Positions 1 to 64,000 of a stretch of 64,000 nucleotides of DNA are shown piece after piece. Within the stretch, counting starts at the first letter, position 1. Each line of letters opens with the position of its first letter. Location: contig NZ_HG964497.1 of the NCBI RefSeq assembly GCF_000613125.1, forward strand, positions 3,178,971 through 3,242,970, written 5' to 3'. Origin of the DNA: Bacillus sp. EB01 (lineage in GTDB: Bacteria > Bacillota > Bacilli > Bacillales > Cytobacillaceae). A program made the position numbers and the translations under genes. Below the pieces are notes generated by a model. It worked only from the letters and a program-made list of their open reading frames with translations, was not told the DNA's origin and ran no database searches.

Positions 1-530
1 AAATGTTTTTCGGCCGCTTTTACTGACTCAAACATGCTGATGATGTTTACTTTGAAGGTGTCATGCACTTGCTTCATTGTTAATTCACTTAGGGATGGCT
101 GCGCGATTTGCTGCGCGGCATTCAATACCAGCGTGTCCAATCCGCCAAAAGCTTCCACTGTTTTTGCAACAATCTCCGTCGCTGCACCATCTTCCCGCAA
201 GTCATACGGCAGCAGCAATGCTTTTCTGCCTGCTTCTTCAATTAAATCTTTAACTTCGTTGGCATCTTCCTCTTCACCAGGGAAGAATTGAATGGCCACA
301 TTGGCGCCTTCTCGGGCATAGGCAATGGCGGCGGCACGGCCAATCCCGGAATCGCCACCGGTAATCAGGGCATTGCGTCCTTCCAGGCGATTGTATCCTT
401 TATATGATTCTTCTCCGCAGTCAGGTTTGGGGCTCATTTTATTTTGTAACGCTGGAGTATCCTGTTCTTGATCCGGGAACTTTTCCGTGTAAAATTTCTT
501 GCGTGGATCGGTTAAATGTGGGTTTCCCAT
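1..530 (-). CDS. SDR family oxidoreductase (YhdF/YhxC-like), 3' end outside window
   Basis: About 176 residues of a short-chain dehydrogenase/reductase are visible; the C-terminal half, with the expected catalytic Tyr-Lys, lies beyond the window edge. A roughly 50-residue N-terminal extension rich in charged residues precedes the Rossmann fold. The NAD(P)-binding glycine motif TGGDSGIG is at residues 57-64 and the central NAA segment follows. This extension plus SDR fold is typical of the YhdF/YhxC/YgaF group of Bacillus, which are NAD(P)-dependent dehydrogenases of uncertain substrate. The ATG at 530 has an AGGAGATG ribosome site just upstream. Family assignment is firm; substrate is unknown. 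Confidence 0.9.
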   Translation of the reverse strand, partial: MGNPHLTDPRKKFYTEKFPDQEQDTPALQNKMSPKPDCGEESYKGYNRLEGRNALITGGDSGIGRAAAIAYAREGANVAIQFFPGEEEDANEVKDLIEEAGRKALLLPYDLREDGAATEIVAKTVEAFGGLDTLVLNAAQQIAQPSLSELTMKQVHDTFKVNIISMFESVKAAEKH

Positions 531-1214
531 CAAAAATCATCTCCTATCTTGGTTAATTCTTCATTGTTAAGGTGCAAAAAAAAAGGCCGAATGGCTATTA
601 AAACACTTTGCACGGTTGCATTACCTGCACCCTGTTATATTTTTTGAATACCCTTTGAGCATCTTTTTAAACGGCTCCAGACCTATTACCCTCTTTAAAC
701 CCACTAATTCTCGAATTCTATCTAATTGCAGATTCCATCAAAGTAAAGTCAAAGTGGGCTAATAATTTCAAATTTCTCTTAACATACACTTTTTATTTTG
801 GATAAAAATGAACAAAGGTTAAGTTCAATTTAGAGGTGTTAAAATATGAGTATGGTGATTTTGAGCTTATATAATGTTTCAAAAGAAAATGAACATAAGA
901 GGTACTGTGATTAACACCCTACCAAACTCAAACGGATATCCGCATTCCCATTAAAAAGGAATTATTCAAAATGTCTCCTCACTTATTCAACTAACTCCCC
1001 CGTTTGTTTAATAACGTATTCATCAATAAAGCGATTTTCTTCCTGTATCACCGCTCCGTTAGTTCTCAGTCTTACAATTTAAAGACTAGAATAGTAATGT
1101 TTAATGGTTCGATACTAGGTTTAGTAACTAAACTGTAAACTGATTGTTAAGTAAACACATTGTTGATGAAATCTTCATTGTATACAATTAATACTTGTTA
1201 AGGAGTGATGGAAG
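531..1214. other. Intergenic region without a convincing gene
   Basis: This AT-rich stretch holds a degenerate copy of the dispersed repeat (983-1068). A 22-codon ORF at 846-914 has a modest AGAGGTG ribosome site, but nothing else supports it. A leftward frame around 650-730 reads like a short protein remnant that I could not identify. Confidence 0.5.
983..1068 (+). repeat. Dispersed palindromic repeat, long form, degenerate
   Basis: The left arm TTATTCAACTAAC, a C-rich core with CCCCGTTTGTTTAATAA, and the right end CCGTTAGTT are recognisable. The inner hairpin is degraded to GCGATTTTC / TATCACCGC. Confidence 0.7.
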
Positions 1215-1532
1215 ATGAAAAGCATTACAGTCGATAAGTTAAAATTCAAGAAACAATTGTCGATGATTGAACAAATCACACTGAAAGATTTTCTGTATAC
1301 CTGGGTTGGGGGCTTAAGCAAAGGATTGGAGAATGACTTTTTCCACCTTGAATACACTGTAGATGTATTTGCCAAAATGGAAAAAACGACAAATGAAACC
1401 GATTTGTTGATTTCTGATGAATTTTATTTCAGATACATAACTATCACCGAAGATAATCAAATTGTCATAGGTATTTTGGATAGGAATTCAGAATTAAAAC
1501 ATAAAATCATTTCACTACAAGAAATTAAATAG
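1215..1532 (+). CDS. Hypothetical protein, 105 aa
   Basis: I do not recognise this protein. It is a 105-residue soluble, mixed alpha/beta-looking sequence without signal peptide or membrane segment. Its alternating charged and aromatic residues look like a real globular protein. An AAGGAGTGATGG ribosome site lies 7-8 bases before the ATG. It stands alone, and a hairpin terminator follows about 90 bp after the stop. It may be an accessory gene belonging to the repeat-rich zone around it. Confidence 0.75.
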   Translation: MKSITVDKLKFKKQLSMIEQITLKDFLYTWVGGLSKGLENDFFHLEYTVDVFAKMEKTTNETDLLISDEFYFRYITITEDNQIVIGILDRNSELKHKIISLQEIK

Positions 1533-1624
1533 TTCTTAACCATACAAAAAGAGGCAGCATGTTACATGGCCTATCGCAAAACGTGAATTTACAGCTAAAT
1601 ATGTAAAGCAAAGTAGTTCAATTT

Positions 1625-1647
1625 GCACCGTATTTACGGTGCTTTTT
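1625..1647 (+). terminator. Intrinsic terminator
   Basis: Perfect 8-bp stem GCACCGTA / TACGGTGC with a two-base gap at its centre, followed by TTTTT. It probably ends transcription of the 1215-1532 gene. Confidence 0.75.
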
Positions 1648-1896
1648 GTATGCGAAAAAATAACCCAGATTCAATTAAACTTAAGCTAAACAACGTAGAG
1701 ATGCTTATTGAACTAAAGCACCGTTTGTTTAAGTACAATTATTCACAAAGTGATTATAGGAATGCTGCCTGTTTCCTTAATAAGAAAACAATTAGTAATT
1801 TTGTATTCGTTTTGGATTATCAGTTATTTATATTTATGGTATAAGTTTAAATGCGGTTACAGACAATACTCCTATAAGAAATTAGGGGGTTATAAA

Positions 1897-2079
1897 ATGG
1901 AAGAAGCAAACACAAGTAATAATGGAATGAGTACATCTAATAAACTAAACCTTTCAGGTCTTGGTTTGGGAGCAATTGTACTAACCACTGTTTATACGGC
2001 AATTTTGGCTTCACAGTTAATGGCTACCAAACACAAAGTCGATTACCTTTATTACAAAGAAATAACACATAATAAGTAG
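1897..2079 (+). CDS. Small single-pass membrane protein, 60 aa
   Basis: A 60-residue protein with a short polar Asn/Ser-rich N-terminus and one hydrophobic segment at about residues 24-45 (LGLGAIVLTTVYTAILASQL), then a Lys/Tyr-rich tail. A TTAGGGGG ribosome site lies 6-7 bases before the ATG, which fixes this start over an upstream ATG in another frame. No family is recognised. An Asn-rich start plus one helix is common in small Bacillus envelope or spore-associated proteins; that link is only inference. Confidence 0.7.
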   Translation: MEEANTSNNGMSTSNKLNLSGLGLGAIVLTTVYTAILASQLMATKHKVDYLYYKEITHNK

Positions 2080-2132
2080 CTAAATATTGACGATGCTTTT
2101 TTCACCGTCTTTTATTATGTATAAAATAGCAA

Positions 2133-2163
2133 TTTAAACTAACCTGCCCCTTTAGTTTAAGAG
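2133..2163 (+). repeat. Dispersed palindromic repeat, short form
   Basis: Arms TTAAACTAA and TTAGTTTAA pair perfectly around a CCTGCCCCT core. It ends 5 bp after the stop codon of the leftward gene at 2168-2470. Confidence 0.85.
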
Positions 2164-2167
2164 CCTA

Positions 2168-2470
2168 TTAATTGGCCTTAATAAATAACCACCTAAAAGT
2201 ATATTGTTTTTTTGCTTTTGATTTTGGTGTAGAAATCAATTTCGCTTTAGCTATCCGAATTTTGAATTTTACATTATTCAACCAATCTATAATTGCCAAT
2301 GCATGGTAATTCGGGCAATACTTCTCTCCTTTTTCATACGTCCAATACTTTTTATTTTTGTTTTCATCAAAAATCAAGTCTCTTTGAATTTTATTGATCT
2401 TTCTACCCACCTTAGAAGAACAAGAAATATATTGGACATAATCATCACCAAAAACGCATTTAATAACCAC
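2168..2470 (-). CDS. Hypothetical basic protein, 100 aa
   Basis: A 100-residue Lys-rich soluble protein of unknown function, with two cysteines near residues 5 and 17 and aromatic patches such as YWTYEKGEKYC. It is enclosed by two pieces of the dispersed repeat: a short copy 5 bp after its stop and the right half of a long copy just upstream of its start. The ATG has no strong Shine-Dalgarno, which lowers confidence. If real, it is a typical single-gene cassette of this zone. Confidence 0.55.
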   Translation of the reverse strand: MVIKCVFGDDYVQYISCSSKVGRKINKIQRDLIFDENKNKKYWTYEKGEKYCPNYHALAIIDWLNNVKFKIRIAKAKLISTPKSKAKKQYTFRWLFIKAN

Positions 2471-2478
2471 CTAATCTC

Positions 2479-2537
2479 GGAATTCAACAAAAAGTGCCTT
2501 AATCCATTCTAGATCAAAGCACTGTTAGTTTAATTCA
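2479..2537 (+). repeat. Dispersed repeat, right half of long form
   Basis: Contains GGAATTCAACAAAAAG, the hairpin GTGCCTTAATC / GATCAAAGCAC and the right end GTTAGTTTAATTC. The left half is missing here but a short copy lies on the other side of the 2168-2470 gene. It lies 8 bp from the stop of the next leftward gene. Confidence 0.8.
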
Positions 2538-2544
2538 CAAAACT

Positions 2545-2784
2545 TTAAATGACATCGGGGAGCTCATTCGTTTTCTTTATCTGTTGCTCTAATTCCTTTA
2601 TTCTCATCTCTAATTGTTCGATTTCTTTGGGTAGAGAATCTAAAAGCTGATAATAAAGCATTCCACCATAGTTTAGTCCTGGATAAAGAATGTTTAATGC
2701 TTCAATACCCAGTCCGTTGAGAAGGTTTAAACGTTCCTTGGTTTGCTCTAAAGAGGCTTTAAGATTTCCCAACAAATTAGCCAT
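2545..2784 (-). CDS. Small coiled-coil protein, 79 aa
   Basis: A 79-residue, almost entirely helical protein. Residues 1-25 form an amphipathic helix, a Gly/Tyr-rich turn (NYGGMLYYQ) follows at about 38-46, and the last 30 residues form a heptad-type coiled coil (LEMRIKELEQQIKK). The AGGAGGCAG ribosome site is strong. No family name is recognised. The shape suggests a structural or partner-binding protein. A repeat copy lies 8 bp beyond the stop. Confidence 0.75.
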   Translation of the reverse strand: MANLLGNLKASLEQTKERLNLLNGLGIEALNILYPGLNYGGMLYYQLLDSLPKEIEQLEMRIKELEQQIKKTNELPDVI

Positions 2785-2906
2785 AGGGCTGCCTCCTAAT
2801 AGATGCTTAAGTTAGTGTCCAACCACTTGCATTAAATTCTTATACCCAAATTAAGTTTCGCTGAAACCACTTTTGACCAAGAATTTATATTGTAGGAACA
2901 AACTTT

Positions 2907-2937
2907 GTTAAACTAACCTGCCCCGTTAGCTGAATAG
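2907..2937 (+). repeat. Dispersed palindromic repeat, short form
   Basis: Arms TTAAACTAAC and GTTAGCTGAA surround the CTGCCCC core. It ends 9 bp beyond the stop codon of the leftward VanW-like gene. Confidence 0.85.
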
Positions 2938-2945
2938 TATATATA

Positions 2946-3761
2946 TTACTCGCTGGGTTCTTCCAACAATGGCTCATACATCATAATAGCGTGGTTTTCA
3001 GTAATGAATTCATCATCAATTAAATCATTATTTTTATTAAATATTTTCCGATGTATTTCATTGTGTCTTACATAACCGCCCCAATACTCAAAAGTAATAC
3101 GATGATTTTTTTCATAAACTTCGTAAGTATTAAGTGGTGAGATATCTGTTCGCCATTCTCCAACTAGGTGTGTCTCCGTTAAGTAAAGAACTAGCTGGTA
3201 TATATCGTTAGTTTCGTTTTTTATTTGCAAATCTAAGTAGTTATACGCACACGTTGCACCGCTTCCAAAAGGTTGGCTCCTTTTGCTATCTGGAAAAACA
3301 TCATAACTATGGCGGTATCTCTCGGAAACGGTTAATGGAGTATGCAAAGTCATCCAGTATATTAAATTAGATAATTGGCATAAGCCGCCACCAATTCCTG
3401 TCGTAACCTTACCATAATGCAACACCATTCCCTCGACATATCCCTTTCTTCGGGTCGTGTTTCCTAAAAGACGCCAGTAAGAAAATGTTTCCCCAGGTCG
3501 AATTATTATTTTATTTAATCTATTTAATGCTATTTTTAAATTAATTACTTTATTATGCTGTAACCACATATCCACGTCTTTTAATTCTCTAAGAAGCAAA
3601 GTTCTATGTGAAAAGACCAAATTATTTAATACAGTCTTTTCCCTTTTTAAGCTATATGTCTTTTTACCGAAAATCCACTCAAAGTATCTCTGTGTACGGT
3701 AATATTTTTTACCAAAATATATTCTGATAGGGCTTCTTTTTATAGGTTTTAAATGGTTCAT
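2946..3761 (-). CDS. VanW family protein
   Basis: The central region (about residues 80-230) carries the VanW-domain signature: RPGETFSYW, then GIGGGLCQLSNLIYW and ERYRHSYDVFPD. VanW proteins occur in some vancomycin-resistance clusters and widely in Firmicutes; their biochemical role is unknown, though a cell-wall link is suspected. There is no signal peptide; the N-terminus is strongly basic. A frame ATG lies at 3770 but directly abuts the AGAGGGG ribosome site, so the ATG nine bases further in (3761) is the better start. No van ligase genes are nearby, so a resistance role is not implied. A short repeat lies 9 bp after the stop. Confidence 0.85.
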   Translation of the reverse strand: MNHLKPIKRSPIRIYFGKKYYRTQRYFEWIFGKKTYSLKREKTVLNNLVFSHRTLLLRELKDVDMWLQHNKVINLKIALNRLNKIIIRPGETFSYWRLLGNTTRRKGYVEGMVLHYGKVTTGIGGGLCQLSNLIYWMTLHTPLTVSERYRHSYDVFPDSKRSQPFGSGATCAYNYLDLQIKNETNDIYQLVLYLTETHLVGEWRTDISPLNTYEVYEKNHRITFEYWGGYVRHNEIHRKIFNKNNDLIDDEFITENHAIMMYEPLLEEPSE

Positions 3762-3935
3762 AGGTTTCATCCCCTCTTTTTACCATTATACAAAAGTTCC
3801 TTTGATAAAATTAAAATTTTGGAACTTTTTTCAGAATTATAAGTTTATCTACCCCTTTTAAAAAGAAAGCCGCCAAAGGCAGCTAATTTTGCTGGTATCA
3901 GATTTAAATAATCTCCTTATAACGAAGATAATTAA

Positions 3936-4250
3936 CCAGTCATAAGAGAGGTACTTGAAGAAACAGGTATTATCATTGAACTTGATGGTATCACAGGCGT
4001 TTATTATAATGCGACCAAGCAGATTTTATCAGTTGTTTTTAAAGCCAGATGTATTAGTACAGAAATTAAAATCCCGCCTGAAGAGATAAATGAAGCGAAA
4101 TTTGTAAAGTTGAATGCAAATAATATTGACCAATATATTACCCGTCCTCATATGAAATCTAGGACATTGGATGCTATGAACGCGGATAATATTATTACTT
4201 ATGAAACTTGGGAAGTAAATCCTTATAACTTACTCGGAAGGCTATTTTAG
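3936..4250 (+). pseudogene. Nudix hydrolase, 5'-truncated
   Basis: An open frame without a start codon begins right after an in-frame TAA at 3933. It reads through the second half of a Nudix box (REVLEETG) and a normal Nudix C-terminal half to a stop at 4248-4250. The first roughly 40-50 residues, including the GX5E part of the box, are missing, so the enzyme should be inactive. A reversed copy of the dispersed repeat follows 7 bp after the stop. Confidence 0.75.
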
Positions 4251-4256
4251 GTCTTC

Positions 4257-4284
4257 TTCAACAAACGGGGAGGTTAACTGCTAG
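4257..4284 (-). repeat. Dispersed repeat, reversed copy
   Basis: TTCAACAAACGGGGAGGTTAACTG is the reverse complement of the usual left part. It is in the opposite orientation to most copies and, consistently, follows the 3' end of a rightward gene. Confidence 0.65.
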
Positions 4285-4360
4285 GGAGAAAGAGTTAATA
4301 AGGAAGATGAATGGGAAAAGACGTAAAAAAGGTATTAACCGATAAAAAAAACACACATTT

Positions 4361-4440
4361 TTGAACTAACAGGAAGTTGAACCAAAAAGGGCTAACTAGT
4401 AATGTGGTTATTGAACCAAACGGGGCAGTATAGCATTCTT
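4361..4440 (-). repeat. Dispersed repeat, reversed and degenerate
   Basis: TTGAACTAAC at the left and TTGAACCAAACGGGGCAG at the right resemble a reversed long copy with a decayed middle. Confidence 0.45.
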
Positions 4441-4565
4441 ATAGAGTGTAAATTTTGAGCTATAATAAAATAGGACTCTTTAGTAAGATATTAGTAAGTC
4501 ACGACTTTAACTCAACCTTAGCATTTTAAACTTCATAGTAAGAGTTCCTCCATCTCTTTGTAGAA

Positions 4566-4592
4566 CAAAGCCACCCATTTTTGGGTGGCTTA
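4566..4592 (-). terminator. Intrinsic terminator of the metallophosphoesterase gene
   Basis: Stem AAGCCACCC / GGGTGGCTT around a short A/T loop, with a weak T tract on the minus strand. Confidence 0.6.
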
Positions 4593-4625
4593 GCGACATT
4601 ATTTTTAAAAATTGCATAAACTAGT

Positions 4626-5720
4626 TTATTGTATTCCATAGTCCTTAGCGAAGAGCATTTTTGTTTCCACCAGGACATCCTTATGATTTTCATCTAGGTT
4701 GAATACACGTGCACCTCGCAGCCTGTTGTTTTCCTCGCCGCCAAGGCCATAGGCTCCAAACCCAACGTTTCCTGCGTAGCCTAATTTGATACCGTAATAG
4801 TCTCCAACATATGTATTGATATGGTCATGGCCTGAGAACACACCTTTCACATCGCCTCTCTCCAGCATAGCCGCAAACATTCCGCTGTTAAAAGGACCAG
4901 TGCATACACATTCATTCTTCTCACCTATGATATTATGTTTTTCAACTGCTCTCTGATGACTTTCTTCTGTTCTTTCAGATGGACTTGCGTACCACATATA
5001 TTCAAATTCCGGGAGAGGAATATGCATGAATGCTAGCGATGGAACTTTACGACCGGTTGTTTGCTCCAATTTTTCCGAAGTTTCATTATACCACTGGACT
5101 TGATCATGGCGGAGCCAATCCCATGTTTGGTATCCTTCAAAATCCTGTCCAGCGATTTTTTCTGGTGCATATCTTCCACTATCAAATAGCCAAATGTTAA
5201 ATGCCGGCTTTGTATTTTTAGAGTTATTGATAACCAGGTTTGTGTTTCCGGTTCCAGTAATGCCCTTAGGGCCTCGTTTGTTTACATTGTGCTCAAAGGA
5301 CATATAAACTTCTAGCATATCTTCTTCATTCATACCAGTCTTTGGTGTATGGTCTTCATCGTGATTGCCAAAAGTGACTGCCCAGTGGATGCCTCTATCT
5401 TCCATAGGTTGTGCAATGTTTTCTATTGCTTGTCTAACCTCTTCCGCTGTATCCATGTCGGCATTAAGCATGTCACCATTTAAAATGGCTAAATCTGGTT
5501 TCTCCTCATCAAGTATTGTATTCATCAGTTCTATCGTTCGGGGATCGATATCCTCATCATCCTGAATATCGTTAAACTGTACAATTTTATACTTGCCATC
5601 AGAGTTGAACTGCAGCTTTTCATTCTCATTGGTCTTACCTTGCACCGATGTGCTGGTGAAGCTAGTTGTAAAAATTACAGCAAAAGCAATGGCAATCATG
5701 GTTAATGATTTCAATTTCAT
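4626..5720 (-). CDS. Secreted calcineurin-like metallophosphoesterase
   Basis: A 364-residue protein with a signal peptide (residues 1-28, basic start, long hydrophobic core) and the metallophosphoesterase motif series in order: D51-x-x-D54, NGD at 81-83, GNHD at 118-121, an HIP segment around residue 240 and GHDH near residue 300. These ligands bind two metal ions. The family hydrolyses phosphomonoesters or diesters, here outside the membrane. An upstream ATG at 5765 exists, but the GAAAGGGG ribosome site before 5720 and the signal peptide support this start. Substrate is unknown; phosphate scavenging is a reasonable guess given the alkaline phosphatase elsewhere in the window. Confidence 0.88.
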   Translation of the reverse strand: MKLKSLTMIAIAFAVIFTTSFTSTSVQGKTNENEKLQFNSDGKYKIVQFNDIQDDEDIDPRTIELMNTILDEEKPDLAILNGDMLNADMDTAEEVRQAIENIAQPMEDRGIHWAVTFGNHDEDHTPKTGMNEEDMLEVYMSFEHNVNKRGPKGITGTGNTNLVINNSKNTKPAFNIWLFDSGRYAPEKIAGQDFEGYQTWDWLRHDQVQWYNETSEKLEQTTGRKVPSLAFMHIPLPEFEYMWYASPSERTEESHQRAVEKHNIIGEKNECVCTGPFNSGMFAAMLERGDVKGVFSGHDHINTYVGDYYGIKLGYAGNVGFGAYGLGGEENNRLRGARVFNLDENHKDVLVETKMLFAKDYGIQ

Positions 5721-5983
5721 AAAATTACCCCTTTCAAAAGTATGTAGTGAAATTTTTTGACACACTTGCTTCTGTTTTCATCATCACCCTCTTTCATTAA
5801 GCAAGCGGACTTTATTATTGTAGGATAACTTTATCAATTCATCGTTAATATAATATAAAGAATTGTAAATAAATTCGCTATTCTAGTGGCAAGCTCTACT
5901 CCAATTTTATCTCGTACACTTGATTCTAAAAATCATTCAACTTTATTCCTTATATAACCCGGCGAATAAAAATACTCTCACAA

Positions 5984-6190
5984 GTGAATTTATTACTAAT
6001 TACAACAATGCCTATACGGAACCCACAGAAAATAACTCCAGTATCACGATTAAGAAAGACAAAATTAGAAAACATGGAACGAGAAATTATCCTTTCTGTT
6101 TTAATTGAATATAGATGGAACAGACAAGAAGCAGCAGAAAAATTAGGTATATCAAGAAGTACACTATGGAGAACGCTTAATAATCAGTAA
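5984..6190 (+). pseudogene. Fis-type HTH fragment of a sigma-54 activator
   Basis: The last ~38 residues match the C-terminal DNA-binding helix-turn-helix of NtrC/PrpR-like activators (WNRQEAAEKLGISRSTLW). Nothing before it resembles the receiver or AAA+ domain such a regulator needs, and the only possible start is a GTG without a ribosome site. It is most simply the tail of a deleted regulator; a tiny stand-alone Fis-like protein is less likely. Confidence 0.5.
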
Positions 6191-6195
6191 ACATA

Positions 6196-6233
6196 AAAAG
6201 TATCCTTCAGGAAATTCCCAAAAGGATACTTTT
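6196..6233 (+). terminator. Intrinsic terminator
   Basis: Ten-bp stem AAGTATCCTT / AAGGATACTT with a 13-base loop and TTTTTT tail, just after the HTH fragment. Confidence 0.8.
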
Positions 6234-6345
6234 TTAGTTGCTCTATACACAAACTATAAACAATCTTTACATTAACTGTATGAAAGAACATGCTTATTCC
6301 TAATATAATGAAGTGGAATTTCCTTATTAATTGAGGAGTGATGAT

Positions 6346-7377
6346 ATGGATACGAGTTCTCACATCATAATGGGGTTTGGTGTAGCTGCCTTGGCTCAGC
6401 TTGATCCAGTGGTCGCTGGCCATTCTGCCCTGTCACAGGCCGTTATGCTCGGTACGGTAATTGGTTCGAATGCCCCCGATTTTGATTTTCTTTATCGTAT
6501 TAAAGGTAAGAATAGCTATGTCCGTAATCACCGAGGTATTTCTCATTCACTTCCAGCCTTGCCTTTATGGAGTATCGCAGTTTCAGGTGGTATTTATTAT
6601 TTCTTTCCTGGCATATCGTTTTCCCATTTGTTCTTTTGGACATTTCTTGCAGTCATTCTGCATGTTTTTTTCGATTTATTCAATGTCCATGGGACTCAAG
6701 TTCTGCTTCCCTTTTCGAAAAAGTGGATGGCGTTTGATTCAATTCCTTTAGTGGATCCCCTTATTCTTTTTGTACATGTGCTGGGCTTTAGCCTTCTTCC
6801 ATTTTATGAACCCGGAAAAACGTTTCTTGTCATTTATATGTTCATTTTTCTTTACCTTGCTGTCCGGGCCCTTTCACAAATCGCAGCAAAGAGAACGTTA
6901 AGCCTGCATTTCCGAAAAGCCCTCGATATTAAACTGATTCCGCGGATTTCCTTGTTTACATGGCACGTCGTCATTGAGACGAAAGAAGACTTTTTATTTG
7001 GCAATTTCTCTGGCCGCAACAGTTTAACCATAGAACATTCTTTTTCAAAAAAAATAGACTTTCCGGAGCTGGTTACTGACAGTAAGAGCCACCCTTCCGT
7101 TTCAGCTTTTCTTGCTGGCACTCATTATGCTTACCCATTTGTTCGTTCAAGCAAAAATGGCTATTTAATCTTTTGGAAGGACCTTCGTTTCCGTGTAAAT
7201 AAGTTTTTCCCCGCTCTTGCCATTCTGGTTGTATCGTCTGATTTCCAAATCCAGAATTGTTTTATCGGCAGAGTACACTCCTTAAAACAATACAAGCAGG
7301 TAATAAGACAATTAAAAAACACCCCGGCTTTACTTGAAAAACGCCAGCATGAGAAAAAAGTTTCGGTCATTCCGTGA
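6346..7377 (+). CDS. YdjM/YfhP-like membrane metal-dependent hydrolase family protein
   Basis: A 343-residue protein. The first ~170 residues show the YdjM/DUF457 pattern: an N-terminal DTSSHIIMGFG segment, NAPDFDF, RNHRGISHS with conserved His/Arg, and HVFFDLFNVHG, interleaved with several membrane helices. The C-terminal 170 residues are soluble. Bacillus YfhP has the same architecture. The chemical activity of this family is not settled despite the 'hydrolase' label. A GAGGAG ribosome site precedes this ATG. The glycosyltransferase gene follows after 56 bp on the same strand, so they may be co-transcribed. Confidence 0.85.
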   Translation: MDTSSHIIMGFGVAALAQLDPVVAGHSALSQAVMLGTVIGSNAPDFDFLYRIKGKNSYVRNHRGISHSLPALPLWSIAVSGGIYYFFPGISFSHLFFWTFLAVILHVFFDLFNVHGTQVLLPFSKKWMAFDSIPLVDPLILFVHVLGFSLLPFYEPGKTFLVIYMFIFLYLAVRALSQIAAKRTLSLHFRKALDIKLIPRISLFTWHVVIETKEDFLFGNFSGRNSLTIEHSFSKKIDFPELVTDSKSHPSVSAFLAGTHYAYPFVRSSKNGYLIFWKDLRFRVNKFFPALAILVVSSDFQIQNCFIGRVHSLKQYKQVIRQLKNTPALLEKRQHEKKVSVIP

Positions 7378-7433
7378 TGCTGCTGCACAGTAAAAGTAAA
7401 CAAAGTCTTTATTCCATAAAAGGGGCTGATTGT

Positions 7434-8573
7434 ATGGTAAAGAAATTATTGATTATTTCATCCGATATTACAGGGCATGGGCATAAGAGTATAACAGAAT
7501 CACTATGCGAGAAAGTCGAAACCTATAAAGGAGTAGAAATTCATGTGGTAGATGGGTTTTCGCTTGGAAAACGATTGCTCTTAACTATCGGAAAATCATA
7601 TGGGCCGATCACAAGAAATTCAGAAAATCTTTGGAAGATGATTTGGAAGCTTTCTGCTTTAAAGCCCCATTTAGTGGACAATTTTATCGAATTGCTAATA
7701 ACGGATAACTTCCTAAAATTAGTGGACGATGTGAAGCCGGATTTCATTTTATCAGTTCATCCAAATTTTAATGGCTCAATCTTGAACATTTTGGAAAAGA
7801 ATAATCTCGTTATCCCATTCTTCACCCTGATTGCCGACCTGGTAAATATCTATCCCCTTTGGGCGGATAAGAGAGCTGATTGCATTATCAGCCCTACCCT
7901 GGCTGCCCAAAACAAGTGTATTGAATTTGGCATCCCCGATGAGAAAATAAAGGTTTCCGGATTTCCTGTCCGATCCCGGTTTTTCCAAAATAATCATTAT
8001 CAACCAAAAACCTATACTAAGGAGCAATCATTAACATGCCTGGTCATGAGCGGCGGTGAAGGTGTAGGGAACATGAAGAAAATCGCCGAAAACTTGCTGG
8101 ATCATTTTGATTGCAACGTAAAAATTGTTGCTGGAAAGAATGTAAAACTCAAAACAAAGCTGGAGATGTCCCTAAAGGCCAACTATGGGGATAGAGTGGA
8201 AGTCTATGGTTTCACTCCGAATATCCAAGATTTGATGCTGACTTCTGATATCGCTTTTACCAGGGCGAGCCCGAATGTGATGTTCGAGGCATTCGCTACC
8301 AATACACCACTCATCCTTACTGGAGCCTTGCCTGGCCAGGAGGAAGATAATCCAGCCTTTGCGGAGGCTTTCAACTTGGCCGTGGTATGCAGGAATCCAA
8401 ATGGCATTAAGGAAACAGTAACCGAATTACTTAACAATGACGGCGAAAAACTGAACGGCATCATAAAAAGCCAACAAGATTTTATTAATACAAATGCAGC
8501 AGAGGACATTCTGCAGTTCATCCTGGAAGTTGCGGAGCCATACTATGAAGAAGCAAAAGTAAAACTTTCCTGA
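7434..8573 (+). CDS. Processive glycosyltransferase, UgtP / MGDG synthase type (GT28)
   Basis: A 379-residue GT-B enzyme. The N-terminal acceptor domain begins with LLIISSDITGHGHKS (residues 5-19), the glycine/histidine loop typical of MGDG synthase and UgtP. The C-terminal half holds the nucleotide-sugar site with SGGEGVGN and a FTRASPNVMFEA segment matching the GGxxT/xxEA donor region. Such enzymes add glucose or galactose from UDP-sugar to diacylglycerol at the inner membrane. The AAAAGGGG site fits this ATG rather than the in-frame one 60 bp upstream. UDP-glucose dehydrogenase and a GT4 enzyme nearby suggest a shared glycolipid theme; the exact sugar is not known. Confidence 0.85.
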   Translation: MVKKLLIISSDITGHGHKSITESLCEKVETYKGVEIHVVDGFSLGKRLLLTIGKSYGPITRNSENLWKMIWKLSALKPHLVDNFIELLITDNFLKLVDDVKPDFILSVHPNFNGSILNILEKNNLVIPFFTLIADLVNIYPLWADKRADCIISPTLAAQNKCIEFGIPDEKIKVSGFPVRSRFFQNNHYQPKTYTKEQSLTCLVMSGGEGVGNMKKIAENLLDHFDCNVKIVAGKNVKLKTKLEMSLKANYGDRVEVYGFTPNIQDLMLTSDIAFTRASPNVMFEAFATNTPLILTGALPGQEEDNPAFAEAFNLAVVCRNPNGIKETVTELLNNDGEKLNGIIKSQQDFINTNAAEDILQFILEVAEPYYEEAKVKLS

Positions 8574-8647
8574 TTCCAATTTTTAAACTGGCTTGCTAAT
8601 GGTTCTTACAGGAACATTTAACCCCGTTTTTTCGTCCTATCCAACGT

Positions 8648-9469
8648 TCAGATGGTATGCATCACTATATTTTGAAAAACAAGATCTGGTCGTTCTTCCG
8701 TAATTAAATGGCCTGTTTTTTCAACCGTAATCAACTGTGCATCTGGCAAATCCCGAACAAGCCGTTTACCGACTTCTACAGGAACGACCCGGTCTTCCTC
8801 CCCCCAGATCAATAATGTCGGGACTTTGATTTCATTAAGCTGCTGAGGAAGCAAATCACCCTCGCGATGACGGAGCAGCCGAATCAAAGCTTGATAAAAC
8901 CCTTTTTCCGCCAACGGTTTTCCAAATTCCTGAATCAGTTCATCATTGATTAATGTTTGATCGAAAAACACATTGCTTAAATGATGTTTAACATCCTTTC
9001 TTCGAACATAATAATGAACGAATTTTTCAAAGAACGGTAAGTAGGAGCAATAAATGAGAGGCTTTCTTGCCGGCTTCAAATAACCTGAGCTGCAGAGCAA
9101 AATCAATTTATTTATTTTTTCCGGGGCAATCAGCGCCATATTCAAGGCAATTTGGCCTCCCATTGAATGAGCGACGATGGACGTGCTGGAAAACCCAAAC
9201 TTGCGAAGGCATTCTAATAGCAACCCCGCATAATTTTGAAAGCTATAGATATACGCAGTTGGCTTTTCGCTTTTCCCAAAGCCGGGAAGATCGACGGCAA
9301 GAATTGAATAATGCTTTTGCAAAAGAGGAATGATCCTCCGGAATGTATAAGTCGAAGATGCAAAACCATGGATTAGAAGAAGTGGTGGTTTATCATTTAA
9401 ATCGTATTCGCAGTATAAATTGATATTATCTACTTTCATGTAAGTTTGATTGAGTCCATTGAAAGTCAA
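8648..9469 (-). CDS. Alpha/beta fold hydrolase
   Basis: A 273-residue alpha/beta hydrolase. The oxyanion HGF segment is near residues 34-36, the nucleophile elbow AHSMGG puts Ser at about 102, the acid is in GEEDRVVP and the catalytic His is in TGHLITEE near the C-terminus. A flexible cap sits between. Substrate cannot be told; family members include esterases and C-C bond hydrolases. The open frame begins with a GTG inside the ribosome site itself; GGAGGAGGGG is correctly spaced for a TTG at 9469, the start used here. An internal ATG at 9439 is an alternative. Confidence 0.85.
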   Translation of the reverse strand: MTFNGLNQTYMKVDNINLYCEYDLNDKPPLLLIHGFASSTYTFRRIIPLLQKHYSILAVDLPGFGKSEKPTAYIYSFQNYAGLLLECLRKFGFSSTSIVAHSMGGQIALNMALIAPEKINKLILLCSSGYLKPARKPLIYCSYLPFFEKFVHYYVRRKDVKHHLSNVFFDQTLINDELIQEFGKPLAEKGFYQALIRLLRHREGDLLPQQLNEIKVPTLLIWGEEDRVVPVEVGKRLVRDLPDAQLITVEKTGHLITEERPDLVFQNIVMHTI

Positions 9470-9728
9470 TGCCTTCCCCTCCTCCACTAACGATAATGGT
9501 TCTATTTTTCACCAATTTGACATGGAGGATACCCATATTTTCTCCGAATGAAACGCTTTCCGAAAACGATAACCTTTTTGGCCTGCCTCGGACAGAATGC
9601 GATGACGTATTCAACGATATTCAATAATCTTACAGTTTTTTTACATACCTTTTACACCACCTCAAGATACTATCGATATTCATCCCATAAAATGAAAGTA
9701 AGCAAGTCTAACTTATGGGAGGGACTGA

Positions 9729-11060
9729 ATGAAAATTACTGTTGCTGGAACTGGGTATGTAGGACTGGTAAATGGAGTTTGCCTTGCGGAAATGGGATAC
9801 GAAGTCGTTTGCATTGATACAGACGAAACAAAAATCAACACATTGCAAAAAGGGATTTCGACGATTTATGAACCTGGCCTTGAAGGACTTCTCAAGAAAA
9901 ACAGCAAATCCGGCAGCCTCCGCTTTACACTAAACCCGCGGGAAGCCTATTCCGATGCCGACGTCATCATCATTGCTGTCGGTACACCTGAGAACAGTGA
10001 TGGATCAGTAAATTTGGAATATATTTTTTCAGCCTCTTATACAATTGCAGCACATATGGAGAAGGATGCAGTCATTTGTACAAGGAGTACTGTCCCAGTC
10101 GGCACGAATGCACAAATCGAGGAAATCATTGCTCGATTAACACCTCCACCCCTTCGCGCACATGTAGTTTCACTGCCAGAGTTTCTTCGTGAAGGCTCTG
10201 CAATCTTTGACTTCTTTAATGGTGACCGAGTTATCATTGGTGCGGCTAATGAGAAAGCTGCTGACGTGATTGAAGGACTTTTTCTTCCATTAAACATTCC
10301 TATTGCAAAAACAGACCGAAATAGTGCCGAAATGATTAAGTATGCAGCGAACGCGTTTCTTGCGACAAAGATTAGTTTCATTAATGAGATTGCGGCACTG
10401 TGCGAAAAAGTCGAAGCCGATATTGACGAAGTAGCCAACGGAATTGGAATGGATGGCAGAATTGGGCCACACTTCCTACGGGCGGGAATCGGATATGGCG
10501 GTTCCTGCTTCCCTAAAGACACCAAAGCCCTGCTTAAACTCGCCGGAAATATGGAACACCCTTTCATGCTTCTTCAATCCGTTATTGAAGTTAACAACAA
10601 ACAGCATTCACTTCCTGTCGCAAAAGCAAAAAAGGCAGCCGGATCACTTGCCGGAAAAAAGGTTGCCGTACTTGGCTTATCTTACAAGCCTGATACAGAT
10701 GACATAAGAGAGTCCGCTTCAATCAGGATTATCCAGGAGCTGCTGGATGAAGGCGCAAAAGTGATAGCCTATGATCCTTCAGCAGTCCCAAATGCCAAAA
10801 GGTTGTTCGGGGATGCAATCGATTATACCCTTGATATCCGTAAGGCATTATCTGATGCTGAAACAGCGATCATCGCGACGGACTGGGACCAAATCAGGCA
10901 TCTTCAGCCATCCGTATTTGCTTCTTATATGAAAGAGCCCATCCTTATCGATGGCCGTAATTGCTTTTCGCCTGAAAGAATGAGACTTGAACCCATTACG
11001 TATATATCAATTGGCAGGCCGGCACTGCTCAAGGAAAAATCAAGCGCTTCTTTTAACTGA
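9729..11060 (+). CDS. ugd: UDP-glucose 6-dehydrogenase
   Basis: A 443-residue enzyme that oxidises UDP-glucose twice with NAD+ to UDP-glucuronate. The Rossmann motif GTGYVGL is at residues 7-13, the EFLREGSAI substrate loop follows in the middle, and the catalytic Cys is residue 260 in GGSCFPKD. The C-terminal UDP-binding domain (GLSYKPDTDDIRESAS) is intact. Length matches the family (TuaD of B. subtilis). Ribosome site GGGAGG. A GT4 glycosyltransferase starts 97 bp downstream, so the glucuronate probably feeds a surface polymer or glycolipid. No other teichuronic-acid genes are in view. Confidence 0.95.
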   Translation: MKITVAGTGYVGLVNGVCLAEMGYEVVCIDTDETKINTLQKGISTIYEPGLEGLLKKNSKSGSLRFTLNPREAYSDADVIIIAVGTPENSDGSVNLEYIFSASYTIAAHMEKDAVICTRSTVPVGTNAQIEEIIARLTPPPLRAHVVSLPEFLREGSAIFDFFNGDRVIIGAANEKAADVIEGLFLPLNIPIAKTDRNSAEMIKYAANAFLATKISFINEIAALCEKVEADIDEVANGIGMDGRIGPHFLRAGIGYGGSCFPKDTKALLKLAGNMEHPFMLLQSVIEVNNKQHSLPVAKAKKAAGSLAGKKVAVLGLSYKPDTDDIRESASIRIIQELLDEGAKVIAYDPSAVPNAKRLFGDAIDYTLDIRKALSDAETAIIATDWDQIRHLQPSVFASYMKEPILIDGRNCFSPERMRLEPITYISIGRPALLKEKSSASFN

Positions 11061-11157
11061 TTTTATCCTGTATTTTCACACCCAGACCCTGCTTGAAGGC
11101 ACCAATGTATTGCTTGGATTTAGGATGTCCTAATTCGATTGATGCCAGGAGGTCAGT

Positions 11158-12297
11158 ATGAAAATTGCTATTTTTACGGACACGTATCATCCGGATATGA
11201 ATGGGGTTGCGCGGACACTGAAGCGTCTTTCCGATTATTTGGAGGGCCAAAATATTACATGTAAAATTTTCGCTCCAAAAAGTCCATCTGAATATGTGGC
11301 AGACAATCTTCATCAGTTCGCCAGCCTTTCTTTATTTCTTTATCCGGAGTGCCGGCTGGCATTCCCCAATCTTATCAATGTAAAGACAGAACTCGAGCGT
11401 TTTTCACCAGACTTGATCCATGTTGCCACACCATTCAATATTGGGTTCTGCGGCGCTTATTTTTCAAAAAAAATGAATATCCCTTTGGTTGGTTCGTATC
11501 ATACCGACTTTGACCAGTATTTAAACTATTACAATCTTGAATTCTTATCAAACTATTTATGGAGGTATATGGCCTGGTTCCACAAACCCTTCCAGAAACT
11601 ATATGTCCCTTCATTAGAAACATTGAACCAGTTGCAGCAGCGCGGTTTCTCTAATCTGGAACTTTGGGGAAGGGGCGTTGATTGCAGCCTCTTCCATCCA
11701 AACTATAACAAATTGTCGGGGCGTATGCGATATCACGCAGGCAATAAAGTCATTTTCAGCTATGCCGGACGGCTGGCGCCTGAGAAAGATCTCAATACGC
11801 TCATGAGTGTTGCCACCTCCCTGCCCAAGGCGATTCAGGAGAAAATCCAGTGGATCATTGTAGGCGACGGCCCGGAGCGGGAGGAGTTAGAAGCACAGGC
11901 TCCCCGAAATATGCTTTTTACCGGTTATTTAAAAGGGGAAAAGCTGGCTGAGGTATATTCGATATCAGATGTGTTTGTTTTCCCTTCTCCGACAGAAACA
12001 TTCGGAAATGTCGTCCTTGAGGCACTAGCAAGCGGGACCCCGGTTGTATGCGCGAATTCAGGTGGAGTGAAACACCTCGTCAAAGACGGGATAAGCGGAT
12101 TTCTATGCGAGCCCGGCAATCCTGAAAGTTTCAAGAAAGCACTATTAACATTGATGAACAACCCTTCCCTCCTTCGCTCGATGGGACAGCAAGGAAGAAA
12201 CTTTGCCCTCACCCAAAAGTGGGACACGATACTCGCTTCCCTTGTATGGTCCTATCGGGATGTCATTGAAGCCAAGGTTGAAAGAAAATATGCGTAA
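11158..12297 (+). CDS. GT4 family glycosyltransferase
   Basis: A 379-residue GT-B glycosyltransferase. The N-terminus shows FTDTYHPDMNGVARTL (residues 6-21), as in MgtA-like lipid or mannosyl transferases; GSYHTDFDQY follows at about 115-124. The C-terminal donor domain has YAGRLAPEKD and the E-x7-E motif in PTETFGNVVLEALASG. The family retains anomeric configuration and uses NDP-sugars. AGGAGG ribosome site. Its position behind ugd suggests transfer of glucose or glucuronate to a membrane lipid or polymer; donor and acceptor are inferred, not shown. Confidence 0.88.
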   Translation: MKIAIFTDTYHPDMNGVARTLKRLSDYLEGQNITCKIFAPKSPSEYVADNLHQFASLSLFLYPECRLAFPNLINVKTELERFSPDLIHVATPFNIGFCGAYFSKKMNIPLVGSYHTDFDQYLNYYNLEFLSNYLWRYMAWFHKPFQKLYVPSLETLNQLQQRGFSNLELWGRGVDCSLFHPNYNKLSGRMRYHAGNKVIFSYAGRLAPEKDLNTLMSVATSLPKAIQEKIQWIIVGDGPEREELEAQAPRNMLFTGYLKGEKLAEVYSISDVFVFPSPTETFGNVVLEALASGTPVVCANSGGVKHLVKDGISGFLCEPGNPESFKKALLTLMNNPSLLRSMGQQGRNFALTQKWDTILASLVWSYRDVIEAKVERKYA

Positions 12298-12349
12298 TAA
12301 ACCCGAATCATGAAGAATACATTCAGTTGAACTTATTCCATATACTCGA

Positions 12350-12388
12350 AAGCCCTATCTGCCTTGTTACGGATAGGGCTTATTTGTG
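12350..12388 (+). terminator. Terminator after the GT4 gene
   Basis: Stem AGCCCTATC / GATAGGGCT with a short T-rich tail. Confidence 0.75.
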
Positions 12389-12451
12389 ATTCAGTATTGG
12401 GAACATAGTCTTATTACCGATTGCCAGGATGGGATTTTTGGATTCGGATTT

Positions 12452-12488
12452 CATTGAAAATAAACCCGGCTGCAATGGCAGCCGGGTT
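12452..12488 (-). terminator. Terminator of the yedE-yedF operon
   Basis: Perfect 11-bp stem AACCCGGCTGC / GCAGCCGGGTT around four bases; the minus-strand tail is TTTATTTTC. It lies 14 bp after the yedF stop. Confidence 0.9.
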
Positions 12489-12501
12489 GAGTACGAGTGA
12501 T

Positions 12502-12747
12502 TTATTTTACTACCTTAATGTAAAAGTATATATCCTGCCCGTATTTCTCGGGTTCTGCCATGAGCTGATAGCCGTGCTTGACGGCTTCTTCAGGAACACT
12601 GCGGAATGATTGCGGACAGTCTGCGATGACTTGCAGCACTTCTCCGATTTTCATAGTTTTTAGCGCATCCAGCGCATAAATGACGGGGTACGGTCAAGGC
12701 TCGCCCCGAATGTCGAGTGTATAGTTAACATCAATTATTTGTGACAC
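12502..12747 (-). CDS. yedF: YedF/TusA-family protein with in-frame TGA at the catalytic Cys: candidate selenoprotein
   Basis: Reading TGA through, this is an 81-residue one-domain TusA/SirA-like protein: TLDIRGEP-[TGA]-PYPVIYALDALK, then IADCPQS and HGYQ, ending in TAA. In YedF/TusA relatives the TGA position is the invariant catalytic cysteine of the CPxP motif, which carries sulfur or selenium. The TGA is codon 18 (12694-12696). The frame is otherwise intact, with an AAAGGAGG site eight bases before the GTG and a start only 3 bp after the yedE stop. A SECIS-like hairpin follows the TGA. Two explanations are open: selenocysteine insertion, or a TGC/TGT-to-TGA null mutation (or read error). 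The gene is not decayed anywhere else. Confidence 0.75.
12663..12696 (-). promoter_or_regulatory. Candidate bacterial SECIS element after the yedF TGA
   Basis: Numbering from the U of UGA, bases 22-25 and 31-34 form a GCGC/GCGC stem closing the five-base loop UGGAU. A UUU/AAA pairing can extend it below a 2x2 internal loop. Loop distance (about 22 bases after UGA), small size and G in the first two loop bases fit the loose bacterial SECIS pattern. The stem is short, so this is suggestive only. Confidence 0.4.
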
Positions 12748-12750
12748 GGT

Positions 12751-13977
12751 TTATGCCTCCTTTGTAACGTGAGTAAGCTTCTGGGACTTCTGAAGCTTGA
12801 TGCCTGAGCCGTAACGGAATCGTTTTTCCCACCAGGAGGATAGGAGGAACCAGGCAACAAGCATGGCAATGGTTCCGAATAGCGCGCCCATTGGCCCCCA
12901 CTCTTCGATTAGATTTACTTTCGGATAATTTTCCACAAGGGCATTGTAAATGCCAAGATGGTCCCAGCCATATGCAAGTGCGGTTGCACCGATGATATTG
13001 CCTGCGAACACTACCCAGTATAACAGCTGGCCTTCCATTGCCCGGTACATCATGCCTGTCTCACAGCCTCCTGCAAGGACGATCCCGAAACCGAACAGCA
13101 ATCCGCCGATCGCTGTACTTGGCGCAGCTACTTTAATCAGGGCAAGTGAGCCGCTTTGAATATAGAAGAATGTCACGATAACACTGATCAGCATCCCAAC
13201 GGCAATTGCTTTAGACATCATCGCGCGGCCGCTGATCCACATGTCGCGGAAAGCGGATGTGAAACAAATTTGCCCGCGTTCAATCAGGATTCCGAACAAA
13301 GCGCCTGCGATACAGGCTACTCCAAGCATGGTTTTCCCCGCCGCAAAGAAATAAATGATAAGTGCGAGATAAAGCAACGCGACAATCAGACCGATGACAG
13401 GCTGAACCTTTTCGTTTTGTGCTTTTGGTTTTGAAGGTTTCATCGGCCCTTTCATTAAGGACGGTTTCCCGAGCCACCATTTGGTGTTGACGACTTTCAC
13501 ACCAAAGTAAGTTCCGATGGCAGTGGTCACCATAAAAATCCAGGAATGAAACGAGAATTGAGGAACTCCTGTGAAAAAGGCAGCAAGATTACAGCCAAGT
13601 GCAAGCCGGGCTCCAAATCCAGCAATGATTCCGCCAGTAAATCCTTGAACGAGGCGACGCTTTTGTTTCGGTACACGAATCTTGAAACTGTTGCTGAGCA
13701 AAATCGTAATCGCCGCGCCAACCAGCATCCCGATGACAATCCAGCCGTCGGTCCGGCTTATCGGAGTCCCTTCTAGACCGACCAGGCCGAAATACGCCCA
13801 ATCGGAAACATCCGCTCCGAACCATTCGAGCATATGGCCGCCAAACCTGGTAAATTCCCCGGTAACCGCCCAAACCGTCCCGGTAATCCCAAAGTACAAA
13901 GCACTGACCAAACCCGCAATGCTGATTGCAATGTAAGGATTCCAGTAATTCTTAAATATTTTTTGATAAAGACTCAT
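12751..13977 (-). CDS. yedE: YedE/FdhT-type selenium (sulfur) transport membrane protein
   Basis: A 408-residue, multi-helix YeeE/YedE family membrane protein. Conserved cysteine motifs are visible: GARLALGCNLAAFFTG, ERGQICFTSAFRDMW and GGCETGMMYRAMEGQ, and the N-terminus (YFGITGTVWAVTGEF) closely follows E. coli YedE. YeeE relatives import thiosulfate; YedE/FdhT is linked by genome context to selenium metabolism. The ATG at 13977 has a GGAGG site eight bases away; an upstream frame start at 14022 is unlikely. The yedF ribosome site is inside the last codons of this gene, so the pair is translationally close. Confidence 0.9.
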   Translation of the reverse strand: MSLYQKIFKNYWNPYIAISIAGLVSALYFGITGTVWAVTGEFTRFGGHMLEWFGADVSDWAYFGLVGLEGTPISRTDGWIVIGMLVGAAITILLSNSFKIRVPKQKRRLVQGFTGGIIAGFGARLALGCNLAAFFTGVPQFSFHSWIFMVTTAIGTYFGVKVVNTKWWLGKPSLMKGPMKPSKPKAQNEKVQPVIGLIVALLYLALIIYFFAAGKTMLGVACIAGALFGILIERGQICFTSAFRDMWISGRAMMSKAIAVGMLISVIVTFFYIQSGSLALIKVAAPSTAIGGLLFGFGIVLAGGCETGMMYRAMEGQLLYWVVFAGNIIGATALAYGWDHLGIYNALVENYPKVNLIEEWGPMGALFGTIAMLVAWFLLSSWWEKRFRYGSGIKLQKSQKLTHVTKEA

Positions 13978-14140
13978 GAATTGAACCTCCAACATAGGTT
14001 TCTTTGATGAAGTAGAAAGCAATTTATTAAATGTACAAACAATACCAATCCAACTTTACTAGCTATTTTTCGGAGGAGCAATTTGAATTATCAATACATT
14101 AGATGATTATCAATCGAAACAACCAATAAATATTTTTGCG

Positions 14141-14180
14141 ACAAAAAAAAACAGCACCTTCACATTGGAAAGGTGCTGTT
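14141..14180 (-). terminator. Terminator of the 14296-14859 gene
   Basis: Ten-bp stem ACAGCACCTT / AAGGTGCTGT followed on the minus strand by a run of nine T. Confidence 0.9.
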
Positions 14181-14295
14181 CCTAGAAGTTATTGTCTTCA
14201 AAAAAAGGCAACTGCTTGCTTTCTTAATCCCACCAGAAGTACCAAACAGAAGAATTGATAAGTGTGCCTGCCAAAGACATGACGGATCCAGTAAT

Positions 14296-14859
14296 CTAAT
14301 TTTTACAAGACTGACTCACATTTGAATGACTTTCCTTTAATCTTCTTCTTGTAACCTCATCAATTAGATAAAAAATTATAGAACATATAGTTGGTAATAT
14401 AAAAACGCTCGGGTTTAGGTAGTCAACTAGGCTAAAAATAGCAGTAAAAAGACCAAAACCAATATGAATTAGTCCCGAAACCAAAGCACGGTATTCAAGG
14501 TATCTTTTAGAAACAAGCTCTGCGATGATGGAAGCGGGTATTCCATAGCAAAATACACCTATAGAACTAAAGAATAAAATAAGTAGAAATCCTGCAATAT
14601 TGGCAATATCAAAAGAAGGTAACGCTGCAATAATTGACACTACAGTAAATCCAAGAGAGAAAATAAAGGATGTATAAAATGCGACTTTAACTTTTCTTAG
14701 TCTATTTTCGTACATTATCTCTCTCGCATTAGGTATTAGAAATGAGACAGAAAATATGGCAAGTAACAATTTTATATATGTAGGTATAGTAGAGACATAT
14801 ATTATTAATAAGACCAGAATAACACAGAAATTAGGAATTATGTTTTTGGCTTTTAGCAT
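14296..14859 (-). CDS. Multi-pass membrane protein, 187 aa, unknown
   Basis: An unrecognised membrane protein with about five to six hydrophobic segments (near residues 8-45, 60-80, 88-112, 125-147, 150-168) and a short polar C-terminal tail. A GAAAGG site lies about 11 bases before the ATG. A strong terminator follows it. It is AT-rich and sits at the edge of the repeat zone. No transport motif is seen. Confidence 0.7.
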   Translation of the reverse strand: MLKAKNIIPNFCVILVLLIIYVSTIPTYIKLLLAIFSVSFLIPNAREIMYENRLRKVKVAFYTSFIFSLGFTVVSIIAALPSFDIANIAGFLLILFFSSIGVFCYGIPASIIAELVSKRYLEYRALVSGLIHIGFGLFTAIFSLVDYLNPSVFILPTICSIIFYLIDEVTRRRLKESHSNVSQSCKN

Positions 14860-15004
14860 TCAAATTCAACCTTTCACTTTTAGGAAGTTAACTAACACCT
14901 CTATAGTTGATTAACAAGTTAACTACCTGCTGAACAATTAGGGCTAATATTGCTGTAATTACTATGCCTATTACTATTATTCAATGATTATTTTGGATAA
15001 TCCT

Positions 15005-15096
15005 TCTTCAACTAAACTGCCCCGTTTGTTTAATAAGGAAATATAGTAAAAAACAGGTTAATCCCTCTTGAAACAATATCCATTATGTGAGTTAAA
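15005..15096 (+). repeat. Dispersed repeat, long form
   Basis: Left part intact (TTCAACTAAACTGCCCC then GTTTGTTTAATAAGG); right hairpin partly decayed. It ends 6 bp after the stop of the leftward gene at 15102. Confidence 0.85.
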
Positions 15097-15101
15097 GGTA
15101 T

Positions 15102-15560
15102 TTATAATTTAAGCACTTCTATATTCTTGCAACGAATTATTAATGTATCAGAAGCAAGCAATATTTCGTGACAGAGGTATTCACTATCATAAGATGTTAC
15201 TTCATAAGATATCCAATCATCTAAACCTCTTTTACCTTCAAATACTATTTCATTGCTATCAGCACAAGTATTTCTTTGTATATCATAATCCATTAGAAAT
15301 TTATTTACACCGACCCACTTAACTAGGTACTTATCTCCGCTATTGTGCAATAAATGAACTTCAATTATAGTAGGGTCATCCTCATCGTTTCCTACATCTG
15401 GGTTAAATATATTCTTAACCTTTAGAGAAAAAATGTGGGAATCGTGAAAGGAATCATTAGAAAAAAACGTATATGCTTCATTATTTAAGCGTGGCTTTAA
15501 CAGCTTTAATTGGTCTAAATATCCGTCTATATCACTAAAATCATCGGTGAAAAATTTCAT
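15102..15560 (-). CDS. Hypothetical protein, 152 aa
   Basis: An acidic, soluble, beta-rich looking protein of unknown function. It begins with an aromatic/acidic segment (MKFFTDDFSDIDGYLDQL) and contains alternating hydrophobic strands such as IIEVHLLHNSGDKYLVKWVGV. Ribosome site ATGGAGGGG before the ATG is strong. It is bracketed by two repeat copies, the downstream one only 6 bp from the stop, fitting the one-gene-per-repeat layout. Confidence 0.75.
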   Translation of the reverse strand: MKFFTDDFSDIDGYLDQLKLLKPRLNNEAYTFFSNDSFHDSHIFSLKVKNIFNPDVGNDEDDPTIIEVHLLHNSGDKYLVKWVGVNKFLMDYDIQRNTCADSNEIVFEGKRGLDDWISYEVTSYDSEYLCHEILLASDTLIIRCKNIEVLKL

Positions 15561-15628
15561 TTTTGCCCCTCCATTTTCCGTCTTTATATGTATTTAATCT
15601 TTATTCGATAGAATGGCTTCAGTTCCTT

Positions 15629-15660
15629 GTTCAACTAACCTGCCCCGTTAGTCCAATAAC
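15629..15660 (+). repeat. Dispersed repeat, short form
   Basis: Arms TTCAACTAAC and GTTAGTCCAA around the loop CTGCCCC. Confidence 0.9.
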
Positions 15661-15769
15661 GAGTAACCACCCAAGCTTTGGGCAATTCACTTTATAATAA
15701 ACTTGAATCACTTACTTATCTGATCGACTAATTTGATCAAGCACTCATTTCGCAGGTTTATATGATGGA

Positions 15770-16075
15770 TTACGGTCTAATAGTCTTATTAGTATTTCTT
15801 TGGCCCTCATTTCCACTCATAATCAAGGCTTCCGAATATTGCAAGGACGCCTTGTCGCTATTAGGGTTTAACTCATATGCTTTTTTCATATAGGTTACTG
15901 CTTCGTTTTGCTTCCCCAATTTAGCAAGACACTCACCAATCCTGGCATAAGTTTTAAAATGCTCGTTTAGTTCACAAGATTTTAGGAAGCAATTTAAAGA
16001 TGTCTGATAATCACCATTTTCAAAACGAACCATTCCCTCACCATGAAAGTGATAAGACTCTTCATATCTATCCAT
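15770..16075 (-). CDS. Small TPR-repeat protein, 101 aa
   Basis: Contains about two and a half tetratricopeptide repeats: a first helix pair around GEGMVRFENGDYQTSLNCF (residues 12-30) and a second around ARIGECLAKLGKQNEAVTYM and AYELNPNSDKA (residues 44-75). TPRs mediate protein-protein binding; the partner is unknown. A GAGGGG site lies about 12 bases before the ATG. Its first 82 bp overlap, in another frame, the end of the upstream ORF 15994-16236, so one of the two may be frameshifted. Confidence 0.75.
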   Translation of the reverse strand: MDRYEESYHFHGEGMVRFENGDYQTSLNCFLKSCELNEHFKTYARIGECLAKLGKQNEAVTYMKKAYELNPNSDKASLQYSEALIMSGNEGQRNTNKTIRP

Positions 16076-16236
16076 AAACGAATTTTTCCCCTCTTATATG
16101 TGTTCCTATAGACCTCAAAGATTTTCAATTCTGGGTTTTCTTGAGAAAAGTAGTAAATTAGTATCCAAAATGATAAATATCCATCTTCCTCAGCCTCATT
16201 CAAAATTTGGTAGTCAACTAAATCAATATTACCCAC
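15994..16236 (-). CDS. Possible small ORF overlapping the TPR gene, 80 aa
   Basis: Starts at a GTG with a well-spaced AGAAGGAGA site and reads an acidic N-terminus (NIDLVDYQILNEAEEDGYL) followed by about 60 plausible residues. The last 27 residues overlap the TPR gene in a different frame and look like out-of-frame sequence. It may be the true N-terminal part of a longer protein that has lost frame with the TPR part. Function unknown. Confidence 0.4.
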   Translation of the reverse strand: MGNIDLVDYQILNEAEEDGYLSFWILIYYFSQENPELKIFEVYRNTYKRGKIRLWIDMKSLITFMVREWFVLKMVIIRHL

Positions 16237-16279
16237 TGGCTTTATCTCCTTCTAATAATTTCAATAGAGTTTTGATTCT

Positions 16280-16373
16280 TATTGAACAAACCTGCCCCGT
16301 TTGTTTAATAAGGAATTCAATAAAAAAGGCGGTTAATCCTTCCTGGATTAACACACCCGATAGTTCAATAAGG
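16280..16373 (+). repeat. Dispersed repeat, long form (best full copy)
   Basis: Left arm TTATTGAACAAAC, core CTGCCCC, GTTTGTTTAATAAGGAATTCAA, inner hairpin GTTAATCC / GGATTAAC with an A-tract before it (T-tract on the minus strand), and right end CGATAGTTCAATAAGG. Confidence 0.9.
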
Positions 16374-16374
16374 G

Positions 16375-16411
16375 AAGGGCGACAACTATTACTTTAGCTG
16401 TCGCCCTTTTT
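16375..16411. terminator. Hairpin terminator between repeat and ftsW-like gene
   Basis: Stem AAGGGCGACA / TGTCGCCCTT with TTTTT on the plus side. It lies just past the ftsW-like stop and may act in either direction. Confidence 0.7.
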
Positions 16412-16433
16412 ATCAGCAATTACATGTTCGACT

Positions 16434-17765
16434 TTAACTTTTAATTTCATCTGCAATCGTGGGTTCTACAAGATCTTTTCTTCGATAAACATTTAAAATG
16501 AGTCCTAGAACAGCAGCATAAAAGAGTATTGCACTGCCTCCATAACTAATAAAAGGCAGAGAAACCCCCATTATAGGCACGACACCAAAGCTCATCAAGA
16601 TGTTCCAGGTAGTAGGAACCGCAAACAATGTAGCACCACCAATTACGATCAATCTCCCATAGAGGTCCTTTGTTTTAAACGCATTTTTTGAGATCCTTAA
16701 AATAAATATCAGTAGGATCAAACATAGAACTAATCCGAAAGCCCAGCCAAGAGAATAGACGAGGAAGGGAAAAGCAAAATCTGTATGTGCTTCTGGTAAC
16801 AATTGATAATCCAACTCGTTGGAAAGTCCGTTACCGAACCATCCCGCTTCTGATAGGACATTCCTAACCGCCTTATACATATATCCTGCTCCATTTGAAT
16901 CGGCAGCAGGGTTTATAAAAGCAGATAATCTAGTTAACAAATAACTTTGACGTGAGGTCATGTAGAACATAATAATGAAAATGATACCAGCCAATAGATT
17001 TGTTATGGCCAGATTTACAGCTAATTTCTTATGGATTCGAGCGAAAGCAAACATCCCAAGTATGCAGAAGAAGTAAATAATACTAACCATAAAGTCTGGC
17101 ACCATCATGTAGAGCGAGATGGGAATCCAAAATAAAACAAAAAGGAAACCTTGTTTCTTCCAACTTTGAAACTCATTAATCTTGTTAAAAATACCAACCC
17201 AAGCAAGAAAAAAGAAAAATAAGCTCATCATGGTTCCATCGACCGTCAGGCCTGGGAGGGAAACCCACTTCTTTGCTCCGTTGGTCATAATTCCAAAAAG
17301 ATGAAGATATATATGGATCAATAGGCCTATCGCATAAAAGTATATCCATCCGTTCTTTAATTTTTGGTAATCAAAGAAAAGTAATCCAATGATTACAAGA
17401 ATAGCCAGGGTGTACCAAATCGCCTGTCTCCCCATAAAATAGGTACCTGATAGGGAAAATTCAGGAATCCCATCAACTAACGGGAGAAAACTAATACCAG
17501 CAAAAAGAACAAATAAAACAATTAGAACCCAATCCATTTTCGGCTTATGTAGGGGATTTAATCTCTCCCCAATGGTAAATGGATTTCCCATTTCTTGAAT
17601 CGCCTTTTCCTCTGCATCCTCTTTAGAAAACCCTCTCTTTTTGTAAGATTGACTTAACTCTTGCAGATGATGAATAAGCTCTTTTTTTATCATGTTGTGG
17701 GCATCCTTAGATTTCACTTTGGACGTTACTTTACTTAAAAATTCTTCAAATTTGGGAGAACTCAT
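16434..17765 (-). CDS. HAAS domain fused to FtsW/RodA/SpoVE-type SEDS protein
   Basis: A 443-residue protein. Residues 1-75 form a HAAS-like helical signalling domain (KKELIHHLQEL then GFSKEDAEEKAIQEMGNP). About ten membrane helices with FtsW/RodA traits follow: GAKKWVSLPG, AGWFGNG, HTDFAFPFLVYSLGW and the C-terminal PFISYGGSAILFYA. SEDS proteins polymerise glycan strands from lipid II. The start overlaps the PadR stop by four bases (ATGA), so the two are translationally coupled. HAAS domains usually pair with PadR regulators, as here. This is likely an accessory, regulated SEDS enzyme, not the housekeeping one. Confidence 0.88.
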   Translation of the reverse strand: MSSPKFEEFLSKVTSKVKSKDAHNMIKKELIHHLQELSQSYKKRGFSKEDAEEKAIQEMGNPFTIGERLNPLHKPKMDWVLIVLFVLFAGISFLPLVDGIPEFSLSGTYFMGRQAIWYTLAILVIIGLLFFDYQKLKNGWIYFYAIGLLIHIYLHLFGIMTNGAKKWVSLPGLTVDGTMMSLFFFFLAWVGIFNKINEFQSWKKQGFLFVLFWIPISLYMMVPDFMVSIIYFFCILGMFAFARIHKKLAVNLAITNLLAGIIFIIMFYMTSRQSYLLTRLSAFINPAADSNGAGYMYKAVRNVLSEAGWFGNGLSNELDYQLLPEAHTDFAFPFLVYSLGWAFGLVLCLILLIFILRISKNAFKTKDLYGRLIVIGGATLFAVPTTWNILMSFGVVPIMGVSLPFISYGGSAILFYAAVLGLILNVYRRKDLVEPTIADEIKS

Positions 17766-18196
17766 AAGGACGCCTCCTCTAGTAAGTGTTTAAGGGATAA
17801 CTCTTGTTTTGATTTATCTTGTTTATAGGTAGCTAAGTATTTTTCCCCTTTGGAATTTAAGGAGTAATATTTCTTTTTGTTTATCCATTTTGAAGTAAGA
17901 ATTTCTTTATTTTCTAGTAGATGTAGAAGTGAATAAAGCTGCCCTTCATTTTTTTGGAAAGTACGTTCATTTTTTTGAAAAAGTTGGGTAGAAATATTGT
18001 AGCCATCCTTTGATTCATGCTGAACCGATTCTAATATAGCTGTGATGGTTTCTATCTTCCAAGAATGAAATTGTGATTGAGATTGTCTCATACGAATGGA
18101 TTCTTTCACCGCATTTTTTCTTTCATTGGAAAAAGAAAAATCCTTGAAAATTGATTTTTTCATCGAACTCTTCAGGTTAGTAAATGGATCATTCAT
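17762..18196 (-). CDS. PadR-type transcriptional regulator
   Basis: A 144-residue protein with a PadR-like winged helix: DGYNISTQLFQ at about 63-73, then EGQLYSLLHLLENKEIL and KKKYYSLNSKGEKYL for the wing. The N-terminal ~55 residues are unlike classic PadR. AGGAG sites near 18200 serve the ATG at 18196, which lies just after the sigma-factor stop. It probably controls this operon, perhaps sensing envelope stress with the HAAS-FtsW partner. Confidence 0.8.
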   Translation of the reverse strand: MNDPFTNLKSSMKKSIFKDFSFSNERKNAVKESIRMRQSQSQFHSWKIETITAILESVQHESKDGYNISTQLFQKNERTFQKNEGQLYSLLHLLENKEILTSKWINKKKYYSLNSKGEKYLATYKQDKSKQELSLKHLLEEASL

Positions 18197-18199
18197 CTC

Positions 18200-18751
18200 C
18201 TAAACCTCCTCGATCATCTTGTCTTTTAATAATTCTTTCGCACGCTTTAATCTAGTTTTTATTGTATTTATATTTACTGTCGTAATCTTACTTATTTCGG
18301 CTAAAGATAGTTCTTCATAATAATGCAGAAATACTACTTCTCTGTACTTTAGAGGTAAATTCATGACAGCATTTGTTAAGATGGTTTCTTCACTATTCGC
18401 GATAATCTCTTCTTCAACCAGTTTTGATTTCGAAGGTATATAATCCAAAATTTTATCGCTAAGCGTTATTTTGCGATAATGCCAGCTTCTTAAGTAGTCC
18501 TTACAATGATTACTAGCAATACGATATACCCATGTTTTTAGTGTTGCCTGCTGATTAAACTGATTTAACTTTTCATAACATTTTAAAAATATCTCCTGCG
18601 TTAAATCTTCTGCTGTCGTTCGATTTTTAACATATGTATATACGAGATGCAGGATATCATCGCTATATTCTTGCATTAATTGATCAATTATTTCCTCTCT
18701 CTCAAGCAACATACTTTCATCTGTCACCGCCAGTTGTTTTAGTCCATTCAT
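18200..18751 (-). CDS. ECF-type sigma-70 factor
   Basis: A 183-residue group 4 sigma factor. Region 2 (residues about 28-95) includes DLTQEIFLKCYEKL and TWVYRIASNHCKDYLR for -10 recognition; region 4 (about 125-180) includes PLKYREVVFLHYYEELSLAEIS and NINTIKTRLKRAKELL for -35 binding. No anti-sigma gene follows; instead a PadR regulator and a HAAS-FtsW protein share the operon, so control may run through those. First gene of the three-gene unit. Confidence 0.9.
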   Translation of the reverse strand: MNGLKQLAVTDESMLLEREEIIDQLMQEYSDDILHLVYTYVKNRTTAEDLTQEIFLKCYEKLNQFNQQATLKTWVYRIASNHCKDYLRSWHYRKITLSDKILDYIPSKSKLVEEEIIANSEETILTNAVMNLPLKYREVVFLHYYEELSLAEISKITTVNINTIKTRLKRAKELLKDKMIEEV

Positions 18752-19193
18752 CTTGTTATCACCCTCTCACATATAATAGACGTAGCTAACCTTCATCTGG
18801 TTTGAAAAAATATTGGATTTTTATGACCTTCTATAATCTAAGGTATAAATGGAAAAAGGAACAACCTCTTATCGGATTGTTCCAGAATGTTGTATGTAGG
18901 TTAGATGGCTTATAATACTACTTATTCGATTAATAATACCTTACTTCTCAGAAGGAACTGCAAGTACAACAGCTCCTAAATTCAGAATTATTTATCGGCG
19001 TAAATCTGCGTTTTCCTGACGCTACCCCTTTTTTAACTATCCTGCCCCGTTTGTTTAATAAAGAGTTCAACAAAAAAAGCGTTAATCCTCCTGGATCAAC
19101 GCACCCGTTAGCTGAATAAGGAAAAAGTCTAATGGCTCCAGGTCAGTATCTTGGGCATAATACGGTTTATATACATTAGAGTGGGGGTATAGT
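18752..19193. other. Intergenic region with repeat copy
   Basis: Holds the promoter side of the sigma operon, an imperfect hairpin GGAACAA / TTGTTCC near 18858-18883, and a full long repeat at 19030-19121. No gene is seen. Confidence 0.6.
19030..19121 (+). repeat. Dispersed repeat, long form
   Basis: Complete copy with the hairpin GCGTTAATCC / GGATCAACGC preceded by seven A. A 66-bp stretch (19041-19106) is identical to 20398-20463. Confidence 0.95.
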
Positions 19194-19376
19194 ATGAGGC
19201 TAAGAAATGGAGATTTTTATACAAATGTTTTTACCAATAAGTTATATAGGTTAAATGAAGATAACGATAGCAGCTGGTACTTAAGTTTGCGTGATGAAGA
19301 AGGTTATCATGAAACAGAAAAAATATCAGGGCGTGATATGATTAGATTGGTGGAAGGTAGTTATAAAAAAAGCTAA
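19194..19376 (+). CDS. Hypothetical protein, 60 aa
   Basis: A small charged protein (MRLRNGDFYTNVFTNKLYRL...) with an SH3-like or Tudor-like spacing of Gly, Tyr and acidic residues, though no family can be named. A GTGGGGGTA site lies six to seven bases before the ATG. It is the first of three small rightward genes between two nearly identical repeat copies. Confidence 0.65.
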   Translation: MRLRNGDFYTNVFTNKLYRLNEDNDSSWYLSLRDEEGYHETEKISGRDMIRLVEGSYKKS

Positions 19377-19517
19377 TAAAAAAGCTACCCCATTCCTGTC
19401 ATAGTACCTGTAATCAGATTGTTTAGCGGAAAGGAGATAATACTAGAAACAATCATAAGATTTTCCAAGGAAAAAGTCGCCTTTATGTCGAATATAGGAG
19501 ATAAAGGGGATGATCCA

Positions 19518-19727
19518 ATGAATAAAGTTGAGTTATTAAAAAAATTACTAAATAGCAGTCGGGGTAATATGTTTTCATTAGAAATTCCTACTACAAAAGA
19601 AAATCAAAAAAAGATTCAAGAGTTGATTAGAGTATTAGAAACAGAAGTAAGAATTAAATTAAGAGAATATGTACAGAGAGAATACTCCGTTTATTTACAT
19701 GGAATAATTAAGTATGCATCTGAATAA
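19518..19727 (+). CDS. Hypothetical helical protein, 69 aa
   Basis: A lysine/glutamate-rich, mostly helical 69-residue protein (VELLKKLLNSSRGN, then a KENQKKIQELIRVLE helix). The frame is open from 19419, but AAAGGGG is correctly placed only for the ATG at 19518. Unknown function; a terminator overlaps its stop. Confidence 0.65.
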   Translation: MNKVELLKKLLNSSRGNMFSLEIPTTKENQKKIQELIRVLETEVRIKLREYVQREYSVYLHGIIKYASE

Positions 19728-19745
19728 TCGGATGCTTTTTTATTG
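19716..19745 (+). terminator. Terminator after 19518-19727
   Basis: Stem GCATC / GATGC followed by TTTTTTATT. Confidence 0.7.
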
Positions 19746-20049
19746 GGGTGAATCACCATCGGGATCTTCAAATTATACAGTAAGCCAAGATGGGCATAAT
19801 ATTTTTATGAGATTTAGAAATTATGAACCGTCATAACCCACAAAGCCAAAAATCCCTTGGGCCTCTATTTTCCTAAATTAACCAGATCGTAATAAAACTA
19901 ATTCTATATATAAAATACAAATTCCTTTTTAAAGTAAATGACCCTTAGTTAAATAAGGAAGTTCACATCAATTATAGAGCCTTTATAATAAGTAGGTTTA
20001 TGTTATATTTACTTTAAGTCTAAACGACTTGGGGAGGAAGTGAATCGAT

Positions 20050-20166
20050 ATGAACGATCAACAATCCGAAGAAATGATTAAGCAATTAGGAAGGATTGCG
20101 GATGCTTTAGAACGTATTTCACCGCCACAGCCAATAGACCCTGTTACAAAAAATTCGCAGAAATAA
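20050..20166 (+). CDS. Small acidic/helical protein, 38 aa
   Basis: A 38-codon gene: one amphipathic helix (QSEEMIKQLGRIADALERI) and a proline-rich tail (SPPQPIDP). A GGGGAGG site lies about 12 bases before the ATG and a terminator follows. Too short to assign; similar mini-proteins with a helix plus PP tail are common in Bacillus and unstudied. Confidence 0.6.
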   Translation: MNDQQSEEMIKQLGRIADALERISPPQPIDPVTKNSQK

Positions 20167-20176
20167 AAATATAATT

Positions 20177-20201
20177 CGCTTCTTAAAGCGGCTTTTTTAT
20201 C
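20177..20201 (+). terminator. Terminator after the 38-aa gene
   Basis: CGCTT / AAGCG stem then GCTTTTTT. Confidence 0.65.
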
Positions 20202-20276
20202 CCTTGGTACGCAATAATGTTGATAATCCATCAAAAAAACAACTCCTATACGAGCTCTTTTTATAGCGGTATCTTC

Positions 20277-20302
20277 TTCAACTTAAGCACCCAGTTGAAT
20301 AA
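20277..20302 (+). repeat. Dispersed repeat, short and degenerate
   Basis: CTTCAACTTAAGCACCCAGTTGAATAAG keeps the pairing ends TTCAACT / AGTTGAA but lacks the CTGCCCC core. Confidence 0.5.
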
Positions 20303-20384
20303 GAACAAGTGTATTTCATTGCCCGTTTGTGAATAGCATTTTCCTCATCTCCAAAGTCATTAGTTACTCCAACAACCTTTTATT

Positions 20385-20475
20385 ATTGTTCAACAAACCT
20401 GCCCCGTTTGTTTAATAAAGAGTTCAACAAAAAAAGCGTTAATCCTCCTGGATCAACGCACCCTTTAGTTCAATA
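20385..20475 (+). repeat. Dispersed repeat, long form
   Basis: Complete copy, 66 bp identical to the 19030-19121 copy, including the GCGTTAATCC / GGATCAACGC hairpin. It lies 120 bp beyond the methyltransferase stop. Confidence 0.95.
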
Positions 20476-20594
20476 TGTTTCTATTACGGTAAGGTTAAGT
20501 AAAAATCAAAATCACTAAATTCACTGTAGGGAAACCCCTAAAACGAAATAAAAGCAAACACTTAGTAGAAAGTTCCCTTGTTATATTCAGTTAC

Positions 20595-21326
20595 TCACTT
20601 TGTACAAGAAAAAGCTAATACTACTGGGATTCTTAGTCTTCTTGCGAACTCTTCATCATTGCTAAAATGTTCACGTATAGGTGTCCCTTCACGTAATTCA
20701 ACTACTGAAAAACCACATTTAGTAAGAGCCTTAAAATAATGTTCAGTTGTCCGATGATATTTCACTACTATTTGTTCAATCCAAGGTTCTTTTCTTTCTC
20801 CCTCGATAAAATAATCATCAACTATCCAGTTACCACGTTTATTTCCTGATTGTTTGCTTATAAAGGACGAAGTAGTAAGTGGATGTTGGACACTAAACAC
20901 AAACTTTCCATTATCTTTTAATGTATTATGCACCTTTTGAAACAGTAAGTTAATATCTGAGACGTAATGTATTGCAAAGCGAGAAGTAACAATATCAAAA
21001 CTATTTGTTGGATAACTGTATGATTCCATTGTCTCGTGATGAATAGTACCGTTATCTTTAGTCAAATTATGATTTGCATAAGCTATCATTTGTTTAGAAC
21101 CCTCTATTCCAGTGTAAAAGCCTGCACCTTGGTTTAGCAATTCCTTTCCAAATGATGCATCACCGCAACCTAAGTCTAAGATACTTTTATCTTTAATGTC
21201 ACCGATAAGTTCAAAAATGATAGGATTCTCTATAGCATTGTTGGGACTATCCTTTCTTCCCCTTCTCTTCATATAATTTGAAAAGAAATCTTTTTGGTCG
21301 TACACGCTTGCTCCCCTATATTCCAT
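20595..21326 (-). CDS. Class I SAM-dependent methyltransferase
   Basis: A 243-residue methyltransferase. Motif I ILDLGCGDASFG is at about residues 49-60, with an acidic end of strand 2 (YTGIEGS), then FDIVTSRFAIHYV (motif IV region) and NGKFVFSVQHPL. The fold is the type 11 group that methylates small molecules or nucleic acids with S-adenosylmethionine; substrate is unknown. AGGAAGGGG precedes the ATG by about 12 bases. Single gene between repeat copies. Confidence 0.88.
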   Translation of the reverse strand: MEYRGASVYDQKDFFSNYMKRRGRKDSPNNAIENPIIFELIGDIKDKSILDLGCGDASFGKELLNQGAGFYTGIEGSKQMIAYANHNLTKDNGTIHHETMESYSYPTNSFDIVTSRFAIHYVSDINLLFQKVHNTLKDNGKFVFSVQHPLTTSSFISKQSGNKRGNWIVDDYFIEGERKEPWIEQIVVKYHRTTEHYFKALTKCGFSVVELREGTPIREHFSNDEEFARRLRIPVVLAFSCTK

Positions 21327-21411
21327 ATATAGCTTTCCCCTTCCTTATTTCTCCCCTAGATGTAAAAATTAATCGAGTTAAAGCCTTTGAATTTTTCCAA
21401 TAGGAAAATTT

Positions 21412-21444
21412 CTTCAACTATTCTGCCCCGTTAGCTTAATAAAC
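21412..21444 (+). repeat. Dispersed repeat, short form overlapping a gene end
   Basis: Left arm TTCAACTAT, core TCTGCCCC, right arm GTTAGCTTAATAAAC. The stop and last codons of the next gene (21431-21832) lie within it. Confidence 0.85.
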
Positions 21445-21832
21445 TTTTCTCATTTACATCTATTATGTTTACTAATTCATCTAAGGTTCCAATGCACTTA
21501 TTGATTTCAGGCAATTGATAAAAAGTACTTGTTGTTTCAAGGTTATCTACTTCATTATTCGATGAATAAAGATAGATTTTCTTACTATTCCCAATAGCAA
21601 TACCAAGTTCAACGTGGCTGCCTTTTCCTGCTGGTAATAACACTACAACAAAATCAGCTTCTATTACGGCATTTGTCTCCTTTTGACCTATCCCCTTTAG
21701 TTCTTCTAAGGTTGTAACGTTTTCATTTAGAGTCCAATCATATGTATGGATGAATCCTTTTTCTTTCAACATTTCACTAACATACCTAACCTTATCTATA
21801 TTCTTAAAACTAGATGCAATATAAAATTTCAA
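21431..21832 (-). CDS. Nucleoside 2-deoxyribosyltransferase-like protein
   Basis: A 133-residue protein with the deoxyribosyltransferase/TIR-like layout: FYIASSF at the start, an acidic ADFVVVLLPAGKG strand-loop and the signature SHVELGIAIGNSKKIYLY (catalytic Glu in HVELG). Related enzymes cleave N-glycosidic bonds of nucleosides or nucleotides. The residues LLS and the stop are encoded by the right arm of the short repeat at 21412-21444, a sign that gene and repeat were joined by recombination. Confidence 0.8.
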   Translation of the reverse strand: MKFYIASSFKNIDKVRYVSEMLKEKGFIHTYDWTLNENVTTLEELKGIGQKETNAVIEADFVVVLLPAGKGSHVELGIAIGNSKKIYLYSSNNEVDNLETTSTFYQLPEINKCIGTLDELVNIIDVNEKSLLS

Positions 21833-21870
21833 CTTTTCTCCCCCTTTTTAATCATAAATATTAACATTTC

Positions 21871-21953
21871 TTATTCAACTAAACTGCCCCGAATGTTCAA
21901 TAAGGAATTTAACAAAAAAACACGGTAACTTCATATGCACCGTACTTAAAACG
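21871..21953 (+). repeat. Dispersed repeat, long form with a different hairpin
   Basis: Left part TTATTCAACTAAACTGCCCC is standard; the hairpin is CACGGT / ACCGTG in minus-strand sense, still followed by a run of T. It ends 4 bp from the stop of the next gene. Confidence 0.85.
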
Positions 21954-21956
21954 TTA

Positions 21957-22283
21957 TTATTGTTTTCTATTGTATTTTTCGTATGCAAAATACCAATGTG
22001 GCTTATTGTTTCTAATTAGTCCTATTGCTTCGCTATAAGCTGGTTTCTCAAGGCTCTTGAGAGCTTCAAAATCAATTTTATCAATTTTGAGCCATATAGA
22101 AGCTATTGATTCCCCGCAACTAGCCCGTATCATTTCTTCACCGTTTAAATTATTTGCAACCTTAATAAGTGCTGCAATAACATCCTCTTCTGGAAAATTC
22201 GAAAGGTCTATGGCACAGTCATCTCTGGTTGCATCGTCAATGTTTTCATCAAGTAAATACTCAATTAATTTTTCTTTGTCCAT
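21957..22283 (-). CDS. HEAT-like repeat protein, 108 aa
   Basis: A fully helical acidic protein with two to three HEAT/armadillo-like helix pairs (LLDENIDDATRDDCAIDLSNF and EDVIAALIKVANN). Such small proteins are often immunity or scaffold factors, but nothing here proves that. It is a single gene with a repeat 4 bp after its stop and a repeat fragment about 17 bp upstream of its start. Confidence 0.7.
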   Translation of the reverse strand: MDKEKLIEYLLDENIDDATRDDCAIDLSNFPEEDVIAALIKVANNLNGEEMIRASCGESIASIWLKIDKIDFEALKSLEKPAYSEAIGLIRNNKPHWYFAYEKYNRKQ

Positions 22284-22300
22284 AATGCCTCCAGTATTAC

Positions 22301-22330
22301 TTTCCTCAACGCACCTGTTAACTGAAATTA
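22301..22330 (+). repeat. Dispersed repeat, right-end fragment
   Basis: TCAACGCACCTGTTAACTGAA is the terminal third of a long copy and directly abuts the next stop codon. Confidence 0.7.
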
Positions 22331-22459
22331 TTAATAAACTTCCTCTTCTAATTTTTCAATTCTGTCTCTCAACTTTTTATTCTCTTTTTTTACTTCATAG
22401 GAGTTATAAAACGCCCCTGCGGCAAGCGAAAACGCAAACCAGGCCCATAACCAATCCAT
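22331..22459 (-). CDS. Small membrane-anchored coiled-coil protein, 42 aa
   Basis: A 42-residue protein with a Trp-rich transmembrane helix (MDWLWAWFAFSLAAGAF) and a charged coiled-coil tail (KKENKKLRDRIEKLEEEV). The GAGGGGG site lies about 8 bases before the ATG. It is bounded on the stop side by a repeat end with no spacer. No family recognised; the layout suits a small membrane adaptor. Confidence 0.7.
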   Translation of the reverse strand: MDWLWAWFAFSLAAGAFYNSYEVKKENKKLRDRIEKLEEEVY

Positions 22460-22499
22460 TCAAAATCCCCCTCTATACTCTCCCTAATAATTCATTACC

Positions 22500-22591
22500 T
22501 TATTGGACTAACCTGCCCCGTTTGTTTAATAAGGAATTCAACAAAAAGGGCCTTAATCCTTCTTGGATCAAAGCACCCGTTACTTTAAGTA
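22500..22591 (+). repeat. Dispersed repeat, long form
   Basis: Complete copy; inner hairpin CTTAATCC / GGATCAAAG with AAAAAGGG before it. Confidence 0.9.
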
Positions 22592-22739
22592 CAATACTTC
22601 ACCATCTCCGAAGAATCCCTTTAATTATGGGTTCAAGTAAGAATCTCCTTCTAACGTTTTTATATTTATTATATTTATCGAACTGGATAACTACTTAAAA
22701 CTGAAAAAGAATGTGCCAATATTTTTTAAACAAGACAGT

Positions 22740-22772
22740 CCATAAAAAACCTCCCTTAAAACAAGAGGAGGT
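22740..22772 (-). terminator. Minus-strand terminator without an obvious gene
   Basis: AACCTCC / GGAGGTT stem followed by TTTTTT on the minus strand. The nearest upstream minus gene is absent, so it may end a small RNA starting near 22835. Confidence 0.6.
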
Positions 22773-22895
22773 TAGCATAATCGACATTGTCGGAGTACAT
22801 ATTTTTCCTTGTAGCATCTCTTGCTCATAGTGAATATTATATAGGACTAGGACGAGTAGATATGTGTATTTACGAAGGGAGATAGAGTAGATTTC

Positions 22896-23483
22896 ATGAA
22901 TAATCAATCTAAAGAAATCCTCGGTTCATGGATAGCAGCAATCGGAACAATTAGCTCGGCTATCGGAAGTACACCATCACATTTCATAAATAGTGATTTG
23001 CGAAAAAATCTAGATTTATGGGGGAATGTTTTGCAAGCAACCGGAAATGCTCTAGAAGCGGATGGACAAGGGGCAGTTTCTCTCGAAAAGCTTGGAAATG
23101 AAATACAATCAATTGGAAATGTTACTGTAATTTCTGGGCTAATTAGTAACTTTGAAAAAGAAATCGAACAGAAGTTGATAATTTCTGGAAACTTGATACA
23201 AGCTTTAGGTGGACTTGTTTCACTAGCAGATGAATTAGAGGATCCTACAGCTTCAGGTCAATTATATAACATTATAGGTAATCTGTTACAATCTATAGGT
23301 AATTCATTACAGGCTATAGCAGGAACTTATGAATTAAAAAATGAGCAAAAAGGCTATAAAATACATAAAAATCCTGAATCATTAGAAGTTAGTGGCAGTT
23401 GGATACAAGCAATTGGTTCTGTAATTTCATTGATTGGACAAATAAAAGAAGAGGATAATGAAATTGACGTATCAGAAAGGTAA
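22896..23483 (+). CDS. Repetitive DUF6944-like protein, 195 aa
   Basis: At least six imperfect copies of a 15-18 residue unit with the theme G-x-x-[IL]-Q-[AS]-[IL]-G are visible (SWIAAIGTISSAIG, LWGNVLQATGNALEADG, IIGNLLQSIGNSLQAIAG, SGSWIQAIGSVISLIG). The pattern suggests stacked amphipathic helices or a membrane-associated bundle. I believe similar Bacillus proteins are catalogued as a repetitive domain of unknown function (DUF6944), but this is from memory. GGGAG lies about 14 bases before the ATG. Confidence 0.7.
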   Translation: MNNQSKEILGSWIAAIGTISSAIGSTPSHFINSDLRKNLDLWGNVLQATGNALEADGQGAVSLEKLGNEIQSIGNVTVISGLISNFEKEIEQKLIISGNLIQALGGLVSLADELEDPTASGQLYNIIGNLLQSIGNSLQAIAGTYELKNEQKGYKIHKNPESLEVSGSWIQAIGSVISLIGQIKEEDNEIDVSER

Positions 23484-23609
23484 ACATCGGATTAACATTA
23501 GCTTTGTTTACTTTTTCTGATATTGGGAGCAAGGGATTTAAGTAAAACTAAGTATGTTTTCCGTCATCTTGGTTTACATAAACATTATAAAACGGTTCTA
23601 TGCAATCTC

Positions 23610-23694
23610 TTTTTCAACTATTCTGCCCCGTTACTTGAATATAGAAAAAGCGATCCCTCATTATTGAAGAATCGCACCTGTTAGCGGAATAACT
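23610..23694 (+). repeat. Dispersed repeat, long form with variant hairpin
   Basis: TTCAACTATTCTGCCCC left part; hairpin GCGATCC / GAATCGC preceded by AAAAA; right end CCTGTTAGCGGAATAA. Confidence 0.85.
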
Positions 23695-23765
23695 AATGTT
23701 AAGAGTCCACCTTACTTTGCCAAAGAACAAAATTGATTTTTTCCATAGTTATTTTTCGTAGATAT

Positions 23766-25529
23766 TTAAGGCAATACCTTATACGGTCTCATCATTTCAT
23801 TACCTGCATGTTCAAGAATATGGCAATGCCATACATATCCAGGACCAAGGCTAGGATCAAATTGATACGGTCTGCCATCCTGGGATGCAAACCGAACTCT
23901 TATAGTCGTTACTTCTCCTGGATTCATTTGTATAGTATCCTTCCAGCCTTTCTCATTGAGTGGAGGAGGAATAGGCTGACCTTGCAAATATGGGCTGATC
24001 GGCAGAATCTTGGGCTTAGTAAAATATGGCGGGGTGCCCGGAGGTGTCGTTTGATTTAGTTTCTTCCATTCTCTTAAATAATCGTCTGATCGGACTTTGT
24101 GGCGGCTAACGAGCTGGTACTGAACAAGATGAAGATGGATTGGATGAGTATCATCGGTAAGATTTACAACTTGCCAATCTTCTGTCGTTCCTGCCCGTGG
24201 AAGCTCAGAAACGGGATTTCGCATCATTTGTCCATCTAACGTAACTGCCAACGGGCCATTAGGACCCTCGAATTCGAATAAAGTTAAAGTTCTGGTTATC
24301 GTTGGCTTTAATTGCGGCATATTGTTGAGAATAGGTGGTAATTTCTTTGGCGGTAGGACGGTTTCATTAGTGACTGTAAATTGCATAATTTGACCAACTG
24401 TTTGTGGATCGGCTGGTGTTCCACCCGGGAAAGGGGCATTTGCAGTGTTCATTAAAATAACGGTCGTACCCGGAGCCAGAGTAGAGAAATCAATAAGGAT
24501 ATCTGCTCGTTCTGCCGGTGAAATCAAAAGTGAGGACAGTTCTACAGGTTGAGGTAAGTAACCTCCATCGCTGCCAATCTGGATAAATTTTTGTTGATTT
24601 GATAGCTTTAAATCATAAAAACGTGCGTTTGAGCCATTTACAATACGGAAACGGTATTGTTGAGGCTTGACATTAAGGTTCGGCCAGACCTTTCCATTCA
24701 CCGTTATTGTGTTTCCAAAAAACTCTGGTACCCAATAAGGATGAATACTTGGGTTAACCCCCACTTGCTCATAGAAAAGAGAACCATCTGTATTAAAAGA
24801 TCGGTCCTGAATGATGAGCGGAATCTCATTTTCTCTACCAGGAAGAAACGAGGCATTTGGGTCATTCATATCACGAAGCATATAACCCCCTGCAAGTCCA
24901 GCGTATAAAGTCAAACGATTTATTCCCATGGTATGGTCATGGTACCAAAGGGTTGTAGGATGCTGTAAATTTAGGTAGGTGTACTTATCAGTTGTAAATG
25001 CCATACCTGTCCTTCCATCTGCTGTAAACCAAGCATTAGGATGACCATCAAAATAAGATGGAGTTTCTCCACCGTGCAAATGAGTGACAATAGGTACAGG
25101 TTTCTGTGCTAGGGGGAATCCTGGTGGAAATGATGGAAATGGTGGTCGGGGAATTGCCAGGGAATTTGGATTTGCCCAAACGATTGTCGGATCCACCGGG
25201 AGAAAAAGGGGGCTAGTAAGGTTGTTTATCCATTGAACATGTACAGGAATTCCTCGAATAGCTTCAAATGTAGGGCCTGGAGTGCTTCTAAAGTAAACCG
25301 CTCTTCCTGTGTTTGAGTCCTGTATCATACCGCCGTAACCATAAACTTTCGTTGTACCGAATCCAGGTGGTAAGAGTTGTTGCTGGAACTCACTAACATT
25401 AATTTTATATTCATGGCCAATAACCTGACCAGTGTTAGGTTGTCTTAGAATCGTAGGCATATATACCGGTGGGATGAACAGTTGATTTATATATTTAGGA
25501 ATACTTTTTGGATCTAAAGGTTTTACCAT
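23766..25529 (-). CDS. Multicopper oxidase, CotA-like laccase
   Basis: A 587-residue three-cupredoxin-domain oxidase with all four copper motifs: THLHGG (residues 149-154), WYHDHTMG (195-202), HPIHLHLVQ near 480 and WHCHILEHAGNEMM near 570, with Met as axial ligand of type 1 copper. It oxidises phenolics or bilirubin-like substrates with reduction of O2 to water. No Tat or Sec signal is present, as in spore-coat CotA, so a spore-coat place is likely. Length and order fit the CotA group. It lies in the repeat zone, with a long repeat 72 bp past the stop. Confidence 0.92.
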   Translation of the reverse strand: MVKPLDPKSIPKYINQLFIPPVYMPTILRQPNTGQVIGHEYKINVSEFQQQLLPPGFGTTKVYGYGGMIQDSNTGRAVYFRSTPGPTFEAIRGIPVHVQWINNLTSPLFLPVDPTIVWANPNSLAIPRPPFPSFPPGFPLAQKPVPIVTHLHGGETPSYFDGHPNAWFTADGRTGMAFTTDKYTYLNLQHPTTLWYHDHTMGINRLTLYAGLAGGYMLRDMNDPNASFLPGRENEIPLIIQDRSFNTDGSLFYEQVGVNPSIHPYWVPEFFGNTITVNGKVWPNLNVKPQQYRFRIVNGSNARFYDLKLSNQQKFIQIGSDGGYLPQPVELSSLLISPAERADILIDFSTLAPGTTVILMNTANAPFPGGTPADPQTVGQIMQFTVTNETVLPPKKLPPILNNMPQLKPTITRTLTLFEFEGPNGPLAVTLDGQMMRNPVSELPRAGTTEDWQVVNLTDDTHPIHLHLVQYQLVSRHKVRSDDYLREWKKLNQTTPPGTPPYFTKPKILPISPYLQGQPIPPPLNEKGWKDTIQMNPGEVTTIRVRFASQDGRPYQFDPSLGPGYVWHCHILEHAGNEMMRPYKVLP

Positions 25530-25649
25530 AATCTCCGTCCTTTCCTCTCCATATCACTACGGTATATGAAGGAAAGGAGAATTTTATGCCCAGCTATTTC
25601 CACCTTTTATAATAACCTTGATAAAAACCAGCTGACTAAAAAATTTACG

Positions 25650-25731
25650 TTATTAAACTAACCTGCCCCGTTTGTTCAGTAAGGAATTTAAAAAAAGATG
25701 GAAATCCTTCTTGGGTCGCACTTGTTAGTAA
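25650..25731 (+). repeat. Dispersed repeat, long form
   Basis: TTAAACTAACCTGCCCC then GTTTGTTCAGTAAGGAATTTAA; the hairpin is partly decayed; right end CACTTGTTAG. Confidence 0.8.
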
Positions 25732-25847
25732 AAAGTATCCACTTTGGTTTACTAAACACCAAACTGTATTAAATGAAGTCAAGGTGCTTGTAATTCCCCT
25801 TTCCCCATTGCTCAGATGTAAGTTTACCGAAAAAAGGCTGTGGATGA

Positions 25848-25910
25848 TTTTCTATAAACCTGCCCTTTTAGCTTAATAAGAAAATTAACAAAAAGGCGCC
25901 TAATTGTTTT
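25848..25910 (+). repeat. Dispersed repeat, left part
   Basis: CTATAAACCTGCCCTTTTAGCTTAATAAG, then AAATTAACAAAAAGGCG. The right end is missing. Confidence 0.65.
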
Positions 25911-25930
25911 GAAAATTTTGCTGGATATTA

Positions 25931-26080
25931 ATGGTGTATCCAAATAACCGCTGGTCTATTGATTCTGCTACTAAAATTTTTAGTGAGGAATGGATATTTG
26001 ATGACGAGTTTTTTGTCACCGGATCTGAAATTTATGGGAAAATATACTTTATCATAAATTGGAAAAAGAACTTCGAATAA
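25931..26080 (+). CDS. Possible small ORF or gene remnant, 49 aa
   Basis: A 49-codon frame rich in aromatic and acidic residues, looking like the end of a folded protein (FSEEWIFDDEFFVTG). There is no ribosome site, and it begins just after a truncated repeat, so it may be the 3' piece of a lost gene. A bidirectional terminator follows at once. Confidence 0.35.
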   Translation: MVYPNNRWSIDSATKIFSEEWIFDDEFFVTGSEIYGKIYFIINWKKNFE

Positions 26081-26081
26081 A

Positions 26082-26118
26082 AAAAACATAGGGAGATTTT
26101 AGTCTTCCTATGTTTTCA
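26082..26118. terminator. Bidirectional terminator
   Basis: Stem AAAACATAGG / CCTATGTTTT with A and T tracts on both sides, between converging small ORFs. Confidence 0.8.
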
Positions 26119-26124
26119 TTCATA

Positions 26125-26274
26125 TTATTTATCTGTTTGTTTTTGCTTCTTTTTCAAATACTCTGCACGCAATTTTTCAAGTTGCTGCTTTTTATCAAAT
26201 TTGTCAGGAGTCTGTTTTTCATGAAATTTTGTCACAGCTACCTTACCTTTGGTATCCAATTGATATTTTCCCAC
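26125..26274 (-). CDS. Small basic protein, 49 aa
   Basis: A 49-residue Lys/Gln-rich protein starting at a GTG (GKYQLDTKGKVAVTKFHEKQ, then a long charged helix). AGTAGGTG lies seven bases before the GTG. A terminator follows. No family is known to me; the charged helix recalls small nucleic-acid-binding or coat-associated proteins. Confidence 0.65.
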   Translation of the reverse strand: MGKYQLDTKGKVAVTKFHEKQTPDKFDKKQQLEKLRAEYLKKKQKQTDK

Positions 26275-26978
26275 TTTGTTCACCTACTTTTCTTGTCCTT
26301 AAAGAGAATCTATCCAACAAATATAATATACCTTATTTTACTGAAGTAAACCTTATTACTTTATTAGTGTACTGCTAACCTTGCATATATAAGCAAGTAA
26401 AAACATTAAAAACAAAGTAAAATAATTCATCGCCAAACGGTATTCATTTCATTGCTATAATCAAAATAATATGCCTAGACACTCTGCATAAGCCTCAATA
26501 ATTCTTTGAACTACCCCCACCTATGAACTGAAGAATATTCTGAATACTCTAGTTATAATGTTGATTATATTGTAATGAATTGGAAGATGGAACCAATTTT
26601 AAATCATGAATTTTTTGGTTTTCATTATACTCCTTTATTTGCTGATTACGTACGTACCCACTGTGGGCGTTGCTCGACTGGTTGTTGGATGCTTATTGGG
26701 GCGTCGACCGCCAGCCGGAAGGGCTGGCTTTTTCCAAAAGAGAGGTTGAAGGTTGAAGTAATACACTTCGTCGGAAAATCATTGATGCGGTATTTTCTTT
26801 TTCGGTTACAATGGATTTAATCCCTGGCCGTGATCTCTGTTCCTTTTAGCTTTATTCTCAGGGTAAAGATTCTTTCTAAAAACACTGTCCCATAAATTTA
26901 CATTTACTGATTTTTTCGATAAAATGTTAACTAACTAACTATCTTTTATTTGTAACTTTTAAGAAAGCAGGTGCTGAT
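26275..26978. other. Intergenic region with an orphan terminator
   Basis: No convincing gene. A frame at 26575-26820 has no ribosome site and spans a hairpin, so it is not accepted. A GC-richer segment (26650-26733) ends in an intrinsic terminator and could be the end of a non-coding RNA. Confidence 0.5.
26710..26733 (+). terminator. Intrinsic terminator, no assigned gene
   Basis: Seven-bp stem GCCAGCC / GGCTGGC with a GGAAG loop and TTTTT. Confidence 0.8.
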
Positions 26979-27320
26979 TTGAGTTTGAATGTAAGTGCGG
27001 CCAGGCAGCAGGCGCGGGCTCTGGGCAATAATGCTGATGAAGTAAAGGCGATTTCCAATCAATTGGAGTCTTTCCAATACAATTTAAATAGCCACTGGCA
27101 GGCTGAGGAAATGACCTATGTTAATCGGGCTTTCAACCGAATCCAGCAGGAGTTGTCTTCTATAGCCGTTACGCTAAATCAGTTGGAGACGTCTATCATA
27201 GATGCGGCTGAAGCGATTAGGAGAGAAGAAGAATTAGAGGAAAAGAGGAAACAGGAAGAAGAAGAGAGGAAACAAGAGGAATTGGAAGCAAAGATGAAAC
27301 TAAGTGGTGGTATGAGATGA
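26979..27320 (+). CDS. YwqI-like (DUF5344-type) protein, WXG100 partner
   Basis: A 113-residue helical protein starting at TTG. It begins with a helical hairpin typical of small type VII-linked proteins (AARQQARALGNNADEV, then SHWQAEEMTYVNRAF) and ends in a highly charged Glu/Arg coiled coil. Its stop overlaps the next start by four bases, so both are made together. In Bacillus such proteins precede LXG toxin genes; none is here. Confidence 0.7.
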   Translation: MSLNVSAARQQARALGNNADEVKAISNQLESFQYNLNSHWQAEEMTYVNRAFNRIQQELSSIAVTLNQLETSIIDAAEAIRREEELEEKRKQEEEERKQEELEAKMKLSGGMR

Positions 27321-27610
27321 ACAAGTTAATGGTAGACGTTGCACAGTTGGAAAAAGCAGCATCCAAACTTAATCAGCAAGCAAAGGATTGCGAAGCTATT
27401 TATAACCAATTGATTACTCTAACTGGAAGTACGGGAACCGCCTGGGAAGGTGAAGATAGTCTTGCCTTCGTTGCCCAAATAAAAGGCCCCCTCGATGACC
27501 TTCACAAAATGCAATCTACAATGAAGGAGTATGCCGAGTTTTTACAGTATAGTTCCAAAACGTATCGCGATGCTCAGCAAGATATCATCGCTGCAGCTAA
27601 AAGTTTATAG
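27317..27610 (+). CDS. WXG100 family protein
   Basis: A 97-residue ESAT-6-like helical hairpin. The turn carries W43-E44-G45 (TAWEGEDS), and the second helix ends in YRDAQQDIIAAA. WXG100 proteins are substrates or chaperone-like partners of type VII (Ess/Yuk) secretion and pair with LXG toxins. Here it is coupled to the gene before it (ATGA), but no toxin or immunity gene follows; an acetyltransferase lies convergent after a terminator. Confidence 0.82.
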   Translation: MNKLMVDVAQLEKAASKLNQQAKDCEAIYNQLITLTGSTGTAWEGEDSLAFVAQIKGPLDDLHKMQSTMKEYAEFLQYSSKTYRDAQQDIIAAAKSL

Positions 27611-27617
27611 AATCACT

Positions 27618-27655
27618 CAAAAAGCCCATGGTCCGGAGTGGATTTCATGGGCTCT
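27618..27655 (-). terminator. Terminator between converging genes
   Basis: AGCCCATG / CATGGGCT stem; TTTTT on the minus strand. Confidence 0.75.
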
Positions 27656-27659
27656 ACAT

Positions 27660-28229
27660 TTATTCTATTTCTTTTAAAAATTTTGCCGGGACTCCTGCAA
27701 CTACTGTATTAGCTGGGACATCCTTCGTAACAACTGCTCCCGCCGCCACAACTGAATTGTCACCAATCGTTACACCAGGCAGGATGGTTGCATTTGATCC
27801 AATCCAGACGTTCTTGCCAATGTTAACGGGAAAGGGGTATGTTGTGTTTCTTGTTTCTAGAGGCAATCCATGGTTAAGTGTAGCAATCGTAACATTCATA
27901 CCGATCATTGAACCGTCACCGATTGTAATACCACCTCTGTCTTGGAATGAACACCCTGTGTTGAAAAATACGTTTTTTCCGATCGTGATATTTTTACCAA
28001 AGTCAGTATGAAATGGCGGGAAACACATAAAAGAAGAGTCGACTTTGGTGCCAGTCAGTTCACTGAATATCTTTACTATTTCTTCCTTTGAATGAAAGGA
28101 ACTATTCAATTCCATTGTGATCCTTTGGGCTTCATAACTGCATTGAGTTAATAACCCATGTAATTCTTTATCCTCACCTGAAATTGGGTTGCCTTTCCTG
28201 CAAAAATCCAGAAACTCTTCCATGTTCAT
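27660..28229 (-). CDS. Sugar O-acetyltransferase, maltose/NodL type
   Basis: A 189-residue left-handed beta-helix acetyltransferase. The N-terminal helical maltose-acetyltransferase domain (residues 1-55) precedes hexapeptide repeats ([46 protein letters not shown]). The catalytic His is in IATLNHGL. Such enzymes acetylate sugar hydroxyls from acetyl-CoA, trimeric. AAAGGTGG ribosome site. Confidence 0.9.
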
Positions 28230-28391
28230 TTTTCATACCCACCTTTCTTTGCAAAGAGGTACGAGTCCCCAGAAGGACCATACCAAGTACATTCCATTTG
28301 CTAAAAAAGGTGAGACTGAAAGCATTGCCCGTCAATCTCACCATACTTATTCAGTTTATTGTTTTTTAGATTTCATTATTTAATACTTGAA

Positions 28392-29432
28392 CTATATGGT
28401 GCTGATATCGATGACGAACCGGTACTTCACATCGGAGGCCAATACGCGTTTATAGGCTTCATCAATTTGGTCTGCCGTAACAATCTCGATTTTAGGAACA
28501 ATAGAATGCTCTGCACAGAAATTGAGCATTTCCTGGGTTTCGCGGATTCCTCCAATCATGGACCCGGCAAATGAACGGCGATGGCCAATTAGTGACATCA
28601 CGTGCAGTGACAACGGCTCTGCGGGCGCACCGACGTTTACTAAGGTTCCATCCAACGTTAGCAGTGATAAATAAGCATTCAGGTCAATTTTAGCACTAAC
28701 CGTGTTAATGATTAAATCAAAGGATCTTGCCAGTTTTTCGAACGTTTCTGAATTGCTTGTGGCATAGTAATGCTTTGCTCCGAATTGCAGGCCGTCTTCT
28801 TTTTTATTTAGTGATTGGGATAATACAGTCACTTCAGCACCCATTGCACTTGCGATTTTGACTGCCATATGGCCAAGGCCGCCCATGCCGACAACGGCTA
28901 CTTTCTTGCCAGGGCCGGCTCCCCAATGTTTTAGCGGCGAATAGGTAGTAATGCCTGCGCAAAGCAATGGCGCTGCGGCGTCAAGCTCAATGTTATCAGG
29001 AATACGAACGACGAAATTCTCCGTAACGACAATGTGGGTTGAATAGCCGCCCTGGGTAGGCTCGCCGTATTTGTCAACGCCTGCATAGGTAGGGACATTT
29101 CCTTTGAGACAGTACTGTTCTTCCCCTTTACGGCAGTTCTCGCATTCCCCGCATGAATCGACCATACAACCGACTCCTACCCTATCACCAACCTTGTACT
29201 TTGTCACTTCGGGGCCAACCTGCGTGACAATTCCGGCAATCTCATGACCAGGTACGAGCGGATAATTGACCGGACCCCACTCCCCATGAGCAGTATGGAT
29301 ATCCGAATGGCAAATGCCTGCATATTTAATTTCAATTAGAACATCATGCAAATCAAGGTCGCGCCTTTTAATTTCAGCAGCCCGGAAAGGCTTGTCAGGA
29401 CCATCGACGGCACGCGCTTTAACAGTTATCAT
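28392..29432 (-). CDS. adhA: Zinc-dependent alcohol dehydrogenase, AdhA-like
   Basis: A 346-residue medium-chain dehydrogenase. Catalytic zinc ligands are Cys in AGICHSDIH and His in PGHEIAG; the structural zinc cluster is [15 protein letters not shown]; the nucleotide motif is [11 protein letters not shown]. It reduces aldehydes with NAD(P)H, as in the cinnamyl-alcohol dehydrogenase branch. A longer frame starts at 29555, but GGAGG lies seven bases before 29432. The divergent MerR gene and a palindromic operator in its promoter match the AdhR-AdhA aldehyde-response system of B. subtilis. Confidence 0.92.
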
Positions 29433-29520
29433 AAAAAAACCTCCAATAAACTTTATTTTTTCAAGAGAATGAGCATATACGATTATGAAATAAACCCTCC
29501 AGCTCTCTCTTGCAAAAACA

Positions 29521-29551
29521 ATCGTATTCCTTAGAGTTAACTCTAAGTCAA
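29521..29551 (-). promoter_or_regulatory. MerR-type adhA promoter with AdhR operator
   Basis: On the minus strand, -35 TTGACT and -10 TACGAT are separated by 19 bp that hold the palindrome CTTAGAGTTAACTCTAAG (29530-29547). The long spacer is the hallmark of MerR-activated promoters. Confidence 0.8.
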
Positions 29552-29600
29552 GCACTGGATTAAGATTTTTATTAAGTGTCCATCTTTTCCTTAAGTTGCT

Positions 29601-29655
29601 TTGACATCATTAAAATACGGTGTTAGTATTTCACATACCTAGAGTTAACTCGAAG
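29601..29655 (+). promoter_or_regulatory. adhR promoter with downstream operator
   Basis: -35 TTGACA (29601-29606), 17-bp spacer, -10 TAGTAT (29624-29629). An operator copy CCTAGAGTTAACTCGAAG lies at 29638-29655, around or after the start point, so AdhR could repress its own gene there. Confidence 0.75.
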
Positions 29656-29686
29656 TCTATGAAGTCAGAAAGGGAGATAATAAAAG

Positions 29687-30103
29687 ATGAAGTCCTATTC
29701 GATTAGTGAAGTTGCGAAAGAATTGAATCTTACACCATATACGTTGCGTTACTACGACAAGGAGGGACTTTTGCCTTTTGTAGAAAGGACACCGAGTGGA
29801 ATACGCTTGTTTAAAGAATCTGATATCGAGGCTTTAAAGGTGATTGAATGTTTGAAAGCCACCGGAATGCCAATTAAGGAAATTAAACATTTTATTGATT
29901 GGTGCTTAGAAGGGGATGCAACACTGCAGCAGAGATTTGACATGTTCATGGAACGGAAAGCCAGTGTAGAAGCTCAGATGGAAGAATTAAAAAAGACAAT
30001 GGAACTTATCGACCATAAATGCTATTACTATAAAACTGCATTGGAAGCCGGTACAGAAGATATTCACAAAAATGATAAAGTTGAGATATATGCCAACAAT
30101 TAA
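29687..30103 (+). CDS. adhR: MerR family regulator, AdhR-like
   Basis: A 138-residue MerR regulator. The N-terminal winged helix has SISEVAKELNLTPYTLRYYDKEGLLPF (shown in part; residues 4-31), a dimerisation helix follows (residues ~80-120), and a single Cys sits at residue 112 in DHKCYYY near the C-terminal end. AdhR of B. subtilis senses aldehydes through one cysteine and activates adhA; this protein fits in place and length. GGGAG lies about 11 bases before the ATG. Confidence 0.9.
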   Translation: MKSYSISEVAKELNLTPYTLRYYDKEGLLPFVERTPSGIRLFKESDIEALKVIECLKATGMPIKEIKHFIDWCLEGDATLQQRFDMFMERKASVEAQMEELKKTMELIDHKCYYYKTALEAGTEDIHKNDKVEIYANN

Positions 30104-30105
30104 AA

Positions 30106-30158
30106 GACCCACCTGTATTTCATAAGTGTTTATATGAAATACAGGTGGGTTTGTTTAG
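30106..30158 (+). terminator. Strong terminator after adhR
   Basis: Eighteen-bp stem beginning ACCCACCTGTATTTCATA, six-base loop, TTTGTTT tail. Confidence 0.9.
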
Positions 30159-30179
30159 GTTCTCCTCCTTTTTTCGCAA

Positions 30180-30215
30180 AAAAGAACACCCTCAAATACG
30201 ACGGGTGTTTCTTTG
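30180..30215. terminator. Second hairpin
   Basis: AAAGAACACCC pairs with GGGTGTTTCTTT with one bulge; possibly a second terminator. Confidence 0.5.
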
Positions 30216-30431
30216 GCCTTAATCATTTATATAGACTTACCCCTGATTCACGAACTTCTTTTCAAGTACAAAATGCGAATTAACAATGCAAGTCGCATAG
30301 TAATGCGCACTAGCATTAGATTGTGGATACATAGACATAAATATATTTGTGGTTAAAAATCCACTCTTGTCCAGTTCAATCAAATTATGTTTCTCATATC
30401 TTGCTAATAACTATAAATAGGTGGTGAGACC

Positions 30432-30545
30432 ATGAGCTATTCAATGCAATGTGGGGGAGGAATGGGCACTAGCTTTGCCCTGCTTGTTGTTCTATTTATC
30501 CTTTTAATCATTATTGGTGCTTCATTTATGGGCGGAGGCTATTAA
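30432..30545 (+). CDS. YjcZ family sporulation mini-protein, 37 aa
   Basis: A 37-residue protein: a short Gly-rich start ([11 protein letters not shown]), one hydrophobic helix with the hallmark [16 protein letters not shown], and a GGGY end. This is the YjcZ/YosA-type pattern seen in Bacillus spore-associated genes. AGGTGGTG lies just before the ATG. A second, longer member is at 39919-40188. Confidence 0.85.
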
Positions 30546-30669
30546 ACTCCTAGCAATGTACCACCAAGTTCATTATCCTGTTTGGAGGCACTAGATTAGG
30601 TGCTTCCTTACTTTGTTAGGAAATGGTAGTCATTCAAATAAGCACTTCCCTTCACAACTTTATAAACGA

Positions 30670-31221
30670 TCACTTAGGACGCTTTTCCCAAGGCTGAATT
30701 TGACCAATAGTCAGCAATTTCTTTTTCTGCTTAATAGCTTCGATTACACCTTCAGAAATTTCGTTATTTGTTAACCATCTTGACTGGGAACCTTCAGATA
30801 TAAACCCTAGTTGAACTTGATAATATCCACAACTGGAGGGTGCTGGAATCTTATTTTTAATATCCTCTAAGTCTGAACTGCTCCCCAATATATGAAATAA
30901 TTGCCAATGATACTTACCTTTCGAAACCTCATTCACAATAATTGGGAGAGCCTTTTCTGCAGTTGAATGGATCCATGCAACAACAATATCAATTTCTCCA
31001 TTTTGCTTAATTGTTAAATTTATTTTCTCCTTTAATTGGTCATTATTTCTATAATCAACTAATAATGGAGTTATATTACTATACGAACTGGTCTTTTCTA
31101 TTAATTGCTTCATTCGTTCGGCACTTCTTGCAATAATTGACACATGATAGCCGTTCTCTACTAACCAAAGTGACACTCTTGATAACATACCAGTACCACC
31201 CACAACTAGTGCGTGTTTCAT
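30670..31221 (-). CDS. SDR-like NAD(P)-binding protein, 183 aa
   Basis: A short Rossmann protein: ALVVGGTGMLSRVSLWLVENG at the start (glycine motif GGTGML), an acidic strand 3 (LLVDYRN) and VAWIHSTAEKAL. The usual SDR Tyr-x3-Lys is not clear (GYYQVQLGF lacks Lys), so it may be a binding protein or atypical reductase. The ATG at 31221 has GGAGGGG seven bases away; the frame start at 31236 is upstream of that site. A degenerate repeat lies 40 bp upstream. Confidence 0.8.
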   Translation of the reverse strand: MKHALVVGGTGMLSRVSLWLVENGYHVSIIARSAERMKQLIEKTSSYSNITPLLVDYRNNDQLKEKINLTIKQNGEIDIVVAWIHSTAEKALPIIVNEVSKGKYHWQLFHILGSSSDLEDIKNKIPAPSSCGYYQVQLGFISEGSQSRWLTNNEISEGVIEAIKQKKKLLTIGQIQPWEKRPK

Positions 31222-31260
31222 TATTATCCCCTCCAATCCTAATAAGTGACAACGAAGGCA

Positions 31261-31292
31261 TATTCAACTAACTTCCCTTAATAGTTGATAAG
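31261..31292 (+). repeat. Dispersed repeat, short degenerate form
   Basis: TATTCAACTAACTTCCC / TAATAGTTGATAAG keeps the paired arms but the core is altered. Confidence 0.6.
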
Positions 31293-31379
31293 CAGATTTT
31301 TTTAAAAACATATGCAATCTTTAAGCTGCACCTAGTGAAGTTCTATAAATCACCATGCTTGTAGATATTACAACCCCAC

Positions 31380-31877
31380 CTAAGTGGTCACTGCTGATGA
31401 AGCAGCTGCCTGGTCAGCCTTCACACAATCAATTGCGACAACGAGGGCAATTATGACGGCTTCCATTTCTTCATTCACGATCTGGACCTTGTAGCTATCA
31501 CCCCAGGTAAACCACTCTTTGCTTACTTGGCCGACGACCTCGCCATGCTGAATGATTTGAAAATCCATATCCCACCAATTACCATCAACTTCAATTCCTG
31601 CTGCATCAATCGTATAGCGTGCCTTAAAGAAAGAAAACTCCTTCCTTATTGTTAACACCTCTCGGCCATTCACTTCGACAAGAAACTGAGGCAAAAAGCT
31701 GAACATCTTTTTTGTAATAAGTGCAACTTCATCTCTTGCGGTATTCATTATGGAGAAAGTCTTGGGTATTTTCATAAAACTGCCCTCTACATAATACACA
31801 TCCCTCTCCTGCTGATCTTTTACAGTAAATTTGCCGCTTAGGCTGAATACCTTCTGCTTTATAAAAAGCTGCTTCAT
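31380..31877 (-). CDS. YxjI / LURP-one-related family protein
   Basis: A 165-residue beta-barrel protein with central helix, like YxjI and the tubby-like LOR/scramblase fold: KQLFIKQKVFSLSGKFTVKD at the start, VEGSFMKIPKTFSI, and a hydrophobic helix near the C-terminus (EAVIIALVVAIDCV). The role in bacteria is unknown; eukaryotic relatives bind membranes. AGGAGG-like site precedes the ATG. The next gene upstream ends 18 bp away, so they may form an operon. Confidence 0.85.
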   Translation of the reverse strand: MKQLFIKQKVFSLSGKFTVKDQQERDVYYVEGSFMKIPKTFSIMNTARDEVALITKKMFSFLPQFLVEVNGREVLTIRKEFSFFKARYTIDAAGIEVDGNWWDMDFQIIQHGEVVGQVSKEWFTWGDSYKVQIVNEEMEAVIIALVVAIDCVKADQAAASSAVTT

Positions 31878-31895
31878 CTCTACCCCTCCTTGGTA

Positions 31896-32597
31896 TTAAG
31901 ACACATCTGTTTCAGCTTTCTTATTTACCTTTTTGGCTTTAAGTGCTTTTCGCTCTGCTCTTGATAATTTCCGCCGGCCTTTTGGAAGCTCTTCTGCTGC
32001 TTCAAATTGTACTGGGTGAAAGAAAACAGGCAATATGAATGTGATTAGCAGCCCAAGTAAATACATAGCAGTTGGTAGATAAATCGCTTTAACTTTATTA
32101 TCCATTAGCCGCATAATCAGTCCTTCCGTTGGACGTGCATCACCAGGGATCGCAAAGAAAACAATGATCACGGCTGCAATTAAAAACGCTTTTCCGATCC
32201 ACGATTCTGCTGGATTATGGATACCTTCCGCAATGACTTTTGTTTTTGTGAAAAGGAATACTAAAAGTATTAAGTAAATGGCTAATGAAATATAAAAGAA
32301 GATCGTACCAAAGGTAAAGAAAAATAATGGCATTACGGCATGAAGCCCAAAGTTAAATAACATGAAAAACCCCATCACTCGCTGGTGGGATTGCCTATCC
32401 ACTCCGCTTCGCCAACTACGCCAGCCAGCGAATAACTCCATGAAAAGAAGAATAGTAAAAAAAATAAAAAGCAATGCTGAGGATACTATTAAACTAACCA
32501 TAGGAGTTATGATTAGATACATAGTGATAGGGCCGATAACATTACCATAATTCAGGTAGTTCTTAAATGTCCTCTCTACCTCTTGAATTTCACGCAA
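31896..32597 (-). CDS. Membrane protein, 233 aa, unknown
   Basis: Five to six hydrophobic segments (about residues 18-55, 73-115, 138-150, 170-190) and a basic, Lys/Arg-rich cytoplasmic tail (RRKLSRAERKALKAKK). Translation starts at TTG with AGGAGG eight bases upstream. Not recognised. Only 18 bp separate it from the YxjI-like gene, so the two probably act together in the envelope. Confidence 0.75.
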   Translation of the reverse strand: MREIQEVERTFKNYLNYGNVIGPITMYLIITPMVSLIVSSALLFIFFTILLFMELFAGWRSWRSGVDRQSHQRVMGFFMLFNFGLHAVMPLFFFTFGTIFFYISLAIYLILLVFLFTKTKVIAEGIHNPAESWIGKAFLIAAVIIVFFAIPGDARPTEGLIMRLMDNKVKAIYLPTAMYLLGLLITFILPVFFHPVQFEAAEELPKGRRKLSRAERKALKAKKVNKKAETDVS

Positions 32598-32898
32598 ACC
32601 TACAGTCCTCCTTCCTATAGGAAAATAACTGAATTTCTTCCATTATATCTTATTACGCATTTTGATTAGAGAAGATTCAGTTTTTTCTTTTCTTTAGCTA
32701 ATCTGCACATTCAATAGGCATGTCCCTTTTAATTTCAAACTTTTTATATCCCCAGTTATAAAGAGTCCAATGGTTTCAACTCTGACAAAATAAGCACCCC
32801 CTTTTACACCTCTTTACCAAAAGAGAGAAATATTCACAAAATATCGAATATTGTGTTAAAATGATGGTAAAAGTTAACTTATTTAGGGGTTTTGGTAA

Positions 32899-33837
32899 AT
32901 GTACAGTGCAGGCATACTTGGTATTGGAGTAAACATCCCAGAAATAGTCATAACAAATGAAGTGTTAGCACAGCGGTTCGGTATTACGGAAGAAGGGATT
33001 TTTATGAAGACAGGCATTTTGGAGAGACGCTACGAATCTCCTTTTGCTTCTCTTACGGATATGTGTGAAATCGCGGGTATGCGTGCGATACAAGATGCTG
33101 GTGTCGACTCTAGTGAAATAGACATGGTTATTATCGGGACAAACACTCATGACACCCATATCACGGCTGCGTTAGTGCAGGATAGAATTGGGGCAACACA
33201 ATGCGCAGGTCTAGACCTTCATTCGGGATGTTCTAGCTTTATCACAGCCTTGGTGACAGGGGCGCAGTTCGTCCAGACAGGGTTATACAAAAATGTGTTA
33301 GTAATTGCCGTCGACAAATGCTCTTCCCTCTTAAACCCAATGGACAAAAAGACAGCCCTTTTGTTTGCTGATGGTGCTGCGGCTGTTGTCCTAGGACGAG
33401 TAGGAAAAGACAGAGGTATCCTCGGCATTAATATGCAGATGGACGGAAGCGGAGGAAAATACCTACACCTTGATGAAAATAAGTACATTAAGATGGACGG
33501 AAGAGCCGTTTATGAATTTGCTGTCGATAGATTTCCAAAAGCGGTGTATAAAGTGTTGGAAGTATCAGGTCTCAGTCTGTCAGATATAAATTTTATAGTG
33601 CCGCACCAATCCAATCTACGTATCATCGAAAAGGGCATTGAGTAACTAGGGTACCCAATGGAAAACGTACACACCAAAACCATTCAATATTACGGAAACT
33701 CCTCAGCACCCACCATAGCAATCGGACTATATGAGGAAGTAAAGGAAGGTAAGATAAAAGACGGGGATTTAGTTGTTCTTGTAGGTTATGGGGCAGGCCT
33801 CGGTTGGGGATCAGTGGTTCTTCGTTGGGGAAAATAA
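32899..33837 (+). pseudogene. FabH-type 3-oxoacyl-ACP synthase III, broken by a TAA
   Basis: The frame is a 312-codon ketoacyl synthase III with one internal stop: TAA at 33643-33645 (codon 249). Before it are the catalytic Cys (HSGCSSF) and His (PHQSN); after it, in the same frame, come YGNSSAPT with the third catalytic residue Asn and the closing GDLVVLVGYGAGLGWGS. A Lys AAA to TAA change would explain the break. The truncated 248-residue protein lacks the Asn and the dimer-forming end, so it is very likely dead. This is not the housekeeping fabH locus (no fabF). Confidence 0.85.
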
Positions 33838-34401
33838 TCATTCAAAACTACCTTCAAGCGTTCTCTTAGTGAAAACCTTGGAATTAGCCGCACCCCATTA
33901 AAATTGGCTTTGCAGCAGCTGGAACTGGAAGGCTGGATTCAATCTGTACCAAGAAAAGGAATTGTCGTCAAATCGATTAATAAACACGATGTCGATGAAG
34001 TTTTTCAACTGCGAAAGGCAAATGATGTTCTGGCCATTGAACTACTCATTCCTCTTCTCGATGATGAAACGATCAATAAAATTGAGAACGTAAATAAACA
34101 GTTATTGGACATTAAGGAAGACCCCATACAATTTATGTATGCTGATTCATCCTTTCACTTATTTCTTGCAGAGTTAAGCCAAAACTATCGCCTGCATCAA
34201 TTAATCCAAAACCTCACAGACCATGTTAATTGGTATGGCCTCGTTGCACTAAAATCCGGCGTAGACTTAGATGAGGTTTATGCCGAACATAAATTCATAA
34301 TTGAGGGGCTTAAAGCAAGGAATTTACACCAAACAACGGATGCTGTTTTAAACCATCTTGAACACGCGCATCGTGCAATCATAGCAAATCTTGTGGATTG
34401 A
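33838..34401 (+). pseudogene. GntR/FadR-type regulator missing its start
   Basis: The frame begins right after the FabH TAA, in the same phase, and enters the middle of a GntR winged helix (KRSLSENLGISRTPLKLALQQLELEG), followed by an intact FCD ligand-binding domain with HLFLAEL and AEHKFIIEGL. The first ~25 residues, including helix 1, are missing, and no ribosome site precedes any start. The junction at about 33838-33850 looks like a deletion scar. A TTG at 33904 could start a shortened protein without DNA-binding. Confidence 0.75.
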
Positions 34402-34467
34402 AAAGAATTATCTATCATTTTATTAGAAAGAAGGGAAAATTAGTTCCAAATAGAGGGACAACAAAAC

Positions 34468-34872
34468 ATGAAAATTCTTGCGATTGTTTTACAAATTGGT
34501 ATTTTATATCTGTTTTCCTTCATCGGGACTTTTATCCAGAACATGTTTAACCTGGTCATTCCGGGGAGTATTATAGGGCTTTTATTGCTATTTATTTTCC
34601 TATGTTTAAAAATTGTACCAGTGAAGTGGATTGAAAATGGATCAGTCTTTTTACTTGGTATATTAATGTTTTTATTTATTCCAACAACCGTTGGTCTCAT
34701 GAACTATCCTTCGTTACTTTCCATTCATGGCGCATTACTCGTTGTAGCCATATTAGTAAGTACAATCATTTCAATTGCCATTGCAGGAACAGCAATTCAA
34801 TTTTTTGAGAAAAAAGCACAAAAAAGAAAGGATGATAAAGGATGCAGCAAGCCCTTCTCGCATTCTTCATGA
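34468..34872 (+). CDS. lrgA: LrgA/CidA family membrane protein
   Basis: A 134-residue, four-helix holin-like protein (IPGSIIGLLLLFIFL and LFIPTTVGLMNY motifs). LrgA/CidA proteins form a membrane complex with LrgB/CidB; in Bacillus related pairs carry pyruvate or modulate autolysis. Its 3' end overlaps the lrgB start by 31 bp in another frame, so the two are coupled. The GntR remnant upstream was probably its regulator. Confidence 0.88.
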   Translation: MKILAIVLQIGILYLFSFIGTFIQNMFNLVIPGSIIGLLLLFIFLCLKIVPVKWIENGSVFLLGILMFLFIPTTVGLMNYPSLLSIHGALLVVAILVSTIISIAIAGTAIQFFEKKAQKRKDDKGCSKPFSHSS

Positions 34873-35534
34873 TGTTCCTAACCGTTGTTGTTTATTTTGC
34901 AATGGCCAAATTATATAAGCGGTATTCCTATTTTTATTTACTTCCGATTGTAACAACGACACTCCTGCTGATCGTCATCCTTTTATTCTTTGATATTCCA
35001 TATAAACAGTATATGGCTGGCGGGAAATGGGTTAATTCCCTTTTAGGGCCGGCGGTTGTAGCACTTGCTTATCCTTTGTATAAACAACGCTACTTTTTAA
35101 AAAATCATTTATTCACCATTTTAAGCGGGGTTCTAATTGCGACGATTTCAGGAATGGTCAGTATTGGCCTCCTCGCTAAGATACTGGGGATAAATCACAC
35201 ATTAATTCTGTCGATCATTCCCAAGTCCCTTACTACACCTGTTGCCATGGAGGTCGCTGAAGGATTGGGAGGCAATGCCTCAATAGCCATTTTTAGTGTT
35301 ATCATGGCAGGGATACTTGGTGCAATAGCAGCCCCTGCTATCTTTAAATTTATGCGAGTGCATAGCCCTATTGGCAGAGGAATCGCTCTTGGCAGTGCCT
35401 CACATGCAATGGGAACATCTAAAGCTGCCGAATACAGTGAACTCACTTTTTCAATGAGTTCCGTTGCAATGGCATTATGTGCAATCATCGGTACTTTTAT
35501 AGGACCAATTGTTGTGTGGGCTTTTCATTTTTAA
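34842..35534 (+). CDS. lrgB: LrgB/CidB family membrane protein
   Basis: A 230-residue protein with about seven membrane helices and the conserved LGPAVVALAYPLY, SIIPKSLTTPVAMEV and GSASHAMGTSKA motifs. It works with LrgA, probably as a pyruvate/metabolite channel affecting cell lysis. The start lies inside lrgA. A terminator follows 31 bp after the stop. Confidence 0.92.
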   Translation: MQQALLAFFMMFLTVVVYFAMAKLYKRYSYFYLLPIVTTTLLLIVILLFFDIPYKQYMAGGKWVNSLLGPAVVALAYPLYKQRYFLKNHLFTILSGVLIATISGMVSIGLLAKILGINHTLILSIIPKSLTTPVAMEVAEGLGGNASIAIFSVIMAGILGAIAAPAIFKFMRVHSPIGRGIALGSASHAMGTSKAAEYSELTFSMSSVAMALCAIIGTFIGPIVVWAFHF

Positions 35535-35564
35535 GAAACTGTCTCACATAAAATATATATTTAA

Positions 35565-35611
35565 GAAGTCCAGTTTCCTTTTTATGCTCTTTGGAAATTG
35601 GACTTTTAATT
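35565..35611 (+). terminator. Terminator of lrgAB
   Basis: AAGTCCA...TTTCC pairs with GGAAA...TGGACTT (one mismatch), then TTTAATTT. Confidence 0.8.
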
Positions 35612-35716
35612 TGGCAAAAGTGGACACAGCTAATGCTTATATCATTGAAAGAATCGGTTTTTCTTCAGGTCGCCAACAAGATTTGAAAGGAACCATCCTA
35701 TTTCGATATTCATATT

Positions 35717-36460
35717 ATGGCGAATAAATGGTTGAAGCAGGTGGTTCTAATTGGGGCTTCCAAGTATTTAGATTTTCTGTCCAAATTTGGTGTAAGTGGT
35801 GCACATCCAGGTGGTATTGAGCTAACGAAGAAAATTTTCGAGTATGAAAAGATTGACAAATTTTCCCAGGTGTTAGATGTAGGATGTGGTACCGGCCAAA
35901 CCGCCGCCTACTTAGCGGCACATTATGGGGCAAAAATTACAGGGTTGGATGTTAATCCGATCATGGTGGAAAAAGCCAAAAACAGAATGAAAAAATCTCG
36001 ATTACCAGTGAAAATCATTCAGGGCTCTATCGAGAAATTTCCGATTAAGGGCATTAAATATGACTTTATACTTTCCGAATCTGTTTTGTCTTTTGTCAAC
36101 ATGCCTAAGGCACTTAAGGAAATAATTAGATTATTAAAGAATGACGGGCGGTTTATTGCAAATGAGCTTTCCCTTAGCAGGAGAATTGGGAGGCATTCCG
36201 AAGAGGAAATTAAACAATTTTATGGGTTTGATTCTATTCATACCGAAAAGGAATGGATAACCTTATTTAAACAGACTGGGTTTAAAAAAATAGAAACTTT
36301 CTTAAAAGCACCCCCTCTCCTTGAAAACCAGTCAATGCCCGAATTTCAATACTCAAAGAATATTGAACGTGAACTCTATGAGATTATGCACCAGCATATG
36401 AACTTAACAGCAAAATATCTGGGGGTTTTAGATTATAAAGTATTTTTATGTACTAAATAA
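35717..36460 (+). CDS. Class I SAM-dependent methyltransferase
   Basis: A 247-residue type 11/25 methyltransferase: VLDVGCGTGQTAAYLA (motif I, about residues 52-67), ITGLDVNPIMVEKA, FDFILSE-like acidic loop and NDGRFIANELS. An N-terminal helix pair (residues 1-45) may hold the acceptor. There is no good ribosome site for this ATG, so the start is uncertain. Substrate unknown. Confidence 0.85.
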   Translation: MANKWLKQVVLIGASKYLDFLSKFGVSGAHPGGIELTKKIFEYEKIDKFSQVLDVGCGTGQTAAYLAAHYGAKITGLDVNPIMVEKAKNRMKKSRLPVKIIQGSIEKFPIKGIKYDFILSESVLSFVNMPKALKEIIRLLKNDGRFIANELSLSRRIGRHSEEEIKQFYGFDSIHTEKEWITLFKQTGFKKIETFLKAPPLLENQSMPEFQYSKNIERELYEIMHQHMNLTAKYLGVLDYKVFLCTK

Positions 36461-36551
36461 TATCTAAACTTACATCTCGGAAACACATGATTTTTGCCAC
36501 CTTCTCTTTTTATAGAAAGCTGTGTTAATGGATATTGTTGATTTATTAGTA

Positions 36552-36690
36552 TTGTTGATTGGAGCGGAAGGCGCGAAGACTCCTACGGGAGAAAAGGTCA
36601 GTGGGAGACCCCGCAGGAGCTTGCGCCGAGGAGGCTCCCAGGCCGCCCGTGGAAAGCGAAGCGCCTGGAGCGGAAATCAACAACATTGTT
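36552..36690. repeat. GC-rich palindromic intergenic element (common Bacillus type)
   Basis: Ends TTGTTGATT and AATCAACAA form terminal inverted repeats; inner GGAGCGGAAGGCGC and GCGCCTGGAGCGGAA are also related. The central segment holds TCCTACGGGAG and CCCCGCAGGAGCTTGCGCC. Elements of this kind recur in many Bacillus genomes; it is much richer in GC than its surroundings. Confidence 0.85.
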
Positions 36691-36710
36691 GTTTAACGTA
36701 ACCTTGTAGA

Positions 36711-36749
36711 AAAGGCCTGTAGGGAACATATCCACTACAAGCCTTTTTG
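36711..36749 (+). terminator. Terminator (rightward)
   Basis: AGGC...TGTAG pairs with CTACA...GCCT, then TTTTT. Confidence 0.75.
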
Positions 36750-36802
36750 CATTGATTATTAAATAAAGAATGGGAAAAATGGTCCGAATCGGCGGATTTC
36801 AA

Positions 36803-36850
36803 AATAAAAAAGTGCTTCCCCTGATGATCTGGGGGAAGCACTTTTTTCAA
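36803..36850 (-). terminator. Terminator of the alkaline phosphatase gene
   Basis: Sixteen-bp stem AAAAAAGTGCTTCCCC / GGGGAAGCACTTTTTT; works in both directions. Confidence 0.9.
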
Positions 36851-36854
36851 GCTA

Positions 36855-38510
36855 TTATTTAGACATATTTAATGCGTTTTGGGATACATAAAAATCTTTC
36901 CCGTTGTATACAGTTACACCGTCAAGTGTCTTGGTGAACGTTTTTTTGTTTTGGGTTACATTGGCAATGTTTTTGTTAACAGGGATTTCAATCTTTTTAT
37001 TTTGTTTTTCTGCAATGAATACAGGGTTATTTTTATCAGTTACATCAATGCGAGTTGTGTAGCCTTTATTCTCAAATGATTCCCTAGCATTGACAAAGAG
37101 CTTATCGGTTGTTTTTTTCAGGTCAAAGCCCATGAATTTAGCCATTGTTTTCGCGATGTCTGTGTTGTCAATCAATCCATATGGTTTTGATGGACCGTAA
37201 GCGTAAAGGAAGACATCCTCACCAGTATGGCCGCCGGTAGTGAAACCAATATTTGCACGGTTAGCCAGCATTTTAACCATATCCGCTTGCAAAGTTTTTG
37301 ATGCTTTTAAAGCTTCAATTTCTGCAGCTGTCAGGTTATCCAGACCATATAATTCTGCTACTTCTTTCATATTCGAGCGGTCAGCTTTTAGTTGCTTCAA
37401 TGCACCTTCAACTGTCATTGATGCTTTCTTCAATGGGTCAATGTAACTTGAAACTGGAATTTCAGGATAGTTGCTATTCGTGTTCTGGTTACCCATTGTT
37501 ATTCCGCTGTTTCCGTGGTCACTGACCGCAATAACCATTGTGTTTCCATCTTTTTTAGCAAATTCCAATGCTTCTTTTACCGCGTCATCAAAAGCCAATA
37601 CATCACTGATCATACCGATTGTATCATTTGCGTGAGCAGCCCAGTCAACTTTACTTCCTTCCACAAATAGGAAGAAGCCATCCTCATCCTTGGATAGTGT
37701 ATTGATTGCTTTATTGGTCATTTCAGCAAGGGATGGTTCGCTATTGTTTGCTTTCTTACGATCGAAGTCGTATGCAAGTGCGGAAGGAGCAAACGAACCC
37801 CAAATTTTATCAGAATTTGAATTTAATAATTGGTCCCTTGTCTCTACCAAATCATATCCATTTTGATTTAACACGTTTACTAGATTTTCTCCATCAACAC
37901 GTGCATTCTTGGTTGTTCCAGGTACGAGCGATTCTTTTCCTCCTCCGAGGACAACATCAATTCCCTGGTAAACTTGCTGCTCAGCAATGTCCTGGTAATT
38001 GCTGCGGTGGGATGCGTGAGCTGAAAATCCTGCAGGTGTAGCATGCTGGATTTCTGAAGTAGAAATGATTCCAGTTGCCTTATCCTCTAATTTTGCGCCC
38101 TCTAAAACGTTAGCAACCGGTCTTAATGCATCTTCTGGGTCGACTGGATCCACACCAGGTGTATTCACAATCCGAGGGAGAAGCCCAACAATTTTATCGT
38201 TGCTCTTATTACCTGTTGCTAATGCTGTACCAGCTGGTGCAGAATCGGTAATCGCAGATTCTGCAGAATGGGTACGTACTCCGCCAATGACGATTTCATC
38301 CATTGCCAGGTTTTCGCCTTTGTACCACCTTGCCAGAGAAGTAGCACCAGCACTTGTTCCATCCATAACCATCATAATGACGTTGGTCGGTTGTTTCTTT
38401 GTGTCCTTTGCTTCAGTTAAATTGTTGTAACCAGCAAAACCTAAAGATGAAACAGCGACGGCAGCGGCCACTGAGATTCCAGCTAATTTCTTTTTCAAAT
38501 TGCGATTCAT
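36855..38510 (-). CDS. Secreted alkaline phosphatase (PhoA family)
   Basis: A 551-residue alkaline phosphatase. A signal peptide (residues 1-~28) precedes the core. The metal ligand Asp50 is in VMDGTSAG and the nucleophile Ser90 in TDSAPAGTALATG; later metal sites are visible in GSKVDWAAHAND, SDHGN and GGHTGEDV. It releases phosphate from monoesters outside the cell, usually on phosphate starvation under PhoP. The C-terminal ~80 residues form an extra beta-rich part. A TTG at 38516 is a possible start but ATG 38510 is preferred. Confidence 0.93.
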   Translation of the reverse strand: MNRNLKKKLAGISVAAAVAVSSLGFAGYNNLTEAKDTKKQPTNVIMMVMDGTSAGATSLARWYKGENLAMDEIVIGGVRTHSAESAITDSAPAGTALATGNKSNDKIVGLLPRIVNTPGVDPVDPEDALRPVANVLEGAKLEDKATGIISTSEIQHATPAGFSAHASHRSNYQDIAEQQVYQGIDVVLGGGKESLVPGTTKNARVDGENLVNVLNQNGYDLVETRDQLLNSNSDKIWGSFAPSALAYDFDRKKANNSEPSLAEMTNKAINTLSKDEDGFFLFVEGSKVDWAAHANDTIGMISDVLAFDDAVKEALEFAKKDGNTMVIAVSDHGNSGITMGNQNTNSNYPEIPVSSYIDPLKKASMTVEGALKQLKADRSNMKEVAELYGLDNLTAAEIEALKASKTLQADMVKMLANRANIGFTTGGHTGEDVFLYAYGPSKPYGLIDNTDIAKTMAKFMGFDLKKTTDKLFVNARESFENKGYTTRIDVTDKNNPVFIAEKQNKKIEIPVNKNIANVTQNKKTFTKTLDGVTVYNGKDFYVSQNALNMSK

Positions 38511-38644
38511 GTCCAAATCTTCCCCCTCGGATATAAGTAGTTGTAAGACATTTTTATAATAGAGTGATCATATTAATTTTCCATGAGGTTAAAGTAAAAG
38601 GTTTGTAAAACCTTTCATTCAAAAAGAAAGCAGGATAAAGTCTA

Positions 38645-38850
38645 TCCTATTTCACCGAGGCTGCAAATGCGTTTAGCTACGAGCTGGTCAAGCAATTTTT
38701 TCGATGTTCACAAACTTTGTTTCATTGGAGTTTCTATGATTCCTGGGAACAAAGGATTGACACACACTCCTTGGCGTCCGAAAGTTATTGTTGCCACTTT
38801 GGAAATGACTCGCACTGCCTCTTTGGATGCTCAAACCAAGGCAGAGCCTA
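38645..38850 (-). pseudogene. Decayed SDR gene fragment
   Basis: On the minus strand an SDR middle-to-late region is readable: a broken YxASK site (stop in place of the Tyr area, then ASKEAVRVISKVATI), FGRQGVCVNPLFPGIIETPM, and LLDQLVAKRI. At least two in-frame stops occur. No start or end remains. It shows an oxidoreductase was once located between phoA and tgl. Confidence 0.65.
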
Positions 38851-38974
38851 TTTTTTTACAAATAACGATAGTTGATTTGCACACCTTTATTACTTCATGT
38901 AAACATGATTAAAAAAAACGAGAATACGATAGATATGAATGCAAATGAAAAGTCGTGTAGGAATGGGGGATTGT

Positions 38975-39805
38975 ATGATCCAACTATCAGGGGTCCCGTT
39001 TCAACAGAAGGAAAATTGGCAGCTTGGGAGTATTGAAAAAACAATTATTCAACAGATGCAGAGTGCTCCCGTCTTGTATTCTTATAATTCCGAGTATGAA
39101 TTATTGTTTGAACTTAAAGTGCGGAAGAACATTATCCAAAGTGCGGAAAAAATGAACAATAGTCAAGCAGAGTTTACCTACTTTGAATATGCCCGCTGCA
39201 ACCCCAGGTACTGGCAATTAACTAGGGCAGGCGGGTTCTTTTTAAGACCCGATGTGCAACCGGCTGATGCAATTCTCGATATTTATCGGAACAGTTCACT
39301 CTATGCATTTGAATGTGCAACAGCTATTCCAATCATCTATTACCATGCCATATTGAATAGTATTGGCAGCAATTTATTTAATTCACTGTTTCAAAATCTA
39401 TATCTTTACAGCTGGCATACGGATACAGACGTAGGTATCATTACCTTTTATTCCAATCATTTTATACCCGGAGATGTTTTGTACTTTAATAATCCTGACT
39501 TTGATCGAAAAAAGCCACAGTACAGAGGCATTAATGCTGTTGTCCTTCATGATGGCCGATTGTTTGGACATGGATTTGATATACGGACATCACAAGAAAT
39601 GATTCAAATTCTAAATGAAAAAAGAAACCCGAACAGCCAGCAATCAGCTTATCTAACAAAATTGGTGACAAGGCCTTCTTTTAAGTATTTATTCAGAGTG
39701 GCAAGCTGGTCTAGAAACGGCAGAGCATACAAACCGCAGCGTCCGATCGTGCACCATAACAAAAATTCCATTTCATATGCTCACTATCTTTATTATTCAC
39801 TGTAA
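38975..39805 (+). CDS. tgl: Spore-coat transglutaminase
   Basis: A 276-residue protein-glutamine gamma-glutamyltransferase. The active Cys114 is in YAFECATAIPI, matching Cys116 of B. subtilis Tgl; FIPGDVLYFNNPD and a His in HGFDIR follow. It cross-links coat proteins such as GerQ between Gln and Lys late in sporulation. GGGGGA lies five bases before the ATG at 38975; an in-frame upstream start at 38939 lacks a site. Confidence 0.92.
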   Translation: MIQLSGVPFQQKENWQLGSIEKTIIQQMQSAPVLYSYNSEYELLFELKVRKNIIQSAEKMNNSQAEFTYFEYARCNPRYWQLTRAGGFFLRPDVQPADAILDIYRNSSLYAFECATAIPIIYYHAILNSIGSNLFNSLFQNLYLYSWHTDTDVGIITFYSNHFIPGDVLYFNNPDFDRKKPQYRGINAVVLHDGRLFGHGFDIRTSQEMIQILNEKRNPNSQQSAYLTKLVTRPSFKYLFRVASWSRNGRAYKPQRPIVHHNKNSISYAHYLYYSL

Positions 39806-39918
39806 TATCTGGTCATTTCACACCCCATGACATTTACCCATTTTTTAATAGACGGGCTCAAAACACATCTCCCAGAGTACTATATAGAGAAATTCCTTAC
39901 ATGAAGGGAAGTGTGATA

Positions 39919-40188
39919 ATGTATCCAAACCTTAACGCACCACCGACTCTTGGTGCTAATGTCGCTCCAAATATTGGTCCGAATGTTGCTCCAAATGTCG
40001 CCCCAAATATTGCCCCTATTGCTGCCCCAATGCCTACCTATACAGCTCCTGTTTATGATTATGGATGTGCAGCTCCTGCTTATAGTTATGGCTGTCCTAC
40101 TTATCATAATGATTTTGTTCTAATTGTAGTATTGTTTATTTTACTAATCATTATAGGTGCAAGTTGTTACGGCTATAGCAAATGCTAA
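39919..40188 (+). CDS. YjcZ-type protein with Asn-Val-Ala-Pro repeats, 89 aa
   Basis: The last ~35 residues are the YjcZ pattern ([26 protein letters not shown]). In front is a low-complexity region with repeated NVAPN/NIAP units (residues 14-36) and a Tyr/Cys/Pro-rich part (YDYGCAAPAYSYGC). Spore-surface function is likely from the family; the repeats suggest a surface spacer. AAGGGAAG fits the ATG at 39919 better than the one at 39901. It follows tgl by about 110 bp. Confidence 0.82.
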   Translation: MYPNLNAPPTLGANVAPNIGPNVAPNVAPNIAPIAAPMPTYTAPVYDYGCAAPAYSYGCPTYHNDFVLIVVLFILLIIIGASCYGYSKC

Positions 40189-40239
40189 CTTCAATGCTTC
40201 GAAGTGTTTAGCATCTTTAAAAATAAAAAACAATCTAAG

Positions 40240-40274
40240 GGCTTGGGGAACTTTCCTCAAGCCATATTTTTTAA
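40240..40274 (+). terminator. Terminator after the YjcZ-type gene
   Basis: GGCTTGGGGA / TCCTCAAGCC stem, then ATATTTTTT. Confidence 0.75.
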
Positions 40275-40296
40275 AAAAACTTAGAGGTTTTTGTGC

Positions 40297-40377
40297 TTAT
40301 AATGCGAATTCCGTAACTTTTTCTGCTTCTTTAATCAATTTATAATCTTTATCTTGTAAAGGTCTTACTTTTAACAC
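40297..40377 (-). CDS. 26-aa ORF resembling a truncated cytidine-deaminase-type start
   Basis: A very strong AGGAGGGGG site serves a GTG at 40377. The 26 residues (KVRPLQDKDYKLIKEAEKVT) look like the first helix of a cytidine/blasticidin-deaminase-like protein and then stop at TAA. It is probably the preserved head of a lost gene, though a real micro-protein cannot be excluded. Confidence 0.4.
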   Translation of the reverse strand: MLKVRPLQDKDYKLIKEAEKVTEFAL

Positions 40378-40510
40378 GATAATGCCCCCTCCTTGTGTTG
40401 GATAAGTCCTTCTTCCACTTTAACATAAATATCCAATTAGCTCTTATAAAAATTGGAACACGAATTATCATACTAATTCACCTTTACTACGATAAAAACT
40501 TTATCAACAA

Positions 40511-40543
40511 AAAGAAGCAGCCCAATGTGAATTGGACTGCTAC
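40511..40543 (-). terminator. Terminator of the GH3 gene
   Basis: AGCAG-CCAAT pairs with ATTGG-CTGCT (one mismatch); minus-strand tail CTTCTTTTTG. Confidence 0.8.
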
Positions 40544-40600
40544 TTGTTCTACGTTATAACCCTAAAGATAGTAGAAATGTTTACTCGTTTATACTTCCCT

Positions 40601-42790
40601 TCAGTCAACAACTACTGTAGCTTCGAACGGTGTATCTTCGCTGGAGGTGCCAAGGTATACCTTGTATTCGCCTGGCTTTACTACAAAGTCATGTTCGTAG
40701 TAGTCCCACACACTCATTGGATGATTCGTGGCACCCGGATCGATTGTGATGGTAACTTCTTTTGATTGCCCAGGCTCAAGGAATACCTTTTGGAATCCGA
40801 CGAGGCGTTTAGGCGGCTGACCTTTGACAGGAATACCAAGATAAACTTGGACGACCTCTGCACCTGCAACTTTCCCTGTGTTGGTTACGGTCACTTTTGC
40901 CAAGATCGGAGCCTTGCCGTCTGACTGGGACGGTGTTACCGAGAAGCCGGAAAGCTCAAACGTTGTATAAGACAGGCCGAAACCGAACGGGAATAGCGGC
41001 TTTTTTCCTTGCGACTGGTACCAGCGGTAACCCATGTTAAGGCCCTCGGAATAACGGATAACCGGGAAGCCTTCACCTTCGTCGATTCCAGGATAGCGCT
41101 CAGGGTTGCCAGCGTACAAAAGATCTTCCTCTGATGCCGTGTAGGTTGTAGGCACTTTGCCGGAAGGATTGACAACACCAAAGAGCAAATCTGCAACAAC
41201 ATGGCCATCTTCTGTTCCCTGGTTCCACGCTTCCAGTACTGCGTGTGCCTTGTTAATCCACGGCATCAAGACTGGGCTGCTATTTTTCAAAACGACAACT
41301 GTGTCCGGATTGACATCGAGTAGTTCGTCAACCATCCGGTCCTGGTCATTCAGCATGTTTGGAGTTGGTAAATCCGCACCCTCGGATGCGACCAAACCAG
41401 CCATCAAGATGACAAGATTTGCACCGGCAGCTGCAGACTTGGCCTCTTCCAGGTTCGACAAGTCTTTGGCTACGGTAACCTTGCTTACCTTTGCGTCAGA
41501 TCCAAGTCCTTGCAGGACATCCTGCATCCCCTCTACCGGCGGTACTGTATAAAGCGGGTCGACCTTGGAAGAGCCTCCACCGCCATTGCACGCATCATCG
41601 ACGTATTCTGACTGGCCGATAATCACGATGGATTTATAAGCATTGGGGTCAAGCGGCAGGATACCGCCATCATTTTTCAGAAGAACGGCTGTCTGGGCGC
41701 CAATTTTTCGAGAAATATCTCCATGGGCCTTCGCATCAATGACACCTGGGTTGTAAGGACGCTCGAATTGTTCGAAACGGAACATCTGGGTGAAACGGCG
41801 GACAAGGGCGCGATCTACAGTTTGGATTTCAAGACTCGTGTCCTCGAGTGCATTCTTGACGTTCGTTTCGTTTAACCACTTAGCGTCCGGCATTTCATGA
41901 TCTAAGCCTGCATTCAGCGACGGAGCAGCAGAGCGCGTTGACCAGAAATCGGATTGCACATAACCTTCGAAACCCCACTCTTTGCGGAGAACGTCATTAA
42001 GAAGATAGCGGTTCTCAGTTGCATAAACGCCGCGGACTCGGTTGTAGGCGCTCATGATTGCAGCAATCTTAGCGTCTTTAACCAGCATTTCAAACGGCAT
42101 CAGGTACAATTCCCGAAGAACGTGCTCATCCACCTCTACACTGGTGCGGAAGCGCTCATATTCCTGATCGTTAACCACAAAATGCTTACCCATGGCAATC
42201 ACATTATGTGCCTGAATCGCCTTCGTTACTTCGACACCCATGACCCCGGAAAGGTACGGATCTTCAGAGAAGTACTCGAAGTTACGGCCGGCAATCGGAG
42301 TCCTGTGCAAGCAAACTCCTGGACCTTCCAGTACGTGCTGGCCGAGTGTGGCTGTTTCAGACCCAATAATGTCGCCGTAGTCATGCGCTAGCTCTGGATC
42401 AAATCCGGCAGCGAGGGCAATGGTCATTGGCAATGCGGTAGCAGGCGGACTCGGATGTCCATCGCCCATACCGACACCAACAGGGCCGTTGGTGATTCGG
42501 AAACGCGGGATACCCAGCTCTTCAATACCCTTCACATGGCGCTGTACTTGAAGCTGAGCCATTAGTTTTTCTTGTTCCTCCGCATCCATTGCATTCATTT
42601 CATCAGCAGTCGGTAAGGCATAGATATTGATTGTCTCCATTGCGCCGTGAAGCTGGGCAATCTTCTGTTCCAGAGTCATCGCAGCTACGAGCTTTTCAGC
42701 ACGTTCACGCGGCGACAATGATTGATCCATCCATGGGAACGAATTTGTATCCGACTCTTTCAGTTCTGAGTCTAGCTGTTCTTTAGTCAT
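40601..42790 (-). CDS. Glycoside hydrolase family 3 beta-glucosidase
   Basis: A 729-residue GH3 enzyme without signal peptide. The N-terminal TIM-barrel includes GPVGVGMGDG, GKHFVVNDQEYERFR and the nucleophile Asp in GYVQSDFWS; the alpha/beta sandwich has LLKNDGGILPLDP; a fibronectin-like C-terminal domain ends with YKVYLGTSSED. It probably hydrolyses beta-glucosides in the cytoplasm. GAGGAG ribosome site. Base composition is visibly richer in GC than the flanks, and an operator-like palindrome and cre-like site lie upstream, pointing to acquired, carbon-regulated use. Confidence 0.92.
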   Translation of the reverse strand: MTKEQLDSELKESDTNSFPWMDQSLSPRERAEKLVAAMTLEQKIAQLHGAMETINIYALPTADEMNAMDAEEQEKLMAQLQVQRHVKGIEELGIPRFRITNGPVGVGMGDGHPSPPATALPMTIALAAGFDPELAHDYGDIIGSETATLGQHVLEGPGVCLHRTPIAGRNFEYFSEDPYLSGVMGVEVTKAIQAHNVIAMGKHFVVNDQEYERFRTSVEVDEHVLRELYLMPFEMLVKDAKIAAIMSAYNRVRGVYATENRYLLNDVLRKEWGFEGYVQSDFWSTRSAAPSLNAGLDHEMPDAKWLNETNVKNALEDTSLEIQTVDRALVRRFTQMFRFEQFERPYNPGVIDAKAHGDISRKIGAQTAVLLKNDGGILPLDPNAYKSIVIIGQSEYVDDACNGGGGSSKVDPLYTVPPVEGMQDVLQGLGSDAKVSKVTVAKDLSNLEEAKSAAAGANLVILMAGLVASEGADLPTPNMLNDQDRMVDELLDVNPDTVVVLKNSSPVLMPWINKAHAVLEAWNQGTEDGHVVADLLFGVVNPSGKVPTTYTASEEDLLYAGNPERYPGIDEGEGFPVIRYSEGLNMGYRWYQSQGKKPLFPFGFGLSYTTFELSGFSVTPSQSDGKAPILAKVTVTNTGKVAGAEVVQVYLGIPVKGQPPKRLVGFQKVFLEPGQSKEVTITIDPGATNHPMSVWDYYEHDFVVKPGEYKVYLGTSSEDTPFEATVVVD

Positions 42791-42824
42791 GGTCGAAGTC
42801 TCCTCTTAACTTTTTATTTTTTAG

Positions 42825-42863
42825 GTATACTAGTATACTAACATACAATGTAAACGTTTTTCT
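42825..42863 (-). promoter_or_regulatory. Palindromic operator and cre-like site upstream of the GH3 gene
   Basis: GTATACTAGTATAC (42825-42838) is a perfect palindrome typical of GntR-type operators. At 42848-42863 the minus strand reads GAAAAACGTTTACA, close to the CcpA cre consensus with two mismatches. Confidence 0.5.
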
Positions 42864-43043
42864 ACTAAAGTGAAATCGTTGTCATTTAGCTACCTATTAA
42901 AAATATAAAATTTAGTCTGGCTTCGGCTTTTTGAATGAAAAGTGACTTTGATTAGAAAAATTAATCCATAAAAACTTGATTCTGTCATTCTGTCATCGAG
43001 ATGAGTGAATCCCCACCTGAAACACGCAGGTAGCTAAACCATT

Positions 43044-43154
43044 CAGGACAACTTTTTCTATATACAGGACACCTTTTTAGATTTTCATGACATTTCCCGG
43101 ATTTTTCAGGACATTTCCCAAACGATACAGGACAGACTTTCAGATATTCAGGAC
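43044..43154. repeat. Six-unit array with exact 21-bp period
   Basis: CAGGAC (once CATGAC) begins at 43044, 43065, 43086, 43107, 43128 and 43149, always 21 bp apart; the bases between vary. On the minus strand a frame reads heptads beginning with Cys-Pro, but it has no ribosome site. Confidence 0.8.
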
Positions 43155-43285
43155 AAACCAGTCCGCCGGCAGTGTTCATTCAAGTAAGCTATGTTATTCT
43201 GAAACTATAAAGCTATGGGTTTTTAAATTAGTATTTCCACTTTGTATACCTTTTATGATAAAAGGATTTTGGGGAGGTAGTTTGA

Positions 43286-43594
43286 TTGAAAAAGTTCTAT
43301 CTTTTTCTATTAATTTTAAGTTTTTCTATTATTACCATTGCTTGTTCAGGTAAAACATTAAGCGATATTGAGGCAGAAAAAAAAGGAATACTATCTCAGG
43401 ATGAAGCGGAAGTAATGATTTGGGATACCCTTAGCAAAGAGGAAAAAGAAAAATATACGGTCGATTACGAGAAAGAATCTGGCACCAAATATTATCTTAG
43501 AATTTATGAGACGGTTGATGGAGAAATTAAAGTAAGAGCTAGGTATACTATTGATTTTAATACTAAAGAAATTAAAAAGTTAAGCACTAACTAA
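43286..43594 (+). CDS. Small lipoprotein, 102 aa
   Basis: A type II signal peptide (KKFYLFLLILSFSIITIAC) ends at a lipobox Cys20, followed by a charged ~80-residue domain of alternating helices and strands (EEKEKYTVDYEKESGTKYYLRIYET). The start is TTG with GGAGG eight bases upstream. It should be anchored on the outer face of the membrane. Function unknown. Confidence 0.78.
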   Translation: MKKFYLFLLILSFSIITIACSGKTLSDIEAEKKGILSQDEAEVMIWDTLSKEEKEKYTVDYEKESGTKYYLRIYETVDGEIKVRARYTIDFNTKEIKKLSTN

Positions 43595-43654
43595 TTTTCG
43601 AGAATTAGATTGGACATCTAATAAACAAGCTTGCCTTGCCTGGATTATAAAAAA

Positions 43655-43697
43655 GAACCCGCTCCTTTCTCTCACCGAGATGGGTGCGGGTTTTAAT
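43655..43697. terminator. Bidirectional terminator
   Basis: AACCCGC / GCGGGTT stem with long inner part; T tracts on both strands between converging genes. Confidence 0.75.
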
Positions 43698-43804
43698 TTG
43701 TTTATTGCTTTTCTCAATTTAGTACTATTTCGTTCTCATGCTCCTTGATATCCCAAATATCCACCAAGATTTGGTCTAAAGACAGCTTTTTTGAAGACAT
43801 TTCT

Positions 43805-44944
43805 TTACCTATAGTTTTTGATGATCTCAATAAACAATTGGATGGCGTCTGGAAAAACCTCTTCATCAATTTCGAATTTGGGATGATGATGAGGATACAT
43901 ACTCTTCTTTCCATTCATGCCTACATAAATAAAAGCCCCAGGTTTTTCTTTCAGATAATAGGAAAAGTCCTCCGAACCCATTACTGGCTCGACTAACTCA
44001 AATACGTCATTGCCAAATGTTCTTCTAATAATCGATTCAACAAATTCGGATTCTTTAGGATCATTAACTAGCGGAGGCGTTCCAATTATAAAATCGACTT
44101 TGGCTGTCGCGCCGAATGCCTTGCAAATGCCTTCCGTCAATTGAACCATTTGACTTTGAATGGTCCGAACAGCGTCCGGTGATAACGTCCTAATAGTACC
44201 TATGATCTTAGCAGAATCAGGTATAATATTATAAGTTGTTCCTGATTCTATTTTTCCAACTGAAATAACACTTGGATCCATTGGATTCACTTTGCGGCTT
44301 ATGATGCTTTGTAAGGATTGAATAACATGTGTTGCTACATAAATTGGGTCGACTGTTTCATGAGGCATGGATCCATGGCCCCCATACCCTTGTATTGTTA
44401 TTTCAAAGTCATCAACCGAAGCCATCATCGGACCAGGTTTTAAACCGATTTTCCCCTTATCCATTCCTTGCCATAGGTGAATACCGAAAATTGCATCGAC
44501 ATTTTTCAAAACCCCTTGTTGTACAAGTTTATCAGCTCCACTCGGTGAAATTTCTTCAGCTGATTGAAAAATAAGTACAATATTCGGTTCGATGTCTTTT
44601 GTGTTTTTTGCTATCCATTCTGATACAGCTAAAAGAATAGCCGTATGGCCATCATGTCCACACATATGTGCAACACCAGGATTTTTCGAACTAAACGGCT
44701 TATCGCCTTCTTCCATAATTGGGAGAGCATCAATATCGGCCCGTAAGGCAATTGTCTTGTCTCCTTTTGTTCCTTTGACAAAACCAACTAGACTTGGCGG
44801 CTGGAAATCCAAGATTTCAATATTTAACGCTTCCAGGCGGCTGCGTATAAATTTACACGTTTCATATTCTTCCCCGGATAACTCTGGATGCTGGTGAAGA
44901 TAACGGCGGTCTTCTATTGCTTGTTTTACTAATAGTTCATTCAC
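43805..44944 (-). CDS. M20 family amidohydrolase
   Basis: A 379-residue zinc peptidase/amidohydrolase of the HipO/YxeP group: HPELSGEEYET near the start, RADIDALPI, the zinc motif MCGHDGHTA (about residues 92-100), EEISPSGA with the general-base Glu and HHHPKFEIDE with the last zinc His. These enzymes remove acyl groups from amino acids or diaminopimelate. The start is a GTG after GAAGGGG. Upstream lies the remnant of a YfcC-like permease, a frequent partner that would import the substrate. Confidence 0.9.
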   Translation of the reverse strand: MNELLVKQAIEDRRYLHQHPELSGEEYETCKFIRSRLEALNIEILDFQPPSLVGFVKGTKGDKTIALRADIDALPIMEEGDKPFSSKNPGVAHMCGHDGHTAILLAVSEWIAKNTKDIEPNIVLIFQSAEEISPSGADKLVQQGVLKNVDAIFGIHLWQGMDKGKIGLKPGPMMASVDDFEITIQGYGGHGSMPHETVDPIYVATHVIQSLQSIISRKVNPMDPSVISVGKIESGTTYNIIPDSAKIIGTIRTLSPDAVRTIQSQMVQLTEGICKAFGATAKVDFIIGTPPLVNDPKESEFVESIIRRTFGNDVFELVEPVMGSEDFSYYLKEKPGAFIYVGMNGKKSMYPHHHPKFEIDEEVFPDAIQLFIEIIKNYR

Positions 44945-44992
44945 GATGTAAAATCCCCTTCTTTTTTAAAACGGTTCATATTAAAATAGCTA

Positions 44993-45146
44993 CTATAAAC
45001 ACATACAAATTGCTTTTTGACGCATGGTCATAATGGCATCTATTAAGCGTGCTGTATTGAATATCACCAAAATCCCTTGTGGAAAACCACTAATCATGGC
45101 TCCAACAAGTAAATCTTAAGCTGATTTAAAAGCGAACACCACTATA
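44993..45146 (-). pseudogene. 3' remnant of a YfcC-like permease
   Basis: The minus strand reads, with one stop, FAFKSA-stop-DLLVGAMISGFPQGILVIFNTARLIDAIM, resembling the conserved membrane segment of YfcC/C4-dicarboxylate carriers. No other part of the gene is left. The link is by pattern only. Confidence 0.4.
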
Positions 45147-45340
45147 CGAAATACTTCATATTAATAAACTTATTTTTATAATTATACAATAGCAACATAC
45201 TAGTTTTTAATAGAAAAATAAACCATATCGTTTAACAGAACCTTTTCATTTCATTAGTTGGGACATTTTTGAGTAGATAGGACCTCCACTTTTAAAATGA
45301 AGAGGTCCGGAGAAATGTAAAAATCCTGTTTTGCCAACTC

Positions 45341-45414
45341 TTTGTGAGTTTAATGTGGAATTCAATAAAAAAGGCGGTTAATCCTTTTGGATCAAAGCAC
45401 CCGCATGAATAACA
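45341..45414 (+). repeat. Dispersed repeat, right portion of long form
   Basis: GAATTCAATAAAAAAGGCGG, hairpin GTTAATCC / GGATCAAAG, CACCCG end. It ends 4 bp from the stop of the acetyltransferase gene. Confidence 0.85.
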
Positions 45415-45417
45415 ACA

Positions 45418-45951
45418 TTATCTCTTATTTTTAAGTAACGAATAAACATATGTATCAAAAGCCTGTCCATTTTGGTACATATAATCCCTTAGAACGCCTT
45501 CTTTTTGAAATCCCATTTTGGAGAGCAAATTAGTAGAAGCTTCATTATCTATAAAAACGACGGCTCCTATACGAGTAAGTCCCAAGTCACCAAAACCATA
45601 CTGAATTACCTTTAATACTGCCTCAGAAGTATAACCCTTTCTCCAATATTCGGGATGGATTTCATATCCTATTTCTGCTCGTTTATGTTTTGGAGACCAA
45701 GCATTAAAACCAATGGTTCCAATTATCCCCTGAGTTCCTTTCCTTTCAATACCCCAACGTATTCCCCTTTTCTCCTTATAACTGTTTGCAAAGAAATCAA
45801 CAAATCCTTCTGCTTGTTCTATACTTTTTAAAGTTTCTTGGCCATAATATCTCGTTACATTTTCATTAGAAAAACAAGCAAATATTCCCTTAGCATCATC
45901 TTTGGATATTTCTCTTAAAACCAACCTATCTGTTTCTAATGTTGGAAACAA
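45418..45951 (-). CDS. GNAT N-acetyltransferase, RimJ/RimL type
   Basis: A 177-residue GNAT enzyme: LETDRLVLREISKDDAKGIF at the start, a Trp-rich strand GIRWGIERKG, EIGYEIHPEYWRKGYTSEAV (acetyl-CoA loop R/KGYxxEA) and NLLSKMGFQKEGVLRDY. RimJ/L relatives acetylate protein N-termini, amino sugars or antibiotics. A repeat lies 4 bp after the stop, as in the 15-26 kb zone. Confidence 0.9.
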   Translation of the reverse strand: MFPTLETDRLVLREISKDDAKGIFACFSNENVTRYYGQETLKSIEQAEGFVDFFANSYKEKRGIRWGIERKGTQGIIGTIGFNAWSPKHKRAEIGYEIHPEYWRKGYTSEAVLKVIQYGFGDLGLTRIGAVVFIDNEASTNLLSKMGFQKEGVLRDYMYQNGQAFDTYVYSLLKNKR

Positions 45952-45985
45952 CTTTTCTCCTCATTTCTTTATAATCCGTAGGATC

Positions 45986-46018
45986 TTATTCAACAAACCT
46001 GCACCGCTAGCTATGTAG
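45986..46018 (+). repeat. Dispersed repeat, short form
   Basis: TTATTCAACAAACCTGCACCGCTAGCTATGTAG; core partly changed. Confidence 0.7.
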
Positions 46019-46079
46019 CAGAACTCACCACAGAGAATCAAAGTTAATTACATTCCTACTTCGTTGTGCATAAACTCCG

Positions 46080-46466
46080 TTAAATATTGCAAAAAGAGTG
46101 ACCATTATTCTCTAATACAATTCTTGCCTTTTCAATTGATTGACTTTTAACGAGTAGGTAATCCGTATTAAAAGTGGAAATAGCAAAGATACTAATTTTA
46201 TTTTCTGCTAATGTAGTAGCTAACGAAGATAATATTCCAGTTAAGCTAAAGTCTAAAACGCCCTCTACTTTTATACATTTCCAATCATTTTCAACTTCCT
46301 TAAGCTGATCACTACTCGGTAAACATTCGGAAGGACATACGACTGAAAGTTCCTCATCGGTGCGAGTAATAGAAAACACCTCGCAGTTCAATGCCCATAA
46401 TGGTATTGTTTCTGCTGGAGGAAATTTCACAACGGAAAAAGTTGAATCTATAATTTTTAATTTCAT
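46080..46466 (-). CDS. ACT-domain protein (CASTOR/DUF-type), 128 aa
   Basis: Two tandem ACT-like halves: residues ~1-60 (KIIDSTFSVVKFPPAETIP, then EVFSITRTDEELSVVCP) and ~65-128 (VEGVLDFSLTGILSSLATTLAENKISIFAIST). This form resembles small bacterial amino-acid-sensing ACT proteins. It likely binds a small ligand; partner unknown. It too has a repeat 62 bp after its stop and a fragment upstream. Confidence 0.82.
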   Translation of the reverse strand: MKLKIIDSTFSVVKFPPAETIPLWALNCEVFSITRTDEELSVVCPSECLPSSDQLKEVENDWKCIKVEGVLDFSLTGILSSLATTLAENKISIFAISTFNTDYLLVKSQSIEKARIVLENNGHSFCNI

Positions 46467-46599
46467 ATATTCTCCACTCCCTTTTGAAGTTATTTTACGA
46501 TCTTTATTTTTTCACTAACATCATAACTAAAAGCATAGCATATGTATTTGCACTATTATAATAACTTCTACCATTTTGGCAAAATAGGTGCGAATTCAA

Positions 46600-46624
46600 G
46601 TCGCACATACACTTGTTAACTGAA
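46600..46624 (+). repeat. Dispersed repeat, right-end fragment
   Basis: TCGCACATACACTTGTTAACTGAAC resembles the terminal third of the long form. Confidence 0.55.
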
Positions 46625-46633
46625 CGAAAACAA

Positions 46634-46666
46634 AAAATGAAGCAGGGGCATCCCCTGCTTCTTCTT
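46634..46666 (-). terminator. Terminator of yerD
   Basis: GAAGCAGGGG / CCCCTGCTTC stem; minus tail ATTTTTTG. Confidence 0.9.
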
Positions 46667-46670
46667 ACCT

Positions 46671-48281
46671 TCACGCTCTTTCCTTCTCCCTGATAGCATC
46701 GACTTTCTCAGGCGTGAGGATAATGTCTCCCACCGAAGCTACCCTGCCCCATTCGTCTTTAAAGACGAGGTGCTTCCGCTCAAATTTAACAGGGGAATCA
46801 ATGCCCGCCGCGGCTGCAAGATTGAACAGGCCTTCGCGCAGTGAAATGACATAGTTGGCCACCCGGTACATTTTTTCCTCAATCACCAGGCCGTCCTGAA
46901 GCTTCGGATCAGTCGTTGCGACTCCCGCCGGGCAGGCGTTTGTGTGGCATTTGCCCGCCATAATGCAGCCGACGCTAATCATGAAGCCGCGTGCGATGTT
47001 GACAAGGTCCGCGCCCATCGCGAGTGCAATTGCGATCTTGTCCGGTGTAATCAGTTTCCCGGAGGCAATCAGCTTCACCCTGTCCCGCACACCATACTTT
47101 TTCAGCATTTCATCAACGACCGGCAGCGCCGATTGAATTGGAAGCCCGACTGCATCGGCAAGTTCCTGGTAGGTGGCGCCGGTTCCGCCTTCCCCGCCAT
47201 CAACGCTTATAAAATCAGGCCCCATTCCAGTATCCTTTATAATTGAAGCCATCTCTTCAAGCGAATCAAGGTCGCCGACAACGATTTTGATCCCGACTGG
47301 CTTTCCACCCAGGTCCCTCATTTTCTCCACAAACTCAAACAATTCATGGTAGTCGTTGAATTCATAGAATCTGTTCGGGCTGTTGATCGTTTTCCCTGGT
47401 TCGACGAGGCGGATTCGCGCGATTTCCTCGGTTACCTTATCGCCTTCAAGGTGGCCGCCGCGGATTTTCGCGCCTTGGGCAAGTTTAAGTTCAAACGCTT
47501 TTACCTGTTTAATTTCACTCTTCCGCTTGAACTCTTCCCAGGAAAATTCCCCACCCGGTGTCCGTACTCCAAACAACCCCGGTCCAATCTGCATGATAAT
47601 ATCGGGATTCCCTGCCAAATGATAATCAGACAGCCCGCCCTCCCCTGTATTCATCCATGTACCGCCTGCCAGGGCAAGCCCTTTAGATAAGGCGGTAATC
47701 GCATTTTTCCCGAGCGCGCCGTAGCTCATCGCCGACTGCCCGACTAACCCCTTTACCTTGAACGGTTTCCTGCATGAATCAGCGCCAATCACAACAGCAT
47801 CCTCATCTGTCAGGAAAAAAGGATCTACCTGTCTTTCTTCCCGGTGCTCCTTCCGGGTTACCAGGCCTTCTTCATCGACTTTATAAACCATTGTATTGAT
47901 TTTCTGGCTGTTATCGATTCGCAGTTCTTCCCGCTGTTTCGGGAACATGCTATTCCGAATATAATAGCCGCTTTTTGAAAAATCGCGTTCCGATCCGAAG
48001 CCAATCAAACGCTCCTTATATTTGCCCGCCTTGACGATATCCTCGAATTCCTTTCTTGGGAAAGGCGTGCCTTCAAGATTACTCTGGAACAAATACTGCC
48101 GGAGCTCGGGGCCGATTTGCTCGGTCATATAGCGGATTCTGCCAAGAAGCGGGAAATTCCTGAGAATTGAATGCTGCTTTTGTGTGTCGTCCTTCCGATA
48201 GAGATACGTCGCTGCCGCTGCTGCTCCCAGTACGGCCGTTCCTTTTAAAAATGCCGGAAGAAACTTTTTCTTCTCTGCCAT
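46671..48281 (-). CDS. yerD: FMN-binding glutamate-synthase-like protein YerD
   Basis: A 536-residue protein with an N-terminal membrane helix (residues 10-26) and the glutamate synthase central/FMN domain: SAMSYGALGKNA, GEGGLSDYH, DGGEGGTGATYQELAD (FMN phosphate), and a 3Fe-4S-type cysteine cluster GCIMAGKCHTNACPAGVAT. It lacks the glutaminase domain, so it is not a complete GOGAT; role unknown. Highly similar in layout to B. subtilis YerD. Codon use is GC-richer than neighbours. Confidence 0.93.
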   Translation of the reverse strand: MAEKKKFLPAFLKGTAVLGAAAAATYLYRKDDTQKQHSILRNFPLLGRIRYMTEQIGPELRQYLFQSNLEGTPFPRKEFEDIVKAGKYKERLIGFGSERDFSKSGYYIRNSMFPKQREELRIDNSQKINTMVYKVDEEGLVTRKEHREERQVDPFFLTDEDAVVIGADSCRKPFKVKGLVGQSAMSYGALGKNAITALSKGLALAGGTWMNTGEGGLSDYHLAGNPDIIMQIGPGLFGVRTPGGEFSWEEFKRKSEIKQVKAFELKLAQGAKIRGGHLEGDKVTEEIARIRLVEPGKTINSPNRFYEFNDYHELFEFVEKMRDLGGKPVGIKIVVGDLDSLEEMASIIKDTGMGPDFISVDGGEGGTGATYQELADAVGLPIQSALPVVDEMLKKYGVRDRVKLIASGKLITPDKIAIALAMGADLVNIARGFMISVGCIMAGKCHTNACPAGVATTDPKLQDGLVIEEKMYRVANYVISLREGLFNLAAAAGIDSPVKFERKHLVFKDEWGRVASVGDIILTPEKVDAIREKERA

Positions 48282-48311
48282 CGTATCACCCTTCGTTTAT
48301 TTTCTATGATT

Positions 48312-48941
48312 CTATAATTCTGTCAGCGCCTGGCCGATTGGTGTTTCACCCTCTGTCACGGTGATCGTTTTACCAATCGTTTTTTCCACTTCCAGCGCTT
48401 GGACAAGTACCGATGCGAGATCTTCTTTTGGAATTTCACCTTCTTCAGTGGTGAGTGTTTCCGAAACGGCCACTTTCCCCTTCCCCGGCTTGTCCACAGG
48501 CGTGCTCGGCCTAATAATCGTATAGGCAAGGTCTTCCTGCCTCAATAGTTCTTCCGGCATTTGTTTCGCTCCGATTGTACCAGTTCCGCTCGTGTCACTT
48601 TCCTCGCCCTTTAATGCACTAAGCAGCACAAAGCGCTCAACCCCGTGCTTCACAGCTGACTGAATCGAACCAACAACAAGTTGATGGTCAATCAATATCG
48701 GCTTGCTCTCCCCGGTCCTCGGGCTTGCCCCTCCTAAATAGATGACAGCTTGGCAGCTTGAGAAAGCGCCAGAAATCTCCTTCTCATCTATTAGGACAAC
48801 CTCTGTCGCACCAAGCCGCTTCAATTCTTCGGCCCGGTTTTCAGAGCTTGCCATCACAACTGCCTCATGCTGCTTTTCAGCAAGAAGCTTAACAACGTGT
48901 TCCCCTGCCAAATCATCCGTTCCGATTACAAGCACTCTCAT
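48312..48941 (-). CDS. NAD(P)-binding atypical SDR (YhfK/YwnB-like)
   Basis: A 209-residue Rossmann protein of the NAD(P)H-binding/NmrA-like type: VLVIGTDDLAGEHVV (altered glycine motif), CQAVIYLGGASPR, FVLLSALKGEE and IIRPSTP. Such proteins act as flavin or quinone reductases or redox sensors. It starts 31 bp upstream of yerD on the same strand, so they probably share a transcript. Confidence 0.85.
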   Translation of the reverse strand: MRVLVIGTDDLAGEHVVKLLAEKQHEAVVMASSENRAEELKRLGATEVVLIDEKEISGAFSSCQAVIYLGGASPRTGESKPILIDHQLVVGSIQSAVKHGVERFVLLSALKGEESDTSGTGTIGAKQMPEELLRQEDLAYTIIRPSTPVDKPGKGKVAVSETLTTEEGEIPKEDLASVLVQALEVEKTIGKTITVTEGETPIGQALTEL

Positions 48942-49720
48942 CCTATTCCTCCTAACTATGTTTGTTGCTTACACCTTATTCACTTAACCAAGACACCTTG
49001 ATTCCGCATCCTCTTTAAAAAAATACTAAAAATTCAAACTTTCTATCCCTCATTGCAATATTCCACCTTTACCCGCTTATAAACGAAAAAGCATCGTTTT
49101 ACTTCAATGGCTCTGTTTCACCCCTTAAAAAAGGTGATGGTGTTGTAAAAAATAGTTTCGCTCTTCCTTTTAAAGAAGGCTCTGTTATAGCTGAATGTTG
49201 ATTAAAAAATAAGGGGAGAAATTCCGATTAAGTCGGGAAATACCCATATTCCCCGTAAACCTAAGGGGAGTTTTTCCGCTTATCATCCCGGAATCTATAA
49301 ATTTTGACTTATTTTGAGAAGTTAAGGGGAATTTATCCGCTTATTTCTTCTTATTCAGGTGCCCATGCGTACAATAGCCGGAAATTCTCCCCCTAATTAT
49401 TCTCATACCTCAACAAAAATCAACAATAAATACTAACAGAGCCTTAAAGAAAAATAAATGTAAGTAAATGTCCTGTTTAACTCGGTCTTCAGTTTTATCT
49501 TAGTAATACAAATAAATTGAGATAAAACCATATGGGAAGTCCGGTTATAAGATTTGACGAAATTGATTGGAATGACGCGTACAAATGAGGTCCTTTTAGG
49601 TTCTGCTTTATACAACTGAGGGTGGATGGGGCTAAAATTAAAATTGATTGCACAGCTAAAAAGGCCGTTAATAAGCGCGGCCTGAAATAAAAAGGTGTAA
49701 AGGGACATCCTTTACACCTT
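48942..49720. other. Gene-free region with short repeats
   Basis: Nearly 780 bp without an acceptable gene. It contains three direct copies and one inverted copy of an AAGGGGA...TTCCGCTTA motif (see 49211-49398). Leftward frames at 49433-49708 and 49495-49899 lack ribosome sites and known motifs. Confidence 0.6.
49211..49398. repeat. Short interspersed repeat AAGGGGARTTTTTCCGCTTA
   Basis: Copies at 49211-49230, 49263-49282 and 49324-49343 on the plus strand and an inverted one ending 49398 (CCGGAAATTCTCCCCCTAA). Spacings are 52 and 61 bp. Confidence 0.65.
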
Positions 49721-49722
49721 TT
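49688..49722 (-). terminator. Terminator of the isochorismatase-like gene
   Basis: Fourteen-bp stem AAAAGGTGTAAAGG / CCTTTACACCTTTT with a five-base loop; it overlaps the stop codon. Confidence 0.9.
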
Positions 49723-50296
49723 ATGGCGTTTTTGATAGGGAGTCAAGCACTTGGTTCGTTGTAACGATTGTAGCAAATTCCTTATGCAGGGCAGCCAATT
49801 CCAATTCATGCACCACTTCTGGCATGTGCCGTTTATTTTTGTGGTCAGTGATTTCAAAGGCAGCTGTCGCATCAGACACGAGGAAATTTGAATAACCAAG
49901 ATTGCCTGCCATTCGTACTGTCGTCGAGACGCAGTGCTGTGTTGATAAGCCCGTGATAATCAGCGATTTTACCTGTTTTTCTTTTAAAAAGCTTTCAAGC
50001 GGGGTGCCTATGAATGCTGAGTTTACGTTCTTGGTGAACACTTCCTCGCCTTCTTTTGGACTAACTACATCCTTGATTCGAACTTTTTTGGCGTCTTTAT
50101 AATTTAATGGAGAATGCGGCAGCAGCGATAAATGCTGAGAATAGATGATAATTCCTTTTCGCTTTCTCCATTCTGTCAGCAGGCGGTAAATGTTTTCCTC
50201 TGCCTGAGGGTTGTTCCGCTCCCCCCAATAAGTGTCATCAAACCCGTTTTGGACGTCTAAAATCAGCAATGCTGGCAGGTTAATCAATTGTATCAA
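49721..50296 (-). CDS. Cysteine hydrolase, isochorismatase family
   Basis: A 191-residue enzyme with the catalytic triad visible: Asp14 in LLILDVQNGF, Lys89 in EVFTKNVNSAF and Cys122 in STQHCVSTT. Family members hydrolyse amides or vinyl ethers (nicotinamidase, isochorismatase). The sequence around the cis-peptide and Cys is complete; substrate unknown. Confidence 0.92.
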   Translation of the reverse strand: MIQLINLPALLILDVQNGFDDTYWGERNNPQAEENIYRLLTEWRKRKGIIIYSQHLSLLPHSPLNYKDAKKVRIKDVVSPKEGEEVFTKNVNSAFIGTPLESFLKEKQVKSLIITGLSTQHCVSTTVRMAGNLGYSNFLVSDATAAFEITDHKNKRHMPEVVHELELAALHKEFATIVTTNQVLDSLSKTP

Positions 50297-50478
50297 ACTT
50301 ACCCCTCCATCCAGATTATTTCCTTATTTTTCCCACAGTTCACTCGTTTATCCGTATAAAATTAACCTTCGATCAGGTGGGAGTTTGGTATTTTAATTGA
50401 GCATTAACCCAAATTGATTCTAAGATTGAAGCGTAAAGAAAATCTTATTTCACCAGACGTTTACTGACCCTTAAGAGT

Positions 50479-50512
50479 AAAAAAAGCATGCCGGATTAGG
50501 CATGCTTTTTTA
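50479..50512 (-). terminator. Terminator of the YqcI/YcgG-like gene
   Basis: AAAAAGCATGCC / GGCATGCTTTTT stem with a six-base loop. Confidence 0.9.
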
Positions 50513-51253
50513 CTCATTTTTACTTGTTTTTTTCAGATAGTGATGAAAAGGACATTTGGAGATGGTTGTTTCATCATCTCTTAGAAAATATTGCTTCCAT
50601 TCATAATTGTCTTCTTTTCCATACATATTTAAATCTGGGTGAATCGGGGCCTTGTCATAATTGGCAAGGCGTTCCCGAATGGATGATTTGATTTTTGCCG
50701 CCCTGTCCGGTGATTTATTGAACTCTACCAGCACCGACCTCGGGGTTATAGCCAGCATAAGATATGGAAAATATCTGCTCTGCCGGTTTTTATGTGCCGG
50801 AGTACCGCAATAGACGAAATACTGTTCTCCGTGAAAACAGAATTCCCATAACGTATTTTCTGGTTCAGCAGGAATAGGCTCGGGCCAATCCAGCTTATCA
50901 AGAAGACTGCTTCGGCTTAGTTGCTCCCAAAAAATCTGCTCATACTCCTCAACCGTAAGAGAATCCTTTCCCGTTTTTTTATAAAAAAGGACAAGGGATG
51001 TATACCTCCCCAGTTCCCTATAGTGAGTTGAATACTCTTCCAATGCACGGGCAAGTTCAGACGCTGCCGAAACGTCGAAGGGATCAGGAAGGAAGCCGTA
51101 TTGGAAATGGTCAAGCTGATGGCCCAGGGTCGCCGGGATGCAGGGGAAAGGTTTTGTCCGGTCCTGCATTTTTGCAGAGAATAGGGCGACAGCATCTTTT
51201 TTCCATGTATCAACTCCAGATTGAAGCACGGAATCCTTTGTAAAAAGGGTCAT
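50510..51253 (-). CDS. YqcI/YcgG family protein
   Basis: A 247-residue protein with the family's PFPCIPAT start, LGRYTSLVLFYK, FFVYCGTPAHKNRQSRYFP-like region (YFVYCGTPAH here) and a C-terminal CPFH motif. Cys/His residues in these motifs may bind a metal or heme; function is not established. AGGAGG is placed for the ATG at 51253; an earlier frame start at 51307 is unlikely. Confidence 0.88.
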   Translation of the reverse strand: MTLFTKDSVLQSGVDTWKKDAVALFSAKMQDRTKPFPCIPATLGHQLDHFQYGFLPDPFDVSAASELARALEEYSTHYRELGRYTSLVLFYKKTGKDSLTVEEYEQIFWEQLSRSSLLDKLDWPEPIPAEPENTLWEFCFHGEQYFVYCGTPAHKNRQSRYFPYLMLAITPRSVLVEFNKSPDRAAKIKSSIRERLANYDKAPIHPDLNMYGKEDNYEWKQYFLRDDETTISKCPFHHYLKKTSKNE

Positions 51254-51348
51254 ACATGGGTCCTCCTCTCTCCATTTAACGTATTCCGGGGAGAACCCAA
51301 GTGACACTATTCATTTAAACCTGCTAGATTCATAGTAAGATGATTTGG

Positions 51349-52110
51349 TTAGAAATTCATTCTGGATTGTCCGCCATCTACATTTATACTGGCACCAACA
51401 ATCCAGGATGCTTTTTCGGAGGCGAGAAATACGGCAACATTTGCGATTTCTTCAGGGGTGCCGAAGCGTCCGGCTGGTATCTCCTTCTTTACAAAGTCCT
51501 TTATGCCTTCCGGGTCAGCCTCTAGACGCTTTTTCCAATTACCTGTTTCGTGAAGTATACTTCCGGGTGCGATGCTATTGACTCGAATTCCACTTGAAAT
51601 GACCTCATCAGCCAGTGACTTGGTGAAACTGATCAAGGCGGATTTTGCATTGTTATAGGTAACCTTTCCTCCGCTTTCTCTGCCGAAAATGGAGGTGATA
51701 TTAATAATCGAACCTGACTGTTGCTTTTTCATATGCTCAACAGCCAATTTACTTAAATGGACAGCTGAAAAGTAATTCAACTCCATCGCCTCGTAATATA
51801 AATCCATTTCTGTTTCTGTTGCGTTCCCGCCATTGCTTCCGCCTGCATTATTAATGAGCACATCAATGGTTCCATATTTTTCAACAAAGGACATGATCAG
51901 TTTCTCTCGTTCTTCCGGGTTGGTGATATCTGCTTGAAAAATGGTGGCTTTGCCCTCTAGTTCTTCATTTGTTTTTTCCAGTGCATCCATCCCCCTGGCC
52001 GAAATGGCAACATTCGCCCCTTCCGCCACAAACGCCGCAGCAATCGCCTTTCCAATTCCCTTTGAGCCGCCAGTAATGAGTATATTTTTCCCTTGTAAAA
52101 GCAAATCCAT
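51349..52110 (-). CDS. SDR family oxidoreductase
   Basis: A 253-residue classical SDR: TGGSKGIGKA (NAD(P) motif), NNAGGS, catalytic Ser in INITSIFG, Tyr and Lys in VTYNNAKSAL and the C-terminal GASINVDGGQS. Resembles 3-oxoacyl-ACP reductase-like enzymes of unknown substrate. A decayed piece of a related 3' end lies at 57337-57406. Confidence 0.92.
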   Translation of the reverse strand: MDLLLQGKNILITGGSKGIGKAIAAAFVAEGANVAISARGMDALEKTNEELEGKATIFQADITNPEEREKLIMSFVEKYGTIDVLINNAGGSNGGNATETEMDLYYEAMELNYFSAVHLSKLAVEHMKKQQSGSIINITSIFGRESGGKVTYNNAKSALISFTKSLADEVISSGIRVNSIAPGSILHETGNWKKRLEADPEGIKDFVKKEIPAGRFGTPEEIANVAVFLASEKASWIVGASINVDGGQSRMNF

Positions 52111-52215
52111 TGTACTTACTTCCTTTCAACTATAACTAGGTTCATGATACCGTCTTCGAGTACAACAACTTGTATCGGAGTCCAACGTTCTGCAACAAAC
52201 CACAGACAGCAGTGC

Positions 52216-53172
52216 CTAAAAGTATTTCTTCCCGGATTTTGTCATCATATCAGTCTCAATCCTGCTCATGAATTCCTCTGCTGCACTGTATCCCTGCTGC
52301 TTTAAAAACCAGTTATTTGCTGCTGCCTCTATTAACCCTGCAACATCACGCCCAGGCTGGAGTTGAATCTCAATGGAAGGTACTTTTACTCCCATATAAT
52401 CCGTATAGTGAAATTCCTGTTCTAAATCATTATACAAAGCATCCTTTTCCCATTTCGTTAAATGGATATCCAGGGTAATTCTTGTTTCTTCTTGAAAAGC
52501 CTTGCGGCCGTATAAGCGGACCACATTCAACAAGCCAATGCTGCGCAGAGCCAAAAACTCTTTATTTTTTCCTTCATGGGTCCCGAGAATGGTTTGGTGA
52601 CTAAGTTTCTTTAGAACAACAATATCATCCGAAACAAGCCGGTGACCCCTGCGAATTAAAGTGTGCGCCGTTTCGCTTTTCCCTACTCCGGAAGCTCCGC
52701 GAAGTAAAATTCCAATGCCTGATACATTCATACAAACTCCGTGCAGCGTCATTTCTGGTGCTAATTCTTTCACTAAATATGTATCCAATTTGGTGATAAA
52801 CTCTGAAGTCGTCTCAGGTACATTTGCGACTAACAGAGGAATGCCCTGCTCTGTACAATGGTGAATCAAGTAAGTAAGTCCTTGTTCACCAGCTGTTACG
52901 ATAAAGCATGGAGGATGATAGTGGACAATATTTCCGATACGGATTTTACGTTCTTCTTCACTTAATTTATGTAAATAGGTAATTTCTTTTCTTCCTAATA
53001 TTTGAACTCGTTCTGTTGGAAAAAAGTCAAAGTGGCCAACGAATTCCAGCCCCGGACGATGTACCCGTGATTGGGTAATCTTTTTTTGTAACTGGCCTTC
53101 ACCAGCCAGCACTTTAAGTGAGAATTTTTTAGCCAAATCTTCAACCGTAATTTTTTTCAACTTATCATTCAC
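52216..53172 (-). CDS. HPr kinase/phosphorylase homologue (divergent paralogue)
   Basis: A 318-residue two-domain HprK-like protein. The N-terminal domain matches HprK_N; the C-terminal has Walker A GASGVGKSE (159-167), the preceding His144 (TLHGV), SDDIVV with catalytic Asp near 182-183 and the signature end LQPGRDVAGLIEAAANN. The usual RPGR of the K3M-like C-terminal motif is QPGR here. It stands alone, not beside lgt as the housekeeping hprK usually does, so it is probably a second, specialised serine kinase/phosphorylase. Confidence 0.85.
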   Translation of the reverse strand: MNDKLKKITVEDLAKKFSLKVLAGEGQLQKKITQSRVHRPGLEFVGHFDFFPTERVQILGRKEITYLHKLSEEERKIRIGNIVHYHPPCFIVTAGEQGLTYLIHHCTEQGIPLLVANVPETTSEFITKLDTYLVKELAPEMTLHGVCMNVSGIGILLRGASGVGKSETAHTLIRRGHRLVSDDIVVLKKLSHQTILGTHEGKNKEFLALRSIGLLNVVRLYGRKAFQEETRITLDIHLTKWEKDALYNDLEQEFHYTDYMGVKVPSIEIQLQPGRDVAGLIEAAANNWFLKQQGYSAAEEFMSRIETDMMTKSGKKYF

Positions 53173-53381
53173 GTCCTATTAGCCATTTTTACCAATTATA
53201 CTTAAGATTTTTTAAATCGCCCAGCGAATTACTGGTTGTATTTTTGCATCAATGACTTCTTTTGATTGTAAGGCAAGTTCATGATTCCATAAAGATTCCC
53301 AACTGTATAAATAATTAAACGGGACTCTGCCTTAGAATATCAGCCAAAACAAAAAGGCCCGAAGAACAGGACCTCGTACCC

Positions 53382-53762
53382 TTACTCGTTGTGCAATTCC
53401 TCATTCAAACTCACTGCTTCTTGAATTAGTGCTACTATCGCTTCTGGTTGAATTTCTTCCATCTTTTTCACTCTAATGTATCTCAATGCTTTACCCGAAC
53501 CCTGTAATAACTTATTAGTATCTTTTTCCTGGAGTATATTACCTCTATGAAAGCCAAGATTAACATGGCTTTTGGCAGTTTGGATATAACATACTAATCC
53601 GTTATAAGAATAATTAGGCATAGACCATTTAAACTCTTCTTGAAGTTCTCCCGAAGAATTGAGGATTATTTTTCTTAAAGCAGATGCAATGTTTTGAATG
53701 TCTTCAGGTAATTCCAAAATAAATTGATTAACCTCTTCATTCTCTCTTCTCTTATCAGCCAT
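53382..53762 (-). CDS. DUF1801 family protein (YdhG-like)
   Basis: A 126-residue protein of the YdhG/DUF1801 fold: helical N-terminus, EEFKWSMPNYSYNGLVCYI and SHVNLGFHRG strands, then GSGKALRYIRVKKMEEI. Relatives are proposed iron chaperones or small-ligand binders (frataxin-like fold), unproven. A remnant of a similar 3' end lies near 57299-57336. Confidence 0.88.
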   Translation of the reverse strand: MADKRRENEEVNQFILELPEDIQNIASALRKIILNSSGELQEEFKWSMPNYSYNGLVCYIQTAKSHVNLGFHRGNILQEKDTNKLLQGSGKALRYIRVKKMEEIQPEAIVALIQEAVSLNEELHNE

Positions 53763-53957
53763 AACTTATCTCCATTCCGTAATTGCTTAATATAATTCTA
53801 CCTAACTAAATGAAACCATTCAATATATCTTGTTTCCCAAGCCTAACCCATTCTCCCTAAATGGAACCTACCAAAACATCATACGTATCACCTGTTTAAA
53901 AAAATAAAGCGCAAAATAAGCATATTCGCCCGCTGCAAAACGGTCCATCAGAGAACG

Positions 53958-53991
53958 CAAAGAAGCAGCCCAGAATAATTGGGCTGCTTCA
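53958..53991 (-). terminator. Terminator of the RND pump gene
   Basis: GAAGCAGCCCA / TGGGCTGCTTC stem; minus tail TTTG. Confidence 0.8.
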
Positions 53992-54026
53992 CTGCCATTT
54001 TCATTTACACTGTAAGAAGTTTTACA

Positions 54027-57000
54027 TCATGTTAAGTCAATGGATACAGGACTTATATTTTGTACTTGTTTTTTTGCCTTTCGGAAATGGAACAATTCAT
54101 AGAATGTTGGAATCACAATCAGTGTCAGGAAAGTAGATACAAGCAGACCGAAAATAACCACGACCGCAAGCCCCTTGCCCACAAGATTCAAGCTCATCGC
54201 GGATTCGTGCGCAAATAGGAGCGGAACCATTGCAAAAACGGTGGCAAGCGCGGTCATCAAGATTGGCCTTAAGCGAACGGTTCCCGCTTCCATTATTGCT
54301 TCCCTGATGTTCATCGTCTTTTCATTGTGGCGTATGCGGTCGACAAGCACGATTGCATTGGTTACAACGATTCCCACAAGCATCAGCATTCCAATTCCGG
54401 ATGAAATATCAATGCTTGATTTTGATACAACAAGCCCTAAAAGCGAACCAATCGCCGCAAGTGGCAGAGTCAATAAAATCGCAACACTCGCCCGGAATGA
54501 TTTCAAAGTGATAAGTAGGATCATGAACACAATTCCGATCGAGAATAGAGCGAGTTTCCCGAGCTCCATTAAATCATCGGATGACTGCATGGCGGATCCG
54601 GTGATTTCAGCAGTGGTATCGGCGCCAAACGAGTTGTCTTTTTTCCAGACAGCCAAATGCTTATTGATTTCTGCCGCTACATCGACCATTTTCTTTGCAT
54701 CGACAACAGCGTTGACTTGAAGGTAATGGTGCCCATCTTTTGAAAAGATGGTTCCCGGTTCGTCGGACGCACTTATTGTTGCGATGCTTGACAAGACAAC
54801 CGGTCCTTCGGGTGTCATCAATTGAAGATCCTTCAAATCGTCTGCCGTGTTGACTTCTTGGAGCGCGCCAAGCTGCACCATTGTGGTACGGCCGTCGATT
54901 TCCACACTGCCGATCATAGCAGGCCTGATCATTCCACGGATTGACTGGGATATTTCCTGAGCATTTGCGATGGTTGGGTTTACAGTTACCGTCACTGTCG
55001 GCTTTTGATTTTCTTCATTTGTTTCTACTTTTTGGACACCATCAATACCTTCGAACGTTTTCTTGATTTCATCCGCTGCTTGTTGTATGTCCCCCTCATT
55101 ATTGCCGATGACATCAACAGATACGGTTGTTTTATTCTCTCCCATTAGTCCGGATGTATTGGCGGTTAGTTCCGCCCCAGGGAATTGGTCTTTTTCGTCC
55201 CTCAGTTTCTGAACTATTTTAACAGAATCGGCTCCTTCTTTCACGAATGCCATGAACTGGACTTGATTTGGATCCTGAAGCTCTCCAAACTGCGCTGCTT
55301 CGGCATTATTCCCGACTTGGACAATATGGTTGACAACGTCTTCCTGTTCAGAAAGAATGTCTTCCATCCTTTTAATCCCGTTTTCAATATCCTCGAATTG
55401 CGTTCCACTTTCATAGCGCAGCCAAATAGAAAGATATGCGCTGTCCTTTTGGTCGACTGAACCTTTTGGCATCGTCACAAACAGCACAATCGAGCCAACA
55501 ATTACCATAACGGATATCAGGATGGGAAGCCATTTATGATTCAAGGACCAGCTCAGTACTTTCGGATAAAACGATCCATTTTTATGCTTTTTCACCTTCA
55601 CTTTTTTCATCATACGCTGGCTGAGCATCGGTACAACGGTCAGAGATACTAACAGGGATGCAAGCAGTGAACAGGTAATGGTAATTGCAAACGGCCCGAT
55701 TAAATCTCTTAAACCACCGGAAGCAAGCAGCATTGGAAGAAATACTGCGACAGTCGTTAGTGTGGATGAGGTAATCGCTGCCGAGACTTCTTTAACTGCT
55801 TCGACAATAAAAGCAGGAGTGAGTTCCTTTTCCCTTTTTCTCCGGTAAATGTTCTCAACAACCACTATGCTATCATCTACAAGCCTTCCGACCGATACCG
55901 CGATTCCGCCTAATGTGAGAATGTTTAGCGTTACCCCAAAAAAGGAAAGTAAAATCATCGTTATGCACAGCGAAAGGGGAATGCTGACAATCGTGATCAG
56001 GGTCATACGGAAGCTTTTTAGGAACAGCCAGATAATCAAGGCGGCAAATAAAGCACCAGTAAGTACTTCTCTTGTCATTGCATTGATAGAATCAAGTATG
56101 GTATCTGCCAAATTAATGAATACCGTAGCTTCCAGTGTTCCTTTATAGTCCTCGTTAATCTTCTTGGCTACTTCCTCTACCTGTTTACCCATTGTGACCG
56201 CATTACTCGTTGAATCTTTCTGCACAATGAGTTGAATGAAATTCTTTCCATTCATGTGCGTAATGCTCTTTGTATCCTTCTCCATTGTTACTTGAGCCAC
56301 GTCCTTCAGTTTAATGGAAGAGTTTAACTGAAGGTTTTTCATTTCTTCAATGCTCTGTATTTTTCCGGTTACAATGAGGCTCGTTGCCTCGTTATCCAGG
56401 GTCTGTTCTCCTACAGCGACCGTTGCATTTTTCCCCTGAAGGAGCGTATACATTTTTTCAAGTGAGATCCCAGCAGCAGCAAGTTTTGCCGGATCGACCT
56501 TTATCATGACCTGCTGGTTTTTTGCTCCGTAAGCCATGACATTTCCAACACCCTTGATAGACTTTAGCTTCGGGAGAATCTCGTTTTCTACGAGATTTAC
56601 TTCTTTGTTCTCAATTTCCTTATCAAAGGTAAGCCCAAGATAGACAACCGGGATCTGTGAGGTATTTAGCAGTACCACGTACGGTTTCATGACTCCAGGC
56701 GGTAAATTGACCATCGAGAGGTTTTCTTGAATCTGTTGCTTTGCTTCTCTTAAATCTGTGTCGGATTCAAACGTGATGGTCATCTGAGTAAAATTATTCC
56801 CTGTTTCAGCGACCACATTGCGTTTCCCTTTAATGCCGGTTAATGCTTTTTCAATAGGCTGTGTTACCTGTTCATCCATCGTGACGGCGTCCAAGCCATT
56901 GCCCACTGCTGATACCGTTATGTATGGTTGATCTGCTGACGGCATAAGCTCCATCGGAATAGTGGTATAGCTAAAAACACCGAAAAGCATCGAGACAATT

Positions 57001-57056
57001 ACGGAAAAAACAACCGCCGCCCTATTCCGCAATGCCCATTTTGTGAACCATGTCAT
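54027..57056 (-). CDS. RND efflux permease, SwrC/AcrB type
   Basis: A 1009-residue inner-membrane pump with 12 membrane helices and two large periplasm-equivalent loops. Hallmarks: PMELMPSADQPYITVSA near the start, the GGIAVSVGRLVDDSIVVVENIYR segment (helix 4 proton-relay Asp pair shown in VDDSIVV) and GIGMLMLVGIVVTNAIVLVDRIR in the second half. In B. subtilis the relative SwrC exports surfactin. The ATG at 57056 has AGGGGG six bases upstream; that at 57062 abuts the site. No membrane-fusion protein gene is nearby. Confidence 0.93.
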   Translation of the reverse strand: MTWFTKWALRNRAAVVFSVIVSMLFGVFSYTTIPMELMPSADQPYITVSAVGNGLDAVTMDEQVTQPIEKALTGIKGKRNVVAETGNNFTQMTITFESDTDLREAKQQIQENLSMVNLPPGVMKPYVVLLNTSQIPVVYLGLTFDKEIENKEVNLVENEILPKLKSIKGVGNVMAYGAKNQQVMIKVDPAKLAAAGISLEKMYTLLQGKNATVAVGEQTLDNEATSLIVTGKIQSIEEMKNLQLNSSIKLKDVAQVTMEKDTKSITHMNGKNFIQLIVQKDSTSNAVTMGKQVEEVAKKINEDYKGTLEATVFINLADTILDSINAMTREVLTGALFAALIIWLFLKSFRMTLITIVSIPLSLCITMILLSFFGVTLNILTLGGIAVSVGRLVDDSIVVVENIYRRKREKELTPAFIVEAVKEVSAAITSSTLTTVAVFLPMLLASGGLRDLIGPFAITITCSLLASLLVSLTVVPMLSQRMMKKVKVKKHKNGSFYPKVLSWSLNHKWLPILISVMVIVGSIVLFVTMPKGSVDQKDSAYLSIWLRYESGTQFEDIENGIKRMEDILSEQEDVVNHIVQVGNNAEAAQFGELQDPNQVQFMAFVKEGADSVKIVQKLRDEKDQFPGAELTANTSGLMGENKTTVSVDVIGNNEGDIQQAADEIKKTFEGIDGVQKVETNEENQKPTVTVTVNPTIANAQEISQSIRGMIRPAMIGSVEIDGRTTMVQLGALQEVNTADDLKDLQLMTPEGPVVLSSIATISASDEPGTIFSKDGHHYLQVNAVVDAKKMVDVAAEINKHLAVWKKDNSFGADTTAEITGSAMQSSDDLMELGKLALFSIGIVFMILLITLKSFRASVAILLTLPLAAIGSLLGLVVSKSSIDISSGIGMLMLVGIVVTNAIVLVDRIRHNEKTMNIREAIMEAGTVRLRPILMTALATVFAMVPLLFAHESAMSLNLVGKGLAVVVIFGLLVSTFLTLIVIPTFYELFHFRKAKKQVQNISPVSIDLT

Positions 57057-57165
57057 AAACATCCCCCTAATTCATTTTCCTTCCAGTCCAGGAAGATTAT
57101 ACCTAATCACCCATGACTTTAGAACTATAAAACGTAAATGATACCAAAACTTAACAAATGTTTTA

Positions 57166-57204
57166 TTTTTGCAAAAAAAAAGGCCCAGCTGGCAGCTGGA
57201 CTTA
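57166..57204 (-). terminator. Minus-strand terminator
   Basis: GTCCAGC / GCTGGGC stem followed by nine T. It may end the transcript of 57501-58220 or of a lost gene. Confidence 0.7.
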
Positions 57205-57298
57205 ATTGAAAGTGATGAAATAAGATTAACAATGGGTAACTATTTGCATATAAAAAAGGCATGAAGATCTGTTGTGCGTTACTTTACTAGCTATGCCA

Positions 57299-57406
57299 TT
57301 CCTCATTTAATCTCATGGCTTTCTTGAATCAGTGTCTCAAAAATTCATCCTAGATTATCCGCCATCAATATATATGCTGTACCTACAATCCATGATGATT
57401 TTTCGG
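57299..57406 (-). pseudogene. Joined 3'-end fragments of a DUF1801 gene and an SDR gene
   Basis: 57299-57336 resembles the 3' end of the DUF1801 gene (minus frame TLIQES...). 57337-57406 resembles the 3' end of the SDR at 51349 (SEKSSWIVGTAYI, then with a frame change DGG and SRMNF). Both are in the same orientation as the intact copies. No open frame survives. Confidence 0.6.
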
Positions 57407-57500
57407 AGTTTCATGGGTTTTACCTTTGCTGAGAACCCCTTATGAGTTAAATCCTTATTTATGATACGATTCACCGTCATGTATCTAAATGAGGTAATTC

Positions 57501-58220
57501 CTATGATCCCAATATAGCGACATACTGATTCTGCAAAACAAACCTATTATCCAACCATGCCAAAGTATTTAAAACAAACCCTAATGAATCAGCATTATAT
57601 CTCCCCGCAATTTTCTGATAGGCCAATAACTCATACCGCTTATTTAAATCAAAATCTACAGGATATAAGCCACTAAGAGGATTAACAAAACCAGTAATGG
57701 CAGTCTTCAGTTTGCCGTTTGCATCATATATTTCATTTAGATAATCGATGCCTTTTGTAGAAATGTCGATAATATACTTTTTACTATTTACCATGCTGAC
57801 AACTTCCACTTTGTAAAAATCTTGATAAGTAACCTCATATTGGTACTGCTCATTATATACATTAAAATCAAATAATAATTGTGCTGTATTATTCATAAAG
57901 GAATAAATATAATGATACATAATTCCGCCACTGCCACCTGTAGCAATACTTATAAAAATATCATCTGCTCCATTCCCAGTAAAATCCCCCAATAATATAG
58001 TAGGATTGTAGCCTGAATTTTCACGAATTGGGATACTTGTTAACTCTCCAGTTCTTCCATCTTGAACGAGCAGGGTAATATTTTGGATAAATGGACTCGC
58101 AGAAGTCATTGTTCCGGTTAAATAGACATTATCAGGTACTTTATCCCCTGTAACATCCCCCTGTGCAAAGGAAACAATTCTTGGCTGATTCATAGTAGTC
58201 ATAGAATAATAATTATACAT
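57501..58220 (-). CDS. VCBS/FG-GAP repeat-like protein, 239 aa
   Basis: Two FG-GAP/VCBS-type calcium-loop motifs are visible: GDVTGDKVPDNVYLTG (about residues 22-37) and GDFTGNGADDIFIS (about 81-94), within beta-propeller-like strands. There is no signal peptide, unlike most extracellular VCBS proteins, hence possibly a spore-linked protein. AAGGAG is spaced for the ATG at 58220; an in-frame start at 58253 is less likely. A divergent gene of unknown type lies upstream. Confidence 0.8.
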   Translation of the reverse strand: MYNYYSMTTMNQPRIVSFAQGDVTGDKVPDNVYLTGTMTSASPFIQNITLLVQDGRTGELTSIPIRENSGYNPTILLGDFTGNGADDIFISIATGGSGGIMYHYIYSFMNNTAQLLFDFNVYNEQYQYEVTYQDFYKVEVVSMVNSKKYIIDISTKGIDYLNEIYDANGKLKTAITGFVNPLSGLYPVDFDLNKRYELLAYQKIAGRYNADSLGFVLNTLAWLDNRFVLQNQYVAILGS

Positions 58221-58436
58221 TACATACTCCTTTTCACGTTGACTATCTATCATTTCCTTACGTTAAAATAGAATTATTCCTGTTTTTAAATTAGCTATTT
58301 ATAAAGTAATATCAATTCGTTTAATACATAAAATTTATAAGTCTAACTGAAATTTATTAGACATTGTAAAGCTTCTACACCACAGTTGATAAAGAATTCA
58401 ATTTAAATAATAGTTAACTAAAATGGAGGGGACGAA

Positions 58437-58928
58437 ATGAAAAAATTCAGTTCTTTTTATGGTACGGTTACCATGATACAAGATTATTCAGTAGGTTCTG
58501 ATGAGGAATTAAATGGGTGTTTTAAATTAATGTCCTTATTAATAGGAGATGGTTCGATAGTAAATTTCGTTATTAGTCCAACAACTTATTTTCTTGACCA
58601 TGTGACGGTTTCAATCGGAGACCGAGTAACTGGTTTTTATGATATTAATGTACCTGTTATTCTTATTTACCCTCCACAATATCAAGCTCTCATTATCTCA
58701 AAAGAGAATCCTTATCAAAATGTAAAAGTAGACTATTTTGACAGTCAACTGGTGAGCAGCGATAATCAGTTACAATTAAATCTTTCCAATTTTACCCCGA
58801 TATTTTTACCGAACGATCAACCCTTCAACTTAAATCCTGCAAACCGAAATTTACTTGTTGTATATGGCCCTACCACAATGAGCATACCAGCCCAAACCAC
58901 TCCCTATAAAATTATTGTTATGTGTTGA
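58437..58928 (+). CDS. Hypothetical beta-rich protein, 163 aa
   Basis: Unrecognised soluble protein with many alternating hydrophobic residues and turns (FYGTVTMIQDYSV, VSIGDRVTGFYDINVPVILIYPPQY), resembling small OB-like or spore-surface beta proteins. TGGAGGGGA lies seven bases before the ATG. It diverges from the VCBS-like gene with a shared ~215-bp promoter region, so the two may be co-regulated. Confidence 0.75.
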   Translation: MKKFSSFYGTVTMIQDYSVGSDEELNGCFKLMSLLIGDGSIVNFVISPTTYFLDHVTVSIGDRVTGFYDINVPVILIYPPQYQALIISKENPYQNVKVDYFDSQLVSSDNQLQLNLSNFTPIFLPNDQPFNLNPANRNLLVVYGPTTMSIPAQTTPYKIIVMC

Positions 58929-59416
58929 AAAAATCACGCACCATAAATGTATTGTATGGCTCCATAAAGTTATGTCTTATTGATTCGTAACAATTGTATT
59001 TCGTTCATAAGAAGAAAAGACCGCGCTTCTATAATCATTTGCTTAAATTTCTTATTTTAAGCCCTTTGCCCAACCCCAACAGGCTGTTTTGCATATCCCT
59101 TAGTTTATAAAAAAAGGGATTTGCCTTGAATAATGCATTTAGTCAGGAAATAATTGGTGTCAATGATCAACGAATACCGCACTATTAACCCCAAGTCTGG
59201 GATATGGAGCATTATTAACCAACATATCCATATCCATACTCATAATATCCAAATTATAACATTCCGTACTCTCCTTACTAAAATGTAATTATAGAACATG
59301 AACAAAAAACGGAGCGCCAATTCTTTGGCACTCCGTTTTCATTTAACTGATTGTATTTTGAATAGTAAGACTTCGCCTATGTCATAAATTCGGCAATAAC
59401 CGGGGAGTGAAGGCAC
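58929..59416. other. Intergenic region with decayed sequence
   Basis: No intact gene. On the minus strand near 59215-59265 a short Tyr/Gly-rich reading (GYYEYGYGYVG) is preceded by an AAGGAG site but broken by a stop; it may be the rest of a small coat-protein gene. A terminator ends the region. Confidence 0.4.
59301..59340. terminator. Bidirectional terminator
   Basis: AAAACGGAG-GCCAA pairs with TTGGC-CTCCGTTTT (one mismatch). Confidence 0.8.
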
Positions 59417-59797
59417 CTATACAGACCTAACTTCTTTCCCTTCCACAAGAGAAATTACCTCGCCATTATGGGTAATGGCCAAATCTTCCCCTTCTAAAAT
59501 CTGATGAGTGACAGCATCCTTTTCAATATGTACACGAAGGACTCTGTTCTGGTATTGAAGTTGGAACTGGAGCGAAGTCCATTCCTCAGGAAGAGATGGA
59601 GAAAGCGACAAACCGCTTTCCTTCACTCTCTAACCAGCAAATCCAAATACAATCGCCATCCACGTTCCACCCATATTTGCCAGGTGGAGACCATCTATTG
59701 TATTTCCATGAGTATTATCTAAATCTAGGCGGGACGTTTCATTAAAATAACGATAGGCTTTCTCTTTATAGCCGTCACCGCCTGCGGCTCCGTTCAC
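59417..59797 (-). pseudogene. 3' remnant of a GH65 maltose/kojibiose phosphorylase
   Basis: The minus strand reads the end of a GH65 catalytic domain (YRYFNETSRLDLDNTHGN, then GLHLANMGGTWMAIVFGFAG), a TAG in place of an expected Met, and the C-terminal beta domain (ESGLSLSPSLPEEWTSL). The first ~600 residues are gone; pgmB ends only about 10 bp upstream. It cannot encode an active enzyme. Confidence 0.85.
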
Positions 59798-59806
59798 TGT
59801 AGTAAG

Positions 59807-60478
59807 TTATTTTAAGTGATATTGTTTTAAAATTTCTTCCAGGTCTAATTGAGTAGTATCGCTCACTAAATAATCAGCAGCCGACAAATGTTCCTTGTCT
59901 CCAATCCCTACCGAAAACATACCTGCCTGATTTATAGCTTGAATCCCGGCAGCTGCATCTTCCAGACCAACACATTCATCATAAGGAATGTTAAGATAAT
60001 CGGCAGCGGTTGTAAATGTTTCCGGGTCTGGTTTCCCTTTCTTTACCTTCGCAGCATCCACAATATAATCAATGTAATCGGTGAGACCAAGCTGTTCCAC
60101 TACCACTGGGGCATTCTTGCTGGCCGACCCGATGGCAATTTTAATATGATTTTCCTTCAGTTTATTAAAGAGTTCTTCAATACCCGGTAAAACGTCCTCT
60201 GGTTTAATCAGCTTAATCAAATTCTTATAATGTTCATTCTTTTGATCCGCGAGTTTTTCTTTTTCTTCCTGAGGCATATCGTTTAAAGCTGGATTTAATG
60301 CCAGGATCCGTTCTAAGGAATCCATCCGGCTAATCCCTTTAAGCTGCTCATTAAACTCTCTATCGATCGTTATGCCAAGTTGTTCGGCAAGCTTTTTCCA
60401 TGCCAAATAATGAAATTCAGCAGTATCTGTGATAACCCCATCTAAATCAAATATGAAAGCTTTCGGATTTTGTTTCAT
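59807..60478 (-). CDS. pgmB: Beta-phosphoglucomutase
   Basis: A 223-residue HAD-superfamily enzyme: nucleophile/acid pair in FDLDGVITDT, cap with GISRMDSLERIL, GSASKNAPVVVE (motif II), KKGKPDPETF (motif III Lys) and GLEDAAAGIQAI (motif IV). It converts beta-glucose 1-phosphate from GH65 phosphorylase to glucose 6-phosphate. Its partner phosphorylase is the broken gene just downstream, so its use may now depend on another phosphorylase. The AAGGAAACG site fits the ATG at 60478. Confidence 0.93.
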   Translation of the reverse strand: MKQNPKAFIFDLDGVITDTAEFHYLAWKKLAEQLGITIDREFNEQLKGISRMDSLERILALNPALNDMPQEEKEKLADQKNEHYKNLIKLIKPEDVLPGIEELFNKLKENHIKIAIGSASKNAPVVVEQLGLTDYIDYIVDAAKVKKGKPDPETFTTAADYLNIPYDECVGLEDAAAGIQAINQAGMFSVGIGDKEHLSAADYLVSDTTQLDLEEILKQYHLK

Positions 60479-60536
60479 TGTCGTTTCCTTTCTTTTCAAA
60501 GAGATTTCTTAATAAAAGGCTTATTAAAAAAGTATG

Positions 60537-60669
60537 TCGATTTCCGCTGCACAAAGGGGAGCTCCTGAGAATTAACATCGCAGAGACAGGCGCATTTTGC
60601 CTGTCGCGAGGCGCTCTTTGCCTGTCGCGAGGCGCTCTTTGCCTGTCACGAGGCGCTTCGCTTTCCACC
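60537..60669. repeat. Composite GC-rich element with three 21-bp tandem units
   Basis: Units of GCCTGTCGCGAGGCGCTCTTT start at 60599, 60620 and 60641, the third slightly changed. Flanks TCGATTTCCGCTGCAC and AGGCGCTTCGCTTTCCAC resemble the ends of the 36.5-kb element in inverted sense, so this looks like a variant of that element with an inserted tandem array. Confidence 0.75.
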
Positions 60670-60837
60670 GTTTTAGTTTTGCGACAAAAAAATTAAAAAG
60701 TTGTTTTTATATAATTCTCGAAAATGTTTTAGTTTTTATAAAGCGTTTACATATTAAATTTAATCCTATCAATATAAAAGTCAAGTTTCCGGTTCCTATT
60801 GTCTTCATCCAAAGTGATAAATCAAGTAATAAATCAT

Positions 60838-60881
60838 TATAAAAAGGGATGCCTTCTATATAACAAGGCATCCCTTTTACT
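60838..60881 (-). terminator. Terminator of the OFA transporter gene
   Basis: AAAAAGGGATGCCTT / AAGGCATCCCTTTT stem. Confidence 0.9.
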
Positions 60882-60897
60882 TTTCAAAAATAACTAC

Positions 60898-62166
60898 TTA
60901 TCCTATTACCACTTCTTCTTTTCTATTGAATTCTTCACTTTCCAAGTTTACTTTCTCAGGTTTAACAACGAAAATACTAATTAAAGTCGCAATCGTGAAC
61001 AAGCCCATAATGACATATAACACCATGTCATAGGATTGTGTCTTTTCCAGGACAAGTGCACTTAGCTGATTCCCTGTCAGCCCTGCCCATGCCCAGGCAG
61101 ATAAAGCTAATCCATGCACTGTTGAAATACTATTTATACCAAAGCGGTCAGATAATAATGGCGGTAAAGAGGAAAATCCGCCGCCGTAACCTGCATTAAC
61201 GATACAAAGCATTGCGATAATCAAGATGGCGATAGAATTATTAATACCATCAAACACAACGGTTAATAGAATGGCTGTAATTGATGATATAAATATCATT
61301 TTATAGATTGAGTTACGATCTTTTAAACGGTCTCCCCATGAAGAGAAAACGATCCGCCCGCCTGCATTGAAAACAGCTGTTAACGAACTGACTATACCAA
61401 TCGCCCCAAATCCGATGAATGCCAAAATCCCTTTTTCTTGTGAAATTAAAGCCAATCCACATGTAATATTAATATAGAACATGAACCAAATACCGATAAA
61501 TGTTTTATTTGTTAACACTTTTCTATAACTAAAGCTCTTGTTTTGTACACTTTCTTCTTCATAACCAGCTGGTTTTTTCAAAAATAAATGCCCCACAACC
61601 ATCATTACTAAATATATGCCTGCTAAAATATAAAACATTGTATATATATTTGCGGCATTTACTAAATTTCCTTCACTGGTTCTTTCTCCGAGCAGCTCCT
61701 CCATTAAAGGACTCGCAATTACCTTCGCTAAGCCAAAGCCTGCAACAGCGAGGCCTGTCGCTAACCCTTTTTGCTCCTTAAACCAAAGCATTAATGTTTT
61801 CACCGGTGTTAAATAACCGATTCCGAGTCCAATGCCCATTACAATTCCATAAGAAAAGTAAATACCGATCAATGACTTTTGATAAATAAAGAAACCTGTT
61901 CCTGCCATCCCGGCTACAAAAAATATCGCTGCAAGCAGGGACGACTTATGTATATCCTTTTCGACAAATTTACCACCGAATGCTGCAGACATACCAAGAA
62001 CAAAAATGGCTATACTAAATGCCCATTCCACTTCCCCTACTGGTTTCCCAATGTAAGAGGCAATATCGCCCTTAAACAATGACCAGCAGTAAACCGTCCC
62101 AATACTGCAGTGAATCAATAAAGCTGGAAGTACAGCACGAATCCATTTATTTTCAAACTTGTTCAT
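60898..62166 (-). CDS. OFA-family MFS transporter (oxalate/formate antiporter-like)
   Basis: A 422-residue, 12-helix MFS transporter. The opening HCSIGTVYCWSLFKGDI, GIGLGIGYLTPVKTLMLWF (motif near loop 4-5) and the mid-protein GGRIVFSSWGDRLKDRN are typical of the OxlT/OFA branch. It probably exchanges small mono- or dicarboxylates. The C-terminal tail is acidic and polar. Substrate not determined. Confidence 0.9.
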   Translation of the reverse strand: MNKFENKWIRAVLPALLIHCSIGTVYCWSLFKGDIASYIGKPVGEVEWAFSIAIFVLGMSAAFGGKFVEKDIHKSSLLAAIFFVAGMAGTGFFIYQKSLIGIYFSYGIVMGIGLGIGYLTPVKTLMLWFKEQKGLATGLAVAGFGLAKVIASPLMEELLGERTSEGNLVNAANIYTMFYILAGIYLVMMVVGHLFLKKPAGYEEESVQNKSFSYRKVLTNKTFIGIWFMFYINITCGLALISQEKGILAFIGFGAIGIVSSLTAVFNAGGRIVFSSWGDRLKDRNSIYKMIFISSITAILLTVVFDGINNSIAILIIAMLCIVNAGYGGGFSSLPPLLSDRFGINSISTVHGLALSAWAWAGLTGNQLSALVLEKTQSYDMVLYVIMGLFTIATLISIFVVKPEKVNLESEEFNRKEEVVIG

Positions 62167-62561
62167 CTATTTACTCCCTCCAATATCACTAACCTAAAAC
62201 ACGAACATTTAACCAATAATTAAAAGGTAAGTTCGAATTTGATTTAATAAAACTATTATTTTTATTAAATACTAGGTTAATTTTTTGTTATTTACGAACG
62301 ATTATATCTCATCTTCAAAAAGAAATAAACAGTAATTGTTATATTTAAATAATTTAAATCTCGCCGTTCCCTATAAAACCAAATAAATTAACCTCAATTT
62401 CCTTTACAACAGCAATAAAAAAACAGCCTAATCACACTAATTAGACTGTTTCCAAGTAGAAAATAAATGACCTTATTCACTTATGAGATCTCAACAAGCG
62501 TTTTTAGAACTTTTTATAGAAGGCCTGCTCAAATTCCATAGTTTAATTTAGATTGAGCCTG
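62167..62561. other. Intergenic region
   Basis: AT-rich, no gene seen. It contains the terminator of the 62562-62924 gene and the promoter region of the OFA transporter. Confidence 0.6.
62417..62453 (-). terminator. Terminator of the 62562-62924 gene
   Basis: AAACAG-CTAAT pairs with ATTAG-CTGTTT with one mismatch; minus tail is TTTTTTT. Confidence 0.85.
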
Positions 62562-62924
62562 CTAATCAATATTTAGCTCATTCGTGATTCGTTCGAGTAA
62601 ATTCCAATCTAGTTCCCCATCTAATTTATACGTTAGCTCTTCTATTAGTTGAAAAGCCTTTTGATCCATGCCACCATCATACCCATAATTAGCAAAGTAA
62701 TGATTTTTAAAATAAACAAACCAATAGTACTGGCTGTATAGTACCTGTTCGTTGGTAAAAGAGGAACCGGCTACTATCTCATCCTTGTATTCCTGTAAGA
62801 ATAGAAAATAATGAAGCACCTTTTCTATTTCTTTATCGTCAACGGTGATAATAGCAGATAAATCCAGTTTAGGATTCACTGTGTTAAACAAATTTTCAAG
62901 TTGTTCTTTCGTGATAATATTCAT
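62562..62924 (-). CDS. Hypothetical helical protein, 120 aa
   Basis: An acidic, mostly helical 120-residue protein with several aromatic residues (EQVLYSQYYWFVYFKNHYFANYGYDGG in part, residues ~59-85). AAGGTGG is four to five bases before the ATG. No family recognised; could be an immunity-like or effector-partner protein by size and acidity, but that is a guess. Confidence 0.7.
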   Translation of the reverse strand: MNIITKEQLENLFNTVNPKLDLSAIITVDDKEIEKVLHYFLFLQEYKDEIVAGSSFTNEQVLYSQYYWFVYFKNHYFANYGYDGGMDQKAFQLIEELTYKLDGELDWNLLERITNELNID

Positions 62925-62981
62925 TTGACCACCTTATTCAGGATAGAATTTTACTGTAATAGGAAGCCCTTCACTTTGGAA

Positions 62982-63095
62982 TTACCTCGTCAATTGTTCA
63001 ACGGCTTTCTGGTCTGAAACTAACCACTCTATTTTATATTCAGCTGCTCTGGCAGCCTCCGTTTGGCGGCGTGCCTCTTTAGGAATAATTTCTTT
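62982..63095 (-). pseudogene. Short C-terminal gene fragment
   Basis: A 37-codon reading without start: KEIIPKEARRQTEAARAAEY, then KIEWLVSDQKAVEQLTR and a stop, preceded by an in-frame TGA. It looks like the last helix of a lost protein. Confidence 0.35.
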
Positions 63096-63237
63096 TCAAC
63101 ATGATAAATAGATCTTTGGCTTATCACCAATCTTCCCTCCCCTTTTGTTATACTTTAATAATGTTAGACAAAAGAAGACAAAGACTGTGATTTCTATTAT
63201 TAAGTTTATACATATGCAAAAATGGGGGAAAGCTCTG

Positions 63238-64000
63238 TGCGCCAGCTAATTTTTTTGTTCATAATTTACACCTCGTTTATAAGTTTAGGACTACCTGATT
63301 CTCTTTTAGGAGTGGCATGGCCGAAGATGGTGGGAGAATTTCATGTTGCACACAGTGCGGCTGGGATCATTTCAATGACCATTGCTATTTGTACAGTTAT
63401 TGCTAGCTTGCAGACTGTACGATTTACAAAAAAATTTGGGACAGGCAAACTCGTTTTAGGCAGTGTATTGCTTACTGCAAGTGGCTTGATCGGATTTGCA
63501 TTTACACAAAATTTCTTTTTATTAATTGTTGCGGCTCTCCCTTTAGGTCTAGGAGCTGGTGCTATTGATACCTCTTTAAATGACTACGTGTCTGTCAACC
63601 TCAAGGCACACCATATGAATTGGCTACATGCTTTTTGGGGAGTAGGAGCAACGCTTGGACCCATTATTATGGGGATTGTTTTAAATAATGATGTTTCGTG
63701 GAGAAACGGTTATTTGATAATTGGCGGCATTCAATTGATGCTAGCTATGATACTGTTCCTTTCTCTCCCCCTTTGGAGGCAAAGCGAACAAAAAGTATCC
63801 ACTGAAACTGAAGAAACCACAGCCCCTTTTGTGGAAGTATTGAAACAACGAGGAGTGGTCTTTTCTCTTTTATCCTTTGTGTTTTATGTTGGATTAGAAG
63901 GAATTATTTTTCTGTGGGGGAGTAGCTACTTAATTGAAGTAAAATCCTTATCCGTAGCAACTGCAAGTTTTATCATATCGATGTTTTTTGCAAGTTTAAC
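63238..64000 (+). CDS. MFS transporter, 3' end outside window
   Basis: About 254 residues of a major-facilitator protein are visible, with seven to eight helices: IYTSFISLGLPDSLLGVAWP at the start, IIAAGISMTIAIC-like helix 2, RFTKKFGTGKLVLGS (basic loop 2-3) and GLGAGAIDTSLNDYVS. The latter pattern recalls the FucP/YfkF-like branch, in which sugars or drugs are carried. The GTG at 63238 has GGGGGA eight bases upstream. The rest lies beyond the window. Confidence 0.88.

Follow-up and report, generated by a model that had tools for sequence, protein, structure and literature searches.

The window analysed here, a stretch of 64,000 nucleotides from Bacillus sp. EB01, carries a small gene of the YedF family (yedF, fdhU-like; 12502..12747, minus strand). 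The gene runs as a single frame from a GTG at 12747 to a TAA at 12504-12502 and encodes 81 residues when one internal TGA is read through. This TGA (12696-12694) is the sole in-frame stop within yedF and lies in the cysteine slot of the CPYP motif. The product reads VSQIIDVNYTLDIRGEP-U-PYPVIYALDALK..., with a predicted selenocysteine (Sec) at residue 18, and the catalytic CPxP motif takes the form U-P-Y-P, Sec standing in for Cys. An 81-codon frame intact except for a TGA at the CPYP cysteine, as described in the original prediction, is thus what the locus holds. The read-through frame scored 103 bits against the NCBIfam YedF model NF008242 (cut-off 79) and 71 bits against Pfam TusA, and Escherichia coli YedF (PDB 1je3) matched the protein with 65 bits. 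The two-domain selenium YedF model TIGR03527 (SirA-like and DsrE-like) gave 25.5 bits, below its cut-off of 110; the TusA domain is the only domain of that model present here. At this position the ORF lister returned just a 50-codon internal frame from the ATG at 12654, the start that a standard pipeline had been expected to choose, and ordinary ORF calling misses or shortens yedF in these Bacilli.

Upstream in the same operon lies yedE (fdhT; 12751..13977, minus strand), which encodes a membrane protein of 408 residues scoring 564.5 bits against NF033796 (selen_YedE_FdhT; cut-off 350). The yedE stop codon (12753-12751) is separated from the yedF start by a gap of 3 nt, and the yedF ribosome-binding site AAAGGAGG (12763-12756, minus strand) overlaps the 3' end of yedE; both the strong ribosome site and the 3-bp spacing had been claimed beforehand and were recovered. 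Downstream of yedF, an intrinsic terminator hairpin with an 11-bp stem (12463..12488, minus strand; fold of 66 nt at -21.9 kcal/mol) is followed by TTTATTTT. The arrangement is common, as yedE is found directly upstream in nearly all related yedF loci. At six loci a neighbouring LysR protein scored above the cut-off of NF040786 (selenium-metabolism LysR), and the loci of 15 relatives contain, close to yedE, a distinct gene corresponding to the DsrE (C-terminal) half of TIGR03527, the model having been run on two of these genes and the others grouped by BLAST. One genome of the same genus (G007:C1:4111500-4119500; L133) carries a second, 5'-divergent yedF copy about 2.4 kb away with unrelated ORFs in between, and both copies retain the TGA and the hairpin that follows it.

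The distribution of the TGA form was determined in two overlapping searches. Among the source genome and 200 relatives (201 genomes), 33 gave a strong match to YedF that contained a single TGA. The second search, using one genome per species (GTDB 220), yielded 69 named loci; the YedF Cys codon was TGA in 52 of these and TGC or TGT in the other 17. The TGA form occurs in Cytobacillus, Neobacillus, Mesobacillus, Robertmurraya, Litchfieldia, Schinkia, Calidifontibacillus, Siminovitchia, Aneurinibacillus, Brevibacillus, Tumebacillus, and Bacillus methanolicus, and the Cys form in Heyndrickxia, Paenibacillus, Cohnella, Pullulanibacillus, Paradesulfitobacterium, one Aneurinibacillus, and others. 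Both the TGA and the hairpin persist across genera and families, in more than 50 species of Bacilli. In a phylum-wide sample of 398 genomes (matches at E 1e-12), the TGA form was found nowhere except in the source genome, and Sec-YedF therefore looks confined to Bacillales-like lineages. No YedF relative was found in the viral contigs searched. Plasmid matches, assessed by identity, were all below 60% and came from enterobacteria, Ligilactobacillus, and Haloarcula.

The alignment of close relatives that had been proposed as a check returned a TGA conserved in many of them and TGC or TGT in others. Further inactivating changes, named originally as the sign that would speak against a functional gene, were absent from those TGA relatives for which a residue-level alignment was made. 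Downstream of the TGA, pN ranged from 0.02 to 0.14 and pS from 0.37 to 0.79 in comparisons with seven relatives; for the five nearer relatives, the ranges were 0.02-0.08 and 0.37-0.79, respectively. Purifying selection on the yedF region past the TGA is strong.

The UGA is followed within the coding sequence by a SECIS-like hairpin, UUUA[U]GCGC-UGGAU-GCGCUAAA (12659..12680, minus strand). It consists of a 4-bp upper stem (12675-12672/12666-12663), a 5-nt loop (12671-12667) starting 22 nt past the UGA, a bulged U (12676), and a weak A-U lower stem. The GCGC hairpin with a UGGAU loop about 22 bases past the UGA that had been predicted corresponds to GCGC-UGGAU-GCGC at 12675-12663. Its folding energy alone is unremarkable and not decisive (-9.7 kcal/mol for 48 nt, z = -1.7; 10 of 200 shuffles folded equally well), and the case for the hairpin rests on evolution rather than on energy. 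The 4-bp stem is kept in all 55 TGA sequences, fully Watson-Crick in 54 and with a G-U pair in one, as opposed to none of the 17 Cys (TGC/TGT) homologues. The loop is UGGA plus one base in all TGA sequences compared. In Schinkia and two related assemblies, and separately in Tumebacillus flagellatus, the stem GCGC/GCGC has changed to ACGC/GCGU. The MAG UBA7792 (L117 3052-3099) has GCAC/GUGC, where an Ala-to-Val change in the 3' arm is balanced by a silent change in the 5' arm; this genome represents a clean natural compensatory mutant of the hairpin.

Three base pairs of the hairpin have undergone double compensatory changes. In the Sec alignment, 96.1% of the pair cells were paired compared to a shuffled mean of 92.6, and the covariation score exceeded that of all 500 shuffles. 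When the partner column was slid by one to three positions as a control, pairing dropped to at most 60%, and the Cys-form alignment subjected to the same pairing test was equal to its shuffles. The synonymous codons are frozen as well: codons +7 to +10 after the TGA are GCG, CTG, GAT, and GCG nearly without exception, while most yedF codons outside the hairpin vary freely and, in the adjacent yedE genes, GCG makes up 17% of the Ala codons and CTG 14% of the Leu codons. The yedF hairpin is under selection as RNA. With regard to the SECIS scan suggested along with the original prediction, stem, loop, spacing, and energy lie within the constraints of the published bacterial SECIS model, to which the compensatory changes are added.

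All four components whose presence had been proposed as a check (selA, selB, selC, and selD) are encoded in the closed, 5.28-Mb source genome: tRNA-Sec (65 bits; called by ARAGORN as tRNA-SeC with anticodon tca), SelA (572 bits), SelB (359 bits, cut-off 242), and SelD (406 bits). The SelD gene (L053 about 10157-11197, plus strand; G000:C1:1138156-1139196) adjoins the divergently encoded selA and contains an in-frame TGA in STKAG-U-GCKIGP, and SelD is itself a predicted selenoprotein. Two genes for formate dehydrogenase alpha (FdhA) have a TGA at the Sec site (L055 7218-9275, plus strand; L056 9631-6647, minus strand), and after each comes a hairpin whose loop is GGUCU. Since tRNA-Sec, SelA, SelB, and SelD occur together with genes carrying TGA at Sec sites, Sec decoding is in place in this genome, with at least three predicted Sec genes other than yedF. 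The tRNA-Sec gene is located directly beside a tyrosine recombinase gene (L011 6474-7770; G000:C1 about 252473-253769), and more recombinase-like genes lie near selC, as if a mobile element had integrated there.

SelB scored above cut-off in 141 of the 201 genomes, and all 33 genomes with the TGA form were among these 141 (one-sided P of 2e-6 in a simple count that ignores relatedness). In the named set, SelB was found in 17 of 17 Sec genomes tested versus 7 of 17 Cys genomes; the remaining 10 Cys genomes had only lower-scoring, EF-Tu-sized matches to SelB. Because seven Cys-form genomes retain SelB, we concluded that Sec is favoured but not obligatory in YedF. In one relative with a TGA-yedF (G067:C1:3155721-3156956), three TGA and two TAA codons occur inside the span of the SelB match, reflecting either sequencing errors or a decaying SelB. 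A yedE tree requires three Sec/Cys changes and is compatible with one gain and two losses of Sec; as this tree was built quickly and contains some long branches, the direction of change is provisional. The Paenibacillus/Cohnella clade, whose genomes are without SelB, accounts for one implied loss.

The loss of the hairpin in Cys forms, the compensatory changes, the frozen codons, and the co-occurrence with SelB together make the predicted insertion of Sec at the yedF UGA near certain. SelB with Sec-tRNA-Sec would bind the yedF hairpin and Sec would be inserted at the UGA, yielding a product of 81 residues and about 9 kDa. As the full explanation, we consider it highly probable that the YedF made from this gene is a selenoprotein. 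The original claim that Sec replaces the catalytic cysteine is in this way supported by the conserved TGA, the SECIS-like hairpin, and the Sec machinery, and now stands more firmly than when it was put forward.

Three other readings of the TGA were weighed against this one. As ordinary ORF calling breaks yedF at the TGA, the codon might be a nonsense mutation and yedF a decayed gene. However, dozens of species have the identical TGA at this codon, selection past it is strongly purifying, and the aligned relatives are without other damage, leaving a pseudogene with a vanishingly small probability. It is also extremely improbable that the true product is a 50-residue protein initiated at the internal ATG at 12654, with no translation through the upstream part. 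This ATG is found in all Sec forms and is the choice pipelines would make, but the sequence preceding the TGA shows conservation at the protein level, RGEP-x-PYP motif included, and of 52 Sec loci, 48 have a Shine-Dalgarno motif ahead of the full-length start and one has it ahead of the internal ATG. In addition, a 50-residue product would be without the catalytic site of the fold. Finally, a suppressor, such as a near-cognate tRNA for Trp or Cys, might decode the UGA while the hairpin serves, for example, translational pausing. In favour of such a reading, the Sec at the UGA is a prediction from the sequence. Against it, the hairpin vanishes exactly where the codon is TGC or TGT, TGA forms were found only in SelB-positive genomes among those examined, the hairpin agrees in position and loop with the bacterial SECIS model, and the same genome contains other Sec genes with similar hairpins; we regard it as very unlikely. 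Pseudogene, internal start, and plain stop were each rejected as candidates on the basis of conservation and ribosome-site placement.

The TusA/SirA/YedF family is absent from the 87 families of a selenoprotein list of 2022 (PMC9312934), from the 119 families of a list of 2026 that includes GenBank-annotated families (PMC13188914), and from the deep-Sep predictions (PMC12013277). In related open-access literature, YedF is treated only as a selenium-associated protein. Given its absence from the catalogues of 2022 and 2026, Sec-YedF looks like an uncatalogued selenoprotein family as far as the open-access literature is concerned, earlier annotation in protein databases being possible. It would enlarge the prokaryotic selenoproteome by one family, found in a common group of soil Bacilli. 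So far, the link between YedE-YedF and selenium has come only from genome context and a small number of knock-outs. A catalytic-site Sec that is kept over dozens of species, with Cys in some lineages without SelB, would constitute strong independent evidence for selenium or high-reactivity sulfur chemistry at this site, and Sec-YedF would offer a 9-kDa labelable handle on the chemistry of the pair.

As to the function of the pair, the structure of YeeE-YeeD has demonstrated that the CPxP cysteine of YeeD takes thiosulfate from YeeE (PMC11073785). In an alignment to the YeeE structure, Cys 238, 305, and 129 of YedE correspond to the relay cysteines C22, C91, and C293 of YeeE, respectively. Because YeeE-YeeD is the closest solved pair and YedE retains all three relay cysteines, we favour, with moderate confidence and by analogy, a selenium uptake and relay pair in which selenium would pass from YedE to the YedF selenolate and on to SelD. 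YedE would provide a membrane path related to the thiosulfate path of YeeE, and Sec-YedF would dock on the inner face of YedE in the way YeeD docks on YeeE. There, the YedF selenolate would attack the incoming selenium (or selenium-sulfur) species and carry selenium onward. The recipient would probably be the selenophosphate synthase SelD, here a predicted Sec protein, which in turn would supply the two Sec formate dehydrogenases. The step of selenium acquisition would thus itself depend on selenium. We tentatively extend this to many Bacilli, where selenium-dependent acquisition by a YedF selenolate that takes selenium from the YedE path and passes it to Sec-SelD might form a self-reinforcing loop, with the yedF UGA also reporting selenium status; this broader scheme is possible but doubtful.

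Alternatively, Sec-YedF may be real but relay no imported selenium, acting instead in an FdhU-like maturation of formate dehydrogenase or, with YedE, in selenium export or detoxification. Context and knock-outs have tied YedE/YedF to SelD and to formate dehydrogenase, the latter as the selenium-dependent enzyme linked to FdhT/FdhU of Campylobacter, and a role of YedE in selenium export has been suggested as well (PMC5322559). Deletion of yedE in Methanococcus maripaludis resulted in no clear selenium-transport phenotype (PMC11097638), and the source genome encodes two Sec-FdhA proteins. On the other hand, the nearest relatives of known structure are a thiosulfate importer and the TusA-type protein that partners it. 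A role specific to FdhA is also at odds with the persistence of Cys-form yedEF in genomes without SelB, which indicates that the role of the pair is wider than Sec formate dehydrogenase. We consider a function other than the relay of imported selenium quite plausible, though it is not the reading we prefer.

Compared to known systems, YedF of E. coli (1je3; NF008242) belongs to the same family by sequence and shares the CPxP site and the yedE-yedF pairing; however, it has Cys at the position where the gene described here encodes Sec and has a hairpin within the coding sequence. The resemblance to FdhT/FdhU of Campylobacter jejuni lies in YedE, which scores far above the selen_YedE_FdhT cut-off, and in the occurrence of both two-gene pairs in genomes with a Sec formate dehydrogenase. 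In contrast to the predicted Sec-YedF, a Sec form of FdhU goes unmentioned in the related open-access literature. Rhodanese-like and DsrE-like selenoproteins and the Sec form of YeeE/YedE transporters are likewise sulfur-handling proteins in which Sec occupies the position of the reactive Cys, but these known sulfur-transfer selenoproteins belong to folds or families different from that of YedF. The thiosulfate uptake pair YeeE-YeeD (TsuA-TsuB) also combines a transporter with a TusA-family partner bearing a catalytic CPxP residue, and its three relay cysteines all occur in YedE. It differs in that the substrate of YedE-YedF is presumably selenium rather than thiosulfate, in that Sec takes the place of Cys, and in the opposite order of the YedE halves: residues 220-333 align to YeeE 4-119 and residues 68-157 to YeeE 233-321.
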